A DNA stretch of 64,000 nucleotides from Natronobeatus ordinarius. Its GTDB lineage: Archaea > Halobacteriota > Halobacteria > Halobacteriales > Natrialbaceae. The notes under the pieces are model-generated. The model was not told the DNA's origin, searched no databases, and saw only the letters and a list, made by a program, of their open reading frames with translations. The position numbers were made by a program, and so were the translations under genes. Of the stretch, positions 1 through 64,000 are shown one piece after another. The first letter of the stretch is position 1. The number at the start of each line of letters is the position of its first letter. Location of the stretch: the NCBI RefSeq assembly GCF_024362485.1, contig NZ_CP101456.1, positions 372,001-436,000 on the forward strand, written 5' to 3'.

Positions 1-144
1 AGTTACACCGTCCACGAGGTCAACCACACCGTCGAGTTCAAGGCGCTCAACGACGCCGTCGACGACGATGTCGCCGGCGCCGTCGTCGACTGGCTCGAGG
101 AGAAAGCAGACGACGACCACGAGGCAGTCGAGGTGACCGCCTGA
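1..144 (+). CDS. argX: ArgX/LysX-family ATP-grasp ligase, C-terminal end only
   Basis: Frame 1 is open from the window edge to a TGA at 142-144, giving 47 residues. They include EVNHTVEFK, typical of the C-terminus of LysX/ArgX ligases, which attach glutamate (or alpha-aminoadipate) to the carrier protein ArgW/LysW, followed by an acidic tail. The stop overlaps the argC start by one base (TGATG), so the two are translationally coupled. The gene directly precedes argCBDEF, which fits the first committed step of carrier-protein arginine synthesis. The N-terminus and carrier gene lie outside the window. Confidence 0.85.
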   Translation, partial: SYTVHEVNHTVEFKALNDAVDDDVAGAVVDWLEEKADDDHEAVEVTA

Positions 145-1220
145 TGGCCGTCGGAACGGACCAGGATGCCGACGGCACGACCGACGCCGTCACCGCGTCG
201 GTCGTCGGCGGCAGCGGTTTCACCGGCGGCGAGCTGCTGCGGTTGCTCGACGGGCACCCGAACGTCGAGATCGTACAGGCGACGAGTCGCAGCTACGCCG
301 GCAAGAGCGTCGGCTCGAAACATCCGCCGCTTCGCGGCCGAGACCTGCGCTTTAGCGATCCGGAAGACCTAGAGAGCGTCGACGTCCTCTTTACGGCGAC
401 GCCCCACGGCGTTTCGATGGGCCAAATTGAGGAGTTCCTCGAGATCGCCGACACCGTCGTCGACCTCTCGGCTGACTTCCGGCTCAACACGGAAGCACAG
501 TACGAGGAGTGGTACGAGGGCCACGACGCGCCCGAATACCTCGAAAGGGCCGAGTACGCCCTCCCCGAGATCAACCGGGAGAACCTCCCCGGTGCCGAGA
601 TCATCGCTGGCGGCGGCTGTAACGCCACCGCGACGATCCTCGGCCTCTATCCGCTCGTCGAAGCTGGCATCGTCGACGGCGACCAGCAGATCGTCGTCGA
701 CGTGAAAGTCGGTTCCTCGGAAGGCGGCGCAGGCGGCGGCGAAGCCTCGAGTCACCCGGAACGTTCGGGCGTCGTCCGCCCCTACGCGCCGACGGGCCAC
801 CGCCACGAAGCCGAGATCGAGCAGTGGCTCGACACCTCGGTGGCGTTCACCTGCCACGCCGTGGACATGGTCCGTGGCGCGAGCGCGACGAGCCACGTCT
901 TCCCCTCGGGACCGGTCTCGAAGGGCGACCTCTGGAAAGCCTACCGTGGCGCCTACGAGGACGAACCGTTCGTCCGCATGGCCGCCGGTGGCTCTGGCGT
1001 CTACCGCTACCCCGAGCCGAAAGCGGTCGCGGGCACGAACTACGCCGAGGTCGGCTTCGAACTCGATCCCAGCAACAAGCGCGTCGTGGTCTTCTCGGCC
1101 ATCGACAACATGATGAAGGGATCGGCCGGGCAGGCCGTCCACGCGGCCAATATCGCACTCGGCTTAGCGGAGACGGCCGGCCTCGACTTTGCGGGACTGC
1201 ACCCCGTGGGAGCGCCATGA
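144..1220 (+). CDS. argC: N-acetyl-gamma-glutamyl-phosphate reductase type (ArgC/LysY)
   Basis: 358 residues. It reduces the carrier-bound gamma-glutamyl phosphate to the semialdehyde using NADPH. A dinucleotide-binding loop GGSGFTGGELL lies near residues 22-32. The catalytic cysteine is Cys159 in GGGCNATATI, and KVGSSEGGAGGGEASSHP is the conserved central loop. The ATG at 144 overlaps the upstream stop, and the stop overlaps the next start (ATGA). Because argF follows in the same run, arginine rather than lysine is the likely product; haloarchaea generally make lysine by the diaminopimelate route. Confidence 0.95.
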   Translation: MAVGTDQDADGTTDAVTASVVGGSGFTGGELLRLLDGHPNVEIVQATSRSYAGKSVGSKHPPLRGRDLRFSDPEDLESVDVLFTATPHGVSMGQIEEFLEIADTVVDLSADFRLNTEAQYEEWYEGHDAPEYLERAEYALPEINRENLPGAEIIAGGGCNATATILGLYPLVEAGIVDGDQQIVVDVKVGSSEGGAGGGEASSHPERSGVVRPYAPTGHRHEAEIEQWLDTSVAFTCHAVDMVRGASATSHVFPSGPVSKGDLWKAYRGAYEDEPFVRMAAGGSGVYRYPEPKAVAGTNYAEVGFELDPSNKRVVVFSAIDNMMKGSAGQAVHAANIALGLAETAGLDFAGLHPVGAP

Positions 1221-2077
1221 CGACGGTAGTCAAAATCGGTGGCGCACGCGCGGTCGACCCCGCGGGCGCACTGGCCGACGTGGCGAAGTTAGTCGAGGAG
1301 GGCGAGGAGGTCGTCCTTACCCACGGCGGCTCGACCGCCGTCGACGAGACGCTCGAGGAACTCGGCGAAGAGCCAACCTACGTCGAGACACCCGGCGGCG
1401 TCGTCGGCCGCTTTACCGACGAGCGCACCATCGACGTCTTCAAGATGGTGATGCCGGGCAAGCTCAACACCGACCTCGTCGAGGCGCTCCAGAACGAGGG
1501 CGTGAACGCCGTCGGCCTCACCGGCACGGACGGCAAACTGCTCGAGGGGAAACGCAAGTCGGCCGTGCGCGTACTCGAGGACGGCAAGAAGAAAATAAAG
1601 CGTGGTGACCACTCGGGCACGATCGAGTCGGTCAACGCCGACCTGCTCGAGATGCTGCTTTCGGGCGGCTACACGCCCGTCGTCTCCGTCCCGGTGCTCG
1701 GGAAGGAGAAGTCGGGTGGCTACACGGCCGTCAACGCCGACGCCGACCGCGCAGCCGCCGCCGTGGCGGGTGCGCTCGGGGCCGACCTCGTACTCCTCAC
1801 CGACGTTTCGGGCGTCTACGAGGACCCAGAGGACGAGTCGACGAAGATCGATTCGGCGTCGACCCCCGAGGCGTTCGAGACCGTCAAATCCGCCGCGGAA
1901 GGCTTCATGACCAAGAAAGTCATGGCCGCAGAGGAAGCCCTCGAAGGCGGCGCCGCCTCGGTCGTCGTCGCCGACGCCAACGCGGAGGAACCGATCTCGA
2001 GTGCGCTGGCGGGCGAGGGGACGACCCTCGAGCCCGGCGCGCTCGACGCCGAATCGGAGACGGAGGCCGCACAATGA
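1217..2077 (+). CDS. argB: Acetylglutamate/acetylaminoadipate kinase type (ArgB/LysZ)
   Basis: 286 residues from the ATG at 1217, which overlaps the argC stop by 4 bases. The protein begins with the amino-acid-kinase N-terminus (VVKIGGARAVDP), has the glycine loop LTHGGSTAVDE, and ends with the kinase C-terminal signature around DADRAAAAVAGALGAD and LLTDVSGVY. It phosphorylates the carrier-bound glutamate. An in-frame upstream extension exists but reads through argC in another frame and does not resemble the family. Confidence 0.94.
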   Translation: MTTVVKIGGARAVDPAGALADVAKLVEEGEEVVLTHGGSTAVDETLEELGEEPTYVETPGGVVGRFTDERTIDVFKMVMPGKLNTDLVEALQNEGVNAVGLTGTDGKLLEGKRKSAVRVLEDGKKKIKRGDHSGTIESVNADLLEMLLSGGYTPVVSVPVLGKEKSGGYTAVNADADRAAAAVAGALGADLVLLTDVSGVYEDPEDESTKIDSASTPEAFETVKSAAEGFMTKKVMAAEEALEGGAASVVVADANAEEPISSALAGEGTTLEPGALDAESETEAAQ

Positions 2078-3225
2078 GCGACCACGATTTCATCTCCGGC
2101 AGCAAGCCGATTCCGCTCGAGCGCGGTGAGGGACCGTCCCTCTACAGCACCGACGGGACGGAGTATCTCGACGCGGGCGCGAGCTACGCGTGTACGCCGC
2201 TTGGCCACAGCCACCCGGCTGTCGTCGAGGCGGTCCAGGAGCAGGTCGGCCAGCTGACGTTCGTCGACTCCTCGTTCCCGGTCCAGTCCCGCGAGGACGC
2301 CTACGCCGCACTCGTCGCGTCGACGCCCGACGGCCTCGACTCGGCGTGGTTCTGTAACTCCGGAACCGAGGCCAACGAGGCCGCACTGAAGTTCGCCCGC
2401 TCTTCGACCGGGAACTCGAAGATCGTCGCCGCGACCCGATCGTTCCACGGTCGGACGATGGGCTCGCTCGCGGCGACCTGGAAGGACAAGTACAAGAAAC
2501 CGTTCGAGCCCTTAGCCGGCGACGTGGAGTTCGTCCCCTACGGCGATAGCGAGGAACTCGCAGCGGCCGTCGACGAGGAGACCGCGGCGGTCATCCTCGA
2601 GCCGATCCAGGGCGAAGGCGGCATCAACGTCCCGCCGGCGGGCTACCTCGAGACCGCCCGCGAGCTCACCGAGGAAGCCGGCGCAGCACTCGTCTTCGAC
2701 GAGGTCCAGACCGGCATGGGACGGACGGGTTCGATGTGGGCCTGTCAGAACGTCGGTGTCACGCCGGACATCCTCACGACGGCGAAAGGCCTCGGCAACG
2801 GCCTGCCCGTCGGCGGCGTCGTCGTTCGCGACTGGATCGCCGACGGCGCGGCCTCGCACAACGCCACCTTCAGCGGCGGCCCCGTCGTCACCGCGGCGGT
2901 CCACGCGACGATTTCGACGCTGGTCGAAGAGGAGTGGCCCGCCCACGCCGCGTCGATGGGCGACTACCTCAGGACCGAACTCGAGGCGAGACTCGGTGAC
3001 GAGGTCCGCGAGGTCCGCGGCGAGGGCCTGCTCATCGGCATCGAGTTGAAACGGGGGGCGAACCGTGCCGCCCGCGACCTGGCGATCGAACACCAGGTGC
3101 TGGCGCTGCCGGCGGGTCGCACCGTCCTGCGCCTGCTGCCGCCGCTGGTGATCGACCAGGAGGAGGCAGACCAGCTCGTCGACGCGCTGGGCGCGGTCAT
3201 CGCACCCGAGAACACCGACTCATGA
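2074..3225 (+). CDS. argD: Acetylornithine/LysW-aminotransferase (ArgD/LysJ)
   Basis: 383 residues, class-III PLP aminotransferase. FCNSGTEANEAALKFAR binds the cofactor phosphate, FDEVQTGMGRTG carries the conserved Asp, and Lys238 in TTAKGLGNGLPVGG is the expected PLP Schiff-base lysine. It converts the carrier-bound semialdehyde to carrier-bound ornithine. The start overlaps argB and the stop overlaps argE, each by 4 bases. Length is normal for the family. Confidence 0.95.
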   Translation: MSDHDFISGSKPIPLERGEGPSLYSTDGTEYLDAGASYACTPLGHSHPAVVEAVQEQVGQLTFVDSSFPVQSREDAYAALVASTPDGLDSAWFCNSGTEANEAALKFARSSTGNSKIVAATRSFHGRTMGSLAATWKDKYKKPFEPLAGDVEFVPYGDSEELAAAVDEETAAVILEPIQGEGGINVPPAGYLETARELTEEAGAALVFDEVQTGMGRTGSMWACQNVGVTPDILTTAKGLGNGLPVGGVVVRDWIADGAASHNATFSGGPVVTAAVHATISTLVEEEWPAHAASMGDYLRTELEARLGDEVREVRGEGLLIGIELKRGANRAARDLAIEHQVLALPAGRTVLRLLPPLVIDQEEADQLVDALGAVIAPENTDS

Positions 3226-4292
3226 GCACGAGCACGAGCGAGCCGACGGCGGTCTCACTCGAGGAGGCCCGCGAGTTGCTCGTCGATCTCGTCTCGACCC
3301 CCTCGCCCTCGGGTGAGGAACGCGACGCAGCGAAGCGACTCGTCGAGTTTTTCGAGACGCACGACCGCGAGGTCTGGATCGACGCGGTCGGCAACGTTCG
3401 CGCGCCGGCGAACGACGCCGTCCTGCTCACCTCGCACGTCGACACCGTCCCGGGAGAGATCCCCGTCGAGGTCGAGGAGGCCGGCGACGACGAGATCCTC
3501 TGGGGCCGTGGCAGCGTCGACGCGACGGGGCCGCTCGCCGCGATGGCCGCGGCGGCCGTCCGCACGGGCGTCTCGTTCGTCGGCGTCGTCGGCGAGGAGG
3601 AGAACTCCCGCGGCGCGCGCTACCTGGTCGGCGACCGCGAGGCCCCCGACGCCGTCGTCAACGGCGAACCGTCGGGCGCCGACGGGATCACCCTCGGCTA
3701 CCGGGGGATCCTCTCCGGTACGTACGTCGCGACCAGCGAGTCGGGCCACACCTCCCGGCCGGATCCGAACGCGATCCAGCACGCGATCCGCTGGTGGACC
3801 GCCGTCGAGGCGACCTTCGAGGGAGCGGAGTACGAACCCGTCTTCGAGCAGGTGACGGCCAAGCCCGTCGACGTCGACGGCGGCACGAGCGAGGACGGCC
3901 TCTCCGTCGAGGCGACGATGGACGTCCAGCTCCGGGTCCCGCCGTCGCTCGACGTCGACTCGGTTCGGGAGGCCGCCGAGGCCGAACTCGAGGTCGGGAC
4001 CGTCACCTGGAAGGACGCGGTGCCGCCGGTGATGACGAGCCCGCGGACGGACGTCGCCCGGGCGTTCCGCGTCGCTATTCGCGCGGAGGGGATGGAGCCA
4101 CGACTGCTCCGAAAGACCGGCACCAGCGACATGAACGTCTACGCGGGTGCGTGGGACTGCCCGATGGCGACCTACGGACCCGGCGATTCGGACCTCGATC
4201 ACGCCCCCGACGAGCGCCTCTCGCTCGCCGAGTTCGACCGCTCGGTCGCGGTCTTAGAATGCGTCGCAGCGCGACTCCGCGACGACGCCTGA
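3222..4292 (+). CDS. argE: Carrier-protein-ornithine hydrolase (ArgE/LysK family, M20)
   Basis: 356 residues, M20-type metallopeptidase. It releases ornithine from ArgW. The metal-binding motif SHVDTVPGE holds His72 and Asp74, and GEEENSRGARY contains the catalytic Glu pair. The C-terminal TGTSDMNVYA motif is typical of the LysK branch. The start overlaps argD, and only 20 bases separate the stop from argF. Confidence 0.93.
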   Translation: MSTSTSEPTAVSLEEARELLVDLVSTPSPSGEERDAAKRLVEFFETHDREVWIDAVGNVRAPANDAVLLTSHVDTVPGEIPVEVEEAGDDEILWGRGSVDATGPLAAMAAAAVRTGVSFVGVVGEEENSRGARYLVGDREAPDAVVNGEPSGADGITLGYRGILSGTYVATSESGHTSRPDPNAIQHAIRWWTAVEATFEGAEYEPVFEQVTAKPVDVDGGTSEDGLSVEATMDVQLRVPPSLDVDSVREAAEAELEVGTVTWKDAVPPVMTSPRTDVARAFRVAIRAEGMEPRLLRKTGTSDMNVYAGAWDCPMATYGPGDSDLDHAPDERLSLAEFDRSVAVLECVAARLRDDA

Positions 4293-4312
4293 GCCAGGAA
4301 CCTACGGTTTAC

Positions 4313-5317
4313 ATGACGACGAACACACCAACCGACGACCGTCACGCACAGCCCAGACACTTCCTCGACGTCGACGACCTCTCCCGAGAGGAGCTGTTCG
4401 CCGTCCTCGACCGGGCGGCCGAGTACAAACGCGCCCTCGAGGCCGGCGACGAGCACGCCCACCTCCCCGATAAGACGCTGGGAATGCTCTTCCAGAAGGC
4501 GAGCACGCGAACGCGTGTCTCCTTCGAGACGGGGATGACCCAGCTCGGCGGCCACGCCATCTTCCTCGGCGCCGACGACATCCAGCTCGGCCGGGGCGAG
4601 CCGCTGAAGGACACCTCACGGGCACTCTCGCGGTACGTCGACGTGCTGATGGCCCGGGTGTTCAAACACGAGAACGTCGAGGTGCTCGCCGAGTACGCCG
4701 ATGTCCCTGTCGTCAACGGGCTCACCGACGACGCCCACCCCTGCCAGACGCTCGCGGACCTCCAGACGATCCGCGAGCAGTTCGGCGGGTTCGACGGTGT
4801 CTCCGGGAGCGACGCGACCGGAGGCTCGTCGGACGGCGGGTTCGACGGTGTCTCGGCGACCTGGATCGGCGACGGCAACAACGTCGCCCAGTCGTTCGTC
4901 CTTGGCTGTGCGATGGCGGGGGTCGACCTCACCGTCGCCACGCCCGAAGAACACGCCGTCGACGAGGCGACCCTCGAGCGGGCGGCCGAACTCGGTGCCG
5001 CACCGACGACGACGACCGATCCCGTCGAGGCGGTCGAGGGAGCAGACGTCGTCTACACCGACGTCTGGGTCAGCATGGGCCAGGAGGACGAACGCGAGAT
5101 CCGTCTGCGGCGGTTCGACGGCTTCCAGCTCAACGAGGAACTGCTCGCACACGCCCCCGGGGCGTCCGTTATGCACTGTCTGCCCGCCCACCGTGGCGAG
5201 GAGATCACCGACGCCGTCCTCGAGGGCGAGCGCTCGATCGTCTTCGATCAGGCGGAGAACCGACTCCACGCCCAGAAGGCGCTGCTCGTGGAACTGTTCG
5301 AGTCGTTCGACGCCTGA
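4313..5317 (+). CDS. argF: Ornithine carbamoyltransferase
   Basis: 334 residues from the ATG at 4313; longer in-frame extensions upstream only read the argE region in another frame. It makes citrulline from ornithine and carbamoyl phosphate. Visible motifs are STRTR (Ser64-Arg68, carbamoyl phosphate binding), HPCQ (142-145) and HCLP (288-291). Between HPCQ and the second domain is an in-frame 17-residue insertion created by a 51-base partial duplication (GGFDGVS occurs twice). The insert is Gly/Ser/Asp-rich and sits where many homologues have a short loop, so the enzyme is probably still active. Confidence 0.95.
   Translation: MTTNTPTDDRHAQPRHFLDVDDLSREELFAVLDRAAEYKRALEAGDEHAHLPDKTLGMLFQKASTRTRVSFETGMTQLGGHAIFLGADDIQLGRGEPLKDTSRALSRYVDVLMARVFKHENVEVLAEYADVPVVNGLTDDAHPCQTLADLQTIREQFGGFDGVSGSDATGGSSDGGFDGVSATWIGDGNNVAQSFVLGCAMAGVDLTVATPEEHAVDEATLERAAELGAAPTTTTDPVEAVEGADVVYTDVWVSMGQEDEREIRLRRFDGFQLNEELLAHAPGASVMHCLPAHRGEEITDAVLEGERSIVFDQAENRLHAQKALLVELFESFDA
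4783..4854 (+). repeat. Direct repeat inside argF
   Basis: An identical 21-base word occurs at 4783-4803 and 4834-4854 with a 51-base period, a multiple of three, so it adds 17 codons without breaking the frame. It looks like a slippage or tandem duplication. Confidence 0.85.
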
Positions 5318-5393
5318 ACCGGTCACCGTGGTCGGCCGCCGTGTCGACTCGCGGTCGATCGGCGCCGTGACGGCCGACGAACGAGCCCGATCA

Positions 5394-5399
5394 CTTTAG
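5394..5399 (+). promoter_or_regulatory. TATA-like box of rio1
   Basis: CTTTAG lies 27-32 bases before the rio1 ATG at 5426, the spacing expected for a leaderless haloarchaeal promoter. No Shine-Dalgarno sequence precedes the start. Confidence 0.5.
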
Positions 5400-5425
5400 C
5401 CGCCCGGCGTAGTACTAGCGCGTAG

Positions 5426-6289
5426 ATGGCAGACGAGTTCGGGCTGGTAGACCTGGAGGAAGCCGACACCCCCGGCGACGAGTGGGAGGAGATCGACGTC
5501 GCCGACACGGAGGCAGATCGCATCGCCCGCAAGCGCGACCGGGAGTTCGAGGACTTCCAGAAGCGCATCAAGGACGCCGACCAGTTCAAGGTCGAGCAGT
5601 CGGTGTTCGACGACGCGACGTTCGCCGCCCTCTACAAGCTCGTTCAGGACGGCTACGTCGAGGCCTTTGGCGGGCCGATCTCGACGGGCAAGGAGGCCAA
5701 CGTCTACCACGCGCTCGGGGACGAGCGCGACGTGGCGGTCAAAGTCTACCGGATCAACGCCTCGAACTTCCGGCAGATGCGCGATTATCTGGAGGGTGAC
5801 CCCCGCTTCGAGGGCCTGGGTGGGAAGAAAAAGGACGTCGTCCTCGCGTGGGTCAAAAAGGAGCTGGCGAACCTCGAGCGGGCGCGGAAGGCGGGCATCC
5901 GCGTCCCCGAACCGATCGCCGCCGAGCGCAACGTCCTCGTGATGGAGTACATCGGCAACGAGGACGGCCGCGCGAAGCGACTGGGGGAGGTTCACATCGA
6001 GAACCCCCAGACGGCTTACGAGGTGATGCGCGAGTACATGCGCCGGCTCTACTCGGCGGGACTCATCCACGGCGACCTGAGCGAGTACAACGTCGTCTTC
6101 CACGAGGGCCAGCTGGTGGTGATCGACCTCGGCCAGGCCGTCACTGTCCATCACCCAAACAGCCGGGAGTTCCTCGAGCGCGACTGCAAAAACGTCGCGA
6201 ACTTCTTCGCCCGCCAGGGACTCGAGGTCACCGGCGACGACGTCCTCGAGTTCGTGACCGACGCCGATCCCGACCCGTCACGAGAGTAG
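5426..6289 (+). CDS. rio1: Rio1-type serine/threonine protein kinase
   Basis: 287 residues. RIO kinases act in small-subunit ribosome maturation. GGPISTGKEANVYHA (near residue 78) is the RIO ATP-binding loop, AVKVYRI carries the ATP-contacting Lys, LIHGDLSEYNV is the catalytic loop with its Asp, and VVIDLGQAV is the metal-binding loop. The N-terminal 45 residues are acidic and variable. A KH-domain protein of the Krr1/Pno1 type, which also works in ribosome assembly, lies 4 kb downstream. Confidence 0.95.
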   Translation: MADEFGLVDLEEADTPGDEWEEIDVADTEADRIARKRDREFEDFQKRIKDADQFKVEQSVFDDATFAALYKLVQDGYVEAFGGPISTGKEANVYHALGDERDVAVKVYRINASNFRQMRDYLEGDPRFEGLGGKKKDVVLAWVKKELANLERARKAGIRVPEPIAAERNVLVMEYIGNEDGRAKRLGEVHIENPQTAYEVMREYMRRLYSAGLIHGDLSEYNVVFHEGQLVVIDLGQAVTVHHPNSREFLERDCKNVANFFARQGLEVTGDDVLEFVTDADPDPSRE

Positions 6290-6331
6290 GTTCCCTCAAA
6301 ACATATGTACCGGTTCGTGATACGGGAGGGC

Positions 6332-6535
6332 ATGACGCGTCACGTCCGGCGTCGATCGGTGCTCGCCGCCACGGTCCCGCTCCTCGTTTCCGCCTGTTTT
6401 CGTCGGGAGGACGGCACCCAGCCCGGAATGGGTGCGGACACGACGGACGTCGGGACGGCTGCCGACGATTCAGTGGCGACAGACGACGGCCGAATTGCCG
6501 ACCCAGCGCCAGCAGTCGAGGCGCCGGACGACTGA
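6332..6535 (+). CDS. Small putative Tat lipoprotein, function unknown
   Basis: 67 residues from the ATG at 6332. An in-frame ATG at 6305 would add nine residues, but 6332 places the twin-arginine stretch (RRRS) close to the N-terminus. A hydrophobic segment ends in the lipobox VSAC, after which the chain is short and acidic/Ala-rich with no known domain. It follows rio1 by about 40 bases on the same strand. The mature part is only ~45 residues, so it may be a small surface protein or a decayed remnant. Confidence 0.5.
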   Translation: MTRHVRRRSVLAATVPLLVSACFRREDGTQPGMGADTTDVGTAADDSVATDDGRIADPAPAVEAPDD

Positions 6536-6555
6536 CCGTCGCGGTCGCCGAAACG

Positions 6556-6560
6556 TTTTA
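6556..6560 (+). promoter_or_regulatory. TATA-like box before the Trp-rich leader ORF and trpS
   Basis: TTTTA within cgttttagc lies 27-31 bases upstream of the ATG at 6587. This suggests the transcript starts at the small leader ORF rather than at trpS, which begins 160 bases further on. Confidence 0.45.
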
Positions 6561-6586
6561 GCTCACGCCACCCGCATCGTCGGTCG

Positions 6587-6664
6587 ATGACGTCCGCTCT
6601 CGGCTGGCCCTGGTACGCCCCCTCGAGAGCGGACAGTGTCGCCGTCGGACGCGACGCGGCCTAA
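6587..6664 (+). CDS. Candidate 25-residue leader peptide with two Trp codons, upstream of trpS
   Basis: An ATG-to-TAA ORF of 26 codons whose early part reads GWPWYAP, with Trp codons at 6605-6607 and 6611-6613. A TATA-like box is correctly placed for a leaderless start. An 11-base perfect inverted repeat spans the first half (6592-6602 with 6624-6634), and its 21-base loop contains both Trp codons. The next gene is tryptophanyl-tRNA synthetase. This resembles a regulatory leader peptide, but no archaeal family is known to me and the role is inference. It could be chance. Confidence 0.4.
   Translation: MTSALGWPWYAPSRADSVAVGRDAA
6592..6634 (+). promoter_or_regulatory. Hairpin within the trpS leader
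   Basis: Arms gtccgctctcg (6592-6602) and cgagagcggac (6624-6634) are perfectly complementary over 11 bases. The loop, 6603-6623, carries the TGG-CCC-TGG-TAC codons of the leader ORF. Confidence 0.6.
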
Positions 6665-6748
6665 CCCGGCGCGGGCGGCGGCGACGCTCCCTTCGTTCTG
6701 TCGTGAATCACACGCTAACTGCCACACTCCAGCCACCGCACTACTCCG

Positions 6749-7975
6749 ATGACGGACACGCCAGCCGACACGAATGAATCGACTTCCGACCACCCGTCCA
6801 TCGATCGACCTGGGGCCGACGAGGCGTTCGTCGTCACTCCCTACGCCGTCTCCGGCGAGGTCGACTACGGGCGCCTCCTCGAGCGGTTCGGCGCCGATCC
6901 GCTCACCGACGAGCAGATCGCTCGGTTCCCGGACCATCCGCTGGTTCGCCGGCGGACCTTCTACGCCGGTCGGGACGTCGACCGCCACCTCGAGGCCGCC
7001 GAGGCAGGCGAGTCCCACGCGATCGTCACCGGTCGGGGGCCGTCGGGGCCGATGCATCTCGGACACGTCCCCCCGCTGTACCTCGCAAAGCGCTTCCAGG
7101 AGGCGACGGGGGCGACCGTCTACCTCCCGCTGTCCGACGACGAGAAGTACCTCGCGAAGGCTCAGTCGTTCGCGTCGATCGGCGAGCACACGCGGGAGAA
7201 CCTCCGCGACGTTCTCGCCGTCGGCTTCGACCCCGAGAAGACCCGGATCGTGGTCGACACCGCCGACGCCGACGTCGTCTACCCGATCGCCGTTCGCCTC
7301 TCGAAACACCTCACGCCCGCGACGGTCGAGGCCGTTTACGGCGAGACCGACACCGTGGGGCTGCAGTTTTACCCCGCGGTGCAGGCGACCCACCTCCTGC
7401 TCCCACAGTTCGTCGAGGGGCGCCAGCCGACGCTCGTCCCGATCGCCGTCGACCAGGATCCCCACGTCCGGGTCTGTCGCGACGTGGCGGGCAAGGAGGC
7501 GCTACCGGTCTCGAAACCGGGCGCGCTGCTCGGCCGGTTCCTCCCTGGGCTCGAGGGACCGGGCAAGATGAGCTCCTCGGGCGATGCTCCGTCGATCGAA
7601 CTCACTGACGACCCGGAGACGGTCGCCGAGACGATCCGCCGTCACGCCTACACGGGCGGCCAGGCGACCCTCGAGGAACACCGCGAGAAGGGCGGCGACC
7701 CGACGGTTGACGTCCCGTTCCAGTACCTGCGATACGTCTTCGAACCCGACGACGACCGCCTCGAGCGACTCGCCTCCGACTACCGATCCGGGGACCTGCT
7801 CAGCGGCGACCTCAAGGAGGTCGCGATCGACCGCATCACCGACTTCCTCGCCGACCACCAGCGCCGACGCGACGCGCTGGGCGACCTCGTCGACGAACTC
7901 GAGCCCTACCGCCTGACGGCGAGTGAGCGACGGCGGGCGCTCGAGTCGGCCGGGCTGCCGACGACCCTCCGCTAG
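6749..7975 (+). CDS. trpS: Tryptophanyl-tRNA synthetase
   Basis: 408 residues, class-I synthetase that charges tRNA-Trp. The HIGH-type motif is MHLGH (102-106) within GRGPSGPMHLGHV, and the second signature is KMSSS (273-277). The N-terminal 30 residues are acidic and variable. Haloarchaea often carry two TrpRS genes; which paralogue this is cannot be decided from the window. It is preceded by a 160-base region with a Trp-coding leader ORF and hairpin, which may regulate it. A tryptophanase gene lies elsewhere in the window. Confidence 0.92.
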   Translation: MTDTPADTNESTSDHPSIDRPGADEAFVVTPYAVSGEVDYGRLLERFGADPLTDEQIARFPDHPLVRRRTFYAGRDVDRHLEAAEAGESHAIVTGRGPSGPMHLGHVPPLYLAKRFQEATGATVYLPLSDDEKYLAKAQSFASIGEHTRENLRDVLAVGFDPEKTRIVVDTADADVVYPIAVRLSKHLTPATVEAVYGETDTVGLQFYPAVQATHLLLPQFVEGRQPTLVPIAVDQDPHVRVCRDVAGKEALPVSKPGALLGRFLPGLEGPGKMSSSGDAPSIELTDDPETVAETIRRHAYTGGQATLEEHREKGGDPTVDVPFQYLRYVFEPDDDRLERLASDYRSGDLLSGDLKEVAIDRITDFLADHQRRRDALGDLVDELEPYRLTASERRRALESAGLPTTLR

Positions 7976-8058
7976 CTGGTTCGTCGGTCCCCGGCTGCCG
8001 GAATCAGTACATCCTTCACGACCGACCGTCACGCTCACGTGAGCGCAGACTGTTCACG

Positions 8059-9246
8059 ATGACCGAGTCGAGACGATGGCAGTACCGGCATACGGTACTG
8101 ACGCTGTGTACGTTCGCGCTGTTCGCGACGATGGTCGCCCGGCTGGCGATCAGTCCGGTCGTGCCCGCGATCACCGAGGAGTTCGGGGTCTCGAACGCCG
8201 CCGTGGGGCTCGGGCTCACGGGGATGTGGCTCGCCTACGGCCTCGCCCAGTACCCGAGCGGAGTGTTCGCCGACCGCTACGGCGAGCGGCCGGTCATCCT
8301 CGTCGCCGTCGGCGGCACGGCGGTCGGGAGCCTCCTGATCGCCGTCGCGCCGCTGTTCCCGCTGTTCGTCCTCGCGGCTATCGTCCTCGGCGCACTGGCG
8401 GGGCTGCACTTCAGCGTCGCGACCACACTGCTCACCCGGATCTACGACGACGACGTCGGTGCGGCCATCGGCCTCCACACGCTCGGCGGGACCGCAGGGG
8501 GACTGCTCGCGCCGGTGCTCGCCGCCTGGATCGGCGTGAATTACGGCTGGCGGCCCGCCGTCGCCATCGGCACCGCGATCGCGATTCCCGTCTTCGTCCT
8601 CTTCGCTTGGCGCGTCCGGCCGACCGAGCCGCGCCGCCCCGACGAGCCGATGGCCGAGCGGTTCGCCCTCGAGCCGGTGCTCGCGGTCATCACGCGGCCA
8701 CAGATCGCCTTCACCGTCGTCATGGCCGTCACCATCACGTTCGTCTGGCAGGCCAGCACCTCGTTTCTCCCGACCTTTCTCATCGAACACCGCGGCCAGT
8801 CGGCGGAGATGGCGGCGCTGTGGTTCTCCGGCTTCTTCGTCGTCCAGGGGCTCGTCCAGGTCGGCGTCGGCGGCCTCTCGGACCGCTACGGCCGGGATCC
8901 CGTGACGCTCGTCTGTCTGGCGCTCGCCGCCGCCGGCTTCGTCTCCTTCGCCGTGGGTCCCGGCGACGTCGCCATCCTCGGGGGGATCGCCCTCGCGGGC
9001 GTCGGCCTGAGCGCCTACGCGGCGGTCACGGCCCGGTTCATGGACGTCTTCACCGAGGACGAACGCGGTGCGGCGTTTGGACTCACCCAGTCGGCGAACA
9101 TGGTCCTCTCCTCGTCGGGCTCCGTCGTTACAGGGCTGTTCGCGGACCTCTTCGGGTGGGCCGTCGCGTTCACGTTCCTCGCCGTCCTGCTCGCGGGGGC
9201 GTTCTGTGCCCTCGCGACAAACCGTTTCCTCGAGCTCGGCTACTGA
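8059..9246 (+). CDS. MFS-family transporter
   Basis: 395 residues with about 12 hydrophobic segments. ADRYGERPV after the second membrane helix matches the MFS loop-2 signature (GxxxDRxGRR type), and a similar SDRYGRDPV occurs after helix 8. The substrate cannot be inferred. It stands alone between trpS and a phosphoesterase gene. Confidence 0.85.
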   Translation: MTESRRWQYRHTVLTLCTFALFATMVARLAISPVVPAITEEFGVSNAAVGLGLTGMWLAYGLAQYPSGVFADRYGERPVILVAVGGTAVGSLLIAVAPLFPLFVLAAIVLGALAGLHFSVATTLLTRIYDDDVGAAIGLHTLGGTAGGLLAPVLAAWIGVNYGWRPAVAIGTAIAIPVFVLFAWRVRPTEPRRPDEPMAERFALEPVLAVITRPQIAFTVVMAVTITFVWQASTSFLPTFLIEHRGQSAEMAALWFSGFFVVQGLVQVGVGGLSDRYGRDPVTLVCLALAAAGFVSFAVGPGDVAILGGIALAGVGLSAYAAVTARFMDVFTEDERGAAFGLTQSANMVLSSSGSVVTGLFADLFGWAVAFTFLAVLLAGAFCALATNRFLELGY

Positions 9247-9321
9247 CCTCCGTCGCTTCGATTCGGCTCCTTCTCCTCGCCACCCCGAACGCTCATGTCG
9301 CTCGCGGACGCGCTCTCGACC

Positions 9322-9822
9322 ATGAACATCGGTATCCTCGCTGACACCCACGACAACGTCGCGGCGGTCGAGTCGGCCACCGAGCGCTTCGCCGAGGCGG
9401 GCGTCGAGGTCGTCCTCCACTGTGGCGACTACGTCGCCCCGCTCGTGATCCCGTACTTCGAGGACTTCGAAGTCCACGGCGTGCTGGGGAACAACGACGG
9501 CGAACTCCGCGGGCTGTACGCGGCGTTCGACGCCCTCGGTCCGGGCAGCGAACTGCACGGCCGGTTCGCCGACCTCGAGTTCGACGGCCTCTCGGTCGCC
9601 GTCCTCCACGGCGAGTCGCTCGCGGAGGTCCGGGCGCTCGCGGCCGCCGAGACCTACGACTACGTCTGTTACGGCCACCACCACGAACGGGAGCTGACGG
9701 AGACGGGACGAACGACCGTGATCAACCCCGGTGCACAGTTCCCGACCGTTCCCGACGACCACCGAACCGTCGCGATCCTCGACACCGAGACCGAAGCCGT
9801 CCGGTTCCGAACGCTCGAGTGA
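9322..9822 (+). CDS. YfcE/MJ0936-type metallophosphoesterase
   Basis: 166 residues from the ATG at 9322. An in-frame ATG at 9295 would add nine residues, but the family begins at the metal motif, here MNIGILADTHDN. Other metal-ligand motifs are HCGDYV, LGNNDGE, LHGE and YGHHHE, in the usual order for calcineurin-like phosphoesterases. The family hydrolyses phosphodiesters in vitro; the natural substrate is unknown. Confidence 0.88.
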   Translation: MNIGILADTHDNVAAVESATERFAEAGVEVVLHCGDYVAPLVIPYFEDFEVHGVLGNNDGELRGLYAAFDALGPGSELHGRFADLEFDGLSVAVLHGESLAEVRALAAAETYDYVCYGHHHERELTETGRTTVINPGAQFPTVPDDHRTVAILDTETEAVRFRTLE

Positions 9823-9907
9823 CCGATCGACGCTCGTGAACCGGTCGCCGTTGAACTGTTCGCCGGCTCGAGCGACGTGCGTGCCCTTCACACCCTCGCC
9901 CAAGGGC

Positions 9908-9912
9908 TTAAA
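9908..9912 (+). promoter_or_regulatory. TATA-like box of the KH-domain gene
   Basis: TTAAA is 26-30 bases before the ATG at 9938. Confidence 0.5.
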
Positions 9913-9937
9913 CTGGCCGAGCAAGTAGACGGGGTAT

Positions 9938-10495
9938 ATGCAGCACGTGAAGATTCCGCAGGAACGCATCGGTGTGCTCATCGGCGAAGGCGGTGAGACG
10001 ATGCGCGAGATCGAGGCCGAGGCCGAGGTGCGACTCGACATCGACTCGGAGAACGGCTCGGTCGCCATCGAGAGCGTCGGCGACCCCGTTCGCGGCCTGA
10101 AAGGTCCCGACATCGTTCGCGCGATCGGCCGCGGGTTCGCCCCCGATGACGCGATGGCCCTGCTCGCCGACGACCTGATGATGTTCGAGCTCGTCGACAT
10201 CGCCGCCGCCTCGCGAAACAAGAACGACTTAAAACGCAAGAAAGGCCGGCTCATCGGCGAGGGCGGCCGGACCCGTGAACTGATGGAGGAGCTGTCGGGC
10301 GCCTCGGTCGTCATCTACGGCTCCACCCTCGGTGCGATCGGGACGCCCCAGCAGGTCGACGTCGTCCGCACCGCCGCCGAGATGCTCCTAGACGGTGCGC
10401 CTCACGGCGCGGTTTACTCCTTCCTCGAGGAGAAACACACCGAGATGAAACGTGCGGGCCTCGAGTACCACCGGTTCCCCGGTGGCCAGCCCTGA
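9938..10495 (+). CDS. Archaeal KH-domain RNA-binding protein (Krr1/Pno1-like)
   Basis: 185 residues with two KH-type GxxG motifs: IGVLIGEGGETMREIE near residues 11-26 and KKGRLIGEGGRTRELME near 103-120. It matches the archaeal homologue of Krr1/Dim2/Pno1, an RNA-binding factor of small-subunit assembly. Together with rio1 in this window it fits ribosome biogenesis. Leaderless start inferred from the TATA spacing. Confidence 0.88.
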   Translation: MQHVKIPQERIGVLIGEGGETMREIEAEAEVRLDIDSENGSVAIESVGDPVRGLKGPDIVRAIGRGFAPDDAMALLADDLMMFELVDIAAASRNKNDLKRKKGRLIGEGGRTRELMEELSGASVVIYGSTLGAIGTPQQVDVVRTAAEMLLDGAPHGAVYSFLEEKHTEMKRAGLEYHRFPGGQP

Positions 10496-10615
10496 GTCGC
10501 CTCGAGCGTCGCCGCTCGACGCTTCTCGCCGTACTTAATATATAAATCGGCGACGGTCTGTACCGTCACGAACGCCTGATTCCGACCCCGTGTGGCCTTC
10601 TTCTATGGGCGATAA

Positions 10616-10630
10616 CGAAGGGTTTATATA
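10616..10630 (+). promoter_or_regulatory. Thermosome promoter (CGAA plus TATA box)
   Basis: CGAA at 10616-10619 is followed after three bases by TTTATATA (10623-10630), 28-35 bases before the thermosome ATG. It is among the strongest TATA boxes in the window. A purine-rich element of this kind before TATA is expected for haloarchaeal TFB recognition and has been noted for haloarchaeal heat-responsive promoters (recalled, not checked). A second AT-rich stretch, ttaatatataaat, lies at about 10535-10548. Confidence 0.75.
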
Positions 10631-10657
10631 GAATAACAAACAATCCCTCTCTTGACC

Positions 10658-12328
10658 ATGGCACAACAGATGGGCAACCAGCCCCTCATCGTTCTTTCGG
10701 AGGAGAGTCAGCGAACGTCCGGCAAAGACGCACAGTCGATGAACATCACGGCCGGGAAGGCAGTCGCCGAGGCCGTACGGACCACACTCGGCCCGAAAGG
10801 GATGGACAAGATGCTCGTCGACTCGGCGGGCTCGGTCGTCGTCACGAACGACGGCGTCACGCTCCTGACGGAGATGGACATCGACCACCCCGCGGCGAAC
10901 ATGATCGTCGAGGTCGCCGAAACCCAGGAGGACGAGGTCGGCGACGGCACGACGAGCGCGGTCGTCGTCTCGGGTGAGCTCCTCAAGCGCGCCGAGGACC
11001 TCCTCGAGCAGGACATCCACGCGACGACGCTCGTCCAGGGCTACCGGCAGGCGGCCGCGAAAGCCCGCGAGACGCTCGAGGAGATCGCGATCGACGTCGA
11101 CGCCGACGACACCGAGATCCTCCACCAGATCGCCGCCACGGCGATGACGGGCAAAGGTGCCGAGAGTGCCAAAGACCACCTCGCCGACCTCGTCGTCGAC
11201 GCCGTCCGCGCGGTCGCCGACGAGGACGGCATCGACACGGAGAACGTCAAAGTCGAGAAGGTCGTCGGCGGCTCCATCGAGAACTCTGAGCTCGTCGAGG
11301 GCGTCATCGTCGACAAAGAGCGCGTCTCCGAGAACATGCCGTACTTCGTCGAGGATGCGAACGTCGCGATCATCGACGGCGCCCTCGAGGTCAAAGAGAC
11401 CGAGATCGACGCCGAAGTTTCGGTCACCGACCCCGACCAGCTCCAGCAGTTCTTAGAGCAGGAAGAAGCCCAGCTCAAGGAGATGGTCGACACGCTCGTC
11501 GACGTCGGCGCCGACGCCGTCTTCGTCGACAAGGGTATCGACGACATGGCCCAGCACTACCTCGCCCAGGAGGGTATTCTGGCCGTCCGCCGCGTGAAGT
11601 CCTCCGACGCCACGCGCATCGCCCGCGCCACCGGCGCCAAGCCCGTCTCGAACATCGACGACATCTCCGAGGACGACCTCGGCTACGCCGGCAGTGTCGC
11701 CCAGCAGGACGTCGGCGGCGACCAGCGAATCTTCATCGAGGACGTCGAGGACGCGAAAGCCGTCACGATGATCCTCCGCGGCGGCACCGAGCACGTCATC
11801 GACGAGGTCGACCGCGCCATCGAGGACTCGCTGGGTGTCGTGCGCACGACCATCGAGGACGGCCAGGTGCTCGCCGGCGGCGGCGCGCCCGAAGTCGAGC
11901 TCAGCCTCGCCCTGCGCGACTACGCCGACTCCGTCGGTGGCCGCGAGCAACTCGCCGTCGAGGCGTTCGCCGACGCCCTCGAGGTCATCCCGCGCACCCT
12001 CGCGGAGAACGCCGGCCTCGACCCCATCGACTCGCTGGTCGAACTGCGCAGCGCCCACGACGGCGGCGACACCGCCGCCGGCCTCGACGCCTACACCGGC
12101 GACACGATCGACATGGCCGAAGAAGGCGTCTACGAGCCGCTGCGCGTGAAGACCCAGGCGATCGAGTCGGCCACCGAAGCGTCCGTTATGCTGCTTCGCA
12201 TCGACGACGTCATCGCCGCCGGCGACCTCAAGGGCGGTTCCTCGGACGACGACGATGACGACATGCCCGCCGACCCCGGTATGGGTGGCATGGGCGGCAT
12301 GGGTGGCGGCATGGGCGGCATGATGTAA
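10658..12328 (+). CDS. thsA: Thermosome (group II chaperonin) subunit
   Basis: 556 residues from the ATG at 10658; an in-frame TTG at 10652 is less likely given the promoter position. It is an ATP-dependent protein-folding ring subunit. Visible motifs are [14 protein letters not shown] (nucleotide site), GDGTTSAVV (phosphate-binding loop) and GGGAPEVE near the C-terminal equatorial domain. It ends in an Asp run followed by a Gly-Met-rich tail, as in other haloarchaeal thermosomes. Monocistronic with a strong promoter. Confidence 0.97.
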
Positions 12329-12524
12329 CCAGCCCGGAGATCCACCCACTCCGTTCGACTGGAGGCTCCGCTCGCACCATCGACGTCGGCTCAGTTTCGT
12401 TCGACACCGACTTTTGTGACGGTTCGTCGCACGCGACCAGCCGCCCGAGACAGTCCTGTCAGTCGATTCCTGGTTCGAGCCGGCTTCAGTATGAACTAAG
12501 TACCCCCCAGCAATATTCGCCGGC

Positions 12525-13517
12525 ATGCAGACGTTGCTTCTGGACAGCGGAGACGTAGATGAGAACACTCGCATGGCGGACCTGATCGCGGCACTCGAGG
12601 ACGCCTTCGCCGCCTACGAGCGCGGCGACGCCCAGATGCCGGCGAAGTCCTACATCGACCTGCCGCAGTACAACGGTGACTTCCGGTCGATGCCCGCCTA
12701 CCTCGACGCCGGCGAGTGGGACGCTGCCGGGTTGAAGTGGGTGAACGTCCACCCGAACAACCCCGACGACCACGAGCTGCCGACGGTGATGGGGACGATG
12801 ATCTACTCCGACCCCGAGACGGCGTTCCCGCTCGCGATCATGGACGGTACCGAACTCACGATGAAGCGCACGGGTGCGGCCGCCGCCGTCGCCACCGACT
12901 ACCTCGCGGTCGAGGACGCCACGAGCATGGGAATCGTCGGCGCGGGCGTCCAGTCGTACACCCAGCTCGAGGCCGTCGCCGAGATCCGACCGATCGAAGA
13001 GGTCGTCGTCTCCGACCTCGACGACGAACGCGTTTCACGGTTCGTCGAGACCTTCGGCGACCGGTTCGACGTCCGCGGCGGCTCGATCACAGAGGCCGGC
13101 CACTGTGACGTCCTCTCGACGGTGACGCCCGTCCGCGATCCGATCGTCGGACTCGAGGACGTCGGCGAGCACACCCACGTCAACGCGATGGGCGCCGACG
13201 CCGAGGGCAAACACGAACTCGCCGACGAGCTGCTCCAGGCGGCGACGATCGTCATCGACGACCACGAGCAGTGTACTCACTCCGGCGAGGTCAACGTTCC
13301 CTACAACGAGGGCGTCCTCAACGACGAGGACATCTACGGCGAGATCGGCGAGATCGTCGTCGGCGAGAAGGAGGGCCGAACGGCCGACACCGGCGTCACC
13401 GTCTTCGACTCGACCGGCCTGGCGATCCAGGACGTCGCCGCCGCCCACGCCGTCTACGCGCAGGCAGCCGGCGACGAGGAAGGAACGCCGTTCGACCTCG
13501 TGGGCGTCCACGAGTAA
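12525..13517 (+). CDS. Ornithine cyclodeaminase/mu-crystallin family, probably alanine dehydrogenase
   Basis: 330 residues. MKRTGAAAAVATDYLA and the Rossmann loop IVGAGVQSYTQLEA are diagnostic of the family, and AGLKWVNVHPNNP carries the conserved substrate-site Lys. Archaeal members include the NAD-dependent alanine dehydrogenase of Archaeoglobus, so amino-acid dehydrogenase activity is as likely as ornithine cyclodeamination. AACTAAG about 25-31 bases upstream may be the promoter. Confidence 0.88.
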   Translation: MQTLLLDSGDVDENTRMADLIAALEDAFAAYERGDAQMPAKSYIDLPQYNGDFRSMPAYLDAGEWDAAGLKWVNVHPNNPDDHELPTVMGTMIYSDPETAFPLAIMDGTELTMKRTGAAAAVATDYLAVEDATSMGIVGAGVQSYTQLEAVAEIRPIEEVVVSDLDDERVSRFVETFGDRFDVRGGSITEAGHCDVLSTVTPVRDPIVGLEDVGEHTHVNAMGADAEGKHELADELLQAATIVIDDHEQCTHSGEVNVPYNEGVLNDEDIYGEIGEIVVGEKEGRTADTGVTVFDSTGLAIQDVAAAHAVYAQAAGDEEGTPFDLVGVHE

Positions 13518-13579
13518 CGCACGAACACGGACGAGTTCTCACGACCCGGACTCGAGCACCGAACCTCCGTTCGTCGACC

Positions 13580-13834
13580 CTATCGTTCTCCGAAGGTCGC
13601 CTCACCGGCATCTCGAAAGGCCTCGTTCCCCCACGGTTCGTCTCGAGTCACCGTCTCGAGGTCCGAATCCGCCCGCACGAGTCTGATGGCACTCCCCTCG
13701 CGAACGACCCGGAACACGGTTCCGTCTCCCAGGTTGAGATCCTCACAGAGCGCCTTCGGGATCGTCAGTCGTCCGCGCTGGTCGAGCCGCGTCGTCCCGT
13801 ACTCCTCAGTTTCGTGATTCCCGGATTCGCCCAT
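13580..13834 (-). CDS. AbrB/SpoVT-type transcription regulator
   Basis: 84 residues from the ATG at 13834. An in-frame start at 13909 would add 25 residues unlike the family. The swapped-hairpin DNA-binding fold is visible in TTRLDQRGRLTIPKALCEDL, followed by GDGTVFRVVREGSAIRL. It lies just downstream of the Trm-G10 gene on the same strand. Targets are unknown; such proteins act as global regulators or antitoxins, and no toxin gene is next to it. Confidence 0.75.
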   Translation of the reverse strand: MGESGNHETEEYGTTRLDQRGRLTIPKALCEDLNLGDGTVFRVVREGSAIRLVRADSDLETVTRDEPWGNEAFRDAGEATFGER

Positions 13835-13916
13835 CCGATCACCCGTACGAACGGTGATAGGCTCACTACCCATGAACCGTGGTGATGGAATCAATTCGAA
13901 GACAGTCAAAGCGGTG

Positions 13917-14978
13917 CTACTCGAGCACGAGCACGTACCGCGTCAGCGAGCGGTGCACCCGGCGTTCGAACGCGGCCTCGAGCTCCCATCCCGCTTCCCT
14001 CGCCGCACCGGCCCACGACCGATCGGCGACGACGACGGCGCGCGGGGCGACGCGTCGCGCCTCCGCGAGCGCGCCCGCGACGAGGTCCTCGAGGCGGTGC
14101 GTGGCGATCTTCGACTGGCGGCCGTAGGGGGCGTCGAACACCACGCCGTCGACCACCCCGTCCCGGAGCGGAAGTCGGGTGGCGTCGCCGCGGCCGACGT
14201 GCCACGCGCCGGTCGGGACGCTCGTGGACGAGTCGCCCTCGCGGCCGAGAAAGTGCGCGAGGTTCTCGCGGGCGCCTGCGGCCATCTTCTTTTGCGCATC
14301 CGTCCCGATCACGTCCGCGCCGACGAGGCCGGCTTCGACGAGAACACCCCCCGTCCCGCACATCGGGTCGAGGACCGTCCGGTCGGGCCGGGCGCCGGCG
14401 ACGTTCGCGACGGCGCGCGCGAGCAGCGGGTCCATGCTGCCGGGCTGGAAGAAGGGTTTCTCCGTCGGCTTGCGCTCTCCGAAGTCACGCACGCTCTCGG
14501 CCGCGAGCCAGCCGAGCGCACAGACCGAGGCCGACTCGCTCTCCGACGCTCCTTCGGCCGGCTGCAGGCGGTCGTCGCCCTCGGGTTCGCCCTCGGAGAA
14601 GGCGACCCGGAGGACGTGATCGGGATTCTCGAGGTCGACCGCGAAGCCCCGATCGACCAGCACGCTCCCGAGAACGCGCTCGGCTCGCTGCGTGTCGACG
14701 CCGCTCGAGCCGTGGACGTCGGTCGCACGGACGGCGACGGTCCCCTCCCGATCCGCCGGAGCCGCCTCGAGCACGGCCCGGGCGCTCTCGAGGTCGGCGT
14801 CGGCGCGTCCGAGGAGTTCGCTCGCGCGGTGGGTGTAGGCCAGCCCCCGGACTCGTTCGGGGACGATCCCGCGGGCGACGGCGAGGCCGGGCGCGATCCG
14901 CCGGACGCCGGTGGCGGCCGCTTGCGCTTCGCAGGCTGCGAACGCGTCATCCTCGCCGCCGAACTCGAGCAGGTACAC
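13917..14978 (-). CDS. trmG10: tRNA (guanine10-N2)-dimethyltransferase, Trm-G10/Trm11 type
   Basis: 353 residues. An N-terminal THUMP-like region (about 1-150) is followed by a Rossmann methyltransferase. The linker FGERKPTEKPFFQPGSM is characteristic. The SAM site is DPMCGTGGVLVEA, and the catalytic motif reads DAPYGR, a variant of D/N-PPY seen in this family. It methylates G10 in tRNA. The gene diverges from tbp across a 211-base intergenic region. Confidence 0.9.
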   Translation of the reverse strand: MYLLEFGGEDDAFAACEAQAAATGVRRIAPGLAVARGIVPERVRGLAYTHRASELLGRADADLESARAVLEAAPADREGTVAVRATDVHGSSGVDTQRAERVLGSVLVDRGFAVDLENPDHVLRVAFSEGEPEGDDRLQPAEGASESESASVCALGWLAAESVRDFGERKPTEKPFFQPGSMDPLLARAVANVAGARPDRTVLDPMCGTGGVLVEAGLVGADVIGTDAQKKMAAGARENLAHFLGREGDSSTSVPTGAWHVGRGDATRLPLRDGVVDGVVFDAPYGRQSKIATHRLEDLVAGALAEARRVAPRAVVVADRSWAGAAREAGWELEAAFERRVHRSLTRYVLVLE

Positions 14979-15154
14979 ACTCGAACCGTCGCTTCGCGCG
15001 CGCTATGAGCCTACCGTTTTGGGAGACTCTGGACACCCCCGCTCGACCCACCGCATCGACGTTCCTGCCCTCGAATTCCGGGGAGTGAACCGGTGACTAT
15101 GAGCGGTGGGTTGCCGTGGTCACGTACCGGAAATATCAGACAGCGGTACTAACC

Positions 15155-15162
15155 TTTATAAA
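15155..15162 (+). promoter_or_regulatory. TATA box of tbp
   Basis: TTTATAAA lies 28-35 bases before the tbp ATG at 15190. Further AT-rich stretches (cttaaatac from 15164, tttttaag from 15176) lie between it and the start. Confidence 0.65.
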
Positions 15163-15189
15163 CCTTAAATACGTCTTTTTAAGCGAATA

Positions 15190-15750
15190 ATGACGGATCC
15201 GAAGGAGACCATCAACATCGAAAACGTGGTGGCGTCGACCGGTATCGGACAGGAACTCGATCTCCAGAGCGTTGCGATGGACCTGGAAGGGGCGGACTAC
15301 GACCCCGAGCAGTTCCCGGGGCTCGTCTACCGCACGCAGAATCCCAAGTCCGCCGCGCTGATCTTCCGCTCGGGCAAGATCGTCTGCACGGGTGCAAAAA
15401 GCACCGACGACGTCCACGAGAGCCTGCGCATCGTCTTCGACAAACTGCGCGAACTCCAGATCCAGGTGAACGAGGATCCCGAGATCGTCGTCCAGAACAT
15501 CGTCACCTCGGCCGACCTGGGACGGAACCTCAACCTGAACGCGATCGCCATCGGCCTCGGCTTAGAGAACATCGAGTACGAACCCGAGCAGTTCCCCGGC
15601 CTCGTCTACCGCCTCGACGATCCCGAGGTCGTCGCCCTGCTCTTTGGCTCCGGTAAACTCGTTATTACCGGCGGAAAGAAGCCCGAAGACGCCGAGCACG
15701 CCGTCGACAAGATCGTCTCCCGGCTCGAGGATCTCGGCCTGCTCGAGTAA
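15190..15750 (+). CDS. tbp: TATA-box-binding protein
   Basis: 186 residues made of two ~90-residue direct repeats. Each carries the motif EQFPGLVYR and a following basic strand (FRSGKIVCTGAK; FGSGKLVITGGKK). The N-terminal INIENVVAST and internal VVQNIVTSADLG mark the repeat starts. It binds promoter TATA elements with TFB to recruit RNA polymerase. Haloarchaea often have several TBPs; this one has the standard length. Confidence 0.97.
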   Translation: MTDPKETINIENVVASTGIGQELDLQSVAMDLEGADYDPEQFPGLVYRTQNPKSAALIFRSGKIVCTGAKSTDDVHESLRIVFDKLRELQIQVNEDPEIVVQNIVTSADLGRNLNLNAIAIGLGLENIEYEPEQFPGLVYRLDDPEVVALLFGSGKLVITGGKKPEDAEHAVDKIVSRLEDLGLLE

Positions 15751-16135
15751 CGCGACGTCCCCCGCGGAGCCGCCGCGAGCGAGCGTCGGCGCCGGTCGAC
15801 GGATCGTAGCGGGCGTTCGAACCGGTTGTCTGATTACGTTCTGCGAGCGCCAGCTCACGCGCGTTGAATCGGCTGCCCCAGTCGTTCGCATGTTTCGCTT
15901 CGCTGGCCCAGTTCGCTCGAGTTCAGGTCCGCTCGCCGCGTTCGTATCGGTTCGCGATCGTGAACGGTTCGGACTCGACGCCGATCTCTCGACTCGCCGA
16001 CCCGACCCCGAATCGGCCACGAACGGCTGTTTCGACCCGCGTTGAACGGTGCTAATTCGCCTGAATCCGACTCGACTCGTCGAAACGACCGACCGCGTTT
16101 ATTCGGATGTTCGTCCTGGTGATCGTCAGTCGACC
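15751..16135. other. Intergenic region, no gene seen
   Basis: 385 bases between tbp and the DUF7344-like gene. Open frames here overlap tbp out of frame or are Arg/Ser-rich and resemble no family. The stretch is rich in TTCGC/TTCG words. TTTATT at 16098-16103 is a plausible promoter element for the next gene. Confidence 0.6.
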
Positions 16136-16486
16136 ATGACTCTCTACGGACCGACGACGGTCTCCGATCGACTCCGGCTCGACGAGCACTCGCGCCCGCG
16201 CTGGGATGACGTGTTGTGCAACGACCGCCGCCGGGCGGTGCTCCGGTACGTGCTCGAGGCCGACGACGAGGTCGCCGTTCGGACGCTGGTCAGCCAAATC
16301 GCCGACGCCGAGCACGACGCGACGCTCGGGAGCACGCTCCTCGAGCAGCGCCAGCGCGTCCACGCGGCGCTCCGGCGGACTCACCTGCCCCTGCTCGAGG
16401 AGTACGGACTGCTCGAGTACGAACGGCTCCGGGGGCTCGTCGTTCCGGCCGCGCAGCTGTCCGAACTCGAGTCGGCACTCGAGTAA
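16136..16486 (+). CDS. DUF7344-like putative winged-helix protein
   Basis: 116 residues from the ATG at 16136, which has TTTATT 33-38 bases upstream. CNDRRRAVLRYVLE is a helix typical of haloarchaeal winged-helix proteins, and RVHAALRRTHLPLLEEYGLL is the recognition-helix-like part shared with DUF7344 proteins. It resembles the 118-residue protein at 61701-62057. Probably a DNA-binding regulator; targets are unknown. Confidence 0.7.
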   Translation: MTLYGPTTVSDRLRLDEHSRPRWDDVLCNDRRRAVLRYVLEADDEVAVRTLVSQIADAEHDATLGSTLLEQRQRVHAALRRTHLPLLEEYGLLEYERLRGLVVPAAQLSELESALE

Positions 16487-16506
16487 CGTCGGCGCTCGGA
16501 TCCCGA

Positions 16507-17415
16507 TTACTCGACCAACCGCTCGATCTCCGTCACCAGAATCCCGCTCGCGCCGCAGGCTTTGACGTCGGTGATCGTCTCGAAGACGTCCCGTTCGTCG
16601 ACGACGGCGTGGACGGCGACTTTTTCTCCACCACCGTTGGCAGAACGCGACGCGTTCTGACTGCTCGGTGAGTCGCTCGACTCACCGTCGTTGGCGATGT
16701 CCATGATCGTCGGCCCGCCGAGGCCAGGGATGACCTCCCGGACGTCCTCGAGTCGCGCTTTCGGCACGTTCATCATCAGGTACCGTTTCCCGTCGGCGGC
16801 GATCACCGACGAGAGCGCCGTCCGGACCTCCTCGACCTTGGGGTCGTCGACGACGTCCTCGCGGGCGAACAGGTGGACCGAACTCGAGAGCACCTCCTCG
16901 AGGACGGCCAGGCGGTTGACTTTCAGCGTCGTGCCCGTGCTGGTAATATCGACGATAGCGTCGGCCATCTCGACGTGCGGCGTGAGTTCGGTCGCGCCCG
17001 ACACCTCGACGATGGCGGCCTCGACGCCCGCGTCGTCGAAAAAGTTGCGCGTGATCGTCGGGAACTCCGTCGCGACGGTGCCACCCTCGAGGTCTTCGAC
17101 CGTCTCGACGTCGCCGTCCTCGGGGGCGGCGAGCACGAGCCGACACCGGCCGAACTCGAGGTCGAGTAAGCTTTCGACGTTCCCGACGCCCGCCTCGTGG
17201 ACCTGGTCCAGCCCCGTGATCCCCAGGTCGGCCGCGCCGTCGGCGACGTACTCCGGGATGTCGGCCGCGCGGGCGAACACCACGGTGACGTCCGGATCGA
17301 CCGTCGCGGCGTAGAGCCTGCGGTCGGCCCCGTTCTCGAGATGGAGCCCCGCCCGCTCGAGCAGGTCGATCGACGGATCGTGCAGGCGGCCCTTGTTGGG
17401 GACGGCGATTCGCAT
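16507..17415 (-). CDS. hisG: ATP phosphoribosyltransferase, long form
   Basis: 302 residues. First step of histidine synthesis, joining ATP and [15 protein letters not shown] is the family N-terminus and [14 protein letters not shown] is the PRPP-binding loop. The C-terminal ACT-like regulatory domain ends [14 protein letters not shown], which marks the long form inhibited by histidine. A Ser/Asn/Gly-rich insert of ~20 residues (about 248-268) interrupts the start of that domain. hisI and hisH also occur in this window but far away, so the pathway is not an operon here. Confidence 0.94.
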
Positions 17416-17548
17416 GTGGGACGTGTTTGGGGGTGGGGCGGCAACTGTCTTTCCATCGGCGCTGGTCGGACCGCTTCATACAGACCGCTGTGGGTCAGTT
17501 CCGGTCCAACCGCGACGTGGTGTGGTTGCGCCGGTAAAATCGCTGTGA

Positions 17549-17618
17549 CGAGCCGGTGAATCGTCACAACGATCCGGTGAATCGTCACAACGAGCCGGTG
17601 AATCGTCACAACGATCCG
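17549..17618. repeat. 21-bp tandem repeat, 3.3 copies
   Basis: Units cga(g/t)ccggtgaatcgtcacaa repeat three times from 17549 to 17611, followed by a 7-base partial copy. Only the fourth base varies (G, T, G, T). The array starts 3 bases beyond the stop codon of the large secreted-protein gene (minus strand) and lies upstream of hisG. Confidence 0.9.
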
Positions 17619-17620
17619 TC

Positions 17621-20600
17621 TCAGTCGATCGGATCGCCGGTTTTCCAGGCGTCGACCGCCGCACGCAGCAGGTTGGTGTCGACACTTCCACTTCGCCAGT
17701 CGTCGATCGCGTTCCGGAGCCCGTCTGTCTGGACAATTCCGTCGTCGTCGGCGTACGGTGCGAGCTCGTGGGGTAGTTCGACGAGCACGTCCTCGAGTAC
17801 GTCCCCGTCGCCGACCTCGAGGGTCATCGTGGTTGTCGCGTAGCCGGGTGCGCTCGCGGACAGCTCGTAGCTCTCGCCCGTTCCGGCGACCTGCTCGACG
17901 CTAAACTCGCCCGAAGCGTTCATCTCGGCGATGTACTCGCCTTGCTCGCCGGCGACGACGACGACGGCGTCGGGAACCGCGGCGCCGGTCGCCTCGTCTT
18001 CGACGATGCCGCTCACGGACGCGTTTCCAGCCGCGGTGACGTCGACTTCGATCGTGCCGTCAGTGTCGACGGTCGTCGCTTCGGAAACGCGTTCGTAGCC
18101 GTTCGCAACGACCGTGACGGTGTAGCCGTATCCACTGATGACTTCGTCCACCTCGTAGCCGCCGTCCGCATCGGTCGTCGTTTCGTATTCGATCTCGGTA
18201 GCTGCGTCGTCCAGTTCTACGATTACGGTTGCGTCGGCAACTGCCGCGCCCGTCACCTCGTCGCTCACCGTTCCCACGACGGTCGCCCGCCCGACTGGCT
18301 CGAACTCGAGGTTCTCGGTTTGCTGTTCGCCAGCGTCGACGGCTACGCCTGCTCGGCTCGCTGTCTCGTACGCTTCGTGGGCGGCCGTGAGCTCGTACGT
18401 TTCTTCGCCGGGGACGTTCTCGATCGTGTATTTCCCGTCCTCGTCGGTCGTCGCCTCGTACGCTCCGGCACCGTTTTCGGCTGTGACGGTCGCCCCGTCG
18501 ATTCCTTCCCCGGTCAGTGCGTCGGTCACCGTGCCGGTGAGCTCGGCGTCGCCCGAGACGACGAACGCTCGCACCTCGCTCGCCTCGTCACCGACGGCGA
18601 CCGTCTCTTGGACCGATTCGTAGCCCTCGGCGTCGACCGCCACGTCGTACGCCTCGCCGGTTCCGGGGAGGTTCTCGAGCGAATATTCGCCGCCCTCGTC
18701 GGTCGTCGTCTCGTACGTTCCGGCACCGTTCTCGGCGGTGACGGTCGCGCCATCGACCGGACCACCGGTTACCTCGTCGGTTACCTGCCCGGTGATCCCG
18801 GCGTTTCCGAACAGGCCGTGGGTTCGACTCGCTGACGTATCTTCCGTGAGGAACACGTCGGTCAGCTCGCCGTCATCGTAGCCGTCGGCTTCGATCGTGA
18901 AGTCGTAGGTGAACCCGCCCGGAAGCGGCGCCAGTTCGGCCGCGCCATCGTCGTCGGTCTCGAACGAATCACTCTCACCGAGCGTCCCGTTCGTTACGAT
19001 CACGGTTGCCCCGTCGATCGGACTCCCGGTTTCGGCGTCTTCGACCGTGAGCTCGATCGCCGCGTCGCCGGCGAGTTCGAAGTCGACGTCGGTCTCAGTT
19101 TCCCCGTCGCCGAGCTCGATGGTCTCACTCGTTTCGCCCCATCCATCGGGATCGACGGTCACGACGTACTCCTCACCGGTTCCGGCGACGGTGGCCGTGT
19201 ACTCGCCGTTCTCGTCCGTCTCGACGACGTACTCCTGCTCGCCGGACACTTCGACCTCCACGCCGTCGAGATCCGCTCCGAACGTTTCGTCCGTAACGGT
19301 CCCGCTGAGCGTTGCGGTCCCGGTCAGTTCGGCATCGAGGGTGTGGGTCGCCTCGTCTCCAACGGACTCGTCCGATTCGACGACGGTGTCGTAGCCGTCC
19401 GCCTCGATTTCGACGTCGTAGTCGTGTCCACCGGGAACGTTCTCGATGGTGTACGTGCCGTCGGCGCTCGTCGTCGCTTCGTATGCCCCCGTCCCGTTCT
19501 GGGCGGTCACGGTCGCGCCCCCGATCCCCCCACCGGTTTCTGCGTCGGTTATCTTCCCGTCGATCTCGGCGTTGCCGCCCAGCACATAGTTTGCCGACAG
19601 TTCATCGCCAGGACCGAACGAGCGGACCGGGATCTCGACCGGATCGTACCCCGGTTGTGAGAACGTGTACCCGTACGTGAAGCCGCCCGGGAGCACGATT
19701 TTCATGTTTCCGTCGCCGTCTGCCGTGAACGCGTCCTCGGCGACGCCGAACGTCTCGTGTTCGATGCGCACCGTCGCTCCCTCGAGCGGCTCGCCCGTTT
19801 TCCAGTCGCTGAGCGCAATGGAATCTCGCCCATCGCCGGTGATTTCGAAGTCTACGTCGGTCACGTCGTCGCCATCGTCGATGGTCACAGTTGTCGAGTT
19901 CCCGTCCCAGCCGGTTGGATCGACGGTCACCGCGTACTCCTCGCCCGTTCCGGGCACACTCTCGACGGTGTACTCGCCATTGTCGTCCGTCTCGGCGGTG
20001 TACGCCCCGAGTCCGTTCTCGACGGCAACTTCGATGTCTTCGATGCCCGTCTCGAACGTCGTATCCGAGACGGTGCCGCTCACCGACGCGTTCCCCGTCA
20101 GGCCGACGTCGCGGGTTTCGTCTCCGCCGTCGAGGGTGATGGGAGCGCTTTTCATCTCGTATCCGGATGCTTCGACCGTCAGGACGAACTCGCCCACCTG
20201 CCCGACCGCGAGTTCGTACGAGCCATCGCTGGCGGTTTCGGTTTCGTAGCTCTCCTCGCTGTCCTCGTGGTCGAGCGTCACTGTCGCGTCCGCAATGCCC
20301 GGCTCTCCGTCGGCAACCGCGTCGGTGACAGTGCCGTCGACGGTCAATGACTCGACCTCGATTGTTACCGTCGCCTCGTCGTATCCCGCGTCGTTCTCGA
20401 GGCGGTAGTCGAACGCGAACGTTCCGGGCTCGGTCGGTGCGACGAACTCGAGCGAGCCATCGGACTCGATCGTCAGGTCACCGCCAGCGAGGGCGGTCGT
20501 CTGACCGGCGTTGTACTCTGTCGCGTCGCCAGCGAGGTCGCCGCCGCCGAAACTCACGACTTCTGCGTCCGGTTCGCCAAGGTCGTCGGCGCCGTGACCG

Positions 20601-23101
20601 TGATCCTCGACGACGGAGGTGGTGAGCGTGTCGGCAGCATCGACCTCGAGATCGGCGTCGTTCGCTTCGGGTGGAGTTCCAAGCAGGTCGAACGAGAGGT
20701 CATCGACGTACGCGCGTGCATAGGCGTCTCCACCGAGGTCCATCTCGGCGGCGTTGTTGACGTGAATCCGTACCGTTGCGTGCGTCGCATCCTCCGGAGC
20801 GACAGTCGTATCCGAGAACGCGTCGAACTCCGTCGTTTCCTCGGAACGCATCTCGGAGAGGTCGACGTCGGCTTCCTCGTCGACGGTGAGGACCGTTCCG
20901 TCCTCGTCGAGGTAGTCGACTTCGAGCGTGACGTAACTGTCCTCGGGCGTCTCTTCGGTTCCGACGTATCCGGCCAGCTCGTACGTGAATCCGGGCCGGA
21001 CAGGAACCGTCTGCTCGGCGCTGGCGTCCTCGCCGTCGCCGACCGTGTCCCCGATGGCGTACGGCGGAACCGGGGGGTTCTGTTCGCCGTTCGGATCGAC
21101 CTCTCCGGAGCGCTGTGGGTCGATACAGCCGATTCCACCGCCCGACGGCGAGACGTCATCCCACGCGTCGAACGAGTCCGGGTCACAGTCGGTGTCGAAC
21201 AGGGTACTGTCTCGCACCCAGATCTCGACCGTCGCAGTGCTCGAGTCGTGTTCGTTCTCGATCTCGTACTCGAAGGTGTGGGCCCCGACGTCGGTCGGTT
21301 CCTCGAGGCTGAACGAGCCGTCGGCTTCGACGGTGAGCGTCCCGCCAGCAAACGACATCTCCTCACCGGGATCGTGGTCGGTCACGCTTCCCGAGAGGTC
21401 GCCACCGCCGAAGTTTACGAGTTCAGCTTCGGGAGTCCCCAGTTCGTCTACCCCGTTGCCCCAGTCATCGAACAGCGTGTCGTCGGGGTCGAACGTATGA
21501 TAGATGCCGACCTCGGTTTCGACGTCGCGGGCGTTTACGGGATCCTCGCTCGGATCATCGTCCTCGATCGAGAGGTCGTCGAAGTAGACGCCTGCAGGAT
21601 CTTCGTGTCCACTCGGGCGGACGACCGTAAGCCGGAGCGTCGCCCGTTTCGCGTCGTCGGGCGCGTCAGTGGTCTCCGTGAATCGGTCGAAATCCGTGGT
21701 CGATTCGGACTGGAGGTCCTCCAGTGTGAAACCCTCATCCGCGATCACGTGGCCGTCCGAATCGAGGTACTCGAACTCGACCTCCCCGGAGTAGTCGTCG
21801 GAGTCAGTTCCGTACAGTCCCGAAACGGTGTACGTTTCCCCACCGACGACGTAGACGGTCTGTTCGGTGTGGACCTCGTCGTCCAGCAGGATGTAATTGT
21901 CCGTGAACGACCGCTCTCCGACGGCCGTGTGATCGGTGTCGGTCCACGGTAGATCCTCGAGGTCATGACAGGAGATACTTTCCCCATCCCACCCGATGGG
22001 CTGGTCCTGCGCGTTGCTATCCCACTCGTCACACAGCGGGTTCTCCAATTCGTGATCGAGAATTTCGATCTCGACCGCCGCATCGTCGTGGTCGCCCTCA
22101 TAGCCCAGTCGATACTCGAACGCGAACGTCCCCGTCTGCGTCGGGTTCGTCAAACTGAACGAGCCGTCGGCGTTGACCTGTAAGTCGCCACCGGCGAGCC
22201 CGACTGTTTCTCCCGCCGCGTTGTCAGTGACACTCCCACCGAGGTCGCCACCGCCGAAGTGAGTGAGTTCTCCGGAGTCGTCGAACCCGCGGTCATCTTC
22301 GTCCTCACCGAACTCGTCATCGAAGAGCGTCCAGTCGGGAGCAAGGGTTTGCTCGATCCCCGTCTCGACACCATCGACGTCGAACGCCGTCGGTGCGTCG
22401 CTGAACTCCTGCAATCGGACGTCGTCTGCCCAGAGCAGCGGTCTATCGAGATCAAAATCTCCACCGTTTACCAGTATAATTCGAACGACCGCTTCGTCGG
22501 CGTTCTCCGGGGCGACCGTCGTCTCGACGAACTGGTCGGGTTCTGTGTGGTCTTCGGGCTGGAACTCACCGCTGTCTATCAGTCCGTCGTCGATGGGGGT
22601 ACCGTCGTCGAGAAACTGCACCTCGAACTGGGCGTAGTCGTCTGTTACGTCGTCCGACCCGACCCACACGCTGAACTGATACCCCGAACCGCCCGTTACC
22701 GGAACCGTCTGCGTGGCGACAGACTCGTCTGTCGAAGGTTCTAGATCCTCCCAATCGATGAAGACATACTCTCCTTCGATCGGGTCGGGCATGAACTGGT
22801 TTTCGGGCTCGTTACACTCGAGCTCGCCCTGTTCTACGGTCCAGTAGAGCGGTTCTTCACCCTCTCCTTGCCCATCCACGATGCACTGGGGATTATCCAG
22901 TAAATTGGGCCCCAGACTCCCCTCTTCCGAACTCGTTTCCTGCAGGTTCGAAAGCGCTGTTCCCCCTCGTTCGGCCGGACCACTCGCTATGGGACCGGTA
23001 CTGCCGTCAGCCGCCGCGCCGATCACTCCCCCGGCGAGGACGACACAGCCGACAATCAGGAACACCCCAAGTAACCTTAGAACCCGTCTAACACTCATCA
23101 C
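17621..23101 (-). CDS. Giant secreted multi-repeat surface protein with dockerin-like C-terminus
   Basis: 1,826 residues. An N-terminal Sec-type signal (Arg-rich start, hydrophobic core to about residue 30) shows export. Residues ~65-915 hold three similar units, each a beta-rich module starting with a Cys pair (DNPQC, ENPLC, DTDC) followed by a cadherin/Ig-like module with GGGDLxGSVTD and FAFEYRL-type ends. Residues ~918-1775 hold ten carboxypeptidase-regulatory/Cna-B-like repeats of ~86 residues (SGTVTD...G..I.GATV...ENGAGAYE...G.YTIENVPG). Repeats 2-4 and 5-7 match as a three-repeat block. The end (~1778-1826), with DGLRNAIDDWRSGSVD and LLRAAVDAWKTGDP, resembles haloarchaeal dockerin-like tails. 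Probably an adhesin or cell-surface stalk. The collar-domain gene lies upstream on the same strand. Confidence 0.85.
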   Translation of the reverse strand: MMSVRRVLRLLGVFLIVGCVVLAGGVIGAAADGSTGPIASGPAERGGTALSNLQETSSEEGSLGPNLLDNPQCIVDGQGEGEEPLYWTVEQGELECNEPENQFMPDPIEGEYVFIDWEDLEPSTDESVATQTVPVTGGSGYQFSVWVGSDDVTDDYAQFEVQFLDDGTPIDDGLIDSGEFQPEDHTEPDQFVETTVAPENADEAVVRIILVNGGDFDLDRPLLWADDVRLQEFSDAPTAFDVDGVETGIEQTLAPDWTLFDDEFGEDEDDRGFDDSGELTHFGGGDLGGSVTDNAAGETVGLAGGDLQVNADGSFSLTNPTQTGTFAFEYRLGYEGDHDDAAVEIEILDHELENPLCDEWDSNAQDQPIGWDGESISCHDLEDLPWTDTDHTAVGERSFTDNYILLDDEVHTEQTVYVVGGETYTVSGLYGTDSDDYSGEVEFEYLDSDGHVIADEGFTLEDLQSESTTDFDRFTETTDAPDDAKRATLRLTVVRPSGHEDPAGVYFDDLSIEDDDPSEDPVNARDVETEVGIYHTFDPDDTLFDDWGNGVDELGTPEAELVNFGGGDLSGSVTDHDPGEEMSFAGGTLTVEADGSFSLEEPTDVGAHTFEYEIENEHDSSTATVEIWVRDSTLFDTDCDPDSFDAWDDVSPSGGGIGCIDPQRSGEVDPNGEQNPPVPPYAIGDTVGDGEDASAEQTVPVRPGFTYELAGYVGTEETPEDSYVTLEVDYLDEDGTVLTVDEEADVDLSEMRSEETTEFDAFSDTTVAPEDATHATVRIHVNNAAEMDLGGDAYARAYVDDLSFDLLGTPPEANDADLEVDAADTLTTSVVEDHGHGADDLGEPDAEVVSFGGGDLAGDATEYNAGQTTALAGGDLTIESDGSLEFVAPTEPGTFAFDYRLENDAGYDEATVTIEVESLTVDGTVTDAVADGEPGIADATVTLDHEDSEESYETETASDGSYELAVGQVGEFVLTVEASGYEMKSAPITLDGGDETRDVGLTGNASVSGTVSDTTFETGIEDIEVAVENGLGAYTAETDDNGEYTVESVPGTGEEYAVTVDPTGWDGNSTTVTIDDGDDVTDVDFEITGDGRDSIALSDWKTGEPLEGATVRIEHETFGVAEDAFTADGDGNMKIVLPGGFTYGYTFSQPGYDPVEIPVRSFGPGDELSANYVLGGNAEIDGKITDAETGGGIGGATVTAQNGTGAYEATTSADGTYTIENVPGGHDYDVEIEADGYDTVVESDESVGDEATHTLDAELTGTATLSGTVTDETFGADLDGVEVEVSGEQEYVVETDENGEYTATVAGTGEEYVVTVDPDGWGETSETIELGDGETETDVDFELAGDAAIELTVEDAETGSPIDGATVIVTNGTLGESDSFETDDDGAAELAPLPGGFTYDFTIEADGYDDGELTDVFLTEDTSASRTHGLFGNAGITGQVTDEVTGGPVDGATVTAENGAGTYETTTDEGGEYSLENLPGTGEAYDVAVDAEGYESVQETVAVGDEASEVRAFVVSGDAELTGTVTDALTGEGIDGATVTAENGAGAYEATTDEDGKYTIENVPGEETYELTAAHEAYETASRAGVAVDAGEQQTENLEFEPVGRATVVGTVSDEVTGAAVADATVIVELDDAATEIEYETTTDADGGYEVDEVISGYGYTVTVVANGYERVSEATTVDTDGTIEVDVTAAGNASVSGIVEDEATGAAVPDAVVVVAGEQGEYIAEMNASGEFSVEQVAGTGESYELSASAPGYATTTMTLEVGDGDVLEDVLVELPHELAPYADDDGIVQTDGLRNAIDDWRSGSVDTNLLRAAVDAWKTGDPID

Positions 23102-23273
23102 CTCTTCAAGATACTATACATCTATATCACTTTCTCAATGAAAATTACAGCACTCAGTTACTGCTCGAACACTGTCATTTATCTCCTGCCGAAGTGTCGA
23201 GCCGCGCGTCGCCTCCAGCTTCGGTCGAAGTAGCTACCGACGACCAAAACCGGGGATCTCCGTGGACTGCCGG

Positions 23274-24302
23274 TCAGGGTCTCTGCGGGTAGATGCCCTG
23301 TATCGCGATAACGTAGTTCAGCGCCAGGAACGGCGACATGTTCTGGTGGGGCATTCCAGCTCCCGTCGGATGGATCGTGCCGTCGACGTCCATCGTTGCA
23401 TTCGCCCCGCTGCCCGTGTAGATGTCGGCATCACCTGAAACTCGTGCGAGTGCGTTCCCCACCGGCGACTGCTCATCGGCTCCTTGCCGACTCACGGGCA
23501 GGTTCGCTTTCAGCTCGTGTGTGTGATGGGGCATCTGGTTCTGCTCCAGCACGACTTTCTCTTCGCCACCCGAATCTCCGAGTTGCCGGGGAGTGAGACC
23601 GCCTCCATGACCCACCCCGATCGGCGTGCGACCCCGAAGGTCTGGAATCTCGAACGTCGTCTGTCCGTTCCCGCCGTAGGTCGTCCCGAGGAGCGAAAAC
23701 AGCGCCTGATTCTGAGAGACCTGTAACGTCGTACCGTTGCAGATCATGTATCCCTGTGGCGCGAAATTCCCCGCGAACATCCCAACGGTCCCGAGGTACG
23801 GCTCCATGCCGATTCCGAGACCGCTCGCGTCGTCCGTCGAGTTCGGACCGTCCACGTCCCCACCGTCGGGCGAGGCTTCCTGTGAACTCCCGAGCAGGTC
23901 AGCGGCGTCACGGTCGGGCGTGCGACGATTGAACACCGCCTCGTAGCGCGTCGCGTCCGGATCGAGCGTCGCCGCAGGGCCCAGTGTCACGTCGAACGGG
24001 TCGAGTCCACCACCTTCGAGGCGGTAGGTGTCCTGTTCCAGCGCCGTTCCCTCGTCGGCGTCGAACACCAGCGTGAACCGCTCCCACCCCTCGGTGACGT
24101 CCCAGGACGTGTCGACGGACTCGAGTTCCAGCCGCGTGTCCGCATTCGCGACCGAAAACGTGGTTCCCTCGTGGTCGATCAACTGCTGTAGCGACGGCGA
24201 ACCATCGCCTGCCGTCTCTCCGTTTTTTGTGTCGTGCATGAATATCGTGTCGTCAGTGTTCGTACCGTCGTCGTTTCCCCGTGACTCGTCGGATAGGCCC
24301 AC
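23274..24302 (-). CDS. DUF6916 plus phage tail-collar domain protein
   Basis: 342 residues from a GTG at 24302; an ATG at 24239 (residue 22) is a good alternative. An N-terminal DUF6916-like domain (~35-130) ends in TRYEAVFNRRT. The tail-collar domain (~165-340) reads GTVGMFAGNFAPQGYMICNG, FSLLGTTYGGNG and FEIPDLRGRTPIGVG, with PHHTHEL and a terminal LALNYVIAIQGIYP. Collar domains are found in phage tail fibres and in bacterial microcystin-dependent-type proteins. It has no signal peptide and no other phage genes nearby. It lies 172 bases upstream of the giant secreted protein on the same strand, which suggests linked function. Confidence 0.85.
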   Translation of the reverse strand: MGLSDESRGNDDGTNTDDTIFMHDTKNGETAGDGSPSLQQLIDHEGTTFSVANADTRLELESVDTSWDVTEGWERFTLVFDADEGTALEQDTYRLEGGGLDPFDVTLGPAATLDPDATRYEAVFNRRTPDRDAADLLGSSQEASPDGGDVDGPNSTDDASGLGIGMEPYLGTVGMFAGNFAPQGYMICNGTTLQVSQNQALFSLLGTTYGGNGQTTFEIPDLRGRTPIGVGHGGGLTPRQLGDSGGEEKVVLEQNQMPHHTHELKANLPVSRQGADEQSPVGNALARVSGDADIYTGSGANATMDVDGTIHPTGAGMPHQNMSPFLALNYVIAIQGIYPQRP

Positions 24303-24689
24303 ACTCGGCTGCGTTCCATCGACGGGTTCCGGGGAGAGTGGTGATCGAACAGCCAGAGTTGTAGTGGATTGTGAATAACTGTTCTCAGCACGGCGTTGCT
24401 GTTGTCACACTGTCAATTTCCGCGGGTCGTCGCGACCCGCGTTCGGATGGTGGTAATCGTGAAGCACCTGGGGAGTGGCCGAAACCGACTCCTCGGGCCC
24501 GGAGGGCGCTCGTCGTGACCGACGAGGCGCTGACCGTCGGGTGGCTGTTCCGCTTGCTCGGCCACAAGATCCAGCTGGAGACCGTTCAGGCTCTCGGATC
24601 GTCCCGGTCCAGCGTGACGGTGAACGGCTCCTGACCAGACGCACATACCCCATCGCGGATCGATCCAGCGTTCCGGCGTCTCGGTGCCC
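24303..24689. other. Intergenic region with hairpins, no gene seen
   Basis: 387 bases between the EamA transporter and the collar gene. Short open frames on both strands resemble no family. A perfect hairpin lies at 24421-24441, and a second inverted repeat (ctcgtcg-tgac-cgacgag) lies near 24510-24527. Confidence 0.6.
24421..24441. terminator. Perfect 9-bp stem hairpin with 3-base loop
   Basis: cgcgggtcg-tcg-cgacccgcg is a perfect GC-rich hairpin. There is no T-run, so it is not a typical archaeal terminator; a structured transcript end or protein-binding site is equally possible. Confidence 0.4.
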
Positions 24690-25589
24690 TCAGATCGTGA
24701 TCAACACCGCCCCGACGACGATCAGCGTCGCCCCGACGACCACCCCTCGAGTCACGCGCTCGAGGTCGCGGAGCAACACGGCCGCGAAGAGGATCGTGAA
24801 GAAGGGCGCCGTCGCCACGAGGGGATCGACGATGGCGATGCGTCCCTCCTCGAGTCCGAGCGCGGCCATCAGCGAGAGCATCGCGACGGTCGTCAGCAGG
24901 CCGCTACCGAGGAAGTAGACGTACGTCTCCCGGGGCATCGAGACCATCTCTCGCGTCCGGCCCCGGGCGAGCACGTACGCGAGGAGGGCGATGAGCCCGG
25001 CGGTCTCGTTGATCGTCACCGCCTCGAGCGCGGTGATCGGTGTCTCGAGCATGCCGTATCGGCGGGCGACGTTGGCGACGGCGAACGTCGCGGCGGCGGC
25101 GATCGGCCACAGCAGGTCACGGACGGTCCAGCCCTCGAGGTCGCCGCCGCGAGAGAGCGCGAGGACCGAGAGGCCGAACACGAGGATCACGATCCCGACG
25201 GCCGTCACGGGGCCGAGGGGTTCGCCGAGAGCGGCCAGCGCGATGACGGTCGCGAACAGCGGCCGCGTGCTCAGGATGGCGCTGTTGAGGCTTGCGCCCA
25301 CACGGTCGACGCCGACGAAGATGGTGATTCTCCCTAGCGCCGTCCCGATCACGCCCGCGAAGACGAAGACGAGCAACACTTCGGTCGTGAGGCCGGTGAA
25401 CGCACCGCCCCGATAGAACAGCACGATGGTGGTCCAGTAGATGACGAGTTCGACGAGCACGACCACCAGCGAGGCCTGGACCGAGTCGCCGCCAGCGGCC
25501 ATCCCTCGCTTGTCGAAGATGGGGGCGAATCCCCAGAACACCGCCGGCACGAGCGCGAGCACGACGACCTCGAGCGGGGCGCTCGTCAC
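24690..25589 (-). CDS. EamA/DMT-superfamily transporter
   Basis: 299 residues if translation starts at the GTG at 25589, where the hydrophobic domain begins. An in-frame GTG at 25673 would add 28 non-membrane residues. About ten hydrophobic segments in two halves are visible, with EamA features such as PAVFWGFAPIFDKRG and ASLNSAILSTRPLFATVIALAALGEPLG. Probably exports a metabolite; the substrate is unknown. Confidence 0.82.
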   Translation of the reverse strand: MTSAPLEVVVLALVPAVFWGFAPIFDKRGMAAGGDSVQASLVVVLVELVIYWTTIVLFYRGGAFTGLTTEVLLVFVFAGVIGTALGRITIFVGVDRVGASLNSAILSTRPLFATVIALAALGEPLGPVTAVGIVILVFGLSVLALSRGGDLEGWTVRDLLWPIAAAATFAVANVARRYGMLETPITALEAVTINETAGLIALLAYVLARGRTREMVSMPRETYVYFLGSGLLTTVAMLSLMAALGLEEGRIAIVDPLVATAPFFTILFAAVLLRDLERVTRGVVVGATLIVVGAVLITI

Positions 25590-25756
25590 GGCATGTCCCC
25601 CGAACGCGGACCGACGGTCATCGGCGGACGTGGGAACGGCAGCGGGGTTAGCGTTCCGGTACCGGAACGTCACGCCGAGACGACGCGGGATAACGCACGT
25701 CGAGTTGTCGGCGAACAGTTAAGGTAGTCGATCGATTACCGGGCAGCCGTGTCTCG

Positions 25757-27067
25757 ATGAGCTTCCCGCTCACGCCCGCCGAGACGGGCTCGTTCCCGTG
25801 GTCGAGTTACGACCTCGTCCTGACGGTGCTCGCGACGCTCGGCTCGACCGCCCGGTCGGAGGCGCTCGCCGCGTGGCTCGAGTCGGCCACCGGCGGCCGG
25901 TCGTGGCTTGCGGTCCCGGTTATTCTCGTCGGCTCGTACCTGCTGGCTCGACTCGTTCAGTGGTGGAGTCGTCGACGGCTGGCGGGCTCCGAGGAGCGGG
26001 CGACCACGTCGTTCGGGCGGGCGGTGTTCGAGGAGATCCACGCCCCGTTGGCGGCCACCATCGCGCTGTTCGGGGTGTATCTCAGTCTGGTCGTCATCGA
26101 CCTGGTCGTCCTCGACCTGGTCGAGTCGAGTGCCGTCCTCGTCGGCGTCGTCTCGACCGCGCTGGTGGTGCTCTGGGCGCGGGCGTCGGTCCGGATCGGC
26201 GGCCGCTGGATCGAGTACGTCAACGAGACGGGCGTCGAGTACGAGTTCGCCCCGATCTTCAAGAACCTCTGGACGATCGCCATCGTCGTCGGCGCCGGGT
26301 TGCTGGTGGTCTCGATCTGGGAGCTCGAGCTCACGCCGTTTCTCGCCTCGGCCGGCATCCTCGGTATCGTTCTCGGCTTCGCCGCCCAGGACGCCATCGG
26401 CAACCTGATCGGCGGCGTCGCCCTCTACTTCGACAACACGTACAAGATCGGCGACGTGATCCGGATCGACGACGAGATGCGCGGGACGGTCACCGACGTC
26501 GGCATCCGGAGTACGACGGTGTTGACCGAAGACAACCTGCTCGTGACCGTGCCGAACGCCGTGTTGAACTCCACGCAGGTCGTCAACGAGAGCGCTCCAC
26601 AGCGCCACATGCGCCTGCGAATTCCGATCACAGCCGCCTACGGCACCGACTATCACGAGGTCGAGGAACTCGTCATCGAGGTCGCCAGGGAGTGCCCGCT
26701 CGTCCGCGACTCGCCGGCGCCGAAGCTGCTCTTTTCGGAGTTCGGCGACTCGGCGCTGGTGTTCGAGCTCCGGCTGTACATCAACCACCCGCTGGTCGAA
26801 AAGCGCGCGGTCGATCAGATCAACCGCGGCGTCTACGACGCCTTCGACGAGGCCGGGATCACGATTCCGTTCCCCCAGCGGGAACTCAGCTTCCTGGACG
26901 ACGGGACCGAACACCGCTTCGACGACCGGCTGTCGGCTGCCGATCCCGCTTCGACCGCCGACGGGACGCCACCGACTGCAGACGGGACGTCGCCTGCCGA
27001 CGACCGGACGCCATCGGCTGTCGATTCCTCGGATGCCCCAGACGCCCCACGCGACGACTCGGGGTGA
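25757..27067 (+). CDS. MscS-family mechanosensitive channel
   Basis: 436 residues. Four or five hydrophobic segments precede the pore-helix region LTPFLASAGILGIVLGFAAQ and the MscS signature AIGNLIGGVALYFDNTYKIGDVI, then the beta domain (GTVTDVGIRSTTV) and a C-terminal alpha/beta domain to FPQRELSFL. The last ~60 residues are a low-complexity acidic tail with repeated TADGT. It releases solutes on hypo-osmotic shock, relevant to a halophile. Confidence 0.93.
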   Translation: MSFPLTPAETGSFPWSSYDLVLTVLATLGSTARSEALAAWLESATGGRSWLAVPVILVGSYLLARLVQWWSRRRLAGSEERATTSFGRAVFEEIHAPLAATIALFGVYLSLVVIDLVVLDLVESSAVLVGVVSTALVVLWARASVRIGGRWIEYVNETGVEYEFAPIFKNLWTIAIVVGAGLLVVSIWELELTPFLASAGILGIVLGFAAQDAIGNLIGGVALYFDNTYKIGDVIRIDDEMRGTVTDVGIRSTTVLTEDNLLVTVPNAVLNSTQVVNESAPQRHMRLRIPITAAYGTDYHEVEELVIEVARECPLVRDSPAPKLLFSEFGDSALVFELRLYINHPLVEKRAVDQINRGVYDAFDEAGITIPFPQRELSFLDDGTEHRFDDRLSAADPASTADGTPPTADGTSPADDRTPSAVDSSDAPDAPRDDSG

Positions 27068-27145
27068 GTCGCCACGAGCGTCCCGACCCGCCCGTGATCG
27101 GGGCCAGGACTACCATTATTGTCGTCCGTCGCGTATGTCCCGCTG

Positions 27146-27595
27146 ATGTACGACCGAATCCTCCTCCCGACGGACGCGGGAACGGGCGCCGAACGGGCGA
27201 CCGACCACGCGATCGAGCTCGCCGCAGCACACGACGCCGACCTGTACGCGCTCTACGTCGTCGACAGCGACGTCTACGCCTCCTACGCCGGCGACGAGTA
27301 CGTCCACGAACTCGAGGGCCTCGAGTCCGCCCTCGAGCAGGAGGGCGACGAGGCGCTCGAGGCCGTCACCGAACGGGCTGGGGAGGCGGGCCTCGAGGTC
27401 ACGACGGCGATCCGCCACGGTGGGCCACACGAGGCGATCATCGCCTACGCCGACGAGGAGGACGTCGACCTGATCGTGATGGGATCGAAGGATCGGCCGG
27501 GCGAGTACCGACGACTGCTCGGCAGCGTCACCGAGCGCGTTGTCCGCCTCTCCTCGCGGCCGGTGACGGTCGTCAAGACGCCAGTCGAGGAGTGA
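27146..27595 (+). CDS. Universal stress protein (UspA family)
   Basis: 149 residues from the ATG at 27146, with ATTATT 26-31 bases upstream. An in-frame ATG at 27119 would add nine residues. It has the family N-terminus MYDRILLPTDAG and the ATP-binding motif VMGSKDRPGEYRRLLGSVTERV close to the Gly-x2-Gly-x9-Gly-Ser pattern, ending PVTVVK. Likely a nucleotide-binding stress protein. Confidence 0.92.
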   Translation: MYDRILLPTDAGTGAERATDHAIELAAAHDADLYALYVVDSDVYASYAGDEYVHELEGLESALEQEGDEALEAVTERAGEAGLEVTTAIRHGGPHEAIIAYADEEDVDLIVMGSKDRPGEYRRLLGSVTERVVRLSSRPVTVVKTPVEE

Positions 27596-27709
27596 CGTTC
27601 GCTGCGGCGGTCACCGACCGTTCGACGTCGAACCCCGTCGCGTTCTCGCGTTTCCGTCACCCCTGGCTCAGAAACCGTTATTCGGACACGTGCTGTTCTA
27701 GCATACGTC

Positions 27710-28054
27710 ATGGTGGGCGAGCTAATGGTGAAATCGTTCGAGACCCCGGACGAGACGGTTTCGTTCGAAAATGGTCGAAGCGAACGGGTCCAGCTCGACG
27801 GGCGGACGTTCTGGCTGACGACAGTAGAGCCGGGATGGCTGTTTTCCAGGGATAACGCTCCTGCCCTGGGAACTGAGACGTGTCCAGTTCCACACCGGCT
27901 GTACGTGGTAGCCGGTCGGATGACCGTCGAGATGGACGACGGTGCCCGTGAAACGCTTTCAGCGGGCGACGTCGCCCTGATTCCGCCGGGGCACGATGCC
28001 TGGGTGGACGGGGACGAGCGGGCCGTCTTCTTCGAAGAGGAGCTCGAGCGCTGA
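27710..28054 (+). CDS. Small cupin-fold protein
   Basis: 114 residues. VVAGRMTVEMDDGARETLSAGDVALIPPGHDAWV is the second half of a single cupin domain. The first motif lacks the usual two histidines, so metal binding is uncertain. The stop lies one base from the end of the convergent tryptophanase gene. Function unknown. Confidence 0.8.
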   Translation: MVGELMVKSFETPDETVSFENGRSERVQLDGRTFWLTTVEPGWLFSRDNAPALGTETCPVPHRLYVVAGRMTVEMDDGARETLSAGDVALIPPGHDAWVDGDERAVFFEEELER

Positions 28055-28055
28055 T

Positions 28056-29402
28056 TCAGGATCGAACCGGCTCGAGTTCGGCGGTGAAGTGGCGGAGCTC
28101 GGGAATTTCGGGCTCGGTTTCGATCCGCAGTCCCGACACCGTCTCGCGCTTCTCGAGGACGGCAGTGGCGGTATCGGCGACGTGTTCGAAGTGTTCGCGG
28201 CCGTAGGTCCGACGCGGGAGTGCGAGCCGGACGAGCTCCGGGCGGTCGGTGCCGGGGAACGCGAAGCTCCCGAGCTCGACGCCCCGGACGCCGCCTTCGC
28301 GGTAGAGTTCACAGACGAGCGCCTGGCCGGGGAACTGCTCGGCGGGGAGCTGTGGGAAGACGGCTTCGGCGTCGAGGTAGACCGCGTGGCCGCCGGTCGG
28401 CTCGTAGATCGGCATCCCAGCGTCGACGAGCAGGTCGCCCAGCAGGCGAACCTGCTCGAGTCGGTCCTCGACGTAGGCATCTTCGACGGCCTCCCGGAGG
28501 CCGACGGCCAGCGCCGCCAGGTCGCGGCCGGCCATCCCGCCGTAGGTGGGAAAGCCCTCGTAGAGGATGGCCCGCTGCTTGCACTGCTCGTAGATGAGGT
28601 CGTCGTTCGTGGCGACGAAGCCGCCGGCGTTCGCGAGGCCGTCTTTCTTTCCGCTCATCACCAGCGCGTCGGCGTAGCCCAGTTGCTCGCGGGCGATCTC
28701 GGCAACCGACGCGTCGGCGTAGTCGGCCTCGCGCTCGCGGACGAAGGCGGCGTTCTCCGCGAACCGGCAGGCGTCGATCACGAACGTCGCGCCGATCTCG
28801 TCGGCGAACGCCCGCACCTGACGGGTGTTCTCGACGCTCACCGGCTGGCCGGCCGCCGAGTTGTTCGTGATCGTCTGGACCACGACCGGGACGCGCTCGC
28901 GGCCGACCTCCTCGACGACCGCCCGGGCGCGCTCGAGCGAGAAGTCTCCCTTGAACGGGGCGGGCGAGTCCGGATCGCGAGCCTCCTCGACCGGGCAGTC
29001 GACGGGATCGGCACCCTGGTTCGCGACGTGCGCCCGTGTGGTGTCGAAGTGGGTGTTGTTGAGGACGACGTCGCCTTCCTCGAGCAGGCTGCCGTAGAGG
29101 ACGTTCTCGGCGCCGCGGCCCTGGTGGGCGGGGACGACGTGGGAAAAGCCCATCACGTCCGCGACGGCCGACTCGAGCGCGTCGAAACTCGACGAGCCGG
29201 CGTAGGCCTCGTCGCCGCGGACCAGTGCGGCCCACTGGGCTTCGCTCATCGTCCCCGTCCCGCTGTCGGTCAGCAGGTCGACGAAGACGTCCTCGGAGGC
29301 GAGGTTGAAGACGTTGTAGCCGGCCTGCTCGAGGGCGCGTTCGCGGTACTCTCGAGAGGGGAGGGAGATTCGTTCGACCATCCGGGCCTTGTAGGTGACC
29401 AT
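28056..29402 (-). CDS. tnaA: Tryptophanase (L-tryptophan indole-lyase)
   Basis: 448 residues from the ATG at 29402; a longer start at 29432 is possible. A beta-eliminating lyase that splits tryptophan into indole, pyruvate and ammonia. The PLP lysine lies in SGKKDGLANAGG (Lys253 by analogy with Lys270 of the E. coli enzyme), and FVIDACRFAENA supplies the Asp and Arg that contact PLP. PAHQGRGAENVLYG and NNTHFDTTRAH are also typical. Tyrosine phenol-lyase is the close alternative. It converges on the cupin gene. Confidence 0.9.
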   Translation of the reverse strand: MVTYKARMVERISLPSREYRERALEQAGYNVFNLASEDVFVDLLTDSGTGTMSEAQWAALVRGDEAYAGSSSFDALESAVADVMGFSHVVPAHQGRGAENVLYGSLLEEGDVVLNNTHFDTTRAHVANQGADPVDCPVEEARDPDSPAPFKGDFSLERARAVVEEVGRERVPVVVQTITNNSAAGQPVSVENTRQVRAFADEIGATFVIDACRFAENAAFVREREADYADASVAEIAREQLGYADALVMSGKKDGLANAGGFVATNDDLIYEQCKQRAILYEGFPTYGGMAGRDLAALAVGLREAVEDAYVEDRLEQVRLLGDLLVDAGMPIYEPTGGHAVYLDAEAVFPQLPAEQFPGQALVCELYREGGVRGVELGSFAFPGTDRPELVRLALPRRTYGREHFEHVADTATAVLEKRETVSGLRIETEPEIPELRHFTAELEPVRS

Positions 29403-29509
29403 ACCCCCGCGAACGCGTGGGTTGGAATTCAATCCTGCTGAGGGAAACTGGGTGTCGGGGACTCGAGGCGGCGTGTTTCGAGCGAGTTCGGCGGTCGATG
29501 AACGGATTG

Positions 29510-29611
29510 TTACAGAGGCTCGGGGAGAAAGCCCACGATCTTCAGTCGTGGGTGGATCTCAAAGGCCGCAGTCGGGCGCTCGTGACCACAGCCGTAACAG
29601 CATCCCAACAT
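29510..29611 (-). CDS. Tentative 33-residue Cys-rich ORF
   Basis: An ATG-to-TAA ORF on the minus strand starting with the Cys/His-rich run GCCYGCGHERP and ending VGFLPEPL. It spans the hairpin at 29532-29552. The Cys arrangement could bind zinc, but the ORF may simply reflect the end of an insertion-sequence remnant. I do not recognise it. Confidence 0.25.
   Translation of the reverse strand: MLGCCYGCGHERPTAAFEIHPRLKIVGFLPEPL
29527..29560. mobile_element. Possible IS200/IS605-type end (solo hairpin)
   Basis: A 7-bp stem CCCACGA (29532-29538) and TCGTGGG (29546-29552) with a 7-base loop ending TTCAG is flanked by gaaag and tggatct. This closely resembles the right-end hairpin of haloarchaeal IS200/IS605 (TnpB, IS1341-type) elements as I recall them. 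No tnpA or tnpB reading frame is nearby, so it would be a solo end or remnant. Confidence 0.4.
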
Positions 29612-29639
29612 GTGTGGGTTTGGATACTATTCCGTTTGC

Positions 29640-29646
29640 TTAATAA
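29640..29646 (+). promoter_or_regulatory. TATA-like box of the PAS sensor kinase gene
   Basis: TTAATAA lies 22-28 bases before the ATG at 29668. Confidence 0.5.
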
Positions 29647-29667
29647 CGGCGAAACGAACAGACAGAT

Positions 29668-31530
29668 ATGGGAGAGAAGTTGGGGGGCTGGTCGTCGAAC
29701 GCCGACGCGGACGCCGCCGAGCGACGAGGCCGGGACCTGTCCTGGTTTCGGCGGGCCGTCGAGTCGTCCGGCCACGCGGTGTACATGACGTCCCCCGCCG
29801 GGGTCATCGAGTACGTAAATCCCGCGTTCGAGAAGCTCACGGGCTACCCTGCCGAGGAGACACTCGGGGAAACCCCGCGGATTCTCAAATCCGGTGAACG
29901 CGACGAGCCGTACTACGAAGCCCTCTGGGAGACGATCAGAGCCGGCGAGGTCTGGGAAGAGGAGATCGTCAACAGCCGCAAAAACGGTGAACAGTATACG
30001 GCCTACCAGACTATCGCCCCGGTCTTCGACGAGCGCGGCGAGATCGAGGGGTTCATGGCGGTTCTCAACGACGTCACCGAGCGCAAGAACGCGGAGGAAG
30101 GCCTGCGTCGACGGGAAGAACGGTTCCGGACGATGTTCCAGCGCCACAGCGCACCGATGTTGTTGATCGATCCGGGGACGGGGGCGATTCGAAACGCGAA
30201 CGAGGCCGCAACCGAGTTCTACGGCTACTCGGTCGACCAGTTCACGGAGAAGAAGATTCAAGAGATCAATCGTCTCTCCCCCGAAGAAGTCGCCAGGGAG
30301 AGGCGGCGAGCCGAGCGGGAAGACCGGAATCACTTCGTCTTCGATCACGAACTCGCCGATGGCGACGTGCGGACGGTGGAGGTCCACTCCTCGCCGATTG
30401 GTCTCGAGGATGGGACCCTCCTCTTTTCGATCGTCCACGACATCACGGCGCGAGTCGAGTACGAGCGCGAACTCGAGCGTCACAAGGAACTCGTCGAGAA
30501 CGTCCCCGTCGGCATCTACCGGAACACCGCCGGCGAGGCCGGGACCTTCGTCGAGATCAATCCCGCGATGGTCGAAATGTTCGACGCTGACTCAGCGGAG
30601 GAGTTGCTCGACCAGCCCGTCAGCAGGCTGTACGTCGATTCAGTACGACGGGAAGCGTTCTCGAAGGCGGTCCAGGAGAACGGTCGGGTGACCGAGGCGG
30701 AACTCGAACTCGAGACGCTGTCGGGTGAGACGTTCTGGGGGTCGGTCTCGGCGATCGTGTCCACCGTCGACGGGGAGACGTACTTCGACGGCGTCATCCA
30801 GGACATTACGGCACGCAAGGAGTACGAACAGCGCCTCGAGGATCAGCGCGACGACCTGGAAGTGCTCAACCAGATGGTCCGCCACGACATTCGAAACGAC
30901 CTGCAACTCGTATTGGCGTACGCCCAGACCCTCGAGGAGTACGTCGATCCGGAGGGGCAGGAGTATCTCGACACCGTCCTCGAGAGCGCACACAACGCCG
31001 TCGAGTTGACGAAAACGGCCCGGGACGTGGCCGAAGTGATGCTCCAAACCGAGAGTAGCCGAGAAGGCGTCGCGTTCTGGCGAGTCCTCGAACGGCAACT
31101 CGAGGGAATAGCGACGTCGTTTCCGGATGCGGAGGTTTCCGTCGACGGGGAGCTTCCCCGCGTGACCGTACTGGCCGACGAGCTGCTCGAGTCAGTGTTC
31201 CGGAATCTACTAAAAAACGCCATCCAGCACAACGACAAGGAGAGAGCCGAGGTCGCCGTCTCGGCGACGATGTGTGCCGATCACGTGGAAGTACGGATCG
31301 CCGACAATGGGCCAGGTGTCCCCGAGGCACAGCGAGCTGAGATCTTCGGAAAAGGTGAGAAAGGGATCGAAAGTGAGGGGACGGGTATCGGACTCTATCT
31401 CGTTTCCACGCTCCTCGAGGGGTGGGGTGGAAGCGTGTGGGTCGAAGACAACGAGCCGGAAGGGGCGATCTTCACGGTCGAATTGCCGAGAGCTGAGCAC
31501 TCGATTGGAAACGACCGCGACAGGTCCTAG
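29668..31530 (+). CDS. PAS-domain sensor histidine kinase
   Basis: 620 residues, no membrane segments. Three PAS domains (~25-140, 145-265, 270-395), each ending in a DVTER/DITAR linker, precede a HisKA dimerisation domain with the phosphoacceptor His406 in MVRHDIRNDLQ and a HATPase domain (N-box LLKNAIQHN, G1 DNGPGVP, G2 GTGIGLYLV). A cytoplasmic sensor of light, redox or a small ligand (inference). No response-regulator gene is adjacent. The stop codon interleaves with that of lysC. Confidence 0.92.
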   Translation: MGEKLGGWSSNADADAAERRGRDLSWFRRAVESSGHAVYMTSPAGVIEYVNPAFEKLTGYPAEETLGETPRILKSGERDEPYYEALWETIRAGEVWEEEIVNSRKNGEQYTAYQTIAPVFDERGEIEGFMAVLNDVTERKNAEEGLRRREERFRTMFQRHSAPMLLIDPGTGAIRNANEAATEFYGYSVDQFTEKKIQEINRLSPEEVARERRRAEREDRNHFVFDHELADGDVRTVEVHSSPIGLEDGTLLFSIVHDITARVEYERELERHKELVENVPVGIYRNTAGEAGTFVEINPAMVEMFDADSAEELLDQPVSRLYVDSVRREAFSKAVQENGRVTEAELELETLSGETFWGSVSAIVSTVDGETYFDGVIQDITARKEYEQRLEDQRDDLEVLNQMVRHDIRNDLQLVLAYAQTLEEYVDPEGQEYLDTVLESAHNAVELTKTARDVAEVMLQTESSREGVAFWRVLERQLEGIATSFPDAEVSVDGELPRVTVLADELLESVFRNLLKNAIQHNDKERAEVAVSATMCADHVEVRIADNGPGVPEAQRAEIFGKGEKGIESEGTGIGLYLVSTLLEGWGGSVWVEDNEPEGAIFTVELPRAEHSIGNDRDRS

Positions 31531-32705
31531 AACAGGTCCTGGGCGATCTCGAGCGTCTCTTCGCGGTCGGCCCAGCCGACGAAGATGGCGACGCTGGTCG
31601 CGCTCGTGATGAGGTCGTGGACGTTGATGTGAGCCTCTGCGAGCGGATTGACGATCTCGCTGATGACGCCGGGCTGGTTGGGCAGTTCGCCGCCGGTGAC
31701 CCGGACCACGGCCAGCGGATCGTCGAGGGTGACACTCGAGAGGGCGTCTTGCTTGATGACCTCCCGGTGGAGGATGTTCTCGGCGAACTCGGCCTCGTCG
31801 ACGTCGACGTAGAACGTGATGGTGTCGACGCCGCTGGCGACGGCGTCGATGTTGACGTCGTGGTCGCCGAGGGCCGCCGACAGCGACTGGAAGACGCCGG
31901 GCTGATTGCGGATGGCCCGGCCAGCGACGGTGAGACAGGCCAGGGGCTGCTCGCGCATATCGACGAGGCTCTCGAACTCGCCTTCGATGCTGGTCCCGCC
32001 GGTCAGCAGATCGCCGTGCAGGTAGTGGACGACGCGGACGCCCAGATTGCCGCCTTTGTACGAGAGCGCCGAGGGGGCGACGACCTCTGCGCCGCGAAAC
32101 GAGAGGTTCCGGAGTTCGTCGACGGAGATCTCGCCGACGTTGCGCGCGCCTTCGACGACGTTCGGGTCGCCGGTCATGACGCCCTCGACGTCGGTGACGA
32201 TGACGACCTCGTCGGCCTCCATGTACTTGCCAAGCATGACGGCTGTGGTGTCAGAGCCGCCACGGCCGAGGGTCGTGACCGTTCCGTCGTGTGCCTCGGC
32301 GAGGAAGCCGGTGATCACCGGCACGACCTCGTCCATCTCCTCGGCGAGTTCGAGGGCGCGCGTTCTGGTCTCCTCGACGTCGACCTCGCCGTGTTCGTCG
32401 GTGATGACGGGCCAGTCGTCGCTGCCGGGCTCGAGAAAGCGGGCCTCGACGCCGCGGGCGGAGAGGGCAGCCTTGAGCATCCGGACCGACGTCCGTTCGC
32501 CCATGCTGACGATCTGGGCCCGGTCCTGGTCACCGGCCTCGAAGGTGATCTCCTCGAGGAGGTCGTCGGTCGTCGAGCCCATCGCGCTGGCGACGACGGC
32601 GATCTCGTGACCGTCCTCGACGGCGGCGGCGACGGAGTCGGCGGCGCGGTCGATCCGGTCGCCGCTGCCGAGACTCGTCCCGCCGAACTTCGCTACGACG
32701 CGCAT
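31527..32705 (-). CDS. lysC: Aspartate kinase
   Basis: 392 residues. First step toward lysine, threonine and methionine. The N-terminal VAKFGGTSLG is the aspartokinase signature, VTTLGRGGSDTTAVMLG the nucleotide/substrate loop, and two ACT domains follow (~245-392), which usually confer feedback inhibition. It converges with the PAS kinase gene: both stops lie in the shared palindrome CTAG (31527-31530). It diverges from the GNAT-like gene. Confidence 0.94.
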   Translation of the reverse strand: MRVVAKFGGTSLGSGDRIDRAADSVAAAVEDGHEIAVVASAMGSTTDDLLEEITFEAGDQDRAQIVSMGERTSVRMLKAALSARGVEARFLEPGSDDWPVITDEHGEVDVEETRTRALELAEEMDEVVPVITGFLAEAHDGTVTTLGRGGSDTTAVMLGKYMEADEVVIVTDVEGVMTGDPNVVEGARNVGEISVDELRNLSFRGAEVVAPSALSYKGGNLGVRVVHYLHGDLLTGGTSIEGEFESLVDMREQPLACLTVAGRAIRNQPGVFQSLSAALGDHDVNIDAVASGVDTITFYVDVDEAEFAENILHREVIKQDALSSVTLDDPLAVVRVTGGELPNQPGVISEIVNPLAEAHINVHDLITSATSVAIFVGWADREETLEIAQDLF

Positions 32706-32888
32706 GACGTCACCCCACGGCTGCGTGAAGCGCTGGTGGATACACTCATGTGAGGGTTCGTTACTTGAGGGTGCAGATAACTGTTCCTTCCCTCCGGAAA
32801 TTTACCGATCGGCGTGTTGCGGTGGCGCCGTCGGCGGCGAACGGGTGTCTCGAGGCCGCCTCTCGCTACAGGTCGGCGTCGGCCGGGA

Positions 32889-32896
32889 TTTATATT
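32889..32896 (+). promoter_or_regulatory. TATA box of the GNAT-like gene
   Basis: TTTATATT lies 25-32 bases before the ATG at 32921. Confidence 0.6.
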
Positions 32897-32920
32897 CGTG
32901 GGTGGCATTGACACACGCCA

Positions 32921-33364
32921 ATGAACGTACGGGATGCACTCGAGGCCGACGCCGACGCGCTGGCGGCGATCGCCGACGCGCCGACGGACGTAATGCGTAA
33001 CCTCGTCCACGACCGGACGGTGCGCGTGGCCGAGGACGGGTCGCACGATCCGAACGCGGACGTCGACGCCACGCGGTACGGGGGCTCGAGTCCGGAGGAC
33101 ATCCTCGGGTTCATCAGCTTCGACGCGCAGGCGGGAACGGTTCACGTCACCCAGATCGACGGCACCGAGGCGGCCTGCCGACGCTTGCTCGCCGAACCCG
33201 TCCGGTTCGCCGACTGCGAGTCGATGGCCGTCGAGGTGTTGGTTCCCCTCGGTGACGACACCGTCATGGAAGCCGCCAGAGAACTCGGATTCGAGGAAGG
33301 GGGCCTCGGGCCGCAGTTCGACGGTGCCCGGACGGTGCGATTTCGACTCGAGCCCGACTCCTGA
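32921..33364 (+). CDS. Putative GNAT-family acetyltransferase
   Basis: 147 residues. The N-terminus VRDALEADADALAAIADAP resembles haloarchaeal GNAT proteins, and the strand-helix order fits a short acetyltransferase. A clear acetyl-CoA loop (Q/RxxGxG/A) is not visible, so the assignment is tentative. It stands alone with its own promoter. Confidence 0.5.
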   Translation: MNVRDALEADADALAAIADAPTDVMRNLVHDRTVRVAEDGSHDPNADVDATRYGGSSPEDILGFISFDAQAGTVHVTQIDGTEAACRRLLAEPVRFADCESMAVEVLVPLGDDTVMEAARELGFEEGGLGPQFDGARTVRFRLEPDS

Positions 33365-33508
33365 TCGACCGACGCCGTCACGACCGCTCGAGCATCCGGT
33401 TTATGGCCGGCTCGAGCCGATGGCGAAGTTGGGTCCGTCCGCGCCCTCGAGCGCCGGCCGACTCGCCGAAACGACCAACAGTGAGGGGGTCGTCTCTCGG
33501 ATCGACAC

Positions 33509-34282
33509 ATGGCGAGTGACGTCGGGATCGCGACGCGAGCGTTCTACCGGGCGCGTGGCGTCGCCTACGGGGTCTACCACCGGCTGACCCGCGCCAACTA
33601 CGAGCGTGAGTGGCTCGCCCGGGCCAACCGAACGCCGGCCGGCACGTTCCGGTGTTACGAGCCCCTCCCCCGACACGGCGACGACCGGATGCTCGCGGAA
33701 CTCGCCGACCACTGCGGGCCGGCAGACGTGATCTACGACGTGGGCGCGAACGTCGGCGTCTACGCACTCGCGCTCGCGAGTGGGGCTCCCGACCGACGGG
33801 TCGTCGCGTTCGAACCCGCCCCCTCGACCGTCGACCGCCTCCGGGCGAACGTCCGACTGAACGGCCTCGAGGACCGGATCGACGTTCACGCCTGCGGGCT
33901 CGGCCACGAGGCCGGTGAGCGGCCGTTCTACCGCTCGACGTACCCCGAACTCTCCGCGTTCGATCCCGAGAGCGCGAGCCGCTGGGAGGCGTCCGTCGCC
34001 GGGGTCGTTACAGTCTCTGTCCAGTGCCTCGATGACTTGAGCGGCTCGCTCCCGGCACCCGACGTCCTCAAGCTCGACGTCGAGGGGGCCGCCCCGGCCG
34101 TCCTCCGGGGCGGTCGGGAGACGCTCGAGCGTCACCGACCGACGATCTTCCTCGAGGTCCACGAGGATGGACTCGAGGGCGACGTTCCCGGCGAACTTCG
34201 GTCGCTGTTCGCCGACCGACCGTACGTCGTCCAGGAGCGCGAAGGCTACTGGCGGTGTGACCCCGACGACCGAGTCGCGTGA
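33509..34282 (+). CDS. FkbM-family SAM-dependent methyltransferase
   Basis: 257 residues. The SAM-binding motif is VIYDVGANVGVYALAL (about 76-91), followed by the acidic ribose-contact strand VVAFEPAPST and the FkbM feature LKLDVEGAAPAVLRGG near residue 190. The family O-methylates sugars or other small molecules; the substrate is unknown. No glycan cluster is nearby. Confidence 0.85.
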   Translation: MASDVGIATRAFYRARGVAYGVYHRLTRANYEREWLARANRTPAGTFRCYEPLPRHGDDRMLAELADHCGPADVIYDVGANVGVYALALASGAPDRRVVAFEPAPSTVDRLRANVRLNGLEDRIDVHACGLGHEAGERPFYRSTYPELSAFDPESASRWEASVAGVVTVSVQCLDDLSGSLPAPDVLKLDVEGAAPAVLRGGRETLERHRPTIFLEVHEDGLEGDVPGELRSLFADRPYVVQEREGYWRCDPDDRVA

Positions 34283-34375
34283 CGGACCGTGGCCCCAGCC
34301 ACAACAGGCGGTTCGATTCGCCGGCCCGGACGCTCATCGGGTGCGATATTTTCCGGTGTGACCGTTGCGGAACTG

Positions 34376-34380
34376 TTTTA
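34376..34380 (+). promoter_or_regulatory. TATA-like box of alaS
   Basis: TTTTA lies 29-33 bases before the ATG at 34409. Confidence 0.5.
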
Positions 34381-34408
34381 CCGACCGACTGGCCAAGGGT
34401 ATACACAA

Positions 34409-37183
34409 ATGAGTGACCTGGAGGAAGAGTACCGCCTCGAGTACTTCCGGGAGGAGGGATTCGAGCGGAAGGCGTGCCCGAAGTGCGGGGTACACTTCTG
34501 GACGCGCGACCACGACCGGGAGACCTGCGGGGAGCCGCCGTGTGAGGAGTACGACTTTATCGACAACCCGGGGTTCGATGAGGAGTACAGCTTAGAGGAG
34601 ATGCGCGAGATCTTCCTCTCTTTTTTCGAGGACCGAGATCACGAACGGATCGACCCCTATCCCGTCGCCGCGAATCGCTGGCGCGACGACGTCCTGCTGA
34701 CCCAGGCGTCGATCTACGACTTCCAGCCGCTCGTGACGAGCGGCGAGACGCCCCCGCCGGCGAACCCCCTGACAGTGAGCCAGCCCTGCATTCGGATGCA
34801 GGACATCGACAACGTCGGCAAGACGGGTCGACACACGATGGCCTTCGAGATGATGGCCCACCACGCGTTCAACGTCCGCGAGGACGCCGAGGACGAGTAC
34901 GCCTACGAGGGCGAGGTCTACTGGAAGGATCAGACGGTTGCCTACTGCGACGAACTGCTCGCCTCGCTGGGGGTCGACATCGAGGAGGTCGTCTACATCG
35001 AGGACCCGTGGGTCGGCGGCGGCAACGCCGGTCCCGCCATCGAGGTCATCTACCGCGGGCTCGAGCTCGCCACGCTCGTTTTCATGTGTATGGAGCAAGA
35101 CCCCGAGGGCGAGTACGAGCTCAAAGACGGGAACCGCTACTCGTTCATGGACACCTACATCGTCGACACGGGCTACGGGCTCGAGCGCTGGACCTGGATG
35201 AGCCAGGGGACGCCGACGGTGTACGAGGCGGTCTACCCCGAGATGATCGCCTTCCTCAAGGAGAACGCGGGCATCGAGCACACCGACGAGGAAGCCGAAC
35301 TGGTGGGCCGGGCCGCCCGCCTCTCTGGCAACCTCGACATCGACGACGTCGACGACGTCGAGGCCGCCCGCGGCGACATCGCCGACGCACTCGGCGTCTC
35401 GACTCAGGAGCTCACCGCCCTCGTCGAACCCCTCGAGGACGTCTACGCCATCGCCGACCACTGCCGGACGCTCGCGTACATGCTCGGCGACGGCATCGTC
35501 CCCTCGAACGTCGGGACGGGCTACCTCGCGCGAATGGTGCTCCGGCGGACGAAACGCCTCTGTGATACCGTCGGCGTCGACGCCCCGCTCGACGAACTGG
35601 TCGACATGCAGGCCGAGCGTCTCGAGTACGAAAACCGCGACACGATTCGCGACGTCGTCCGGACCGAACTCGAGAAATATCGCGAGACGCTCGAACGCGG
35701 CAGCCGCCGGGTCGAGGCGATCGCCGAGGAGTACGCAGAACGCGGCGAGCCGATCCCGACCCAGGAACTGATCGAGCTCTACGACAGCCACGGCCTCCAG
35801 CCGGATATGGTCGAGGAGATCGCCGCCGATGTGGGTGCCGACGTCGACGTCCCCGACGACTTCTACAGCCTCGTCGCGGCCCGCCACGACACGGCCGGCG
35901 AACTCGAGGCGGCAGAGGAGGAAACCGACGAACGCTTCGAGGACCTGCCGGAGACCGAGAAACTGTACTACGACGACCAGAGGCGAACCCAGTTCGAGGC
36001 GGTCGTACTCGACGTCTTCGAGCGCGAGGAGGGCTACGACGTCGTCCTCGACCAGACGATGTTCTACCCCGAAGGCGGTGGCCAGCCCGCCGACCACGGA
36101 ACGCTCGCGACCGACGACACGACCGTCGACGTCCGCGACGTCCAGATCGAATCGGGTGTGGTCCTCCACCGGACCGACGAACCGCTTGGCAAAGGCGAGT
36201 TCGTCAACGGCCAGGTCGACGGCACCCGACGGCGCCGGCTGATGCGCCACCACACGGCCACGCACGTCGTCGCTCACGCCGCCAGGCAGGTCCTGGGGGG
36301 ACACATCCGCCAGGCAGGCGCCCAGAAGGGCGTCGACAGCTCGCGGATCGACCTGCGCCACTACGCGCGCATCTCCCGCGAGGAGGTCAAAGAGATCGAG
36401 CGCATCGCCAACGCCATCGTGATGGACAACACGACCGTCACCCAGGAGTGGCCCCACCGCAACGAGGCCGAGGCCGAATACGGCTTCGACATCTACCAGG
36501 GTGGCATCCCACCGGGGACGCACATCCGGCTCATCCAGGTCGACGAGGACGTCCAGGCCTGCGGTGGCACCCACGTCGCCCGCACCGGCGACGTCGGCGC
36601 GATCAAGATCCTCTCGACCGAGCGCGTCCAGGACGGCGTCGAACGCATCACGTTCGCTGCCGGCGAGGCCGCCATCGAGGCCAGCCAGCGCGACGAGGAC
36701 GCCCTCTACGAGGCCGCCGAGATCCTCGACGTCTCCCCGCACGAGGTTCCCGAGACCGCCGAGCGCTTTTTCGAGGAGTGGAAAGATCGCGGTAAACAGC
36801 TCGAGGAACTCAAAGAACAGCTCGCCGAGGCCCGCGCCAGCGGCGGTGGCGGCGGCGAGGAAGTCGACGTCGGCGACGCCACGGCCGTGATCCAGCGTCT
36901 CGACACCGACATGGACGAACTCCGCGCCACGGCGAACGCCCTCGCCGAGAACGGCAAGATCGCCGTCCTCGCAAGCGGCGAGTCAGGTGCCCAGTTCGTC
37001 GTCGCCGTCCCCGACGACGCGGGCGTCAACGCCGGCGAGGTCGTCGGCGAACTCGCCGCGAGAGTCGGCGGCGGCGGCGGCGGCCCCGCCGACTTCGCCC
37101 AGGGTGGTGGCCCCGACGTCGACGCACTCGAGGACGCCCTCGAGGACGCCCCCGACGTGCTCCGGCAGGTCCAGAACGTCTGA
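34409..37183 (+). CDS. alaS: Alanyl-tRNA synthetase, archaeal type
   Basis: 924 residues from the ATG at 34409, chosen by promoter spacing and family length. The archaeal N-terminal zinc knuckle has Cys23, Cys26, Cys40 and Cys45 (CPKCGVHFW...CGEPPC). The class-II catalytic domain includes [18 protein letters not shown]. The editing domain has HHTATH (614-619) plus [10 protein letters not shown] (Cys718, His722), which clears mischarged tRNA. The C-terminal region is coiled coil with two poly-Gly runs, ending in a Gly-rich DHHA1-type domain. Confidence 0.97.
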
Positions 37184-37196
37184 CGGTTCGCTCGGG

Positions 37197-37212
37197 CGTT
37201 TTTCTTTCTCCA
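37197..37212 (+). terminator. T-rich terminator after alaS
   Basis: gcgtttttctttctcc begins about 14 bases after the alaS stop, matching the T-rich terminators of archaea. Confidence 0.5.
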
Positions 37213-37307
37213 GTTCCACGTCGTTCGTCGCCGGCTGTTCGACCGTACGCTCGCGTCACCACAGTCGGAACTAAATGCACATCTGCTGGAAGCGCGAACG
37301 AGTACGT

Positions 37308-37976
37308 ATGGCCCTCATTGGGAGAGCGGAGGTCGGTCCGCCGCCGGGACAGGCGGCACTGGAAGCCGTTCCCGACATGGAACTGCTCTTCGAGGACATT
37401 CGGTCGCTCGAGGACGAACCGTGGCGGATGATCATCTGGGCGACGGGCGACGACTTCGAGCGGTACGAGCGCGCGCTCACCGCCGATCCGGAGATCGACA
37501 CCTACGATTGTCTCACCGAATTGCCGGATGCACGCCTGTATCGGCTGGAGCTTTCAGCAGAAGGGCAGCGCAAAACGCTCCACTCCGTCTCCGTCGAGGA
37601 GGACATCACGATTATCCGGCTTACAGCAACGGCCGAACGGGAGGAACTTCTCGCCCGGTTTCCAACGCGCGATGCTGTCGTCCAGTTACGAGACGGCAGT
37701 CTCGAACGGGACCGGGAGTTTACGTTGTTGAACTTGTATGAGGAAGAACAGGTAGACGGTACCATCGGTTTCGAAAGTAAGTACGGCACGACGACTGCGC
37801 AACGAGAAGCGCTTCTCACGGCGCTCGAGAAGGGGTACTTCGACGAGCCCCGGAAGGCGACGCTGGCGACGGTCGCCGAGGAACTCGGCATCTCGAAAAC
37901 GGCGCTGTCAGAACGCCTCCGACGCGGACAGAAAGAACTCCTCCTCAATACATTGGCTCGTCAGCATTCGCAGTAG
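37308..37976 (+). CDS. HTH-10 (bacterio-opsin-activator-like) transcription regulator
   Basis: 222 residues from the ATG at 37308. The C-terminal ~55 residues (LTTAQREALLTALEKGYFDE...TLATVAEELGISKTALSERLRRGQKELL-type) form the HTH-10 DNA-binding domain. The N-terminal ~160 residues have the beta-rich pattern of short haloarchaeal Bat-like regulators. Targets are unknown. Confidence 0.87.
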   Translation: MALIGRAEVGPPPGQAALEAVPDMELLFEDIRSLEDEPWRMIIWATGDDFERYERALTADPEIDTYDCLTELPDARLYRLELSAEGQRKTLHSVSVEEDITIIRLTATAEREELLARFPTRDAVVQLRDGSLERDREFTLLNLYEEEQVDGTIGFESKYGTTTAQREALLTALEKGYFDEPRKATLATVAEELGISKTALSERLRRGQKELLLNTLARQHSQ

Positions 37977-38004
37977 TACGGGTACGGAAGGATAGTCCGA
38001 CCGT

Positions 38005-38325
38005 TCAGGGCGCGCCGATCAGGACGAAGCGACTCTCGACGTCGCCGTTGTGGATCTGGTGGGTCGCCTCCGGCGGAATCCGGATCGCGTCGCCTTCCTC
38101 GAGGTCGACCGCCTCGTCCTCGATGGTGACAGTCGCCTCGCCTTCGATCAGCAGGTAGACCTCCTCGTGGCCCTCTTCCTCGTGGTCGTGTTCTTTCCCT
38201 TCCCAGCCGGGGTCGGCCTCGAGGACGGTCACGCCCACGTTCTCACAGTCCAGTTCGTCCCGGAGGAAGTGCAAGCCGTTCGTGTCGTCGACGTCGTGGT
38301 AGTTCGTCTTGGTGTACTCGGTCAT
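38005..38325 (-). CDS. Cupin-domain protein
   Basis: 106 residues from the ATG at 38325. The first cupin motif supplies metal ligands in EHDHEEEGHEEVYLLIEG, and the second reads GDAIRIPPEATHQIHNGD, so a bound metal is likely. Catalytic role unknown. It diverges from hisI. Confidence 0.88.
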   Translation of the reverse strand: MTEYTKTNYHDVDDTNGLHFLRDELDCENVGVTVLEADPGWEGKEHDHEEEGHEEVYLLIEGEATVTIEDEAVDLEEGDAIRIPPEATHQIHNGDVESRFVLIGAP

Positions 38326-38355
38326 GGCTGTCGGGAAGTCCTGCCACGGACAGCC

Positions 38356-38389
38356 GGATAAGCCTTTGCGGGTGGCAAAAGACCTATCC
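38356..38389. promoter_or_regulatory. Divergent promoter pair of cupin and hisI
   Basis: TTATCC on the minus strand (38356-38361 on the plus strand) is 31-36 bases before the cupin start. CCTATCC (38383-38389) is 24-30 bases before the hisI start. The two face apart in a near-palindromic arrangement. Confidence 0.5.
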
Positions 38390-38412
38390 GCCGGACGGTC
38401 ATCCCCTCGTAC

Positions 38413-38781
38413 ATGGACGACGGCATTGCGGTGGACTTCGGCGAGGACGGACTCGTCCCCGCTATCGCCCAGGACGCCGAGACGGGCGAGGTGCTGATGC
38501 TCGCGTACGTCTCGCCCGAGGCGCTCGAGCGGACCCGCGAGACGGGGCTGGCCCACTACTACTCGCGCAGTCGCGACGAACTCTGGCAGAAAGGCGGGAC
38601 GAGCGGGCACGTCCAGCGCGTCGAGGAGGTCCGGGTCGACTGCGACGAAGACACGCTGCTCTACCTCGTCGAACAGGAGGGCGGGGCCTGTCACACGGGT
38701 CGCCGGTCGTGTTTCTTCCGGACGATCGACGGTGAGGACGTCGGCGAGCGCGTCTTCGACCCCGACGCAGTGTACGAGTGA
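38413..38781 (+). CDS. hisI: Phosphoribosyl-AMP cyclohydrolase
   Basis: 122 residues. Third step of histidine synthesis, opening the adenine ring of [39 protein letters not shown] and the zinc/magnesium-binding [14 protein letters not shown]...[12 protein letters not shown] motifs are all present. Stand-alone cyclohydrolase length, not fused to HisE. The stop lies 7 bases before the next gene. Confidence 0.95.
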
Positions 38782-38788
38782 TCCTGCC

Positions 38789-39922
38789 ATGAGCGAATCC
38801 GTCGCTCGACCCGAGCCCGTCGCCCGCCTCGAGCGAGCGCGCGAGCGTCTCGCCGCCCTCGAGGCGGAGATCGACGACCACGGCGAGCAGACGGTCGAGG
38901 CCGCTGCGCAGGCCTACCGGAACGCCGCGAAACTGCTCGATGACTACGTCGATCGGGCGACGGGGACGGGCCGGGAGAACTTCGCGGCGTACGTCCAGCT
39001 CGAGGGGCAGTTCGCCGCGCTGGTCGACGGACTTCCGGACGACCTCTACCGACGCGACGCGTTCGAGGCCGCCCTCGACGCGATCGACAAGCGCCGACTC
39101 AGCGAGGACGACTTCGAGCGCGCCGAGGCTGCCCTCGAGCCGGCCGAGGCGTTCAGCCGACTCCTCGCGGATCGCGAGGCGGCCCGCGAGGAACTCGAGG
39201 AGGCCCGGAAAGCTGCTCGGCTCCGCCTCCGCGAACTCGAGGCGGAGATCGCCGATCGGGAGCGAACGCTCGAGCTGGCGACCGTCGACCTCGACGCGCC
39301 GGTCGAGCGGCTCCGCGAGCCGATCGAGGCGTACAACGACGCCGTCCGGGAGGCCGTTACCGACTACGTCGCCTCGGCCTCCGCCCGCGAGGTGTTCGCG
39401 CTGCTCGAGCGCAGCCGCCTCTACCCGCTAGTCGAGTTCGAACGGCCGCCCGAGGACCTCCGGGCGTACGTCTCGGAGTCGCCGGCAGGCGAATCCACGA
39501 TCCCGGAGTTGCTCGAGTACGCCGACTACTCGCGATCGAAACTCGACCACCTCGTCGAGGACGCCGACGCGCTCAAGCGGAACGTGGCGACCAGACGGAC
39601 CTACCTCACCGGCATCGACGCCGAGCCGTTGACGATCCCGTGGCCGCCGGCCGACGCGGCGACGCTCCGATTTCAGGTCCGCGAGCGCCGCCCGTTCGTC
39701 GCCCGCGTCGCCGACGAGGACGTGATAGCCATCCTCCGGACGATTCAGGAACTGACCTACGACCCCGACTACGACCGCCTGCAGACGGCGGCCGTCGCGA
39801 TCGATCAGCTGAGCGAGGACGAACGCGAGCGGCTGGCCGACGGCAGACTCGAGGACGAACTCGAGTCGCTCCGTCGAGAGCGGACGGCGATCGGGGCAGC
39901 GCTCGAGCAGGACGACGAGTAA
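38789..39922 (+). CDS. Haloarchaeal coiled-coil protein of unknown function
   Basis: 377 residues from the ATG at 38789. Mostly helical with long charged heptad-like stretches (about 10-40, 120-185, 330-375), no signal peptide and no enzymatic motif. It may belong to a haloarchaea-specific DUF (possibly DUF7118), which I cannot confirm. Directly downstream of hisI and probably cotranscribed. Confidence 0.75.
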   Translation: MSESVARPEPVARLERARERLAALEAEIDDHGEQTVEAAAQAYRNAAKLLDDYVDRATGTGRENFAAYVQLEGQFAALVDGLPDDLYRRDAFEAALDAIDKRRLSEDDFERAEAALEPAEAFSRLLADREAAREELEEARKAARLRLRELEAEIADRERTLELATVDLDAPVERLREPIEAYNDAVREAVTDYVASASAREVFALLERSRLYPLVEFERPPEDLRAYVSESPAGESTIPELLEYADYSRSKLDHLVEDADALKRNVATRRTYLTGIDAEPLTIPWPPADAATLRFQVRERRPFVARVADEDVIAILRTIQELTYDPDYDRLQTAAVAIDQLSEDERERLADGRLEDELESLRRERTAIGAALEQDDE

Positions 39923-39958
39923 CGCGATTCCCTTTCACGCCGAACAATCGAACCGTGA

Positions 39959-41323
39959 TCAGGCGTCGGCTTTCGCCTCGAGCAGGGCGTCGTACATTCC
40001 CTCCGCGAGGTCGCGTGCCCGCCCTTCCTCACGGGCCTCGGCGTAGACGCGCACGAGTGGCTCGGTGCCCGAGGGGCGGGCGAGCACCCAGGCGTCGCCG
40101 TAGTCGAGGCGGTAGCCGTCTCGGGTGTTCAACTCGGCGTCGGCCTCGCGGGCGAAGGTCGCCACCGCCTCGAGCATTGCCTCGCGCTCGGCCGTCGACT
40201 CGTAGGCGACGTTCCGTCGATCGTTGACGTAGCCCCCGTACGGGGCAACGACCTCGCTGACGGGTCGGTCTGCGATCAGCTCGAGGAATTTGGCGGCCGT
40301 GTAGGCGCCGTCTCGGGAGAGCCGGTAGTCGGGGAAGAAGATGCCGCCGTTGCCCTCGCCCGCGATCGGCACCCGACGACCGTCGGCCTCGAGGTCGCGG
40401 ATGCGGGTGATGATGTTCGTCGAGCCGATGGGGGTGAGTTCGAGGTCGGCACCCACGTCGTTCGCGACGTCGACGAGCCGCTGGGAGACGTTGACGGCCG
40501 AGACGGTGACGTCGCCGGCCTCGAGTGTAGCGGCGGCGAGGGCAGCGAGGGTGGCGTCACCCTCGACGTAGGCGCCGGATTCGTCGAAGAAGATCGCCCG
40601 GTCCGCGTCGCCGTCGTGGGCGATGCCGACGTCGGCGCCGGCCGCGCTGACGAGCCGGCCGAGGTCGCCGAGGTTATCCGGGATCGGTTCCGGATCGCGA
40701 CCGGGGAAGTGGCCGTCGGCCTGTCCGTTGACGGTGACGACGCGACAGCCCAGTTCCCGGAAGATCTCCGGACTGGTCAACGAGCCCGCCCCGTGGCCGG
40801 GGTCGAGCGCGACGGTCAACTCGGCGTCGGCGATACGGTCGCGGTCGACGGCGGCGAGCACCTCCTCGACGTACGCCCGTCCGACGCCGTCGACCTCGCG
40901 CATCCGGCCGATCTCGCTCCACGGGACGGTCGCGAACACCTCCTCGAGTAACGTCGATTCGACTCGCTCGAGGTCGGCGACGGCGAGTTCGACCCCGTCC
41001 TCGCCGATCAGTTTGACGCCGTTGTACTTCGGCGGGTTGTGCGAGGCCGTGATCATTATCGCCGGGATCCCCTCGCGCTCGGCGTACGCTTGCACCCCCG
41101 GCGTCGGGACGACGCCGACCCGATCGACGTCGACCCCCACGCTCGCCAGCCCGCTGGCGGCCGCGTCGGCGAGCATCCGTCCCGTCAGTCGCGTGTCCCG
41201 GGCGACGGCGACCCGGTCGAACCCCCAGACCGTCCCCGCGGCTTTCGCCACGCGCAGGACGAACGCCGGCGTCACCTCCTCGTTGGCGACACCCCGCGTC
41301 CCACTCGATCCGAACACTTCCAT
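39959..41323 (-). CDS. glmM: Phosphoglucosamine/phosphohexose mutase
   Basis: 454 residues from the ATG at 41323. FGSSGTRGVANEEVTP is the family N-terminus. The phosphoserine loop MITASHNPPKYNG has Ser94, the metal loop is AHDGDADRAIF, the sugar loop GEGNGGIFFP, and the phosphate loop RPSGTEPLVRVY. It interconverts hexose-1- and hexose-6-phosphates for glycan precursors; glucosamine versus glucose or mannose cannot be told apart here. Longer upstream frames are not family-like. Confidence 0.92.
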   Translation of the reverse strand: MEVFGSSGTRGVANEEVTPAFVLRVAKAAGTVWGFDRVAVARDTRLTGRMLADAAASGLASVGVDVDRVGVVPTPGVQAYAEREGIPAIMITASHNPPKYNGVKLIGEDGVELAVADLERVESTLLEEVFATVPWSEIGRMREVDGVGRAYVEEVLAAVDRDRIADAELTVALDPGHGAGSLTSPEIFRELGCRVVTVNGQADGHFPGRDPEPIPDNLGDLGRLVSAAGADVGIAHDGDADRAIFFDESGAYVEGDATLAALAAATLEAGDVTVSAVNVSQRLVDVANDVGADLELTPIGSTNIITRIRDLEADGRRVPIAGEGNGGIFFPDYRLSRDGAYTAAKFLELIADRPVSEVVAPYGGYVNDRRNVAYESTAEREAMLEAVATFAREADAELNTRDGYRLDYGDAWVLARPSGTEPLVRVYAEAREEGRARDLAEGMYDALLEAKADA

Positions 41324-41372
41324 TACGATGTACTCGGTATGGCGTCCCCAAAGTGATTCCGGATGTGCGCGA

Positions 41373-42293
41373 TCATCGGTCGCGTCGCGGGTCGCGGCCC
41401 TCCTCGGCGTCTTTCCACTCGCCGATGCCGGACGGGTCGAGGTGGACGTGGGCGTCGCCGACGTCTTCGACCTCGCGAAGCGACTCGAGTAACTCCGTCT
41501 CGAGGTCGTGGGCCTCAAGGAGCGTGAGCTCGCCGTCGACCTCGGCGTGGACTTCGACCTCGAGGACGGGCCCGTCGTAGTAGACGACGAGGTCGTGGAC
41601 GCCCTCGACGTCGGGGTGGGCGAGCAGTCGTCGACGGACCGCGTCCCGCTGGTCGTCGGGTGGCGCCGCACCGACGACGTACACGAGGTTCTCTCGCGCG
41701 ATGCTCACCCCCTGGTAGATGACCAGGACGCTCACCAGCCCACCGGCGATGGGGTCGAGCATCGGGTACCCCAGGAACAGGCCGACGACGCCGACGGTCG
41801 CGGCGATGGACGTGTAGATGTCGTTGAGACAGTCCGCGGCGAGCGCCGACAGCGCCGTCGACCCGATCGTCTCGTTGACGGTCGCGGTGTACCAGTAGAC
41901 GGCGTACATGCTGCCCATCGCGAACGCCAGCGCGCCGAGCAGGAGGGGACTGAACACCGCGTCGACGCCGAACGCCAGTCCGTGGATCGATTCGTACAGC
42001 AGGTTGGTTCCCAGGAGGACGATCACTGCCCCGACGAACAGTGCCGTCAGCGGCTCGATTCGGGCGTGGCCGTGGGGGTGGTTCGCATCGGGGTCCTTGA
42101 AGCGGGTATCGCCCCAGATCAGCACGACGACGCTCGCGATCAGGTCGGCAACGGAGTGAGCGGCGTCGGCGAGCAGCGCCACGCTGCCGAAGGCGAGGCC
42201 GACGGCTCCCTCCACGACGATCTTCGCTGCGTTTCCCAGCACGTTCGCCCACGCCGCTCGAGCGAACCGAGTGCGCTCGGCGTCGTCGCCCAT
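41373..42293 (-). CDS. Cation diffusion facilitator transporter
   Basis: 306 residues with about six hydrophobic helices. Metal-binding motifs: ADAAHSVADL in helix 2, the loop HPHGHARIEPL, and ALAADCLNDIYTS in helix 5, followed by a cytoplasmic C-terminal domain (~210-290). Exports a divalent metal by proton exchange; the metal (Zn, Fe or Mn) cannot be read with certainty. Confidence 0.92.
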   Translation of the reverse strand: MGDDAERTRFARAAWANVLGNAAKIVVEGAVGLAFGSVALLADAAHSVADLIASVVVLIWGDTRFKDPDANHPHGHARIEPLTALFVGAVIVLLGTNLLYESIHGLAFGVDAVFSPLLLGALAFAMGSMYAVYWYTATVNETIGSTALSALAADCLNDIYTSIAATVGVVGLFLGYPMLDPIAGGLVSVLVIYQGVSIARENLVYVVGAAPPDDQRDAVRRRLLAHPDVEGVHDLVVYYDGPVLEVEVHAEVDGELTLLEAHDLETELLESLREVEDVGDAHVHLDPSGIGEWKDAEEGRDPRRDR

Positions 42294-42435
42294 ACACGTT
42301 TTAGAGCTAGTCTAAACTTCAGCCTTGGCATTCGAGAAGTGAACGCGAATCGTTCGACCGGGCCGTCTCGTTCGTTAGGGGCGGCTAATCGATCAGCCTG
42401 GGGCCGGCCGGATACGCGTTCGGTCGCGCGGGAGT

Positions 42436-42993
42436 TCACTCGAGCGGGAACGACTCGACGGTCGAGTAGACTGGTCCCTCGGCGGTGAGCGTACTCTCGG
42501 TGAGCCGAAGCTCCTCGACGGTCGTCTCACCGACCGTCGGATCGCGCTCGGCCACGAGTTCCTGGACCAGCTCCTTCCCGCCGGCGTGTTCCATCCGCGC
42601 GAGGGTGACGTGCGGGGTGAAGTCGTGACGCTCGGGGTCGAATCCCATCGCCGTCGTCCGTTCCTCGACGGCCTCGTGCAGCCGCGTCAGCTCCTCGCCA
42701 CCGTCCTCGAGGCCGAGCCAGACCACGCTGATGTACTCGAGGCTCGGGAAGACGCCCAGGCCGCCGAAGCGGGCCGGAAACGGTTCGACGCCCGCGTCGG
42801 CGACCGCGGCCTCGAGTTCGGTACACAGGTCGGGAACGCGATCCTCGTCGACGTCGCCGAGGAACTTCACGGTGATGTGGGCCTGCTCGGGGTCGGTGAA
42901 GTTCAACCCGCTCGCGTCGGCGAACGCCGCCTGCACGTCGGTGAGTGCCTCGACGAGATCGTCGGGGAGGTCGACGCTGACGAACAGTCGCAT
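42436..42993 (-). CDS. thpR: RNA 2',3'-cyclic phosphodiesterase (2H family)
   Basis: 185 residues from the ATG at 42993. Two HxT motifs define the 2H active site: HITVKFLG (His39) and HVTLARM (His128). N-terminus MRLFVSVDLPDDL is typical. It opens cyclic phosphate ends of RNA. Upstream in-frame sequence is not family-like. Confidence 0.93.
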   Translation of the reverse strand: MRLFVSVDLPDDLVEALTDVQAAFADASGLNFTDPEQAHITVKFLGDVDEDRVPDLCTELEAAVADAGVEPFPARFGGLGVFPSLEYISVVWLGLEDGGEELTRLHEAVEERTTAMGFDPERHDFTPHVTLARMEHAGGKELVQELVAERDPTVGETTVEELRLTESTLTAEGPVYSTVESFPLE

Positions 42994-43073
42994 GGCAGTC
43001 GTTCGTCGTCGCAGCTCTTGAACCTGTGCGGATCGAAACCCGCCGATCACCGGTGCGGATCGAGTCCACCCGA

Positions 43074-44423
43074 TCAGCCGGCGGTTGGCCCGTCCGTCCG
43101 CCGCTCGAGGCGCATCTCCATTCCGCCTTTCGGGTGGGCCGTCAGCGATCCGCGCAGTTCGATCGGGCCGTCGTCGACCCGCCGGAGTCGGTACTCCTGG
43201 GCGACGACCGACGCGAGGATCGCGGCCTCGAGAGTGGCGAAGCCCTTCCCGATACAGCTGCGCGGGCCGGCCCCGAACGGGAAGTAGGCGTACGTGGGGT
43301 GAGTCGGCGCGTTCCACCGGTCGGGGTCGAACGCCTCGGGGTCGTCGAAGTAGCGCGGGTCGCGGTGGGTGGCCCACTGGGAGAGCAGGACGAACGAGCC
43401 GGCGGGGATCTCGTAGCCCGCCAGCTCGACGTCCCGGTCGACCGCCCGGAACATCGCGTACACGGGTGGATAGAGCCGCAGGGACTCCCGGACGACGTTT
43501 CGCAGTTCGGTCAGCCGGCGGACGTCGGCCGCCGTCGGCGCCTCGCCCGCGAGCACGTCGTCGACTTCCGCGTGGACGCGTGCCTCGACGTCCGGATGGT
43601 CAGAGAGCAGCGCGAACGTGTACGTGAGCGCCAGCGCCGTCGTGTCGTGGCCGGCCAGCAGCATCGTCAACAGCTCGTCGCGGATGCCCTGCTCGTCGAT
43701 CGCGCCGGCCTCCTGCGCCCACAGCAGTCGGGCCAGCAGATCCGCGTCGTCCGCGTCGATTCCCTGGCGCTTGCGCGCTGTGACGAGGTCGTCGACGACC
43801 TCCTCGAGTCGCCGGATCGACCGCTCGAATCGGCGGTTCTCGGGCGTCGGCAGCCAGTCGGGCACCAGCGCCCGTCGCGGGTCGGGCTCGAACCGCGCGC
43901 CGATGGGCTCGAGCAGGTGTCCCACCAGTTTCGCCGTGCCGGGAGAGAGGTCGACCCCGAACATCGCCTCGACGATGATCTCGAGGGTAGTCCGGGTAAA
44001 CTCCCACTCGACGTTCCGGACCTCGCCGGGCTCCCACCGGTCGACCATCGCGGTCGCCCGGTCGGCCATCACGGGTCCCAGTCGGGCGATTCGGTCGGGG
44101 GCGAACGCCGGCCCGGCGAGGTCCCGGCGCTCGCGCCACTGCTGGCCCTCGCTTAACAGCAACCCGTCGCCGAGGAGTTCCTCGAGGGCATCCGTCTGAA
44201 ATCGGGGTTTCGAGAACGCGTCTTCGTCGGTCACGAGCACCCGCTCGACCGCGTCCGGTGAGGTCAGCAGGTGCGTCCGGATCGGCCCGAGGTCGAACGC
44301 CGCGACGTCGCCGTAGGAGCGACGGACGGCCGTCAGAAAGGCGAAGGGGTCGCGGGCGTACCGAGGGAGCACGCCCACGACAGGTGCGCCGTTCGGTCCT
44401 GGGGGTGCTGGACGGGAACGCAT
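43074..44423 (-). CDS. Cytochrome P450
   Basis: 449 residues. The I-helix AGHDTTALAL, the ExxR helix (ESLRLYPPVY) and the heme loop FPFGAGPRSCIGKGFA with ligand Cys390 are intact. Resembles the CYP102/CYP4-like soluble class common in haloarchaea. No ferredoxin or reductase gene is adjacent, so electrons must come from elsewhere. Substrate unknown; possibly carotenoid or fatty-acid oxidation (inference). Confidence 0.93.
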   Translation of the reverse strand: MRSRPAPPGPNGAPVVGVLPRYARDPFAFLTAVRRSYGDVAAFDLGPIRTHLLTSPDAVERVLVTDEDAFSKPRFQTDALEELLGDGLLLSEGQQWRERRDLAGPAFAPDRIARLGPVMADRATAMVDRWEPGEVRNVEWEFTRTTLEIIVEAMFGVDLSPGTAKLVGHLLEPIGARFEPDPRRALVPDWLPTPENRRFERSIRRLEEVVDDLVTARKRQGIDADDADLLARLLWAQEAGAIDEQGIRDELLTMLLAGHDTTALALTYTFALLSDHPDVEARVHAEVDDVLAGEAPTAADVRRLTELRNVVRESLRLYPPVYAMFRAVDRDVELAGYEIPAGSFVLLSQWATHRDPRYFDDPEAFDPDRWNAPTHPTYAYFPFGAGPRSCIGKGFATLEAAILASVVAQEYRLRRVDDGPIELRGSLTAHPKGGMEMRLERRTDGPTAG

Positions 44424-44477
44424 AGAAGAAACAGGGCTCGAGCGGTCAAGAACGTTGGCCCAACGCTCGAAACCGAC

Positions 44478-45137
44478 TCACTCCGCACAGAGATCGACGA
44501 AGTTCCGTAAGATCTGCAGCCCCGTCTCACCGCTCTTCTCGGGGTGGAACTGGGTGCCGAAGACGTTGCCCGCTTCGTCCGCGACGATCGAGGGGAACTC
44601 GAGGCCGTACTCGGTCGTCGCGACGGTCGCTTCCTCGTCGTCGGGGACGGCGTAGTAGGAGTGGACGAAGTAGGCGTACTGCCCGTCGACTCCCTCGACG
44701 AGCGGGTGGTCGCGCTCGACGGACAACTCGTTCCAGCCCATGTGCGGCACCTTCTGCCCCTCGGCGAACCGGGCGTTGGTCCCCGGAATCAGGTCGAGGC
44801 CGGTGACGGCCGACTCGCCCTCGGTGTCGCCTTCCTCACTCGTCGTGAGCAACATCTGCATCCCGAGACAGATGCCAAACAGCGGCTGGCCGCGCTCGGC
44901 GACCGCGAGCAGGTCCTCGCGGATCGGATCGGCGTTCTCGATGCCCTCTCGAAAGGCCCCCACGCCGGGGAGGACGACCCCGTCGGCCGCCGCGAAGGCG
45001 TCGGGGTCGTCGGTGATCGTCACGGCGGCGCCGGCGCGCTCGAGTCCCCGCGTGACGCTGCGGAGGTTCCCGAGGCCGTAGTCGACGACGACGACCTCGG
45101 CCAGCGTCTCCTCGGGGGCGGACGTGCTCGTGCTCAT
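44478..45137 (-). CDS. hisH: Imidazole glycerol phosphate synthase, glutamine amidotransferase subunit
   Basis: 219 residues from the ATG at 45137. Class-I glutaminase: LPGVGAF at the oxyanion side, the nucleophile elbow FGICLGMQMLL, and the catalytic His-Glu in GTQFHPEKSG. It supplies ammonia to HisF. HisF is not in the window. Confidence 0.94.
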   Translation of the reverse strand: MSTSTSAPEETLAEVVVVDYGLGNLRSVTRGLERAGAAVTITDDPDAFAAADGVVLPGVGAFREGIENADPIREDLLAVAERGQPLFGICLGMQMLLTTSEEGDTEGESAVTGLDLIPGTNARFAEGQKVPHMGWNELSVERDHPLVEGVDGQYAYFVHSYYAVPDDEEATVATTEYGLEFPSIVADEAGNVFGTQFHPEKSGETGLQILRNFVDLCAE

Positions 45138-45273
45138 GCGTGAGGCTGGGAAGCGGGTGGGCAAGTGCGTTGCCCTTGGTGACCGAATTTGCGGGCGACG
45201 AGCGAGGCGACGTCGTCGTTCGCTGCGTGGCAACCGCTGCGATTAAGCACGGCCAGCCGCTAGCTCCTCCCGA

Positions 45274-45561
45274 ATGCGAGGTCCGGGAATCCTGCAGATG
45301 CTCGAGATCGCCGTGGGGCTGTCGATGGCGGGGCCGATGTTCATCGTCGGCTTCGAGTTCATCCGGACAGGTCAGACGATCGGCGGCGTCGGATTCTTCG
45401 CCCTCGGCGTCGTCGCCCTCTTTTTCCCGTCGTACCTCGTCCGCCGGATCGGCGGCCCGCGCACCTGGATCCGGCGCCGGCTCGGCTCTGAGGACGACTC
45501 CGCGAACTCGGACGTGAACGCCGACACGAACTCGAGTCTCCTGGATCGGTTTCGGAACTAG
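45274..45561 (+). CDS. Small membrane protein of unknown function
   Basis: 95 residues with two hydrophobic segments (about 10-32 and 37-56) and a basic then acidic tail. Looks like a conserved haloarchaeal two-helix protein, but I cannot name the family. Its stop lies one base from the end of the convergent uracil-DNA glycosylase gene. Confidence 0.6.
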   Translation: MRGPGILQMLEIAVGLSMAGPMFIVGFEFIRTGQTIGGVGFFALGVVALFFPSYLVRRIGGPRTWIRRRLGSEDDSANSDVNADTNSSLLDRFRN

Positions 45562-45562
45562 T

Positions 45563-46159
45563 TCAGAAGCCGTCGAGTCGCGTCTGCCCGCTCCCCGAGT
45601 CCACGCCCGCGAGGTCGGCTGCCCGCTCGAGCGCCGCCTCGAACGTTTCCGACTGGCTGCGGTCGTACAGCGTCGCCGCCGGGTGGACGCAGATCAGCAC
45701 TCGGCGAGGCGTCTCCCCGATCCGGATCTCCTCGAGCGTGCCCGCCTCCTTGGTCACCGCCGCTGAGCGCTCGAGTAAGTGTTCCGTCGGTACCTTGCCG
45801 AGGGTGACGATCACCTCGGGGTCGACCAGCTCGATCTCGCGCTCGAGGTACTCCCGGCAGTGTGCGAGTTCGGTCTTCGTGGGGTCGCGGTTCTCGGGCG
45901 GGCGACAGCGGACGCAGTTGGTGATCCGAATGTCCGCACGGGCGAGGCCTACCTGCCTGAGGCCGTCGTCGAGCACCGATCCGCTCCGGCCGACGAACGG
46001 TTCGCCCTCGCTGTCCTCTTGGGCGCCCGGCCCTTCGCCGACGAACAGGACGTCGGCGTCCTCGGGGCCGGTCCCGTTGACGATCCGGCTTCGCGACTCG
46101 ACGAGTGCTGGACACCGCTCGCAGGCGGTGACGCATACCCCCTCCATCTGTTCGTCCAT
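45563..46159 (-). CDS. Type-4 uracil-DNA glycosylase (4Fe-4S)
   Basis: 198 residues. Removes uracil from [20 protein letters not shown] is motif A of family 4 [18 protein letters not shown] includes the cluster cysteines, an N-terminal CERCPAL supplies further cysteines, and HPAA is motif B. The iron-sulfur ligands appear intact. Confidence 0.93.
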
Positions 46160-46296
46160 GTGTCGGTCTCTTTCGGGCCGGTACTACGTGTTTCGGGTCG
46201 CAGGTGCTGGTCGGCGTCGATCTGTGGCGGGACCCCGGTGGTGCGGTTCAAACACAACTCTCACCCGAGTACGAATCGCTCGAGAAGCCTCGAAAC

Positions 46297-46304
46297 GGTT
46301 ATCC
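46297..46304 (+). promoter_or_regulatory. TATA-like box of gap
   Basis: GGTTATCC lies 26-33 bases before the ATG at 46330. Confidence 0.45.
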
Positions 46305-46329
46305 GCCTCGGTACAGGACTCCTCAGTAC

Positions 46330-47343
46330 ATGCTACAGGTCGCCATCAACGGGTACGGCACGATCGGGAAACGCGTCGCGGACGCCGTCCGCGCCCAGCC
46401 GGACATGGAGGTGCTCGGGGTCGCGAAGACGCGGCCGAACTTCGAGGCCGAACAGGCCATCGCGAAAGAGTACCCCCTCTACGCGGCGATCGAAGAGCGC
46501 GCCGACCAGTTCGGGGAGGCCGGCCTCGAGATCGCCGGCCCGGTCGAGGACCTGATCGACGAGGCGGACGTCGTCGTCGACGCCACGCCCTCGGGGGTCG
46601 GCGCCCAGAACAAGGAGCTGTACGAGGCCTACGACACCCCCGCGCTCTACCAGGGCGGCGAGGCCAAGGACCTGGCGGAAGTGAGCTTCAACGCTCGCGC
46701 GAACTACGCGGACGCGGCCGACGCCGATCACGTCCGCGTCGTCTCGTGTAACACGACCGGGCTCTCGCGGATCGTCGCGCCGCTCGAGGAGGCCTACGGC
46801 ATCGAGAAGGTCCGGGCGACGCTGGTCCGACGCGGCGGCGACCCCGGCCAGACCTCCCGCGGCCCGATCAACGACATCTTGCCGAACCCCGTCACCCTCC
46901 CCTCCCACCACGGCCCCGACGTGAACACCATCTTCCCCGACCTCGAGATCGACACCCTCGGGATGAAGGTGCCCGCGACGATGATGCACATGCACAGCGT
47001 CAACGTCACGCTCGAGACGGACGTCGACGCCGCCGACGTCCGCGAGCTGTTCGCCGGGGAGAACCGACTGTTCCTCATCCCCGAACGGATGGCCATCGAC
47101 GGCAGCGGGAAGCTCAAGGAGTACGCCTTAGACGCGGGTCGGCCGCGCGGCGACCTCTGGGAGAACTGCATCTGGGAGGAGTCGATCTCCACCGTCGGCC
47201 GCGATCTCTACTTCTTCCAGGGCATCCACCAGGAGTCCGACGTCGTACCCGAGAACGTCGACGCGATCCGTGCCGTGACCGGCCTCGCCGACGCCGACGA
47301 GAGCATGGCGACGACCGACGAAACGCTCGGCGTCGGGTTCTAG
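46330..47343 (+). CDS. gap: Glyceraldehyde-3-phosphate dehydrogenase, archaeal type II
   Basis: 337 residues from the ATG at 46330. [16 protein letters not shown] is the nucleotide-binding start, and the catalytic Cys140 lies in [28 protein letters not shown] and [12 protein letters not shown] are typical of the archaeal enzyme. In haloarchaea this form is mainly gluconeogenic, with a bacterial-type GAPDH acting in glycolysis elsewhere (general knowledge). Confidence 0.95.
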
Positions 47344-47377
47344 TCGCTCGAGTTCAACAACTAGCACCGACAGAAGG

Positions 47378-47382
47378 TTTTT
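47378..47382 (+). promoter_or_regulatory. TATA-like T-run of the first hsp20
   Basis: GTTTTTG lies about 26-31 bases before the ATG at 47408 and is preceded by AGAAG, similar in layout to the thermosome promoter. Confidence 0.4.
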
Positions 47383-47407
47383 GCTACGTCGCCTACTACG
47401 TCCGTCC

Positions 47408-47803
47408 ATGCGCCGAGACGACCGCGACGATCCCTTCGACGACCTCTTTCGCGAGATCGAGCGGATGATGAACGAGATGATGAGCGGCGCGAACGTGAAC
47501 TTCGAGTCACAGGCGAACGTCGACACCGGCTTCGGGATGGACACCCACGTCGACGTCCACGAGACCGACGAGGCGATTCGCGTCGTCGCCGACCTCCCCG
47601 GCGTCGAAAAGCAGAACATCGACCTCGAGTGCGATGGCGAGACGCTCACGATCTCGGCCCGGAGCGACCACCGCGAGTACGACGAACGCATCACCCTCCC
47701 TCGCCGGGTGAACGAACACACCGCGACCGCCACCTACAACAACGGCGTCCTCGAGATCGTCTTCGACCCCGCCGAGGAGTCTTCGGACATCACCCTCGAG
47801 TAA
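47408..47803 (+). CDS. hsp20: Hsp20/alpha-crystallin-family small heat-shock protein
   Basis: 131 residues from the ATG at 47408; an in-frame start at 47381 is possible. The alpha-crystallin domain spans ~45-125 with VDVHETDEAIRVVADLPGV and the terminal strand YNNGVLEIVF. The N-terminal arm is Met-rich (ERMMNEMM). An ATP-independent chaperone. A second member lies at 56727. Confidence 0.93.
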   Translation: MRRDDRDDPFDDLFREIERMMNEMMSGANVNFESQANVDTGFGMDTHVDVHETDEAIRVVADLPGVEKQNIDLECDGETLTISARSDHREYDERITLPRRVNEHTATATYNNGVLEIVFDPAEESSDITLE

Positions 47804-47818
47804 CGTTCGGTCGGCGTC

Positions 47819-48706
47819 TCAGCTGCTGTCTCCCGTCTCCGACCGAGCCGCGCGTATCGCCGCCGTGAGTCGATCGTAAAAGTCCGGCTCGTACTTCGTC
47901 GCCGCGTCGATCGTCGGCCGAGCGTTCGTCTCGGAGACGACCACCCGGTCATCCGTGACGAGTAGATCGACGCCGAGGAACGGAATCTCGAGTTCGCTGG
48001 CCACGGATTCGGCGAGCTCCCGCCACGGCGCGGGGAGGTCGATCCCCGAGGCCGCCGCGCCCCGGTGGACATTGTGTTTCCATTGACCGCGCTCGCGGGC
48101 GTCGTCGGGGAGTCGCCGTTCGACCGCGCCGACGTACTCACCCTCGAGGGTCATCACCCGGTAGTCGACGGCTCCGGGGAGGTACTCCTGGACGAGAAAC
48201 GACTTATCACCGGTCGCACGGTAGTCGTGGACGAGCGAGAGGTAGTCACAGATCCCGAGAAACGAATCGAGGTCGTGAGCCTTCGCCACGCCGACCCCTC
48301 GGGTCGTCGAGTTGGGCTTGACGACGACCGGCGGTTCGAACCGCTCGAACACCGCCCGGAGGTCGGCCTCGTCGACGGGGCTCGAGACGAACACCGACTC
48401 GGGGACTGAGAATCCAGCGCGCTCGAGGCGGGCGAGGACGCCGGCTTTGTTCCGCGAGGTGACCACGGCGTCGCGGTCGTTGAGCCACGGCACGCAGAGG
48501 AGGGCGTCGGCGACGCCGCCTTCCATCAGCCGCCCGGGGTAGACGAAGCCGACGTCGAAGTCGTCGGGCGACCACGGGGCGTCCGAACCGAGCGGAATCG
48601 TCCGCTCCCGGACGGGGACGTGGTGACAGCGAATTCCCCGGTCCGCCAGCGGCTCGCGCATCCGCTCGAACGTCTCCTTGCGGTTGACGACGGCGAGGTC
48701 GATCAT
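47819..48706 (-). CDS. RimK-like ATP-grasp ligase
   Basis: 295 residues from the ATG at 48706. The ATP-grasp fold is seen in PPVVVKPNSTTRGVGVAKA (nucleotide loop), FLVQEYLPGAVDYRVM, and FLGVDLLVTDDRVVVSETNARP (metal-binding Asp/Glu/Asn). RimK relatives add amino acids such as glutamate to proteins or cofactors; the acceptor is unknown. Convergent with hsp20. Confidence 0.85.
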   Translation of the reverse strand: MIDLAVVNRKETFERMREPLADRGIRCHHVPVRERTIPLGSDAPWSPDDFDVGFVYPGRLMEGGVADALLCVPWLNDRDAVVTSRNKAGVLARLERAGFSVPESVFVSSPVDEADLRAVFERFEPPVVVKPNSTTRGVGVAKAHDLDSFLGICDYLSLVHDYRATGDKSFLVQEYLPGAVDYRVMTLEGEYVGAVERRLPDDARERGQWKHNVHRGAAASGIDLPAPWRELAESVASELEIPFLGVDLLVTDDRVVVSETNARPTIDAATKYEPDFYDRLTAAIRAARSETGDSS

Positions 48707-48891
48707 ACCCGAGACTGTGCGTCCGGGAGGAAAAAGCTGCACGAGCCGGCAGGGTCGACGAGTGCGCTCGAGTGGCTCTCGCCGTCCGTTCGATCGGTGG
48801 GGATCCCAACACCAGTACCGGTCGGTCTGCTGGGTCGAACCGGCCGCTCTGCTGTCGACGGCAATTCGACGGAGAAGAACGCAGCGAGGCG

Positions 48892-49422
48892 TTACGCGAT
48901 CAGCTCTTCTTCGCCCTTCTCGACGACGACCCGGCACGGCGGCGAGATCTTGTTGTAGGCGCGTCGGAGTGCGTCCTTCGCGAAGTCGGCGTCGTCGACG
49001 TCACACCAGATGGTGAAGAGGCGGTCGCCCCGCTGGATGCGAGCGGCCGTCCCGACGATCTTCCCGAACGACTGGCGCATCCCGTCGGAGACACGGTCGG
49101 CACCCGCACCCGTCGCCTGCTTGTTCTCGCGGATGACGTGGTGGGGGAACTTTCGGAGGATCATCTTGTAGTTGCCCTCGCCGGCGCTCTTGAGCATGTG
49201 GCGGTTCGCCGAGAGGCGGGAGGCCTCGAGGCTGCCGTGGCGGATCTGGCACTCCTCCTCGAGGACGAGACTGACCTGGACGGGGTAGTCGTCGGGGTCA
49301 GCGTTGATGTCTCCCATCTTGTGCTGTGCGATCTTCGAACCCGGGATGCCAGTGATGTACTCACGGCGCGTGTAGGCCGGTTTACTGATCTCCCGGTACA
49401 TGGAGGCGGGTTTGTCGGCCAT
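48892..49422 (-). CDS. rpl10e: Large-subunit ribosomal protein L10e (uL16)
   Basis: 176 residues. [26 protein letters not shown] and [17 protein letters not shown] are highly conserved. [23 protein letters not shown] is the central loop near the peptidyl-transferase centre, shortened and quoted in part only as a landmark. TTTATCC (49454-49460, reverse strand) may be its promoter. Confidence 0.97.
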
Positions 49423-49592
49423 GGTTACTTATCCGGAACGAAGCTTACCGCGCGGATAAAGCCTTCGAACCGTCGGTGGACGCCCTGGCGTCGTCGATCT
49501 CTCCGTCGGCGACCTCGAGGGTGACCGGTTCTACCCGCCGTCGCGACCGGCGGCGTCGCTCGACACCGAACGACCACTCGGCTCCGACAGAA

Positions 49593-49826
49593 TCAGCGCA
49601 GTTCGACGCGCTCGCCGTCGATCTCGACCAGCCCCTTGCTCGAGAGGCAGTTCAGCACGCTCAGGACGTCGATCTTCTTCATCGCGAGGATCTCGTTCAA
49701 GTCGTCGACCGTCGCCTCGTCGGCCGCCTCGAGGTAGAGGTAGACGAGCTTCGCCTGCGGCGAGACGATCTCGTCGGGAATCGGCTCGAGCTGTGTTTCG
49801 GTGAGCTGGGGCTGGGATTCTATCAT
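49593..49826 (-). CDS. Small winged-helix (MarR/TrmB-like) protein
   Basis: 77 residues from the ATG at 49826, chosen because TTATAT (49853-49858, reverse strand) lies 27-32 bases upstream; an in-frame GTG at 49835 adds three residues. AKLVYLYLEAADEATVDDL followed by KKIDVLSVLNCLSSKGLVE reads as a winged helix-turn-helix. Probably a regulator. A palindrome with three CTAG sites lies just upstream of its TATA box and could be its operator. Confidence 0.75.
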   Translation of the reverse strand: MIESQPQLTETQLEPIPDEIVSPQAKLVYLYLEAADEATVDDLNEILAMKKIDVLSVLNCLSSKGLVEIDGERVELR

Positions 49827-50148
49827 CGTATTCACACGAACTCCGTTCAGAGATATAAGTCTAGCCCCTATGGACTAGGGTATAGCTAGATTATTATAAT
49901 GTGATTATATAATTTCTTGGGTGGAGCTGCGTCGCTCTCAGGAGGGAAATGGCGTCGCGAGGACGACATCGGTCGGCGGTTACCCCAATGGCATCGTCCG
50001 CACCGGGTTCCGTTGCCGGTGATACCTCGCTCTTCTCTATAATTCTGACGCTATATGGTTGTCATCAACTATCAGGGCAGGTATTGACTTTCATAGATAG
50101 GCACATTACAGTACGACGAAATGAACAGGAGATGTAGTTGCTGAGGAT
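49827..50148. other. AT-rich intergenic island, left part
   Basis: 322 bases, markedly more AT-rich than its surroundings at 49850-49920 and 50030-50100. It holds the promoter of the small HTH gene, the palindrome at 49860-49890, and a second TATA-like run (gattatataattt, 49902-49914) pointing right. A 62-codon ORF from 49949 follows that run but resembles nothing known. Confidence 0.6.
49860..49890. promoter_or_regulatory. Interrupted palindrome with three CTAG sites, possible operator
   Basis: Outer arms TCTAGC (49860-49865) and GCTAGA (49885-49890) enclose inner arms CCCTA (49866-49870) and TAGGG (49876-49880). CTAG occurs three times in 29 bases, unusual for a genome in which this tetramer is scarce. 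It lies directly upstream of the TATA box of the small HTH gene. Confidence 0.5.
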
Positions 50149-50271
50149 TTACGATTTTCCAGACGATCTGCGGCCGAAGATCTGATCGTAGAGCCACACT
50201 CCAATGAATATGAACACAAGGTGTGCCAATATTGTTAACAATATCACCAATATCTCTGGAACGCCGATCAT
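50149..50271 (-). CDS. 40-residue single-helix membrane protein
   Basis: ATG at 50271 to TAA at 50149-50151. The protein begins MIGVPEILVILLTI and has one continuous hydrophobic helix (about residues 7-28), then a short polar tail with GRRSSGKS. A TATA-like run (ctaatatatg, reverse strand, about 50304-50313) lies 33-42 bases upstream. Its hydrophobic pattern and basic C-terminus suggest a real small membrane protein of unknown function. Confidence 0.45.
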   Translation of the reverse strand: MIGVPEILVILLTILAHLVFIFIGVWLYDQIFGRRSSGKS

Positions 50272-50593
50272 ATTCTCTAACCATATCGCAGGGATACGCT
50301 CATATATTAGATTTTTGCTCTTATCATAAAAGTTCAGGCCTCGCCAGGATTTAATATCTGCTCTTCTGCAGGAGATTCTTGATGCCGCTTATCTGTCGCC
50401 CTGCCGATGAAGACGTCCACGTCAATACCTGCGAGAGCCACATCGAGGCATCTCGAGGGATAAACTCACACAGCGTCTCAGAGCCTTCCAGCTTCGACGG
50501 AAACTACTGCGGAAACCAGGGAAAGAAGCGACTGAACCGGACCGGCGCACCGATCCGTGGCCTCGTCGATTACGTCGCCGTCAACGTATTCCG
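50272..50593. other. AT-rich to normal intergenic stretch, no secure gene
   Basis: 322 bases up to the palindromic element. ATTTAAT near 50349-50355 with an ATG at 50382 could start a 75-codon ORF (to 50609), but its product resembles nothing and runs into the repeat. Confidence 0.5.
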
Positions 50594-50717
50594 CTATAGT
50601 AACCGTTGAACGTCATTGCACACTCGGTCACGACCATCGGCGGTCAGCCTCTTCGACGAGGTTGAGGCTGACCGTTCGGCTGTGGCCGGGTGTAACTCGT
50701 TTCAACGAGTACTATAG
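50594..50717. repeat. Palindromic MITE-like element, copy 1
   Basis: 124 bases bounded by ctatag at both ends. The left half (ctatagtaaccgttgaa...) and the reverse complement of the right half (ctatagtactcgttgaaa...) match along ~55 bases, so the whole element can fold into one long imperfect hairpin. The apex stem is ggtcagcctc/gaggctgacc. A second copy in opposite orientation lies at 56367-56489. No transposase is present. Confidence 0.85.
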
Positions 50718-50759
50718 ACGACCGAAGAGCGTCGAGGGAAGACCGATGTCGGCAGCGCG

Positions 50760-50765
50760 TTTAAG
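50760..50765 (+). promoter_or_regulatory. TATA box of the site-2 protease gene
   Basis: TTTAAG lies 25-30 bases before the ATG at 50790 and 43 bases beyond the palindromic element. Confidence 0.55.
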
Positions 50766-50789
50766 ACGATTCCGCCACTATCGCTCAGT

Positions 50790-52013
50790 ATGAAGAGTTT
50801 CCAGATCGGGTCACTGTTCGACATCCCGATCAAGCTCGATCTGACGTTTCTGCTCGTTCTTCCGCTGTTTGCGTATCTCATCGGCGCCCAGATCGAGCCG
50901 GTCGTCGACATCCTCAATCTGCTCTGGGAAGCCGACATCGCCGCCGACGCCATCACCGGTGGTCTGACGCCGTGGGTGCTCGGACTGACCGCCGCGATCG
51001 GGCTGTTCGTCGGCGTCTTGCTGCACGAACTCGGCCACTCGATCACGGCCCAGCGGTATGGCTACCCGATCGATTCGATCACGCTCTGGCTGTTCGGCGG
51101 GATCGCCGCCCTCTCGGAGATGCCCGAGGACTGGCGCCAGGAACTGAACATCGCCATCGCCGGGCCGATCGTCAGCGTTCTCGTCGGCGTCGTCTCCTAC
51201 GGGCTGTTTCTGCTGGCTCCGCCGGTGCTCGGCGACCTCGTCGCCGCGGCGACCCTCGACGGCGTGCTGTTCGTCCTCGGCTACCTCGCCGTCCTCAACG
51301 TCGCGCTCGCGGTGTTCAACATGCTTCCCGCGTTCCCGATGGACGGCGGGCGCGTCCTCCGGGCACTGCTCGCTCGCAACCGACCCTACGCACGGGCGAC
51401 ACAGCAGGCCGCGAGCGTCGGCAAACTGTTCGCCATCGCCATGGGCCTGTTCGGCCTGGTCGGGCTCAACATAATCCTCATCGGCGTCGCCTTCTTCGTC
51501 TACATCGCCGCCTCGAGTGAGGCCCAGCAGGTCGTGATGAAAGCCGCCTTCGAGGGAATCACCGTCGACGACATCATGACGCGGTCGCCCGACCTTCACA
51601 CCGTCGCTCCCGAGACGACCGTCGAGGAACTCATCCACCGGATGTTCAGCGAACGTCACACGGGCTATCCCGTCCTCGAGAACGGTCATCTCATCGGGCT
51701 CGTGACCCTCGAGGACGCCCGCGAGGTCGATCCCATCGAACGCGACGCCTACCGGGTCGAGGACGTGATGACGACCGATCTCGAGACGATCGGTCCCAAC
51801 GCGGACGCGATGGACGCCTTAGAGCGGATGCAACGGGAACGGATCGGCCGGCTGCTGGTCGTCGATCGGGACGATCAGGCGTTCGGCACTTACGCACGCG
51901 ACAACGGTGACCTGGTCGGGCTCGTCTCCCGGACCGACGTCATGACCGCCCTGAACGTCGTCCAGCAGAGCGGCTCGGTGGATCCCTCGCGGGTGGACCG
52001 CACGGCCGATTGA
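50790..52013 (+). CDS. Site-2-protease-family intramembrane metalloprotease with CBS domains
   Basis: 407 residues. Five or six membrane helices carry the zinc motif HELGH (79-83) and the third ligand in NMLPAFPMDGGR (Asp185). Two CBS domains follow (~250-305 and 325-400), which bind adenine nucleotides and probably gate activity. Cuts membrane-bound regulators; the substrate is unknown. First gene after palindromic copy 1. Confidence 0.93.
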   Translation: MKSFQIGSLFDIPIKLDLTFLLVLPLFAYLIGAQIEPVVDILNLLWEADIAADAITGGLTPWVLGLTAAIGLFVGVLLHELGHSITAQRYGYPIDSITLWLFGGIAALSEMPEDWRQELNIAIAGPIVSVLVGVVSYGLFLLAPPVLGDLVAAATLDGVLFVLGYLAVLNVALAVFNMLPAFPMDGGRVLRALLARNRPYARATQQAASVGKLFAIAMGLFGLVGLNIILIGVAFFVYIAASSEAQQVVMKAAFEGITVDDIMTRSPDLHTVAPETTVEELIHRMFSERHTGYPVLENGHLIGLVTLEDAREVDPIERDAYRVEDVMTTDLETIGPNADAMDALERMQRERIGRLLVVDRDDQAFGTYARDNGDLVGLVSRTDVMTALNVVQQSGSVDPSRVDRTAD

Positions 52014-52062
52014 CCGGCTCCAACGCGACACGTTTATTCTCCCGCCGTGCGCGCACGGGGAC

Positions 52063-52542
52063 ATGTACCGATCTGGAGCCTTCGTCGCCGACCACGTCTC
52101 GCCGATCGCCGACGAACAGGTCCAGCCCAACGGCGTCGACCTCACGCTCGACGTCGTCTTCGAACAGCGCGAGCCCGGCCGCATCGGCCGGGACGGCAAG
52201 GAGATCGGCGACCGGATCGCCCGCCCGCTCGAGGAGCTCGACCAGAAGGTGCCGACGACCTACTACCTGCCGCCCGGCGCCTACGTCGTCCGCTACGGCG
52301 AGCGCATCCACATCCCCGAGGGTCACGTCGGCTTTCTCTACCCGCGGTCGTCGCTGCTGCGCAACTCCTGTATGCTGAACACGGCGGTGTGGGACGCTGG
52401 CTACGAGGGCCGCGGCGAGGGACTGCTCCAGGTCCACCACGACGTCGAACTCGAGCGCGGCGCGCGGATCGCCCAGCTCGTGCTGACCGAGGCCGACCAC
52501 GAGACGGTGTACGACGGATCGTACCAGGGCGAAAATCTGTGA
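52063..52542 (+). CDS. dUTPase/dCTP deaminase-family nucleotidohydrolase
   Basis: 159 residues. VGFLYPRSSLLRNSC and AVWDAGYEGRGEGLL are the trimer active-site motifs of the DCD/dUTPase fold, and QPNGVDLTLD is the family N-terminal motif. By similarity to archaeal MJ1102-like proteins it removes dUTP and may also deaminate dCTP. TTTATT lies 25-30 bases upstream (52033-52038). Confidence 0.88.
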   Translation: MYRSGAFVADHVSPIADEQVQPNGVDLTLDVVFEQREPGRIGRDGKEIGDRIARPLEELDQKVPTTYYLPPGAYVVRYGERIHIPEGHVGFLYPRSSLLRNSCMLNTAVWDAGYEGRGEGLLQVHHDVELERGARIAQLVLTEADHETVYDGSYQGENL

Positions 52543-52600
52543 TACTGATGCGACCGGTTCGCGTACCGTTTTCTCCTCCCAGCCCGTAGGTGGCCACGAC

Positions 52601-53161
52601 ATGATGGCGACGACGCACGCGTTCGCTGGACTCGCCGTCGTCGCCCCGGTCGCCTACGCCGTTCCCGAGCTCGCTGTCCCCCTCGCCGTCGGCGCGCTCC
52701 TCGGCGGGATCGCCCCCGACTTCGACCTCGTCCTCGAGCACCGCCGAACGCTGCACTTTCCTGTCTACGGGCTCCTTGGTGCTGTCCCCGCGGTCGGCGT
52801 CGCCGCTCTCGTCCCCTCGAGCGTCACCGTCGCGCTTGCGGCGGTCGCCGTCGCCGCCTGGCTCCACGCGGCGAGCGACGCTTTCGGCGGCGGCCTCGAG
52901 ATGGATCCGTGGACGAACCCCACCGAGCGCGCCGTCTACGACCACTGGCGCCGGCGGTGGGTGCGTCCCCGGCGGTGGATCCGCTACGACGGCGCGCCCG
53001 AGGACGCCGCGCTGGCGGTCGCGCTGGCCGTCCCCGCGTTCGTCGTCGTCGACGGTCACGGCTGGCTCGAGGCGCTCGTCGTCGTCGGCGTTGCAGTCTC
53101 GATCGCCTACGCACTCGCCCGGCGGCGGATCGCCAGGTGGAGCCCCGACTGGCTCGAGTGA
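52601..53161 (+). CDS. YdjM-like (DUF457) membrane-bound metal-dependent hydrolase
   Basis: 186 residues. MATTHAFAGL at the start and GGIAPDFDLVLEHRRTLHF are the metal-binding motifs, with WLHAASDAFGGG in a further membrane segment. Four or so hydrophobic helices. The family is predicted to be a phospholipase-like hydrolase; no activity can be assigned here. Starts at 52601 or the next codon. Confidence 0.85.
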   Translation: MMATTHAFAGLAVVAPVAYAVPELAVPLAVGALLGGIAPDFDLVLEHRRTLHFPVYGLLGAVPAVGVAALVPSSVTVALAAVAVAAWLHAASDAFGGGLEMDPWTNPTERAVYDHWRRRWVRPRRWIRYDGAPEDAALAVALAVPAFVVVDGHGWLEALVVVGVAVSIAYALARRRIARWSPDWLE

Positions 53162-53209
53162 CGGTCGAGAATCGCAAGGCCTTACGCCGGCGGTCCCCGA
53201 CGGACGGCC

Positions 53210-53689
53210 ATGAGCACGATCCGAATCGTCTGGGGGTCGGCCTCGGCCCCGACGAAGATGTCCTCCTACGACGCCGCCCTCGCCGACGCGGGCGTCGAGA
53301 ACTACAACCTCGTCGCCGTCTCGTCGGTGATCCCCGCCGGCGTCGACGTCGAGGCCGTCGGCACCGCTCCCGACCTCGGGCCCGCCGGCGAACGGCTGAC
53401 GGTCGTCGAAGCGCGGGCAACGGCCGCCGGCCCGAGCAGCGTCGCCGCGGCGCTGGGCTGGGTCGAGTCGGTCGACGACGGGCCGGGGCTGTTCTACGAG
53501 GCGTCGGGGGAGATCGACGCGGCCGACGTCGAGAACCGGGTCCTCGAGGGACTCGCTGCCGGGAGCGAACTCCGGGACTGGGAGCTGGGTGAGCCGAGCG
53601 TCCGCGTCGAGTCGAGCGAAGCCGAATCGGGCACGTACACCACGTCGGTCGTGCTGGCTGTGTACGGCGAGAGCGATCCGATTCTGTAG
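53210..53689 (+). CDS. pdaD: Pyruvoyl-dependent arginine decarboxylase
   Basis: 159 residues. The self-cleavage site is VSSVIPAG with Ser38-Ser39; chain cleavage between them makes the pyruvoyl group, as in the Methanocaldococcus enzyme. IRIVWGSASAPTKMSSYDAAL is the N-terminal part. It makes agmatine, which archaea need for the agmatidine modification of tRNA-Ile. Confidence 0.92.
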   Translation: MSTIRIVWGSASAPTKMSSYDAALADAGVENYNLVAVSSVIPAGVDVEAVGTAPDLGPAGERLTVVEARATAAGPSSVAAALGWVESVDDGPGLFYEASGEIDAADVENRVLEGLAAGSELRDWELGEPSVRVESSEAESGTYTTSVVLAVYGESDPIL

Positions 53690-53768
53690 CCTCCTTTGGT
53701 CTGTGGTAGCGCTTCTCGAGCCGAATCATTTTTACGACCTGGCCGGGTACGAACGGTAACGAATTCTT

Positions 53769-54161
53769 ATGAACGGGAACACGCCCTACGCGGGGCTACC
53801 GGGTGTGACGCAAGCGGGTCACCGGGCAGCGACTGACGTGCCGGAGCTCTCCGGCGAGCAGCGCCGGACGCTTCGGCGGGACGTCTCCCGGATCGCCGCC
53901 CGTACCCGCGAGCTCTTACCCGACGAGTACGTCGTCGACGCCGAGATCTCGACGGGGATCGCGGGGCCGCAGGTGACCGTCGCCGTTCAGCCGCCGATCG
54001 GCCATCCGGTCAGCGCCGGCTTCACCCCCGCACTCGAGGACGATCGCGACGAACTCATCGACGCAGACGATCGCGACGAGGTCGCCCGGGGGCTCGCCGC
54101 CAGCGCGGCGCTCCAGGTGAAGCTGGCCGTCGGCGACGACGTGACGCCGACGGCCCAGTGA
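53769..54161 (+). CDS. Haloarchaeal protein of unknown function (DUF5811-like)
   Basis: 130 residues, soluble and acidic. N-terminus MNGNTPYAGLPGV, then a helix (LSGEQRRTLRRDVSRIAARTRE-type) and a beta region with GPQVTVAVQPPIGHPVSAGF. I believe it matches DUF5811, which has no known function. It ends 4 bases before the convergent flavin reductase gene. Confidence 0.75.
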   Translation: MNGNTPYAGLPGVTQAGHRAATDVPELSGEQRRTLRRDVSRIAARTRELLPDEYVVDAEISTGIAGPQVTVAVQPPIGHPVSAGFTPALEDDRDELIDADDRDEVARGLAASAALQVKLAVGDDVTPTAQ

Positions 54162-54165
54162 TCGG

Positions 54166-54768
54166 TCAGCGTCGCTCGAGGTCGGCGTGCTCGCCCACCG
54201 TGTAGTACGGCCCGCCGAGTCGCCCCACTGTCTCGAACGTCGTCGCGTCGATCTCGCCGTCGGTGAGGAGCTCGTCTGCGAGGTGGACGCACTCGACCTC
54301 GCCGAACAGCACCAGCCGGTCTTTGACGCGCATCGTCTCGAACAGCGAGCACTCCATCGTGGCGATGGCGTCGGCGACCCGTGGGGCCGCGATTTCGCGA
54401 CACGGCGCCCGCTCGAGGTCGAACGCGTCGAACTCACTCTCCTCGGGCTCGAGCGCGGCGGCCGTCCGGTCCATCGCCTCGGCGACGTCCTCGGTGACGA
54501 CGTTGACGGCGAACTCGCCGGTGTCGACGGCGTTTCGCGCCGTATCCTTCAGCTCCTCGTCCCCATCGTCGTCCTCGCGGACGCCCGTGCTGACCATCAG
54601 CAGCGGGTGACTCGAGCTGACGTAGTTGTACGCGCTGAACGGCGCGAGGTTGTCGACGCCGTCGGGGCTCACGGTACTGACCCAGGCGATCGGCCGGGGG
54701 CTCACGAGCGACTTGATTACGCGACTGTTCACGTCGGTGTCGACGGCTGCGGGGGCGAACGTCTCCAT
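54166..54768 (-). CDS. Flavin reductase-like FMN-binding protein
   Basis: 200 residues from the ATG at 54768, chosen because GATTATG (54794-54800) is a fitting TATA box; GTG 54789 and ATG 54837 are possible. SLVSPRPIAWVSTVSPDGVDNLAPFS is the FMN-binding core of the family, shortened here as a landmark by its first and last residues (Ser-Leu-Val to Pro-Phe-Ser). HADLER ends the chain. Likely a flavin reductase or oxidoreductase; partner unknown. Confidence 0.88.
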   Translation of the reverse strand: METFAPAAVDTDVNSRVIKSLVSPRPIAWVSTVSPDGVDNLAPFSAYNYVSSSHPLLMVSTGVREDDDGDEELKDTARNAVDTGEFAVNVVTEDVAEAMDRTAAALEPEESEFDAFDLERAPCREIAAPRVADAIATMECSLFETMRVKDRLVLFGEVECVHLADELLTDGEIDATTFETVGRLGGPYYTVGEHADLERR

Positions 54769-54876
54769 GTCGAGGGTCGTTTCGCTCACGCGGCCATAAT
54801 CGCTCGGGCTCCGGCGAACGGCGGCCGGAGCCAGCATCGGCAGCCCCCGTCGGTCGACGTCCGCCTCGACGGTTCG

Positions 54877-56253
54877 CTACTGGGCCTCGCCGGCGTCGAC
54901 GACCTGGCCGAGAAAGAGCAGGCTCCCCGTCTCGTCGTCACGGATCGCGAAGAGGAACGGCCGGTCGACGGTTACGTCGAACGTTTCGGCGGGTGCGCTC
55001 GTCGGCACCATGGTCACGCCGGTCGCCGCGGCGGCCTCCGTTCCTTCCTCGTCGACGGCGACGTAGGCGTCGTGGTAGACGTCCTCGATCATGAGCGAGG
55101 GGGCCGACTCGTCCGACTCGAGCATTCCCGTAAAGTCCGCCTGGTTGGTGAACGCGACCTCCATACCGAGTGCGGCCAGCGCGTCGCGGACGCTGAACGA
55201 GGACTCGAACTCGAACCGGGGGAGTGCGAGGTCGCCGCTCGCGTCGGCCGTCGCCTCGAGTAATTCGTCGAGCCGATCGACGTCGAGTGAGTCGCGGAAG
55301 GCTTCGAACTCACCCGCGGCGGGGAGGAAGACGACCATCGTCGCGTCGCCCTCGTAGGGTAACTCGAGCACCTGGTGGCCGTCGACGGCGGCGTAGCGCG
55401 TCCGGAGATGCTGGTGCATCATCGGGACGGTGGACTCGCTCCCGTCGAGGGCGGTGAACGGTCCGTCCTCGGTCTCGTCCTCGTCGAACTGGTTCGCCCA
55501 GTTCGCGAGGAAGTAGATGGCGTTGGTCAACACGAGTTTCGTGTCCCCGTGGACCGAGCCCTCGGGGAGCAACTCCTCGATCTTGTCCTCGGTTTCCTCG
55601 GCCACCCAGTCGTTGATCTCCGCCCGGGCAGGCTCGGGTGCGGCTTCGAAGTCGAGGGTTCGCAGCCCGGCACCGTAGTTGCGCGCGAGCGTCTCGAGGA
55701 ACGCGTCGCCGAACGGGTAGTCGGCCTGCCCCCAGATCGCGTTCGCGATGCGGAGGGTGAACTCGGTGGCGTCCTCGTCCTCGTCATCTCCGTCGGCCGG
55801 TGTGTCCTCCTCGAGCGACTGGGAGAGGGCGTTGAACGTCTCGTGAAGCTGTTGCTGGTCGTGAGGGAACGCGAGCGTGTCGGCCATCGCCGTCTCGGTC
55901 TCGCCGCGGGCCCCCGCCCACGCCATCGCCAGCGCGAGCGAGACGCTGTACGGCGACGCGAAGTGGTTCGTCTCCTCGTCGTCGGCGAGTTCGCCGAGCA
56001 ACGCGAGGGAGAACGTGTTGACCCCGTCGACGAGCGCCTCGAGTGCGTCGTCGGAGACGGCGGGAGCGGCTCGATCGACGTCGGCCGAGAGGAGCTGACC
56101 GTCGATCGGTGCGTCTCCACCGCTCGGCTCCGGCGACGGTTCCGAATCCGTGTCGTCGGTGTCGGTCATCGTACAACCTCCGAGGGCTGCCATCGTAATT
56201 CCTGCGAGCGCGAGGACGTCGCGCCGGTTCGTCGTCATCGGTACCAGAGACAT
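54877..56253 (-). CDS. Secreted serpin (protease inhibitor) lipoprotein
   Basis: 458 residues; an in-frame ATG at 56238 is the alternative start. A Tat signal (NRRDVLALAG) ends in the lipobox LGGC, so it should be anchored outside the membrane. The serpin body includes ASPYSVSLALAMAWAGA and NAIYF. The hinge EEGTEAAAATGV is intact, so the protein should be inhibitory. Counting from the hinge places P1-P1' at Thr418-Ser419 in MVPTSAPAE, which suggests a subtilisin- or elastase-like target such as a halolysin (inference). DRPFLFAIRD is the C-terminal signature. An acidic insert lies around residue 155. Confidence 0.92.
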   Translation of the reverse strand: MSLVPMTTNRRDVLALAGITMAALGGCTMTDTDDTDSEPSPEPSGGDAPIDGQLLSADVDRAAPAVSDDALEALVDGVNTFSLALLGELADDEETNHFASPYSVSLALAMAWAGARGETETAMADTLAFPHDQQQLHETFNALSQSLEEDTPADGDDEDEDATEFTLRIANAIWGQADYPFGDAFLETLARNYGAGLRTLDFEAAPEPARAEINDWVAEETEDKIEELLPEGSVHGDTKLVLTNAIYFLANWANQFDEDETEDGPFTALDGSESTVPMMHQHLRTRYAAVDGHQVLELPYEGDATMVVFLPAAGEFEAFRDSLDVDRLDELLEATADASGDLALPRFEFESSFSVRDALAALGMEVAFTNQADFTGMLESDESAPSLMIEDVYHDAYVAVDEEGTEAAAATGVTMVPTSAPAETFDVTVDRPFLFAIRDDETGSLLFLGQVVDAGEAQ

Positions 56254-56366
56254 TCGGGTCCGAACATATCACGTCACCCCAAGCTGAAACGGTCGTTTGA
56301 CCTTTCCCGATCGTCGATTGTGCGGGGCTGCCGACGGGGCGCTTCGATTTCGGCTTCTGTTGCCCT

Positions 56367-56489
56367 CTATAGCACTCGTTGAAACGATTTACACCCGTCC
56401 ACAGCCGAACGGGCAGCCTCGGCCTCGTTGGCGAGGCTGCCCGCCAACGGTCGTGACCGGGTGTGCAATGACTTTCAACGGTTACTATA
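56367..56489. repeat. Palindromic MITE-like element, copy 2 (inverted relative to copy 1)
   Basis: 123 bases from ctatag to ctatag. Its reverse complement aligns with copy 1 over the full length with scattered substitutions. The apex stem is gggcagcctcg/cgaggctgccc; compared with copy 1, a T-A pair has become G-C, so both partners changed together. Confidence 0.85.
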
Positions 56490-56511
56490 GTACTCACTTC
56501 AACGAGTACTA
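56486..56511. repeat. Extra terminal-repeat fragment beside copy 2
   Basis: atagtactc (56486-56494) and gagtactat (56503-56511) form a perfect 9-base inverted repeat around acttcaac. The right arm repeats the ttcaacgagtactat end seen in copy 1, suggesting a fragment of another element copy abutting copy 2. Confidence 0.6.
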
Positions 56512-56565
56512 TCGCTCTCCCTGTAGCTCCATAGCTATATGCTACCTTGGAACATGCATTGCTGT

Positions 56566-56661
56566 ATGGCAATCCCTGGCTACGACATCGACGACTTACC
56601 GGAGAACGCCCTCGAGGCGACCGACGACGAGGACGAAGCGGAACCCGAAGACGAGGAGTAA
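56566..56661 (+). CDS. 31-residue acidic protein, tentative
   Basis: ATG at 56566 to TAA at 56659-56661; an in-frame ATG at 56554 adds four residues (MHCC). The product starts MAIPGYDIDDLPENALEA and ends in a nearly pure Asp/Glu tail. CTATAT (56535-56540) is 26-31 bases upstream, fitting a leaderless start. It precedes hsp20 by 65 bases. No family recognised. Confidence 0.4.
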   Translation: MAIPGYDIDDLPENALEATDDEDEAEPEDEE

Positions 56662-56694
56662 CCGTCCCGGATCTGTCCTCCCGGGCTGGGCAGA

Positions 56695-56700
56695 ATTTAT
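56695..56700 (+). promoter_or_regulatory. TATA box of the second hsp20
   Basis: ATTTAT lies 27-32 bases before the ATG at 56727 and is preceded by AGA, forming agaatttat. Confidence 0.55.
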
Positions 56701-56726
56701 CTCACTCGAGCGCGTACCGGTAGCGT

Positions 56727-57149
56727 ATGCGGCGAAACCCCTTCGAAGAACTCGAGGAGATGCTCGATCGCCTGAGCAGCCAGGTCGAAGAAGGAATGAC
56801 CCGGGGAGGCGGGCTCCCCGTTCCGGGCGACGTGGCCGTCGACGTCGCGGACGCTCACGACGAGTACGTCGTGACGGCGGACTTGCCGGGCTATGAGACC
56901 GACGACATCGAACTGACCCTGTCGGAGGGGACGCTTCGGCTCGAGGCCAGTCACGAGGAACGTACCGCACACGAGGAAGGCCAGTACCTCCGTCGAGAGC
57001 GCAGCCAGCGGTCGGCGAGTCGCCGGATCCGCCTGCCCGAACCCGTCGACGAGGAGAACGTGACGGCGTCGTACAACAACGGCGTGCTGACCGTGACGCT
57101 CCCGAAGGAGTCCGAAGGCGAGGAGTCGAAGCAGATCGACATCGACTGA
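56727..57149 (+). CDS. hsp20: Hsp20/alpha-crystallin-family small heat-shock protein (second copy)
   Basis: 140 residues. The alpha-crystallin domain (~38-130) includes VDVADAHDEYVVTADLPGYETDDIELTL in part and the terminal strand YNNGVLTVTLPK. Its N-terminal arm (RRNPFEELEEMLDRLSSQ) differs from that of the first hsp20, so the two probably form distinct oligomers. Followed by strong hairpins. Confidence 0.93.
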   Translation: MRRNPFEELEEMLDRLSSQVEEGMTRGGGLPVPGDVAVDVADAHDEYVVTADLPGYETDDIELTLSEGTLRLEASHEERTAHEEGQYLRRERSQRSASRRIRLPEPVDEENVTASYNNGVLTVTLPKESEGEESKQIDID

Positions 57150-57170
57150 GAGGGACTGTTGGAACTATTT

Positions 57171-57208
57171 ACCGCCGATCGCTAGCGGCGGGGTCAGCGA
57201 TCGGCGGT
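57171..57208. terminator. 13-bp perfect inverted repeat downstream of hsp20
   Basis: Arms accgccgatcgct (57171-57183) and agcgatcggcggt (57196-57208) flank a 12-base GC-rich loop. There is no T-run, so a structured transcript end or binding site is as likely as a terminator. The core gatcgct is shared with the next hairpin. Confidence 0.55.
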
Positions 57209-57253
57209 ACGCAACTCCACTGGTCCCTCTGACGGACTGTTGTGATTCGGGAC

Positions 57254-57284
57254 CGGTGATCGCTCCCCGTCCGAGCGATCACCG
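57254..57284. promoter_or_regulatory. 11-bp perfect inverted repeat, second of a pair
   Basis: Arms cggtgatcgct (57254-57264) and agcgatcaccg (57274-57284) flank a 9-base loop. It shares the gatcgct/agcgatc core with the hairpin at 57171-57208 and lies about 180 bases upstream of the large regulator gene. Confidence 0.5.
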
Positions 57285-57436
57285 TCGACCGGCCCGACGG
57301 TCCACCCGATCGCAGACGAGTCCGCTCGATCGGCTCGGAACCCGTTCTCGGCGGTGACTGCGCCGTCGACGCTCGTCGACACGTTCGCTCTGAGGACTGT
57401 CAGTTGTACGCACGTAGTGTGCTATCGCCCCACGAC

Positions 57437-57442
57437 TTTTAT
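57437..57442 (+). promoter_or_regulatory. TATA box of the large PAS/GAF regulator
   Basis: TTTTAT lies 26-31 bases before the ATG at 57468, which supports that start over upstream in-frame ATGs at 57354 and 57441. Confidence 0.55.
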
Positions 57443-57467
57443 GTCGCTCGGCTTACTGAGGCGGGAT

Positions 57468-60400
57468 ATGAACGACCGTCCAGCTGGCGACGCGTCTTCT
57501 GCCCCGGCGGATCCGGCACGCCGTCGGTACCTGGCGCTTCGGAACGCCGTCGATGAGGCGGTGCTCGAGGTCGACGCGGACGGCCGGCTCGTCGACGTCG
57601 CCGACGCGTTTGTCGAACTCAGCGGCTACGATCGCGGCGAACTCCGGGGTGCTCCGCTCTCGAGCGTGCTGCACGGACCGACGGCCGACGGATTCGGGGT
57701 GGTCCGCTCGCGCCTCCGGGAGCCAGGTCGGGACGTCGTCACGGTCGAGTGGTCGCTTCGAACCGCGGGTGGCGAAACGGTGCCGACGACGTGGCGGTTC
57801 GCCGGCCTCGAGTCGGACGGGGAGTTCCGGGGAGCGATCGCCACCGTCGTGGCGAGTCGTGACCGACTCGAGCCCGTCGACGGGCACCGAATTCAGCACG
57901 CAGCGAGCCGTCGGATCGCCGCTGCGACGTCGCTCTCTGACGGCCTCGAGTCCGTTCTTCGGACCGTCTGTGAACGGATCGGCTGGGAGTACGGCGAGGC
58001 GTGGCTCCCGATGAGCGACGCCGACCGGATCGAACGGGCGACGGTTGCCCACTGTGGGTCTGCCGAGTTCCGTCGATTCGGCGAGCACTCGTCGGGGACG
58101 ACTTTCGCTCGCGGCGAGGGACTGCCGGGTCGAGTCTGGGCGTCGGGCGATCCGGAGTGGCTCGCAGACGTCTCGAGTGGCGACGACTTCGTCCGGTCCG
58201 ACCTCGCCGAGGCGGTCGGTCTCGACACCGCGTTCGGCGCGCCCGTCGTCGCCGACGGACACGTCTTCGCCGTGTTGGTGTTCGCGACGGCCGAGCGACT
58301 GCCGGTCGACGACCATCTGGTCGAAACCGTCGTCTCGGTCGGCTCGGGCCTCGGCGGGCTCATCGCTCGACTGCAGACCGAGGACGCACTCGAGCACGAA
58401 CGCGAACTGCTCGAGCGCGTCCTCGCCGCGAGTCCGGTCGGAATCGCCGTCTTCGAGCCCGACGGCTCGATCGAACGGCTGAACGAGCGCGCAGCGGCGT
58501 TTCTCGATCTCGAGGACGACGAGGACGTCGCGGCGTACACCGTCGGTGACCGGCCGATGTTCGACGCCGACGACGAGCGCCTCTCGTTCGAAGAGCGACC
58601 GGTCAATCGGGTGTTCGAGACGGGTGAACCGGTCGCTGGCCGGGATCTCCAGCTTCAGTCTCGAGACGGGGGGACGCGGTGGCTCTCGGTGAACGCGACG
58701 CCGATCGCCGGCGAGGACGGCGACCCCGAGTACGTCGTCTCCACCGCGACCGACGTCACGCAGCTGAAAACGCAGGCGGACCGACTCGAGCGCCAACGCG
58801 ACGACCTCCGGAGCGAACTCGAGGACGTCTTCGAGCGGATCACGGACGGGTTCTACGCGCTCGACGACGAGTGGCGGTTCACCTACCTCAACGAATACGC
58901 CGAGGCGTTTCTCGATCGATCTGCCGACGATCTCCTCGGGAAACAGCTCTGGACGGAGTATCCGAATCCAGAGCGGAGAGCGCGGTTCGAACGGGCGATG
59001 GAGACCGGCACACCGATCACGTACGAGGAGTACTCCGCCACCGCGGACGCCTGGGTCGAAGCGAACGTCTATCCCTCCGAAACCGGTCTTTCCGTGTACT
59101 TTCGGGACGTCACCGAACGCAGAGAGCGCAAACGTGAACTCGAGTGTCGAACCCGTCAGCAACGAGCCGTGGCGACGCTCGGCCGACGGGCCCTCGAGAC
59201 CGACGACCTCGACGAACTCATGGCCGAGGCAACCCGACTCGTCGCCGACGTTCTCGACGTGGCGTACTGCAAGGTGCTCGAGCGCCAGTCCGACGCGCCG
59301 GAGCTGATCGTCCGCCACGGCGTCGGCTGGGACGAGGGCGTCGTCGGCTCGGCGACGGTCTCGACCGACGAGCGCTCCCAGGCCGGCTACACCCTCGTCT
59401 CGGGGGAACCGATCGCAGTCGACGACTTCGACCACGAAACGCGCTTTTCGAGCCCCGACCTGCTCGTCGACCACGACGTCTCGAGCGGGATCAGCGCGAT
59501 CGTCGGCGCGGTCGGCGAACAGTGGGGCGTCCTCGGAGTCCACGACGTCGATCCTCGCGAGTTCACCGACGACGACGTGAACTTCGTGCAGAGCGTCGCG
59601 AGCGTCCTGGGATCGGCCATCGACCGGATGCGCACGGAGACGACGCTCAGGCGGGAGCGACAGCTGACCGAACAGATCGTCGAGACGAGCCCGGTCGGGA
59701 TCACGGTCGTCGACGCCGAGGGGAACCTCAGATTCGCCAACGAGCGCGCCGAGGAGATCTTCGGTCGAACGAAACGCGAGCTGAACGCCCTCGCCTACGA
59801 CGGTACCGAGTGGGACGAGCGTGACGCCGACGGCGAACCGATTGAGAACCGTCCGTTTTCACGGATCATGGCGTCCGGCGAGCCGGTGTTCGACGAACTC
59901 AGTAGCGTTCGTCGGCCCGACGGCGACCGCGTCTGGCTCTCGACCAGCGGCGCCCCGCTCGTCGATACCGACGGAACACCGGACGGCGTCGTGTTCGTCA
60001 TCGAGGACGTGACGGAGCGCCGCGAACGTGAGCGCGAACTCGAGCGCTACGAGACGATCGTCGAGACGATCTCAGACGGCGTCTTCGTCCTCGACGAGGA
60101 CGGCCGATTCGTCATGGTCAACGACGCCCACGTCGAGCTGACCGGCTACAGCCGGGAGGAGCTGCTCGGGGAACACGCCTCGCTGATCACGGGCGAGGCG
60201 GTGACGGCCGAGGCGCGGCGGCTGGCCGAAGCACTCGCGGCCGACGACGGGCGATCGCACGCGTCGCTCGACGCGCTCGTCCATCGGCCGGACGGCGAGC
60301 TGGTGCCCGCCGAGAGCCGCATCACCGTCCTCACGGACGACGACGGTGAACTCCGCGGTCGGATCGGCGTCGCCCGCGACATCAGCGACCGGGTCGAACG

Positions 60401-61616
60401 CGAACGACAACTCGAGCGACAGCGCGAACAGCTCGCGGCGCTCAACGAACTCAACGGCGTCGTCCGGGAGGCGACCGACGCGATCATCGAACAATCGACG
60501 CGCGAGCAGATCGAGCAGATCGTCTGTGAACGGCTCGCCGACTCGGACTCGTACCTGTTCGCCTGGATCGGAGCGGTCGACCGGGGGACGGACACGGTTC
60601 GACCACGGGCGCAGGCAGGCACGACGTCCCTCCTCGAGGACGTGACGATCCCGCTCGATCCCACCGACGGTGATACCGGTCCAACCAGTACGGCCGTTCA
60701 GAATCGAGAGATACAGACGACACAGAACGTCCTCGCTGAGGCGCCGTACGAGCCCTGGCGGGAGCGAGTCGAGGCGGACGACGTCCAGTCCGCGGCGGCG
60801 ATCCCGATCGTCCACGAGGAGACGCTCTACGGTGTCCTGAGCGTCTACGCCGACCGCCCGAACGCGTTCACGAAGGACGAACGGACCGTCGTCGGCCAGC
60901 TCGGCGAGCTCGTCGGCCACGCCATCGCCGCCGTCGAGCGCAAGCGCGCGTTGCTATCTGACGACGTGATCGAACTCGAGATCCTGGTTCGTGACTTCTT
61001 CGAGTCGATGGACGTCGACTGCCGTGACCGGATCGACTTCGACCGAACGGTTTCCGTCGGCGATTCCGAGTATCTCGTCTACGGCACGACGAGCGAGGCC
61101 GGCTTGCGAACGCTCGAGGAGCTGGTCGATCGTCGGCCTCACTGGGAGACCGCCACGGTGATCGCCGACCGATTCGGCGACGTCACGTTCGAGTTGCGGA
61201 TGTCCGAATCACCGCTCCTGTCGGCGCTTTCTCCGTACGGGGGCTCTCGAGGTCGACTGGCGATCGACGACGGCACTCTCTGGATGACGGCCCACGTCCC
61301 CCAGGGAAGCGACGTTCGCCAGGTGATCGACTCGATCCGGGACGTCTACCCCGGCGCGGAGGCGATCGCCCGGCGGCAGGCATCGACGACGAGCAGTTCG
61401 TCGCGAGGGATCAGACGGGCCTGGGCCGAGGAACTGACCGATCGTCAGCGAGCCTCGCTCGAGACGGCCTACTACGCGGGCTTTTTTGAGTGGCCACGAC
61501 ACAGCTCCGGCGAAGACATCGCCGACTCCCTCGGAATCGCCCCACCAACGTTCCACCAGCACGTTCGAGCCGCCGAGCGGAAACTCTTCGATGCCCTGTT
61601 CGACGAATCCGGGTAG
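57468..61616 (+). CDS. Multi-PAS/GAF bacterio-opsin-activator-like transcription regulator
   Basis: 1,382 residues, soluble. Order by rough residue: PAS (22-135), GAF (145-300), PAS (315-435), PAS (450-555), GAF (563-720), PAS (735-850), PAS (860-978), GAF (988-1160), a Bat-associated domain (1166-1305) and a C-terminal HTH-10 (1314-1381) with LTDRQRASLETAYYAGFFEW and IAPPTFHQHVRAAERKLFDA. PAS linkers DVTERRERERELE recur. A one-component sensor-regulator of the Bat type, which responds to light, oxygen or redox. Its size, with five PAS and three GAF domains, is large for the group. A DUF7344-like gene follows. Confidence 0.9.
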   Translation: MNDRPAGDASSAPADPARRRYLALRNAVDEAVLEVDADGRLVDVADAFVELSGYDRGELRGAPLSSVLHGPTADGFGVVRSRLREPGRDVVTVEWSLRTAGGETVPTTWRFAGLESDGEFRGAIATVVASRDRLEPVDGHRIQHAASRRIAAATSLSDGLESVLRTVCERIGWEYGEAWLPMSDADRIERATVAHCGSAEFRRFGEHSSGTTFARGEGLPGRVWASGDPEWLADVSSGDDFVRSDLAEAVGLDTAFGAPVVADGHVFAVLVFATAERLPVDDHLVETVVSVGSGLGGLIARLQTEDALEHERELLERVLAASPVGIAVFEPDGSIERLNERAAAFLDLEDDEDVAAYTVGDRPMFDADDERLSFEERPVNRVFETGEPVAGRDLQLQSRDGGTRWLSVNATPIAGEDGDPEYVVSTATDVTQLKTQADRLERQRDDLRSELEDVFERITDGFYALDDEWRFTYLNEYAEAFLDRSADDLLGKQLWTEYPNPERRARFERAMETGTPITYEEYSATADAWVEANVYPSETGLSVYFRDVTERRERKRELECRTRQQRAVATLGRRALETDDLDELMAEATRLVADVLDVAYCKVLERQSDAPELIVRHGVGWDEGVVGSATVSTDERSQAGYTLVSGEPIAVDDFDHETRFSSPDLLVDHDVSSGISAIVGAVGEQWGVLGVHDVDPREFTDDDVNFVQSVASVLGSAIDRMRTETTLRRERQLTEQIVETSPVGITVVDAEGNLRFANERAEEIFGRTKRELNALAYDGTEWDERDADGEPIENRPFSRIMASGEPVFDELSSVRRPDGDRVWLSTSGAPLVDTDGTPDGVVFVIEDVTERRERERELERYETIVETISDGVFVLDEDGRFVMVNDAHVELTGYSREELLGEHASLITGEAVTAEARRLAEALAADDGRSHASLDALVHRPDGELVPAESRITVLTDDDGELRGRIGVARDISDRVERERQLERQREQLAALNELNGVVREATDAIIEQSTREQIEQIVCERLADSDSYLFAWIGAVDRGTDTVRPRAQAGTTSLLEDVTIPLDPTDGDTGPTSTAVQNREIQTTQNVLAEAPYEPWRERVEADDVQSAAAIPIVHEETLYGVLSVYADRPNAFTKDERTVVGQLGELVGHAIAAVERKRALLSDDVIELEILVRDFFESMDVDCRDRIDFDRTVSVGDSEYLVYGTTSEAGLRTLEELVDRRPHWETATVIADRFGDVTFELRMSESPLLSALSPYGGSRGRLAIDDGTLWMTAHVPQGSDVRQVIDSIRDVYPGAEAIARRQASTTSSSSRGIRRAWAEELTDRQRASLETAYYAGFFEWPRHSSGEDIADSLGIAPPTFHQHVRAAERKLFDALFDESG

Positions 61617-61700
61617 CTTCTATCACAGAAAATGACACTAATGAGTTACTAATATTTTAGGGCTAGAACTTATCGAGATGTGAACCAATCAGTAGGGACG

Positions 61701-62057
61701 ATGAGCAGCGAGTTCGGTCTGCCGGACGACTTCGACGAGGCCGATCGATCGACGCCACGAGTCGTCGATCTCTTCGACGCACTCTCGAGCACCCGCCGAT
61801 GTGTCGTGGTCGAAGTGCTGAGCGATCGGTCGCCGCTCGCCGAAGCCGACCTCGCCGCTCGCGTCCTCGAGCGTGGCGTGGAGACGGACGCCTCGCGCGA
61901 GCGCGTTCACGTCTCGCTTCGCCACCAGCACCTGCCGAGGCTCGCAACCGCCGGAATCGTCGACCACGATCCCGAGACCGGCATCGTCGACTGCGGCCGA
62001 TTCTTCGACGTGGCAGACGCGACGCTCGAGGAGACCTGGGCTCGCTGTAAGGCGTAA
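61701..62057 (+). CDS. DUF7344-like putative winged-helix protein (second copy)
   Basis: 118 residues from the ATG at 61701; a GTG at 61680 is possible. STRRCVVVEVLSDRSPLAEADLA and ERVHVSLRHQHLPRLATAGIV match the DUF7344 pattern and the protein at 16136-16486. TTATCGA (61669-61675) may be its promoter. It follows the large HTH-10 regulator by about 85 bases, so joint regulation is possible. Confidence 0.75.
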   Translation: MSSEFGLPDDFDEADRSTPRVVDLFDALSSTRRCVVVEVLSDRSPLAEADLAARVLERGVETDASRERVHVSLRHQHLPRLATAGIVDHDPETGIVDCGRFFDVADATLEETWARCKA

Positions 62058-62109
62058 CGTGCGAACCGGGACGGAGGTGGACCGGTTTAGTGGCTGTCGA
62101 GGGGGTTAC

Positions 62110-62115
62110 ATTAAT
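62110..62115 (+). promoter_or_regulatory. TATA box of the acyl-CoA dehydrogenase gene
   Basis: ATTAAT lies 27-32 bases before the ATG at 62142. Confidence 0.55.
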
Positions 62116-62141
62116 GATCGTTCGTCGTAGACACTCACTTG

Positions 62142-63299
62142 ATGAACGATCTCTCCAACGTCGTTCTCTCGGACGAACATCGGTTGTTCCGCGATGAGAC
62201 CCGTCGATTCGTCGAGAACGAGGTCGTCCCCGAGGCCAGGGAGCGAGACCACCGCAAGGAGCCGATGTCCGACGAGCTGATCGACCAGCTCGGCGAGCTG
62301 GGCTTTTTTGGCATCCTGATCGACGAGGAGTACGGCGGGCTCGGGCTCGACCTCAAGGCGTACGCGGTGATCGCCGAGGAGCTCTCCCGCGGCTGGCTCA
62401 GTGTCGGCAGTATCATCGCGCGCGGCCAGAGTCTCGCGGGGGCGACCGAGGAGCAAAAGGAGACGTACCTGCCGAAGATGGCCCGTGGCGAGCTGTTGAA
62501 ATCGATCGCTATCAGCGAACCGGACGCCGGCAGCGACGTTTCGAACATGCGGCTGCGCGCCGAGCGCGAGGGGGACGAGTACGTCCTCAACGGCCAGAAG
62601 ATGTGGTGTACGTACGCGAAGGGATCGGACTTCATCCTCACCTACGCCGTCACCGACCCCGACGCGGAGCCCGCCTACCGGGGCATCTCGGGGTTCATCG
62701 TCGAGAAACCGGCCGGCACGTTCGACCGCGAGGGGCTTAGCGGGAGTCCGATCGACAAGATCGGCTACCACGGCTGGAAGACCTGGGAGGTCAACTTCGA
62801 CGACGTTCGCGTGCCCGCGGATAAACTCGTCGGCGGCGAGGAGGGCCAGGGCTTCTACCAGATCATGGACTTTTTCGAGGAGGGACGGGTCCACACGGCC
62901 GCCCGCGCCGTCGGGCTGGCCCAGGCGTCGCTCGAGGACTCACTGACGTACGCCCAGGAACGCGTTCAGTTCGACCAGCCGATTTCGGACTTCCAGGCGA
63001 TCCGCTTTTCCCTGGCGGAGATGGCGACCAAGGTCGAGGCCGCCCGGGCGCTGACGCTGTTGGTCGCCGACGCGGTCGACGAGGGCGAACGGGCGAGCGC
63101 GGAGGCAGCGATGGCGAAGCTGTTCGCGAGCGAGATCGCCGAGGAGGTGACGAGCGAGGGGATCCAGATCCACGGCGGCTACGGCTACACCACCGAGTTC
63201 GACGTCGAGCGCTACTGGCGGGACGCCCGGCTCACCCGCATCTTCGAGGGGACGAGCGAGATCCAAAAGAAGATCATCGCCGACGACCTGCTCTCGTGA
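62142..63299 (+). CDS. Acyl-CoA dehydrogenase
   Basis: 385 residues from the ATG at 62142. AISEPDAGSDVSNMR is the FAD-binding signature and QIHGGYGYTTEFDVERYWRDARLTRIFEGTSEIQ-type sequence the C-terminal signature (quoted only in part: IHGGYGYTTE). The catalytic base position reads IFEGTSEIQ, as in short/medium-chain enzymes. Oxidises acyl-CoA in fatty- or branched-chain acid breakdown; no beta-oxidation genes are adjacent. Confidence 0.94.
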   Translation: MNDLSNVVLSDEHRLFRDETRRFVENEVVPEARERDHRKEPMSDELIDQLGELGFFGILIDEEYGGLGLDLKAYAVIAEELSRGWLSVGSIIARGQSLAGATEEQKETYLPKMARGELLKSIAISEPDAGSDVSNMRLRAEREGDEYVLNGQKMWCTYAKGSDFILTYAVTDPDAEPAYRGISGFIVEKPAGTFDREGLSGSPIDKIGYHGWKTWEVNFDDVRVPADKLVGGEEGQGFYQIMDFFEEGRVHTAARAVGLAQASLEDSLTYAQERVQFDQPISDFQAIRFSLAEMATKVEAARALTLLVADAVDEGERASAEAAMAKLFASEIAEEVTSEGIQIHGGYGYTTEFDVERYWRDARLTRIFEGTSEIQKKIIADDLLS

Positions 63300-63426
63300 G
63301 TCGGTCGGTAGCTCGGGGTGGAACACCCGACTCGAGGCCTGACAGGCTCGAGCGGTGACCTTTCGTCGAGACGACGACGCGTCGATCGAACGTTTCACGA
63401 CTGCCGCCGCGTCGATGTGGTAGTTC

Positions 63427-63431
63427 TTTTA
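63427..63431 (+). promoter_or_regulatory. TATA-like box of leuS
   Basis: TTTTA lies 25-29 bases before the ATG at 63456. Confidence 0.5.
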
Positions 63432-63455
63432 CCCCGTCCCGAACAATGAGCGGGC

Positions 63456-64000
63456 ATGAGCTACGACCCGCAGGAACTCGAGGCCGAGTGGCGCGCCCGC
63501 TGGGCCGAGTCGGGACAGTACGAGGCTGACCCCGACGGCCGAGACGACCCGACGTTCGTGACGGTGGCCTACCCGTATCCGAGCGGCGGCATGCACATCG
63601 GCCACGCCCGAACGTACACCGTACCGGACGTCTACGCCCGCTATCGCCGCCAGCGCGGTGACAACGTCCTCTTCCCGCTGGGCTGGCACGTCACCGGCAC
63701 GCCGATCGTCGGCGCCGTCGAGCGGCTGAAGAAAGGCGACGAAGAGCAGATCGAGAGCCTCCAGACGGCGTTCGAGGTCCCCGAGGAGGACCTGACCGAC
63801 CTCGAGACGCCGATGGGCTACGCCCGCTACTTCATCGAGGAGGCCGACTGCAGCTACAAGAAGGGGATGCAAGAGCTCGGCCTGTCGATCGACTGGCGCC
63901 GGGAGTTCACGACGAACGACGAGCGCTACCAGCGCTTTATTACCTGGCAGTACGAGACGCTCAGAGCGCGCGGCCTGCTCGAGAAGGGACTGCACCCGGT
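63456..64000 (+). CDS. leuS: Leucyl-tRNA synthetase, N-terminal part
   Basis: 181 residues are visible before the window ends. MSYDPQELEAEWRARWAES starts the protein. YPYPSGGMHIGHARTYT contains the HIGH motif, and FPLGWHVTGTPIVG is the archaeal/eukaryotic-type LeuRS continuation before the editing domain. An ATG at 63446 is out of frame. The remainder, including KMSKS, lies beyond the edge. Confidence 0.95.
   Translation, partial: MSYDPQELEAEWRARWAESGQYEADPDGRDDPTFVTVAYPYPSGGMHIGHARTYTVPDVYARYRRQRGDNVLFPLGWHVTGTPIVGAVERLKKGDEEQIESLQTAFEVPEEDLTDLETPMGYARYFIEEADCSYKKGMQELGLSIDWRREFTTNDERYQRFITWQYETLRARGLLEKGLHP

Follow-up and report, generated by a model that had tools for sequence, protein, structure and literature searches.

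Candidate ribosome-mediated attenuator with Trp codons upstream of an auxiliary tryptophanyl-tRNA synthetase gene in haloarchaea

Introduction

Attenuation by a translating ribosome is a textbook form of gene regulation in bacteria. In Streptomyces coelicolor, the gene for an auxiliary, indolmycin-resistant tryptophanyl-tRNA synthetase (TrpRS), trpRS1, is reportedly regulated in this way by attenuation at a leader with Trp codons. Attenuators with clustered UGG codons have been predicted for the trp operons of Corynebacterium and Streptomyces, and a further attenuator has been predicted before trpS2 of Streptomyces avermitilis (PMC1262725). In the open-access papers searched, we found no description of archaeal attenuators or leader peptides.

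Here, we analysed a stretch of 64,000 nucleotides (referred to as the window) from the genome of the haloarchaeon Natronobeatus ordinarius, for which an earlier note, made from the sequence alone, had suggested a leader peptide with Trp codons and a hairpin upstream of the TrpRS gene trpS. Our own labels for genomes, contigs and loci begin with G, C and L, respectively.

Results

A leader ORF with two Trp codons precedes an auxiliary TrpRS gene

An ORF with TGG-CCC-TGG, a perfect 11-bp hairpin around both Trp codons and trpS starting at 6749, as described in the earlier note, are all present in the window (Table 1). The same genome encodes another TrpRS at G000:C1:1064020-1065495, which shares 36-39% identity with the window TrpRS. 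Among the genomes searched, the window type is patchy in the family and the housekeeping type is present in nearly all. Because the genome has a second TrpRS gene and the window type occurs patchily, the window leader precedes an auxiliary TrpRS; i.e. the window trpS is the second, auxiliary gene and the gene at G000:C1:1064020-1065495 encodes the housekeeping enzyme. No leader was found upstream of either trpD or the housekeeping TrpRS gene of this genome.

The earlier note had also pointed to TATA spacing for a leaderless start, and a BRE/TATA-like box is indeed located 38-26 nt before the leader ATG, which is the right spacing for such a start. Moreover, in 84 aligned leaders, the bases are 62-77% A at -36 to -34 and 49-67% T at -30 to -26, with little base bias in the rest of the 45 nt before the leader ATG; these are the positions at which haloarchaeal BRE and TATA elements are expected if transcription starts at the ATG. 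From the box and its spacing, we infer that it is used as a promoter and that the leader transcript is probably leaderless, with its start at the leader ATG. On the plus strand, the interval that separates the leader from the Rio1 kinase gene contains a small ORF (6305-6535) with a lipoprotein-like signal (RRSVLAATVPLLVSACF) and without a match in NCBIfam.

Table 1. Features of the trpS leader region in the window
Feature	Position	Strand	Basis and remarks
BRE/TATA-like box, CGAAACG-TTTTAG	6549..6561	+	Sequence and positional base bias; putative promoter
Leader ORF, encoding MTSALGWPWYAPSRADSVAVGRDAA followed by the stop codon	6587-6664	+	25 codons; sequence; frame and in-frame Trp codons conserved in orthologs
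Segment A, 5' arm of hairpin 1, GTCCGCTCTCG	6592..6602	+	11/11 complementary to B; covariation in 63 leaders
Trp codons of the leader ORF	6605-6607 and 6611-6613	+	TGG-CCC-TGG
Segment B, 3' arm of hairpin 1, CGAGAGCGGAC; alternative partner of D	6624..6634	+	Pairs with A, or with D in a fixed register
B:D helix	6626-6633 with 6692-6699	+	Second partner for the 3' arm; absent from the earlier note
Segment B', 5' arm of hairpin 2, beginning with invariant AGU	6635..6647	+	Folding, covariation
Hairpin 2 base	6635-6637 and 6686-6688		Columns 92-94 and 146-148 of alignment A2
Segment C, 3' arm of hairpin 2, final GCU invariant	6676..6688	+	Folding, covariation
Segment D, pyrimidine/U-rich	6689..6703	+	Pairs with B when A is unavailable; putative site of termination or cleavage
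trpS, auxiliary TrpRS, proposed regulated gene	6749..7975	+	NCBIfam NF008927, 565 bits

Trp codons and RNA are conserved across haloarchaea

At about 100 haloarchaeal loci, we scanned the sequence before the TrpRS gene over a distance of at most 500 nt. Nearly all of these loci contain a short ORF encoding W-x-W, mostly of 19-30 codons, the start of which is located about 85-215 nt upstream of trpS; examples are the leaders of Halobacterium salinarum (MQSAPCGWRWRVRGADSFAAAA), Haloferax prahovense (MESTSSANCWRWHASREVDSVSV) and Natrialba aegyptia (MTAALEWQWRWQPRSRADSVLAVADAA). The same kind of leader is present upstream of TrpRS in about 90 haloarchaeal orthologs, and this conservation rules out a chance origin of the window leader. 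No leader was found upstream of the orthologs from outside the haloarchaea (L073, L076-L083). From codon 4 to the B arm, TGG occurs 198 times in frame, and 2 and 2 times in the other frames, a count that overstates the case because the ORFs were picked for having Trp. In total, 94 loci yielded a Trp-containing leader ORF and seven did not; among these seven, one is truncated by the end of a contig, and L089, L090, L036 and L038 retain a damaged leader, which in L089 has a change from TGG to TGA.

The number of Trp codons varies from 2 to 4 per leader by in-frame insertion. Single-Trp leaders, with VRRWHP and one Trp codon 5' of B on an intact scaffold, are found before housekeeping TrpRS genes in one genus (L160, L162, L179 and L185-L187 in G192, G229, G290, G292, G249 and G340). 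In other leaders, the stop codon follows directly after the Trp codons and 5' of B (L053, VTTSTHLGRWRWH; L168, VTSVPAVIVRWRWR, and L189-L191, genus g66; L193; and L197); thus, a stop codon inside hairpin 2 is not essential. Finally, in Halorussus the reading frame after the Trp codons differs (GERTVS followed by the stop codon) while the RNA sequence (GCGGACAGTGTCG) is the same, which argues that selection acts on the Trp codons and the RNA and not on the peptide.

Two adjacent hairpins are supported by covariation

Hairpin 1 consists of segments A and B, and its loop (6603-6623) contains both TGG codons. Directly 3' of it is hairpin 2, formed by B' and C, which was absent from the earlier note. 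The leader region of the window folds better than its shuffled versions (z -2.3). In 63 non-redundant leaders, A:B and B':C have standard pairs in 88% of cells, and changes on both sides were found in 109 cells compared to 40 ± 5 in shuffled controls and 7-31 with slid partners; moreover, when arms are exchanged between species, both A:B (z -11) and B':C (z -8.5) become weaker, with kinship among the leader sequences inflating both the shuffle and the swap statistics. By the same comparison of own and swapped partners, A:D, A:C, B:C, B':D and C:D gave no clear signal, and neither did the Trp-codon region or the middle when paired with any segment. A weak helix between the Trp codons and D, which RNAalifold proposed from alignment A1, was rejected, as it consists of near-invariant columns without covariation. 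The earlier note had named conservation in relatives as the check on its proposal: across haloarchaea, the Trp codons, the frame and the stem are kept, the latter with compensatory changes.

B has a second, mutually exclusive partner

In addition to A, segment B has D as a second partner, and A:B and B:D are therefore mutually exclusive. B:D is an outward extension of hairpin 2 across a small internal loop and has a fixed register. Two registers are allowed, and with the better one taken, 8.30 of the 9 pairs are formed, compared to 5.83 ± 0.13 with shuffled D, and 54 of 61 leaders have at least 8 pairs. An independent set of 29 elements located before other genes gave 8.38 compared to 5.86 ± 0.19 with shuffled D. 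Swapped B:D combinations pair worse than a leader's own (z 4.5; 0/3000); this signal was obtained in the fixed-register tests only, an initial unanchored swap test having given none. The similarity of A to D alone was not above that of swapped pairs. We also considered D as a generic repeat word, and rejected this because it is not enriched in the window.

The window sequence folds into A:B when A is present and into B:D when A is removed. In silico, A:B is dominant in ribosome-free folding; with a ribosome mask on the last Trp codon, B:D was obtained in 55 of 62 sequences, and with the mask at the stop codon, A:B was obtained in 47 and B:D in 3. The last Trp codon starts 14 nt before the start of B in 43 of 63 leaders, and the leader stop codon is located 3' of B' and 5' of D in 62 of 63; in the window leader, it lies between B' and C. 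In total, the predicted choice between A:B and B:D is well supported by comparison, and comparative sequence data similarly support the leader, its frame, the cognate codons, the two hairpins and a geometry that would fit a stalled ribosome.

The codons in the leader switch with the downstream gene

We searched 392 Halobacteriales genomes for the element using a covariance model. The window genome has one strong copy (113.7 bits) and no second one, all other matches being at most 20 bits and without the motif. The element was detected in 178 of the 392 genomes, the auxiliary TrpRS in 148, and both in 143. In the five genomes with the auxiliary TrpRS and without the element, the 5' part is replaced by other sequence in one (G114), and none was seen upstream of the gene in the remaining four. 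A generalised model, R2, matched in 40 of 40 element-positive genomes and had no match in 80 element-negative genomes.

Thirty-five genomes contain the element without the auxiliary TrpRS, and 34 of these were inspected (G372 was left out). In 27 of the 34, the element precedes a housekeeping-type TrpRS gene (e.g. L163, with the leader MVSTSTDRWRWRWQAPEVDSLAAATRRA). In G138 (L176 and L181, G138:C166), it precedes trpD-trpF-trpE, in which TrpE was assigned by eye, and the leader (MLSAFRSWSWRWYRSGKRTVS) contains three Trp codons. In G271 and G289, which represent one genus only, it precedes a gene for seryl-tRNA synthetase (SerRS; TIGR00414, 434 bits), and the leader is Ser-rich (MESTSRSRSQSSFWEVDS...; MESTSRSRSQSSFWEVDSAAAVGWA in G271; L219, G271:C9, about 490-2013; G289:C4:124616-126128). 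This SerRS is a second copy, the other SerRS in the same genomes being about 42% identical. Altogether, the codons switch with the downstream gene on the same scaffold, and no other observation argues as strongly for codon-specific sensing.

The element is also found before acetyltransferase genes in G194, G150 and G041, which have no auxiliary TrpRS, and before a SAM methyltransferase gene in G286 (L188/L213; G286:C1, C6), where the leader begins MVSVSYLMRWLTFWEADS. Moreover, second copies in TrpRS-carrying genomes precede acetyltransferase genes (G169, G232) and an ABC exporter gene (G346; L204/L214, G346:C1:1344110; leader MSATGLGPVLWHGSTVADSALA). No single residue is repeated in the leaders associated with GNAT acetyltransferases. 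Four of the five GNAT acetyltransferases (at L194 in G194, L201 in G150, L206 in G232, L207 in G169 and L151 in G041) are one related group. The locus in G041 had been considered as a decayed trpS locus; this was wrong, as the downstream gene is an acetyltransferase gene. In G289, another Ser-rich leader (L212, G289:C2) is followed by a broken SerRS remnant.

A model for attenuation and its alternatives

We consider it highly probable that the element exerts ribosome-mediated, Trp-codon-specific control of some kind, and likely that it is a ribosome-mediated, codon-specific attenuator in which stalling turns trpS on and termination occurs at D. According to this model, transcription would begin at the leader ATG with the ribosome trailing the polymerase along the leader. 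When charged tRNA-Trp is plentiful, the ribosome would reach the stop codon in the loop of hairpin 2, A:B would form behind it, and the U-rich D would remain single-stranded; the exposed D would then be the site at which the transcript is ended or cut, most likely by FttA/aCPSF1 together with the U-tract. When charged tRNA-Trp is scarce, i.e. when Trp is low or TrpRS is inhibited, the ribosome would stall on the TGG codons and cover A, B would pair with D, hairpin 2 would be extended into a single long hairpin in which D is hidden, and transcription would continue into trpS. The idea in the earlier note that a stall at the Trp codons prevents formation of hairpin 1 fits the geometry and the simulated folding; it was incomplete in that the freed B would pair with the U-rich D, giving an attenuator with two states.

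T-stretches terminate transcription in Haloferax volcanii in vivo (PMC7237163), and FttA/aCPSF1 binds U-rich RNA and cuts nascent transcripts at a distance of about 22 nt from the 3' end (PMC11616081; PMC8716108); thus, burying D would plausibly block FttA. No other part of the leader is as U-rich as D, which has T runs of at least 4 in 29% compared to 0-2% in the flanks. A T run of at least 3 is present in D in 34 of 63 leaders and absent in 29; it is located after the B:D helix in 17 and inside the helix in another 17, and therefore sequence alone has no power to fix the polarity. That a stall turns trpS on, which like the stall itself and termination at D we infer, is based on physiology and on A:B as the default state.

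If the polarity were opposite, the long hairpin formed by B-B' and C-D would together with U residues be an intrinsic terminator of the bacterial type, and a stall would turn trpS off. The 17 leaders in which the longest T run comes just after the B:D helix (e.g. CCGCTC-G-TTTTT in L015) would fit this, and 59% termination has been measured in H. volcanii for a 3' end with a hairpin upstream of it (PMC7237163). However, the 17 leaders with the run inside the helix and the 29 without a run do not, and TrpRS, SerRS and Trp biosynthesis would be turned off when charged tRNA is scarce, which is physiologically senseless. Moreover, A:B is the ribosome-free default fold, and in attenuators the default fold is normally the off state. 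Altogether, we regard the opposite polarity as unlikely. Somewhat less probable still is post-transcriptional control, in which the choice between A:B and B:D would alter cleavage or translation of trpS mRNA and not termination. The structures, codons and geometry would suit such control equally well, the trpS 5' leader has no evident Shine-Dalgarno sequence, and FttA is itself an RNase (PMC11616081); however, the trpS start is outside both structures, usually at least some 50 nt past D, and would be sequestered in neither state.

The short, conserved WRW core of the peptide could point to an arrest peptide of the TnaC type, whose amino acid sequence would sense free tryptophan, but conservation of the peptide is limited to the Trp codons, Halorussus reads the following part in another frame, the number of Trp residues is variable, and the scaffold also occurs with Ser codons before SerRS; an arrest peptide is, thus, very improbable. 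We give even less credence to the idea that there is no regulation and that the region is a conserved gene for a small protein or functionless, inherited intergenic sequence: the compensatory changes in two hairpins, the conservation of a third pairing, the shift in reading frame that follows the Trp codons and the presence of the same element with matching codons before unrelated genes all argue against it.

Discussion

The attenuator proposed here, in which a stall turns trpS on, shares with bacterial trp-type attenuators (E. coli trpL as well as the Corynebacterium and Streptomyces leaders, PMC1262725) a short leader ORF in which Trp codons are clustered, one segment that can pair with either of two mutually exclusive partners, and a stop codon past the first hairpin arm. 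It differs from them in that it is archaeal, in that its leader gene is probably leaderless, and in that D is the U-rich segment itself and extends the constant hairpin 2, without a separate terminator hairpin. Among the hallmarks of the trp type, we observed cognate codons (Trp with two types of TrpRS, Trp with trpD-trpF-trpE, and Ser with SerRS) and exclusive structures that share B; a shift of structure by a stalled ribosome was seen in silico, by masked folding and geometry. The haloarchaeal element, which has no detectable sequence relationship to a trp-type attenuator, would work like one. S. avermitilis trpS2 and S. coelicolor trpRS1 are likewise auxiliary TrpRS genes behind a Trp-codon leader; however, these encode bacterial TrpRS and have an intrinsic terminator, whereas the haloarchaeal enzyme is an archaeal-type TrpRS.

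T-box riboswitches similarly combine one scaffold with exchangeable specifier codons and control genes for synthetases and amino acid biosynthesis, but a T-box binds uncharged tRNA directly while the haloarchaeal codons are read in an ORF. The T-box covariance model had no match with E up to 1, and an Rfam 15 search of the window region returned only a chance match to a miRNA model on the opposite strand. If FttA is the effector, the nearest functional parallel would be the Rho-linked tnaC of E. coli, in which a leader ORF is combined with factor-dependent termination; in contrast to tnaC, the haloarchaeal element lacks a conserved arrest peptide and has alternative RNA helices.

More broadly, we tentatively suggest that these elements could be a haloarchaeal family of translation-stall-sensing leaders and an archaeal counterpart of the T-box. 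In this family, the specifier codons would be matched to auxiliary synthetases (Trp, Ser) and amino acid operons, and the element would also have reached genes for acetyltransferases, an exporter and a methyltransferase. It would serve as a response that is induced by starvation or by inhibitors of synthetases, with FttA as the readout at an unstructured U-rich site. A conserved, covarying and codon-swappable attenuator in haloarchaea would demonstrate that archaea control genes through the coupling of transcription and translation, and it would provide genetic access to FttA-dependent termination. It would also suggest that natural compounds in brines which inhibit TrpRS and SerRS are a possible reason for the spare synthetases. 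The element is present in species of Haloferax, a genus with genetic tools, and the proposal is therefore directly testable.

The base of hairpin 2, i.e. AGU:GCU including a U.G wobble and followed by CNCU, is identical in 45 of 45 elements, including those with unrelated downstream genes. This invariance exceeds what base pairing needs, and possibly reflects contact with a protein or the ribosome.

Follow-up and report, generated by a model that had tools for sequence, protein, structure and literature searches.

The two elements and the genes between them

The window, that is the whole stretch of DNA analysed here, is a fragment of 64,000 nucleotides of Natronobeatus ordinarius (contig NZ_CP101456.1). 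It contains seven genes enclosed by two short palindromic elements. By comparison with Pfam the gene products are an M50 site-2 protease with CBS domains, a dCTP deaminase, a YdjM-like membrane protein (an assignment which scores below Pfam's cut-off), a pyruvoyl-dependent arginine decarboxylase, a DUF5811 protein, a flavin reductase and a serpin. This agrees with the first-pass annotation, made from the sequence alone, which had placed seven genes from the site-2 protease to the serpin between the elements. Two Hsp20-type genes are found on either side of the block, at 47381-47803 and 56727-57149. The features of the locus are as follows.

50595..50716, + strand: copy 1 of the probable MITE, 122 bp from TATA to TATA
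50597-50714: mobile unit of copy 1 if the TA is duplicated, with a TA on each side; the TA duplication is seen on a sister copy
50595..50627, + strand: left end of copy 1, TATAGTAACCGTTGAACGTCATTGCACACTCGG, an end type resembling the IS630 right end
50686..50716, + strand: right end of copy 1, CCGGGTGTAACTCGTTTCAACGAGTACTATA
50790..52013, + strand: site-2 protease gene (M50 + CBS), whose start is 73 bp downstream from copy 1; neighbouring gene, outside the element
54877..56253, - strand: serpin gene, whose start is 114 bp away from copy 2; neighbouring gene, outside the element
56368..56489, - strand: copy 2 of the probable MITE, 122 bp, inverted relative to copy 1
56491..56513, strand not assigned: remnant, about 20 bp long, of the end of another element, CACTTCAACGAGTACTATC, abutting copy 2

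The element is an imperfect palindrome of 122 bp, TATAGTAACCGTTGAA...TTCAACGAGTACTATA. The first-pass annotation had matched 50594-50717 with the reverse complement of 56367-56489 along the whole length, and the two copies do align from end to end without a gap, with 14 differences (88.5% identity). The motif ctatag, also reported there, is located at all four borders: 50594-50599 and 50712-50717 for copy 1, 56367-56372 and 56485-56490 for copy 2. The description of the elements as palindromic, with terminal inverted repeats, is correct, and the self-folding of both copies far exceeds that of shuffled DNA (z of -6.1 and -8.0, respectively, equalled by none of 200 shuffles). However, the mirror symmetry of the arms is incomplete: past the terminal repeat that they share, the inner end is GTCATTGCACAC on the left and, read inwards, CGATTTACACCC on the right, and this difference gives each copy an orientation. 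Inspection of the open reading frames of both elements revealed none coding for a transposase, as had been noted before, and a search of Rfam with the element matched no family. A remnant similar to that at 56491-56513 flanks another chromosomal copy (L021); judging from the sequence, an older element was probably already there when copy 2 inserted at its end.

Copies in the chromosome and the proposed inversion of the block

When the complete assembly of 4.2 Mb in two contigs was searched, at least 40 near-full-length copies of 84-100% identity were scored, all on the large contig; the scoring took in 40 of 107 first-look candidates. The end motif has 117 matches in the assembly and its reversed control has 1. 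The real number of elements in the genome is probably about 40-60, by estimate 45-60. Thirty-six of the scored copies are exactly 122 bp long, with abrupt ends.

Copy 1 differs at 7 positions from its nearest kin elsewhere in the chromosome, and copy 2 at only 1 position from its own. Each window copy is thus closer to an element elsewhere than to the other window copy, which argues for independent insertions and against a local duplication. The first-pass annotation had named a single ancient local duplication as the alternative to be accepted if the genome and its relatives held no further copies, and the dispersed copies speak against it. It had also suggested that the block could be inverted by way of the two oppositely oriented copies. 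A local inverted duplication which lets the seven genes flip is consistent with the mutual inversion of copies 1 and 2 and with their identity of 88%, but not with the closer kin of each copy. Moreover, neighbouring copies within 5.8 kb of each other occur 3 times in the chromosome, compared with 2.1 expected (P 0.36); pairs this close are no commoner than chance would give, and the bracketing of seven genes looks like a coincidence.

The block itself is not conserved. The dCTP deaminase and the YdjM-like gene are found near each other in 7 of the 8 relatives compared, at varying distance, while the other block genes are mostly not found alongside this pair in the eight. The only fetched relative having L10e and S2P on one stretch (G007) shows the same relative orientation as the window. 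An alternative orientation of the block was seen in none of the eight relatives, the own genome being represented by one assembly. With chance pairing, an unconserved block and no flip in relatives, the inversion proposal finds no support and we regard it as very improbable. Reading the elements as MITEs removes the need for an invertible gene block in the window.

The surroundings of 30 copies, examined with a crude gene call, show no bias: 8 are located between tandem genes, 8 between convergent, 7 between divergent and 7 between reverse tandem genes. Copies L025 and L029 abut other elements, which is to be expected where the element targets CTATAG-like sites. The element had no match in a phage search, and its exact pattern is absent from viral contigs. 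The plasmid search returned a single partial match of 39 bp, on a Salmonella plasmid, which was taken as chance, and in a literature search for the end sequence the strings among the papers listed were all unrelated.

Target site and distribution in haloarchaea

Copy L005 interrupts an open reading frame, and its excision leaving one TA restores the open frame. Four uninterrupted homologues of this frame, with 63-78% protein identity, each favour the junction with one TA over TATA by 6-7 score units. Judged against these homologues instead of a strain pair, this one site shows that insertion duplicates the TA, as far as sequence comparison can tell. When frames were restored automatically for 30 copies, L005 was the one informative case, since many frames of haloarchaeal DNA are open.

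The flanks of the element show a preferred target. In the own genome position -1 is C in 21 of 40 cases (P 0.005), and position +1 is G in 27 of 39 (P 8e-7); in other genomes the outward base is C in 84 of 116. For IS630 insertions, C precedes the TA in 53 of 66, G follows it in 56 of 66, and both are present in 48 of 66. The C-TA-G target rule is common to the MITE copies and the IS630 elements. ISY100, a member of the IS630 family, inserts into TA and duplicates it (PMC2170065), and the reference list of that paper includes the targeting of TA in CTAG by IS630.

A pattern taken from the left end is present in 99 of the 392 genomes that represent the order, and in 26 of its 95 genera, and the reversed control had no matches among those listed. 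Among copies taken from other genomes, a length of exactly 84 bp was found for 39 and the other sizes are mostly about 110-122 bp, the list of sizes including a few spurious pairings. Twenty-one distinct 84-bp sequences from several families fold into a hairpin whose pairs are formed in 94.7% of cells. Changes on both sides of a pair affect 29 cells, where shuffles give 8.2 and slid controls no more than 7, although these counts are inflated by the relatedness of the 21 sequences. The sequence of the internal loop of this hairpin is conserved across haloarchaeal families.

A covarying hairpin with such a loop, and a length of exactly 84 bp in distant relatives, would also suit a structured regulatory or RNA element (a terminator, a processing signal or a protein-binding hairpin) that is selected at gene boundaries and is not transposable. 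However, the unbiased gene context of the 30 copies (crude gene call), the interruption of a gene by copy L005, the abutting of elements on one another and the lack of any matching Rfam family do not fit such a role. Matched transposon ends would also produce the symmetry of the hairpin. This possibility appears remote to us, though somewhat less so than the flipping block.

The IS630-family element as candidate partner

The own genome contains six copies of an IS630-family element, of which five are 99.8-100% identical; this suggests that the element was probably active recently. It is about 1060 bp long with two ORFs, which encode a DDE_3 transposase in two frames. Its ends are TATAGTAACCGTTAGAA and TATAGTAAAAATTAGAAATAATTGCTCAC, the second beginning with TATAGTAAAAATT. 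The outer end TATAGTAACCGTT is common to this element and the MITE; they share the outer 13 bp, and the identity of their ends in this genome spans about 13-16 bp only. When 56 haloarchaeal IS630 elements were compared inside the shared TATAGTA, their right ends agreed with the left end of the MITE (z 5.1, p about 0.0025). The resemblance of the MITE right end to IS630 left ends is weak, with p 0.06 when the own copy is used and 0.5 with the 84-bp type. This test, which used distinct end pairs from fetched loci, replaced a noisy pairwise comparison with single IS copies. The interior of the IS630 element is unrelated to the MITE, apart from the right inner end.

The element is short and non-coding, with sharp terminal inverted repeats in dispersed copies of fixed length, a TA duplication (at a single site) and a partial match to IS630 ends, among them the outer end of the element in the same genome. 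These are the properties of a MITE, and the first-pass annotation's remark that the elements are "like a MITE" is well founded. The TA-in-CTAG target rule, as in IS630, is that of an IS630-derived MITE. We consider it likely that the element is an IS630-type MITE which was inserted twice independently in the window and was probably mobilised in trans. In the proposed mechanism, a transposase of the IS630 (Tc1/mariner) type acting in trans would recognise both MITE ends, excise the MITE and move it to a TA, with a preference for the TA of CTAG, and the TA would be duplicated. The transposase could be supplied by the IS630 element of the own genome or by a lost relative, and the movement would presumably be cut-and-paste, as in ISY100 and Tc1/mariner.

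An autonomous element with complete MITE ends was not found among the loci examined. These were 20 stretches of G018 with unpaired ends, 20 loci of other genomes, 80 named IS630 loci, 13 DDE_3 loci of high-copy genomes and 19 stretches of G124; most resolved to short elements and a few remained unpaired. The diverged IS630 groups L102-L104 were rejected as partners, their ends being different from those of the MITE. A DDE_3 (PF13358) transposase was not detected in 4 of 8 genomes rich in copies (G146, G107, G124 and G005), where either the partner has been lost or another transposase serves.

RUP of Streptococcus pneumoniae is about 107 bp long, with about 100 intergenic copies at TA targets, and its short terminal repeats resemble those of an IS630 element which has been suggested to move RUP in trans (PMC2229807). 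By description, RUP and the haloarchaeal MITE are alike in small size, TA target and IS630-like terminal repeats, whereas the MITE has an archaeal host, is more palindromic, is found in many genera and has a conserved 84-bp form. The Correia/NEMIS elements of Neisseria, which fall into classes of about 107 and 155 bp and have terminal inverted repeats, terminal TA and high copy number (PMC2229807), are alike by description in all four respects, but differ in host. The haloarchaeal two-ORF IS630 element has in common with the MITE the outer TATAGTA, the TA-in-CTAG target and a right inner end similar to the MITE left end, but it is about 1060 bp long with a DDE_3 transposase and an otherwise unrelated interior.

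The small mobile repeats (SMRs) of Haloquadratum walsbyi are palindromic and about 110 bp long, with up to 54 copies; SMR-A is non-coding and has strong inverted repeats. By description, SMRs cause no target duplication, lack ends like those of transposons and target IS605/PATE elements (PMC3119063). Like the MITE, SMR-A is haloarchaeal and non-coding, with inverted repeats, a similar size and tens of copies. It might be supposed that our element is also such a repeat, moved by a process unrelated to any known transposase. This would agree with the likeness to the SMRs in size, in copy number and in the strength of the inverted repeats (PMC3119063), with the 84-bp length fixed in several families, with the high-copy genomes in which a DDE_3 transposase escaped detection, and with the lack of a partner with full MITE ends among the loci examined. 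However, the MITE is set apart from the SMRs, as these are described, by its TA duplication, and it has an IS630-like outer end and follows the IS630 target rule. We think this explanation unlikely. In a related proposal, these are order-wide hairpin mobile elements of fixed 84-bp design which move by an undescribed process or were taken over for a host function, because the high copy number persists in genomes without a detectable IS630 transposase; this too seems to us rather doubtful.

As an IS630-type MITE, the element adds to the known RUP-like kind, and what makes it interesting is its wide occurrence and fixed design. A MITE family of near-constant design across several haloarchaeal families is now documented together with a candidate IS630 partner, and the pair offers a simple system for testing trans-mobilisation in archaea. 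A question is raised by the length of 84 bp, which is constant in distant relatives despite diverged sequences.

Several loci show unusual arrangements. At L067:423-1425 the ORF of another DDE_3 transposase is broken, close to its 3' end, by an IS630 copy. At L262:716-2009 (G084) an IS630 element is located within or beside MITE ends, with the terminal TATA in common, which suggests that the MITE and IS630 were repeatedly inserted into each other's ends. In L181, L182, L187 and L222 the IS630 ends occur twice, about 90 bp apart, beside an N, and this is probably an artefact of assembly joining. Finally, the 883 bp between inverted MITE-type ends at L274:394-1276 (G124 C5) enclose a gene which, by eye, resembles a HAD-type hydrolase; this stretch may be a MITE split by insertion or an element carrying a passenger.
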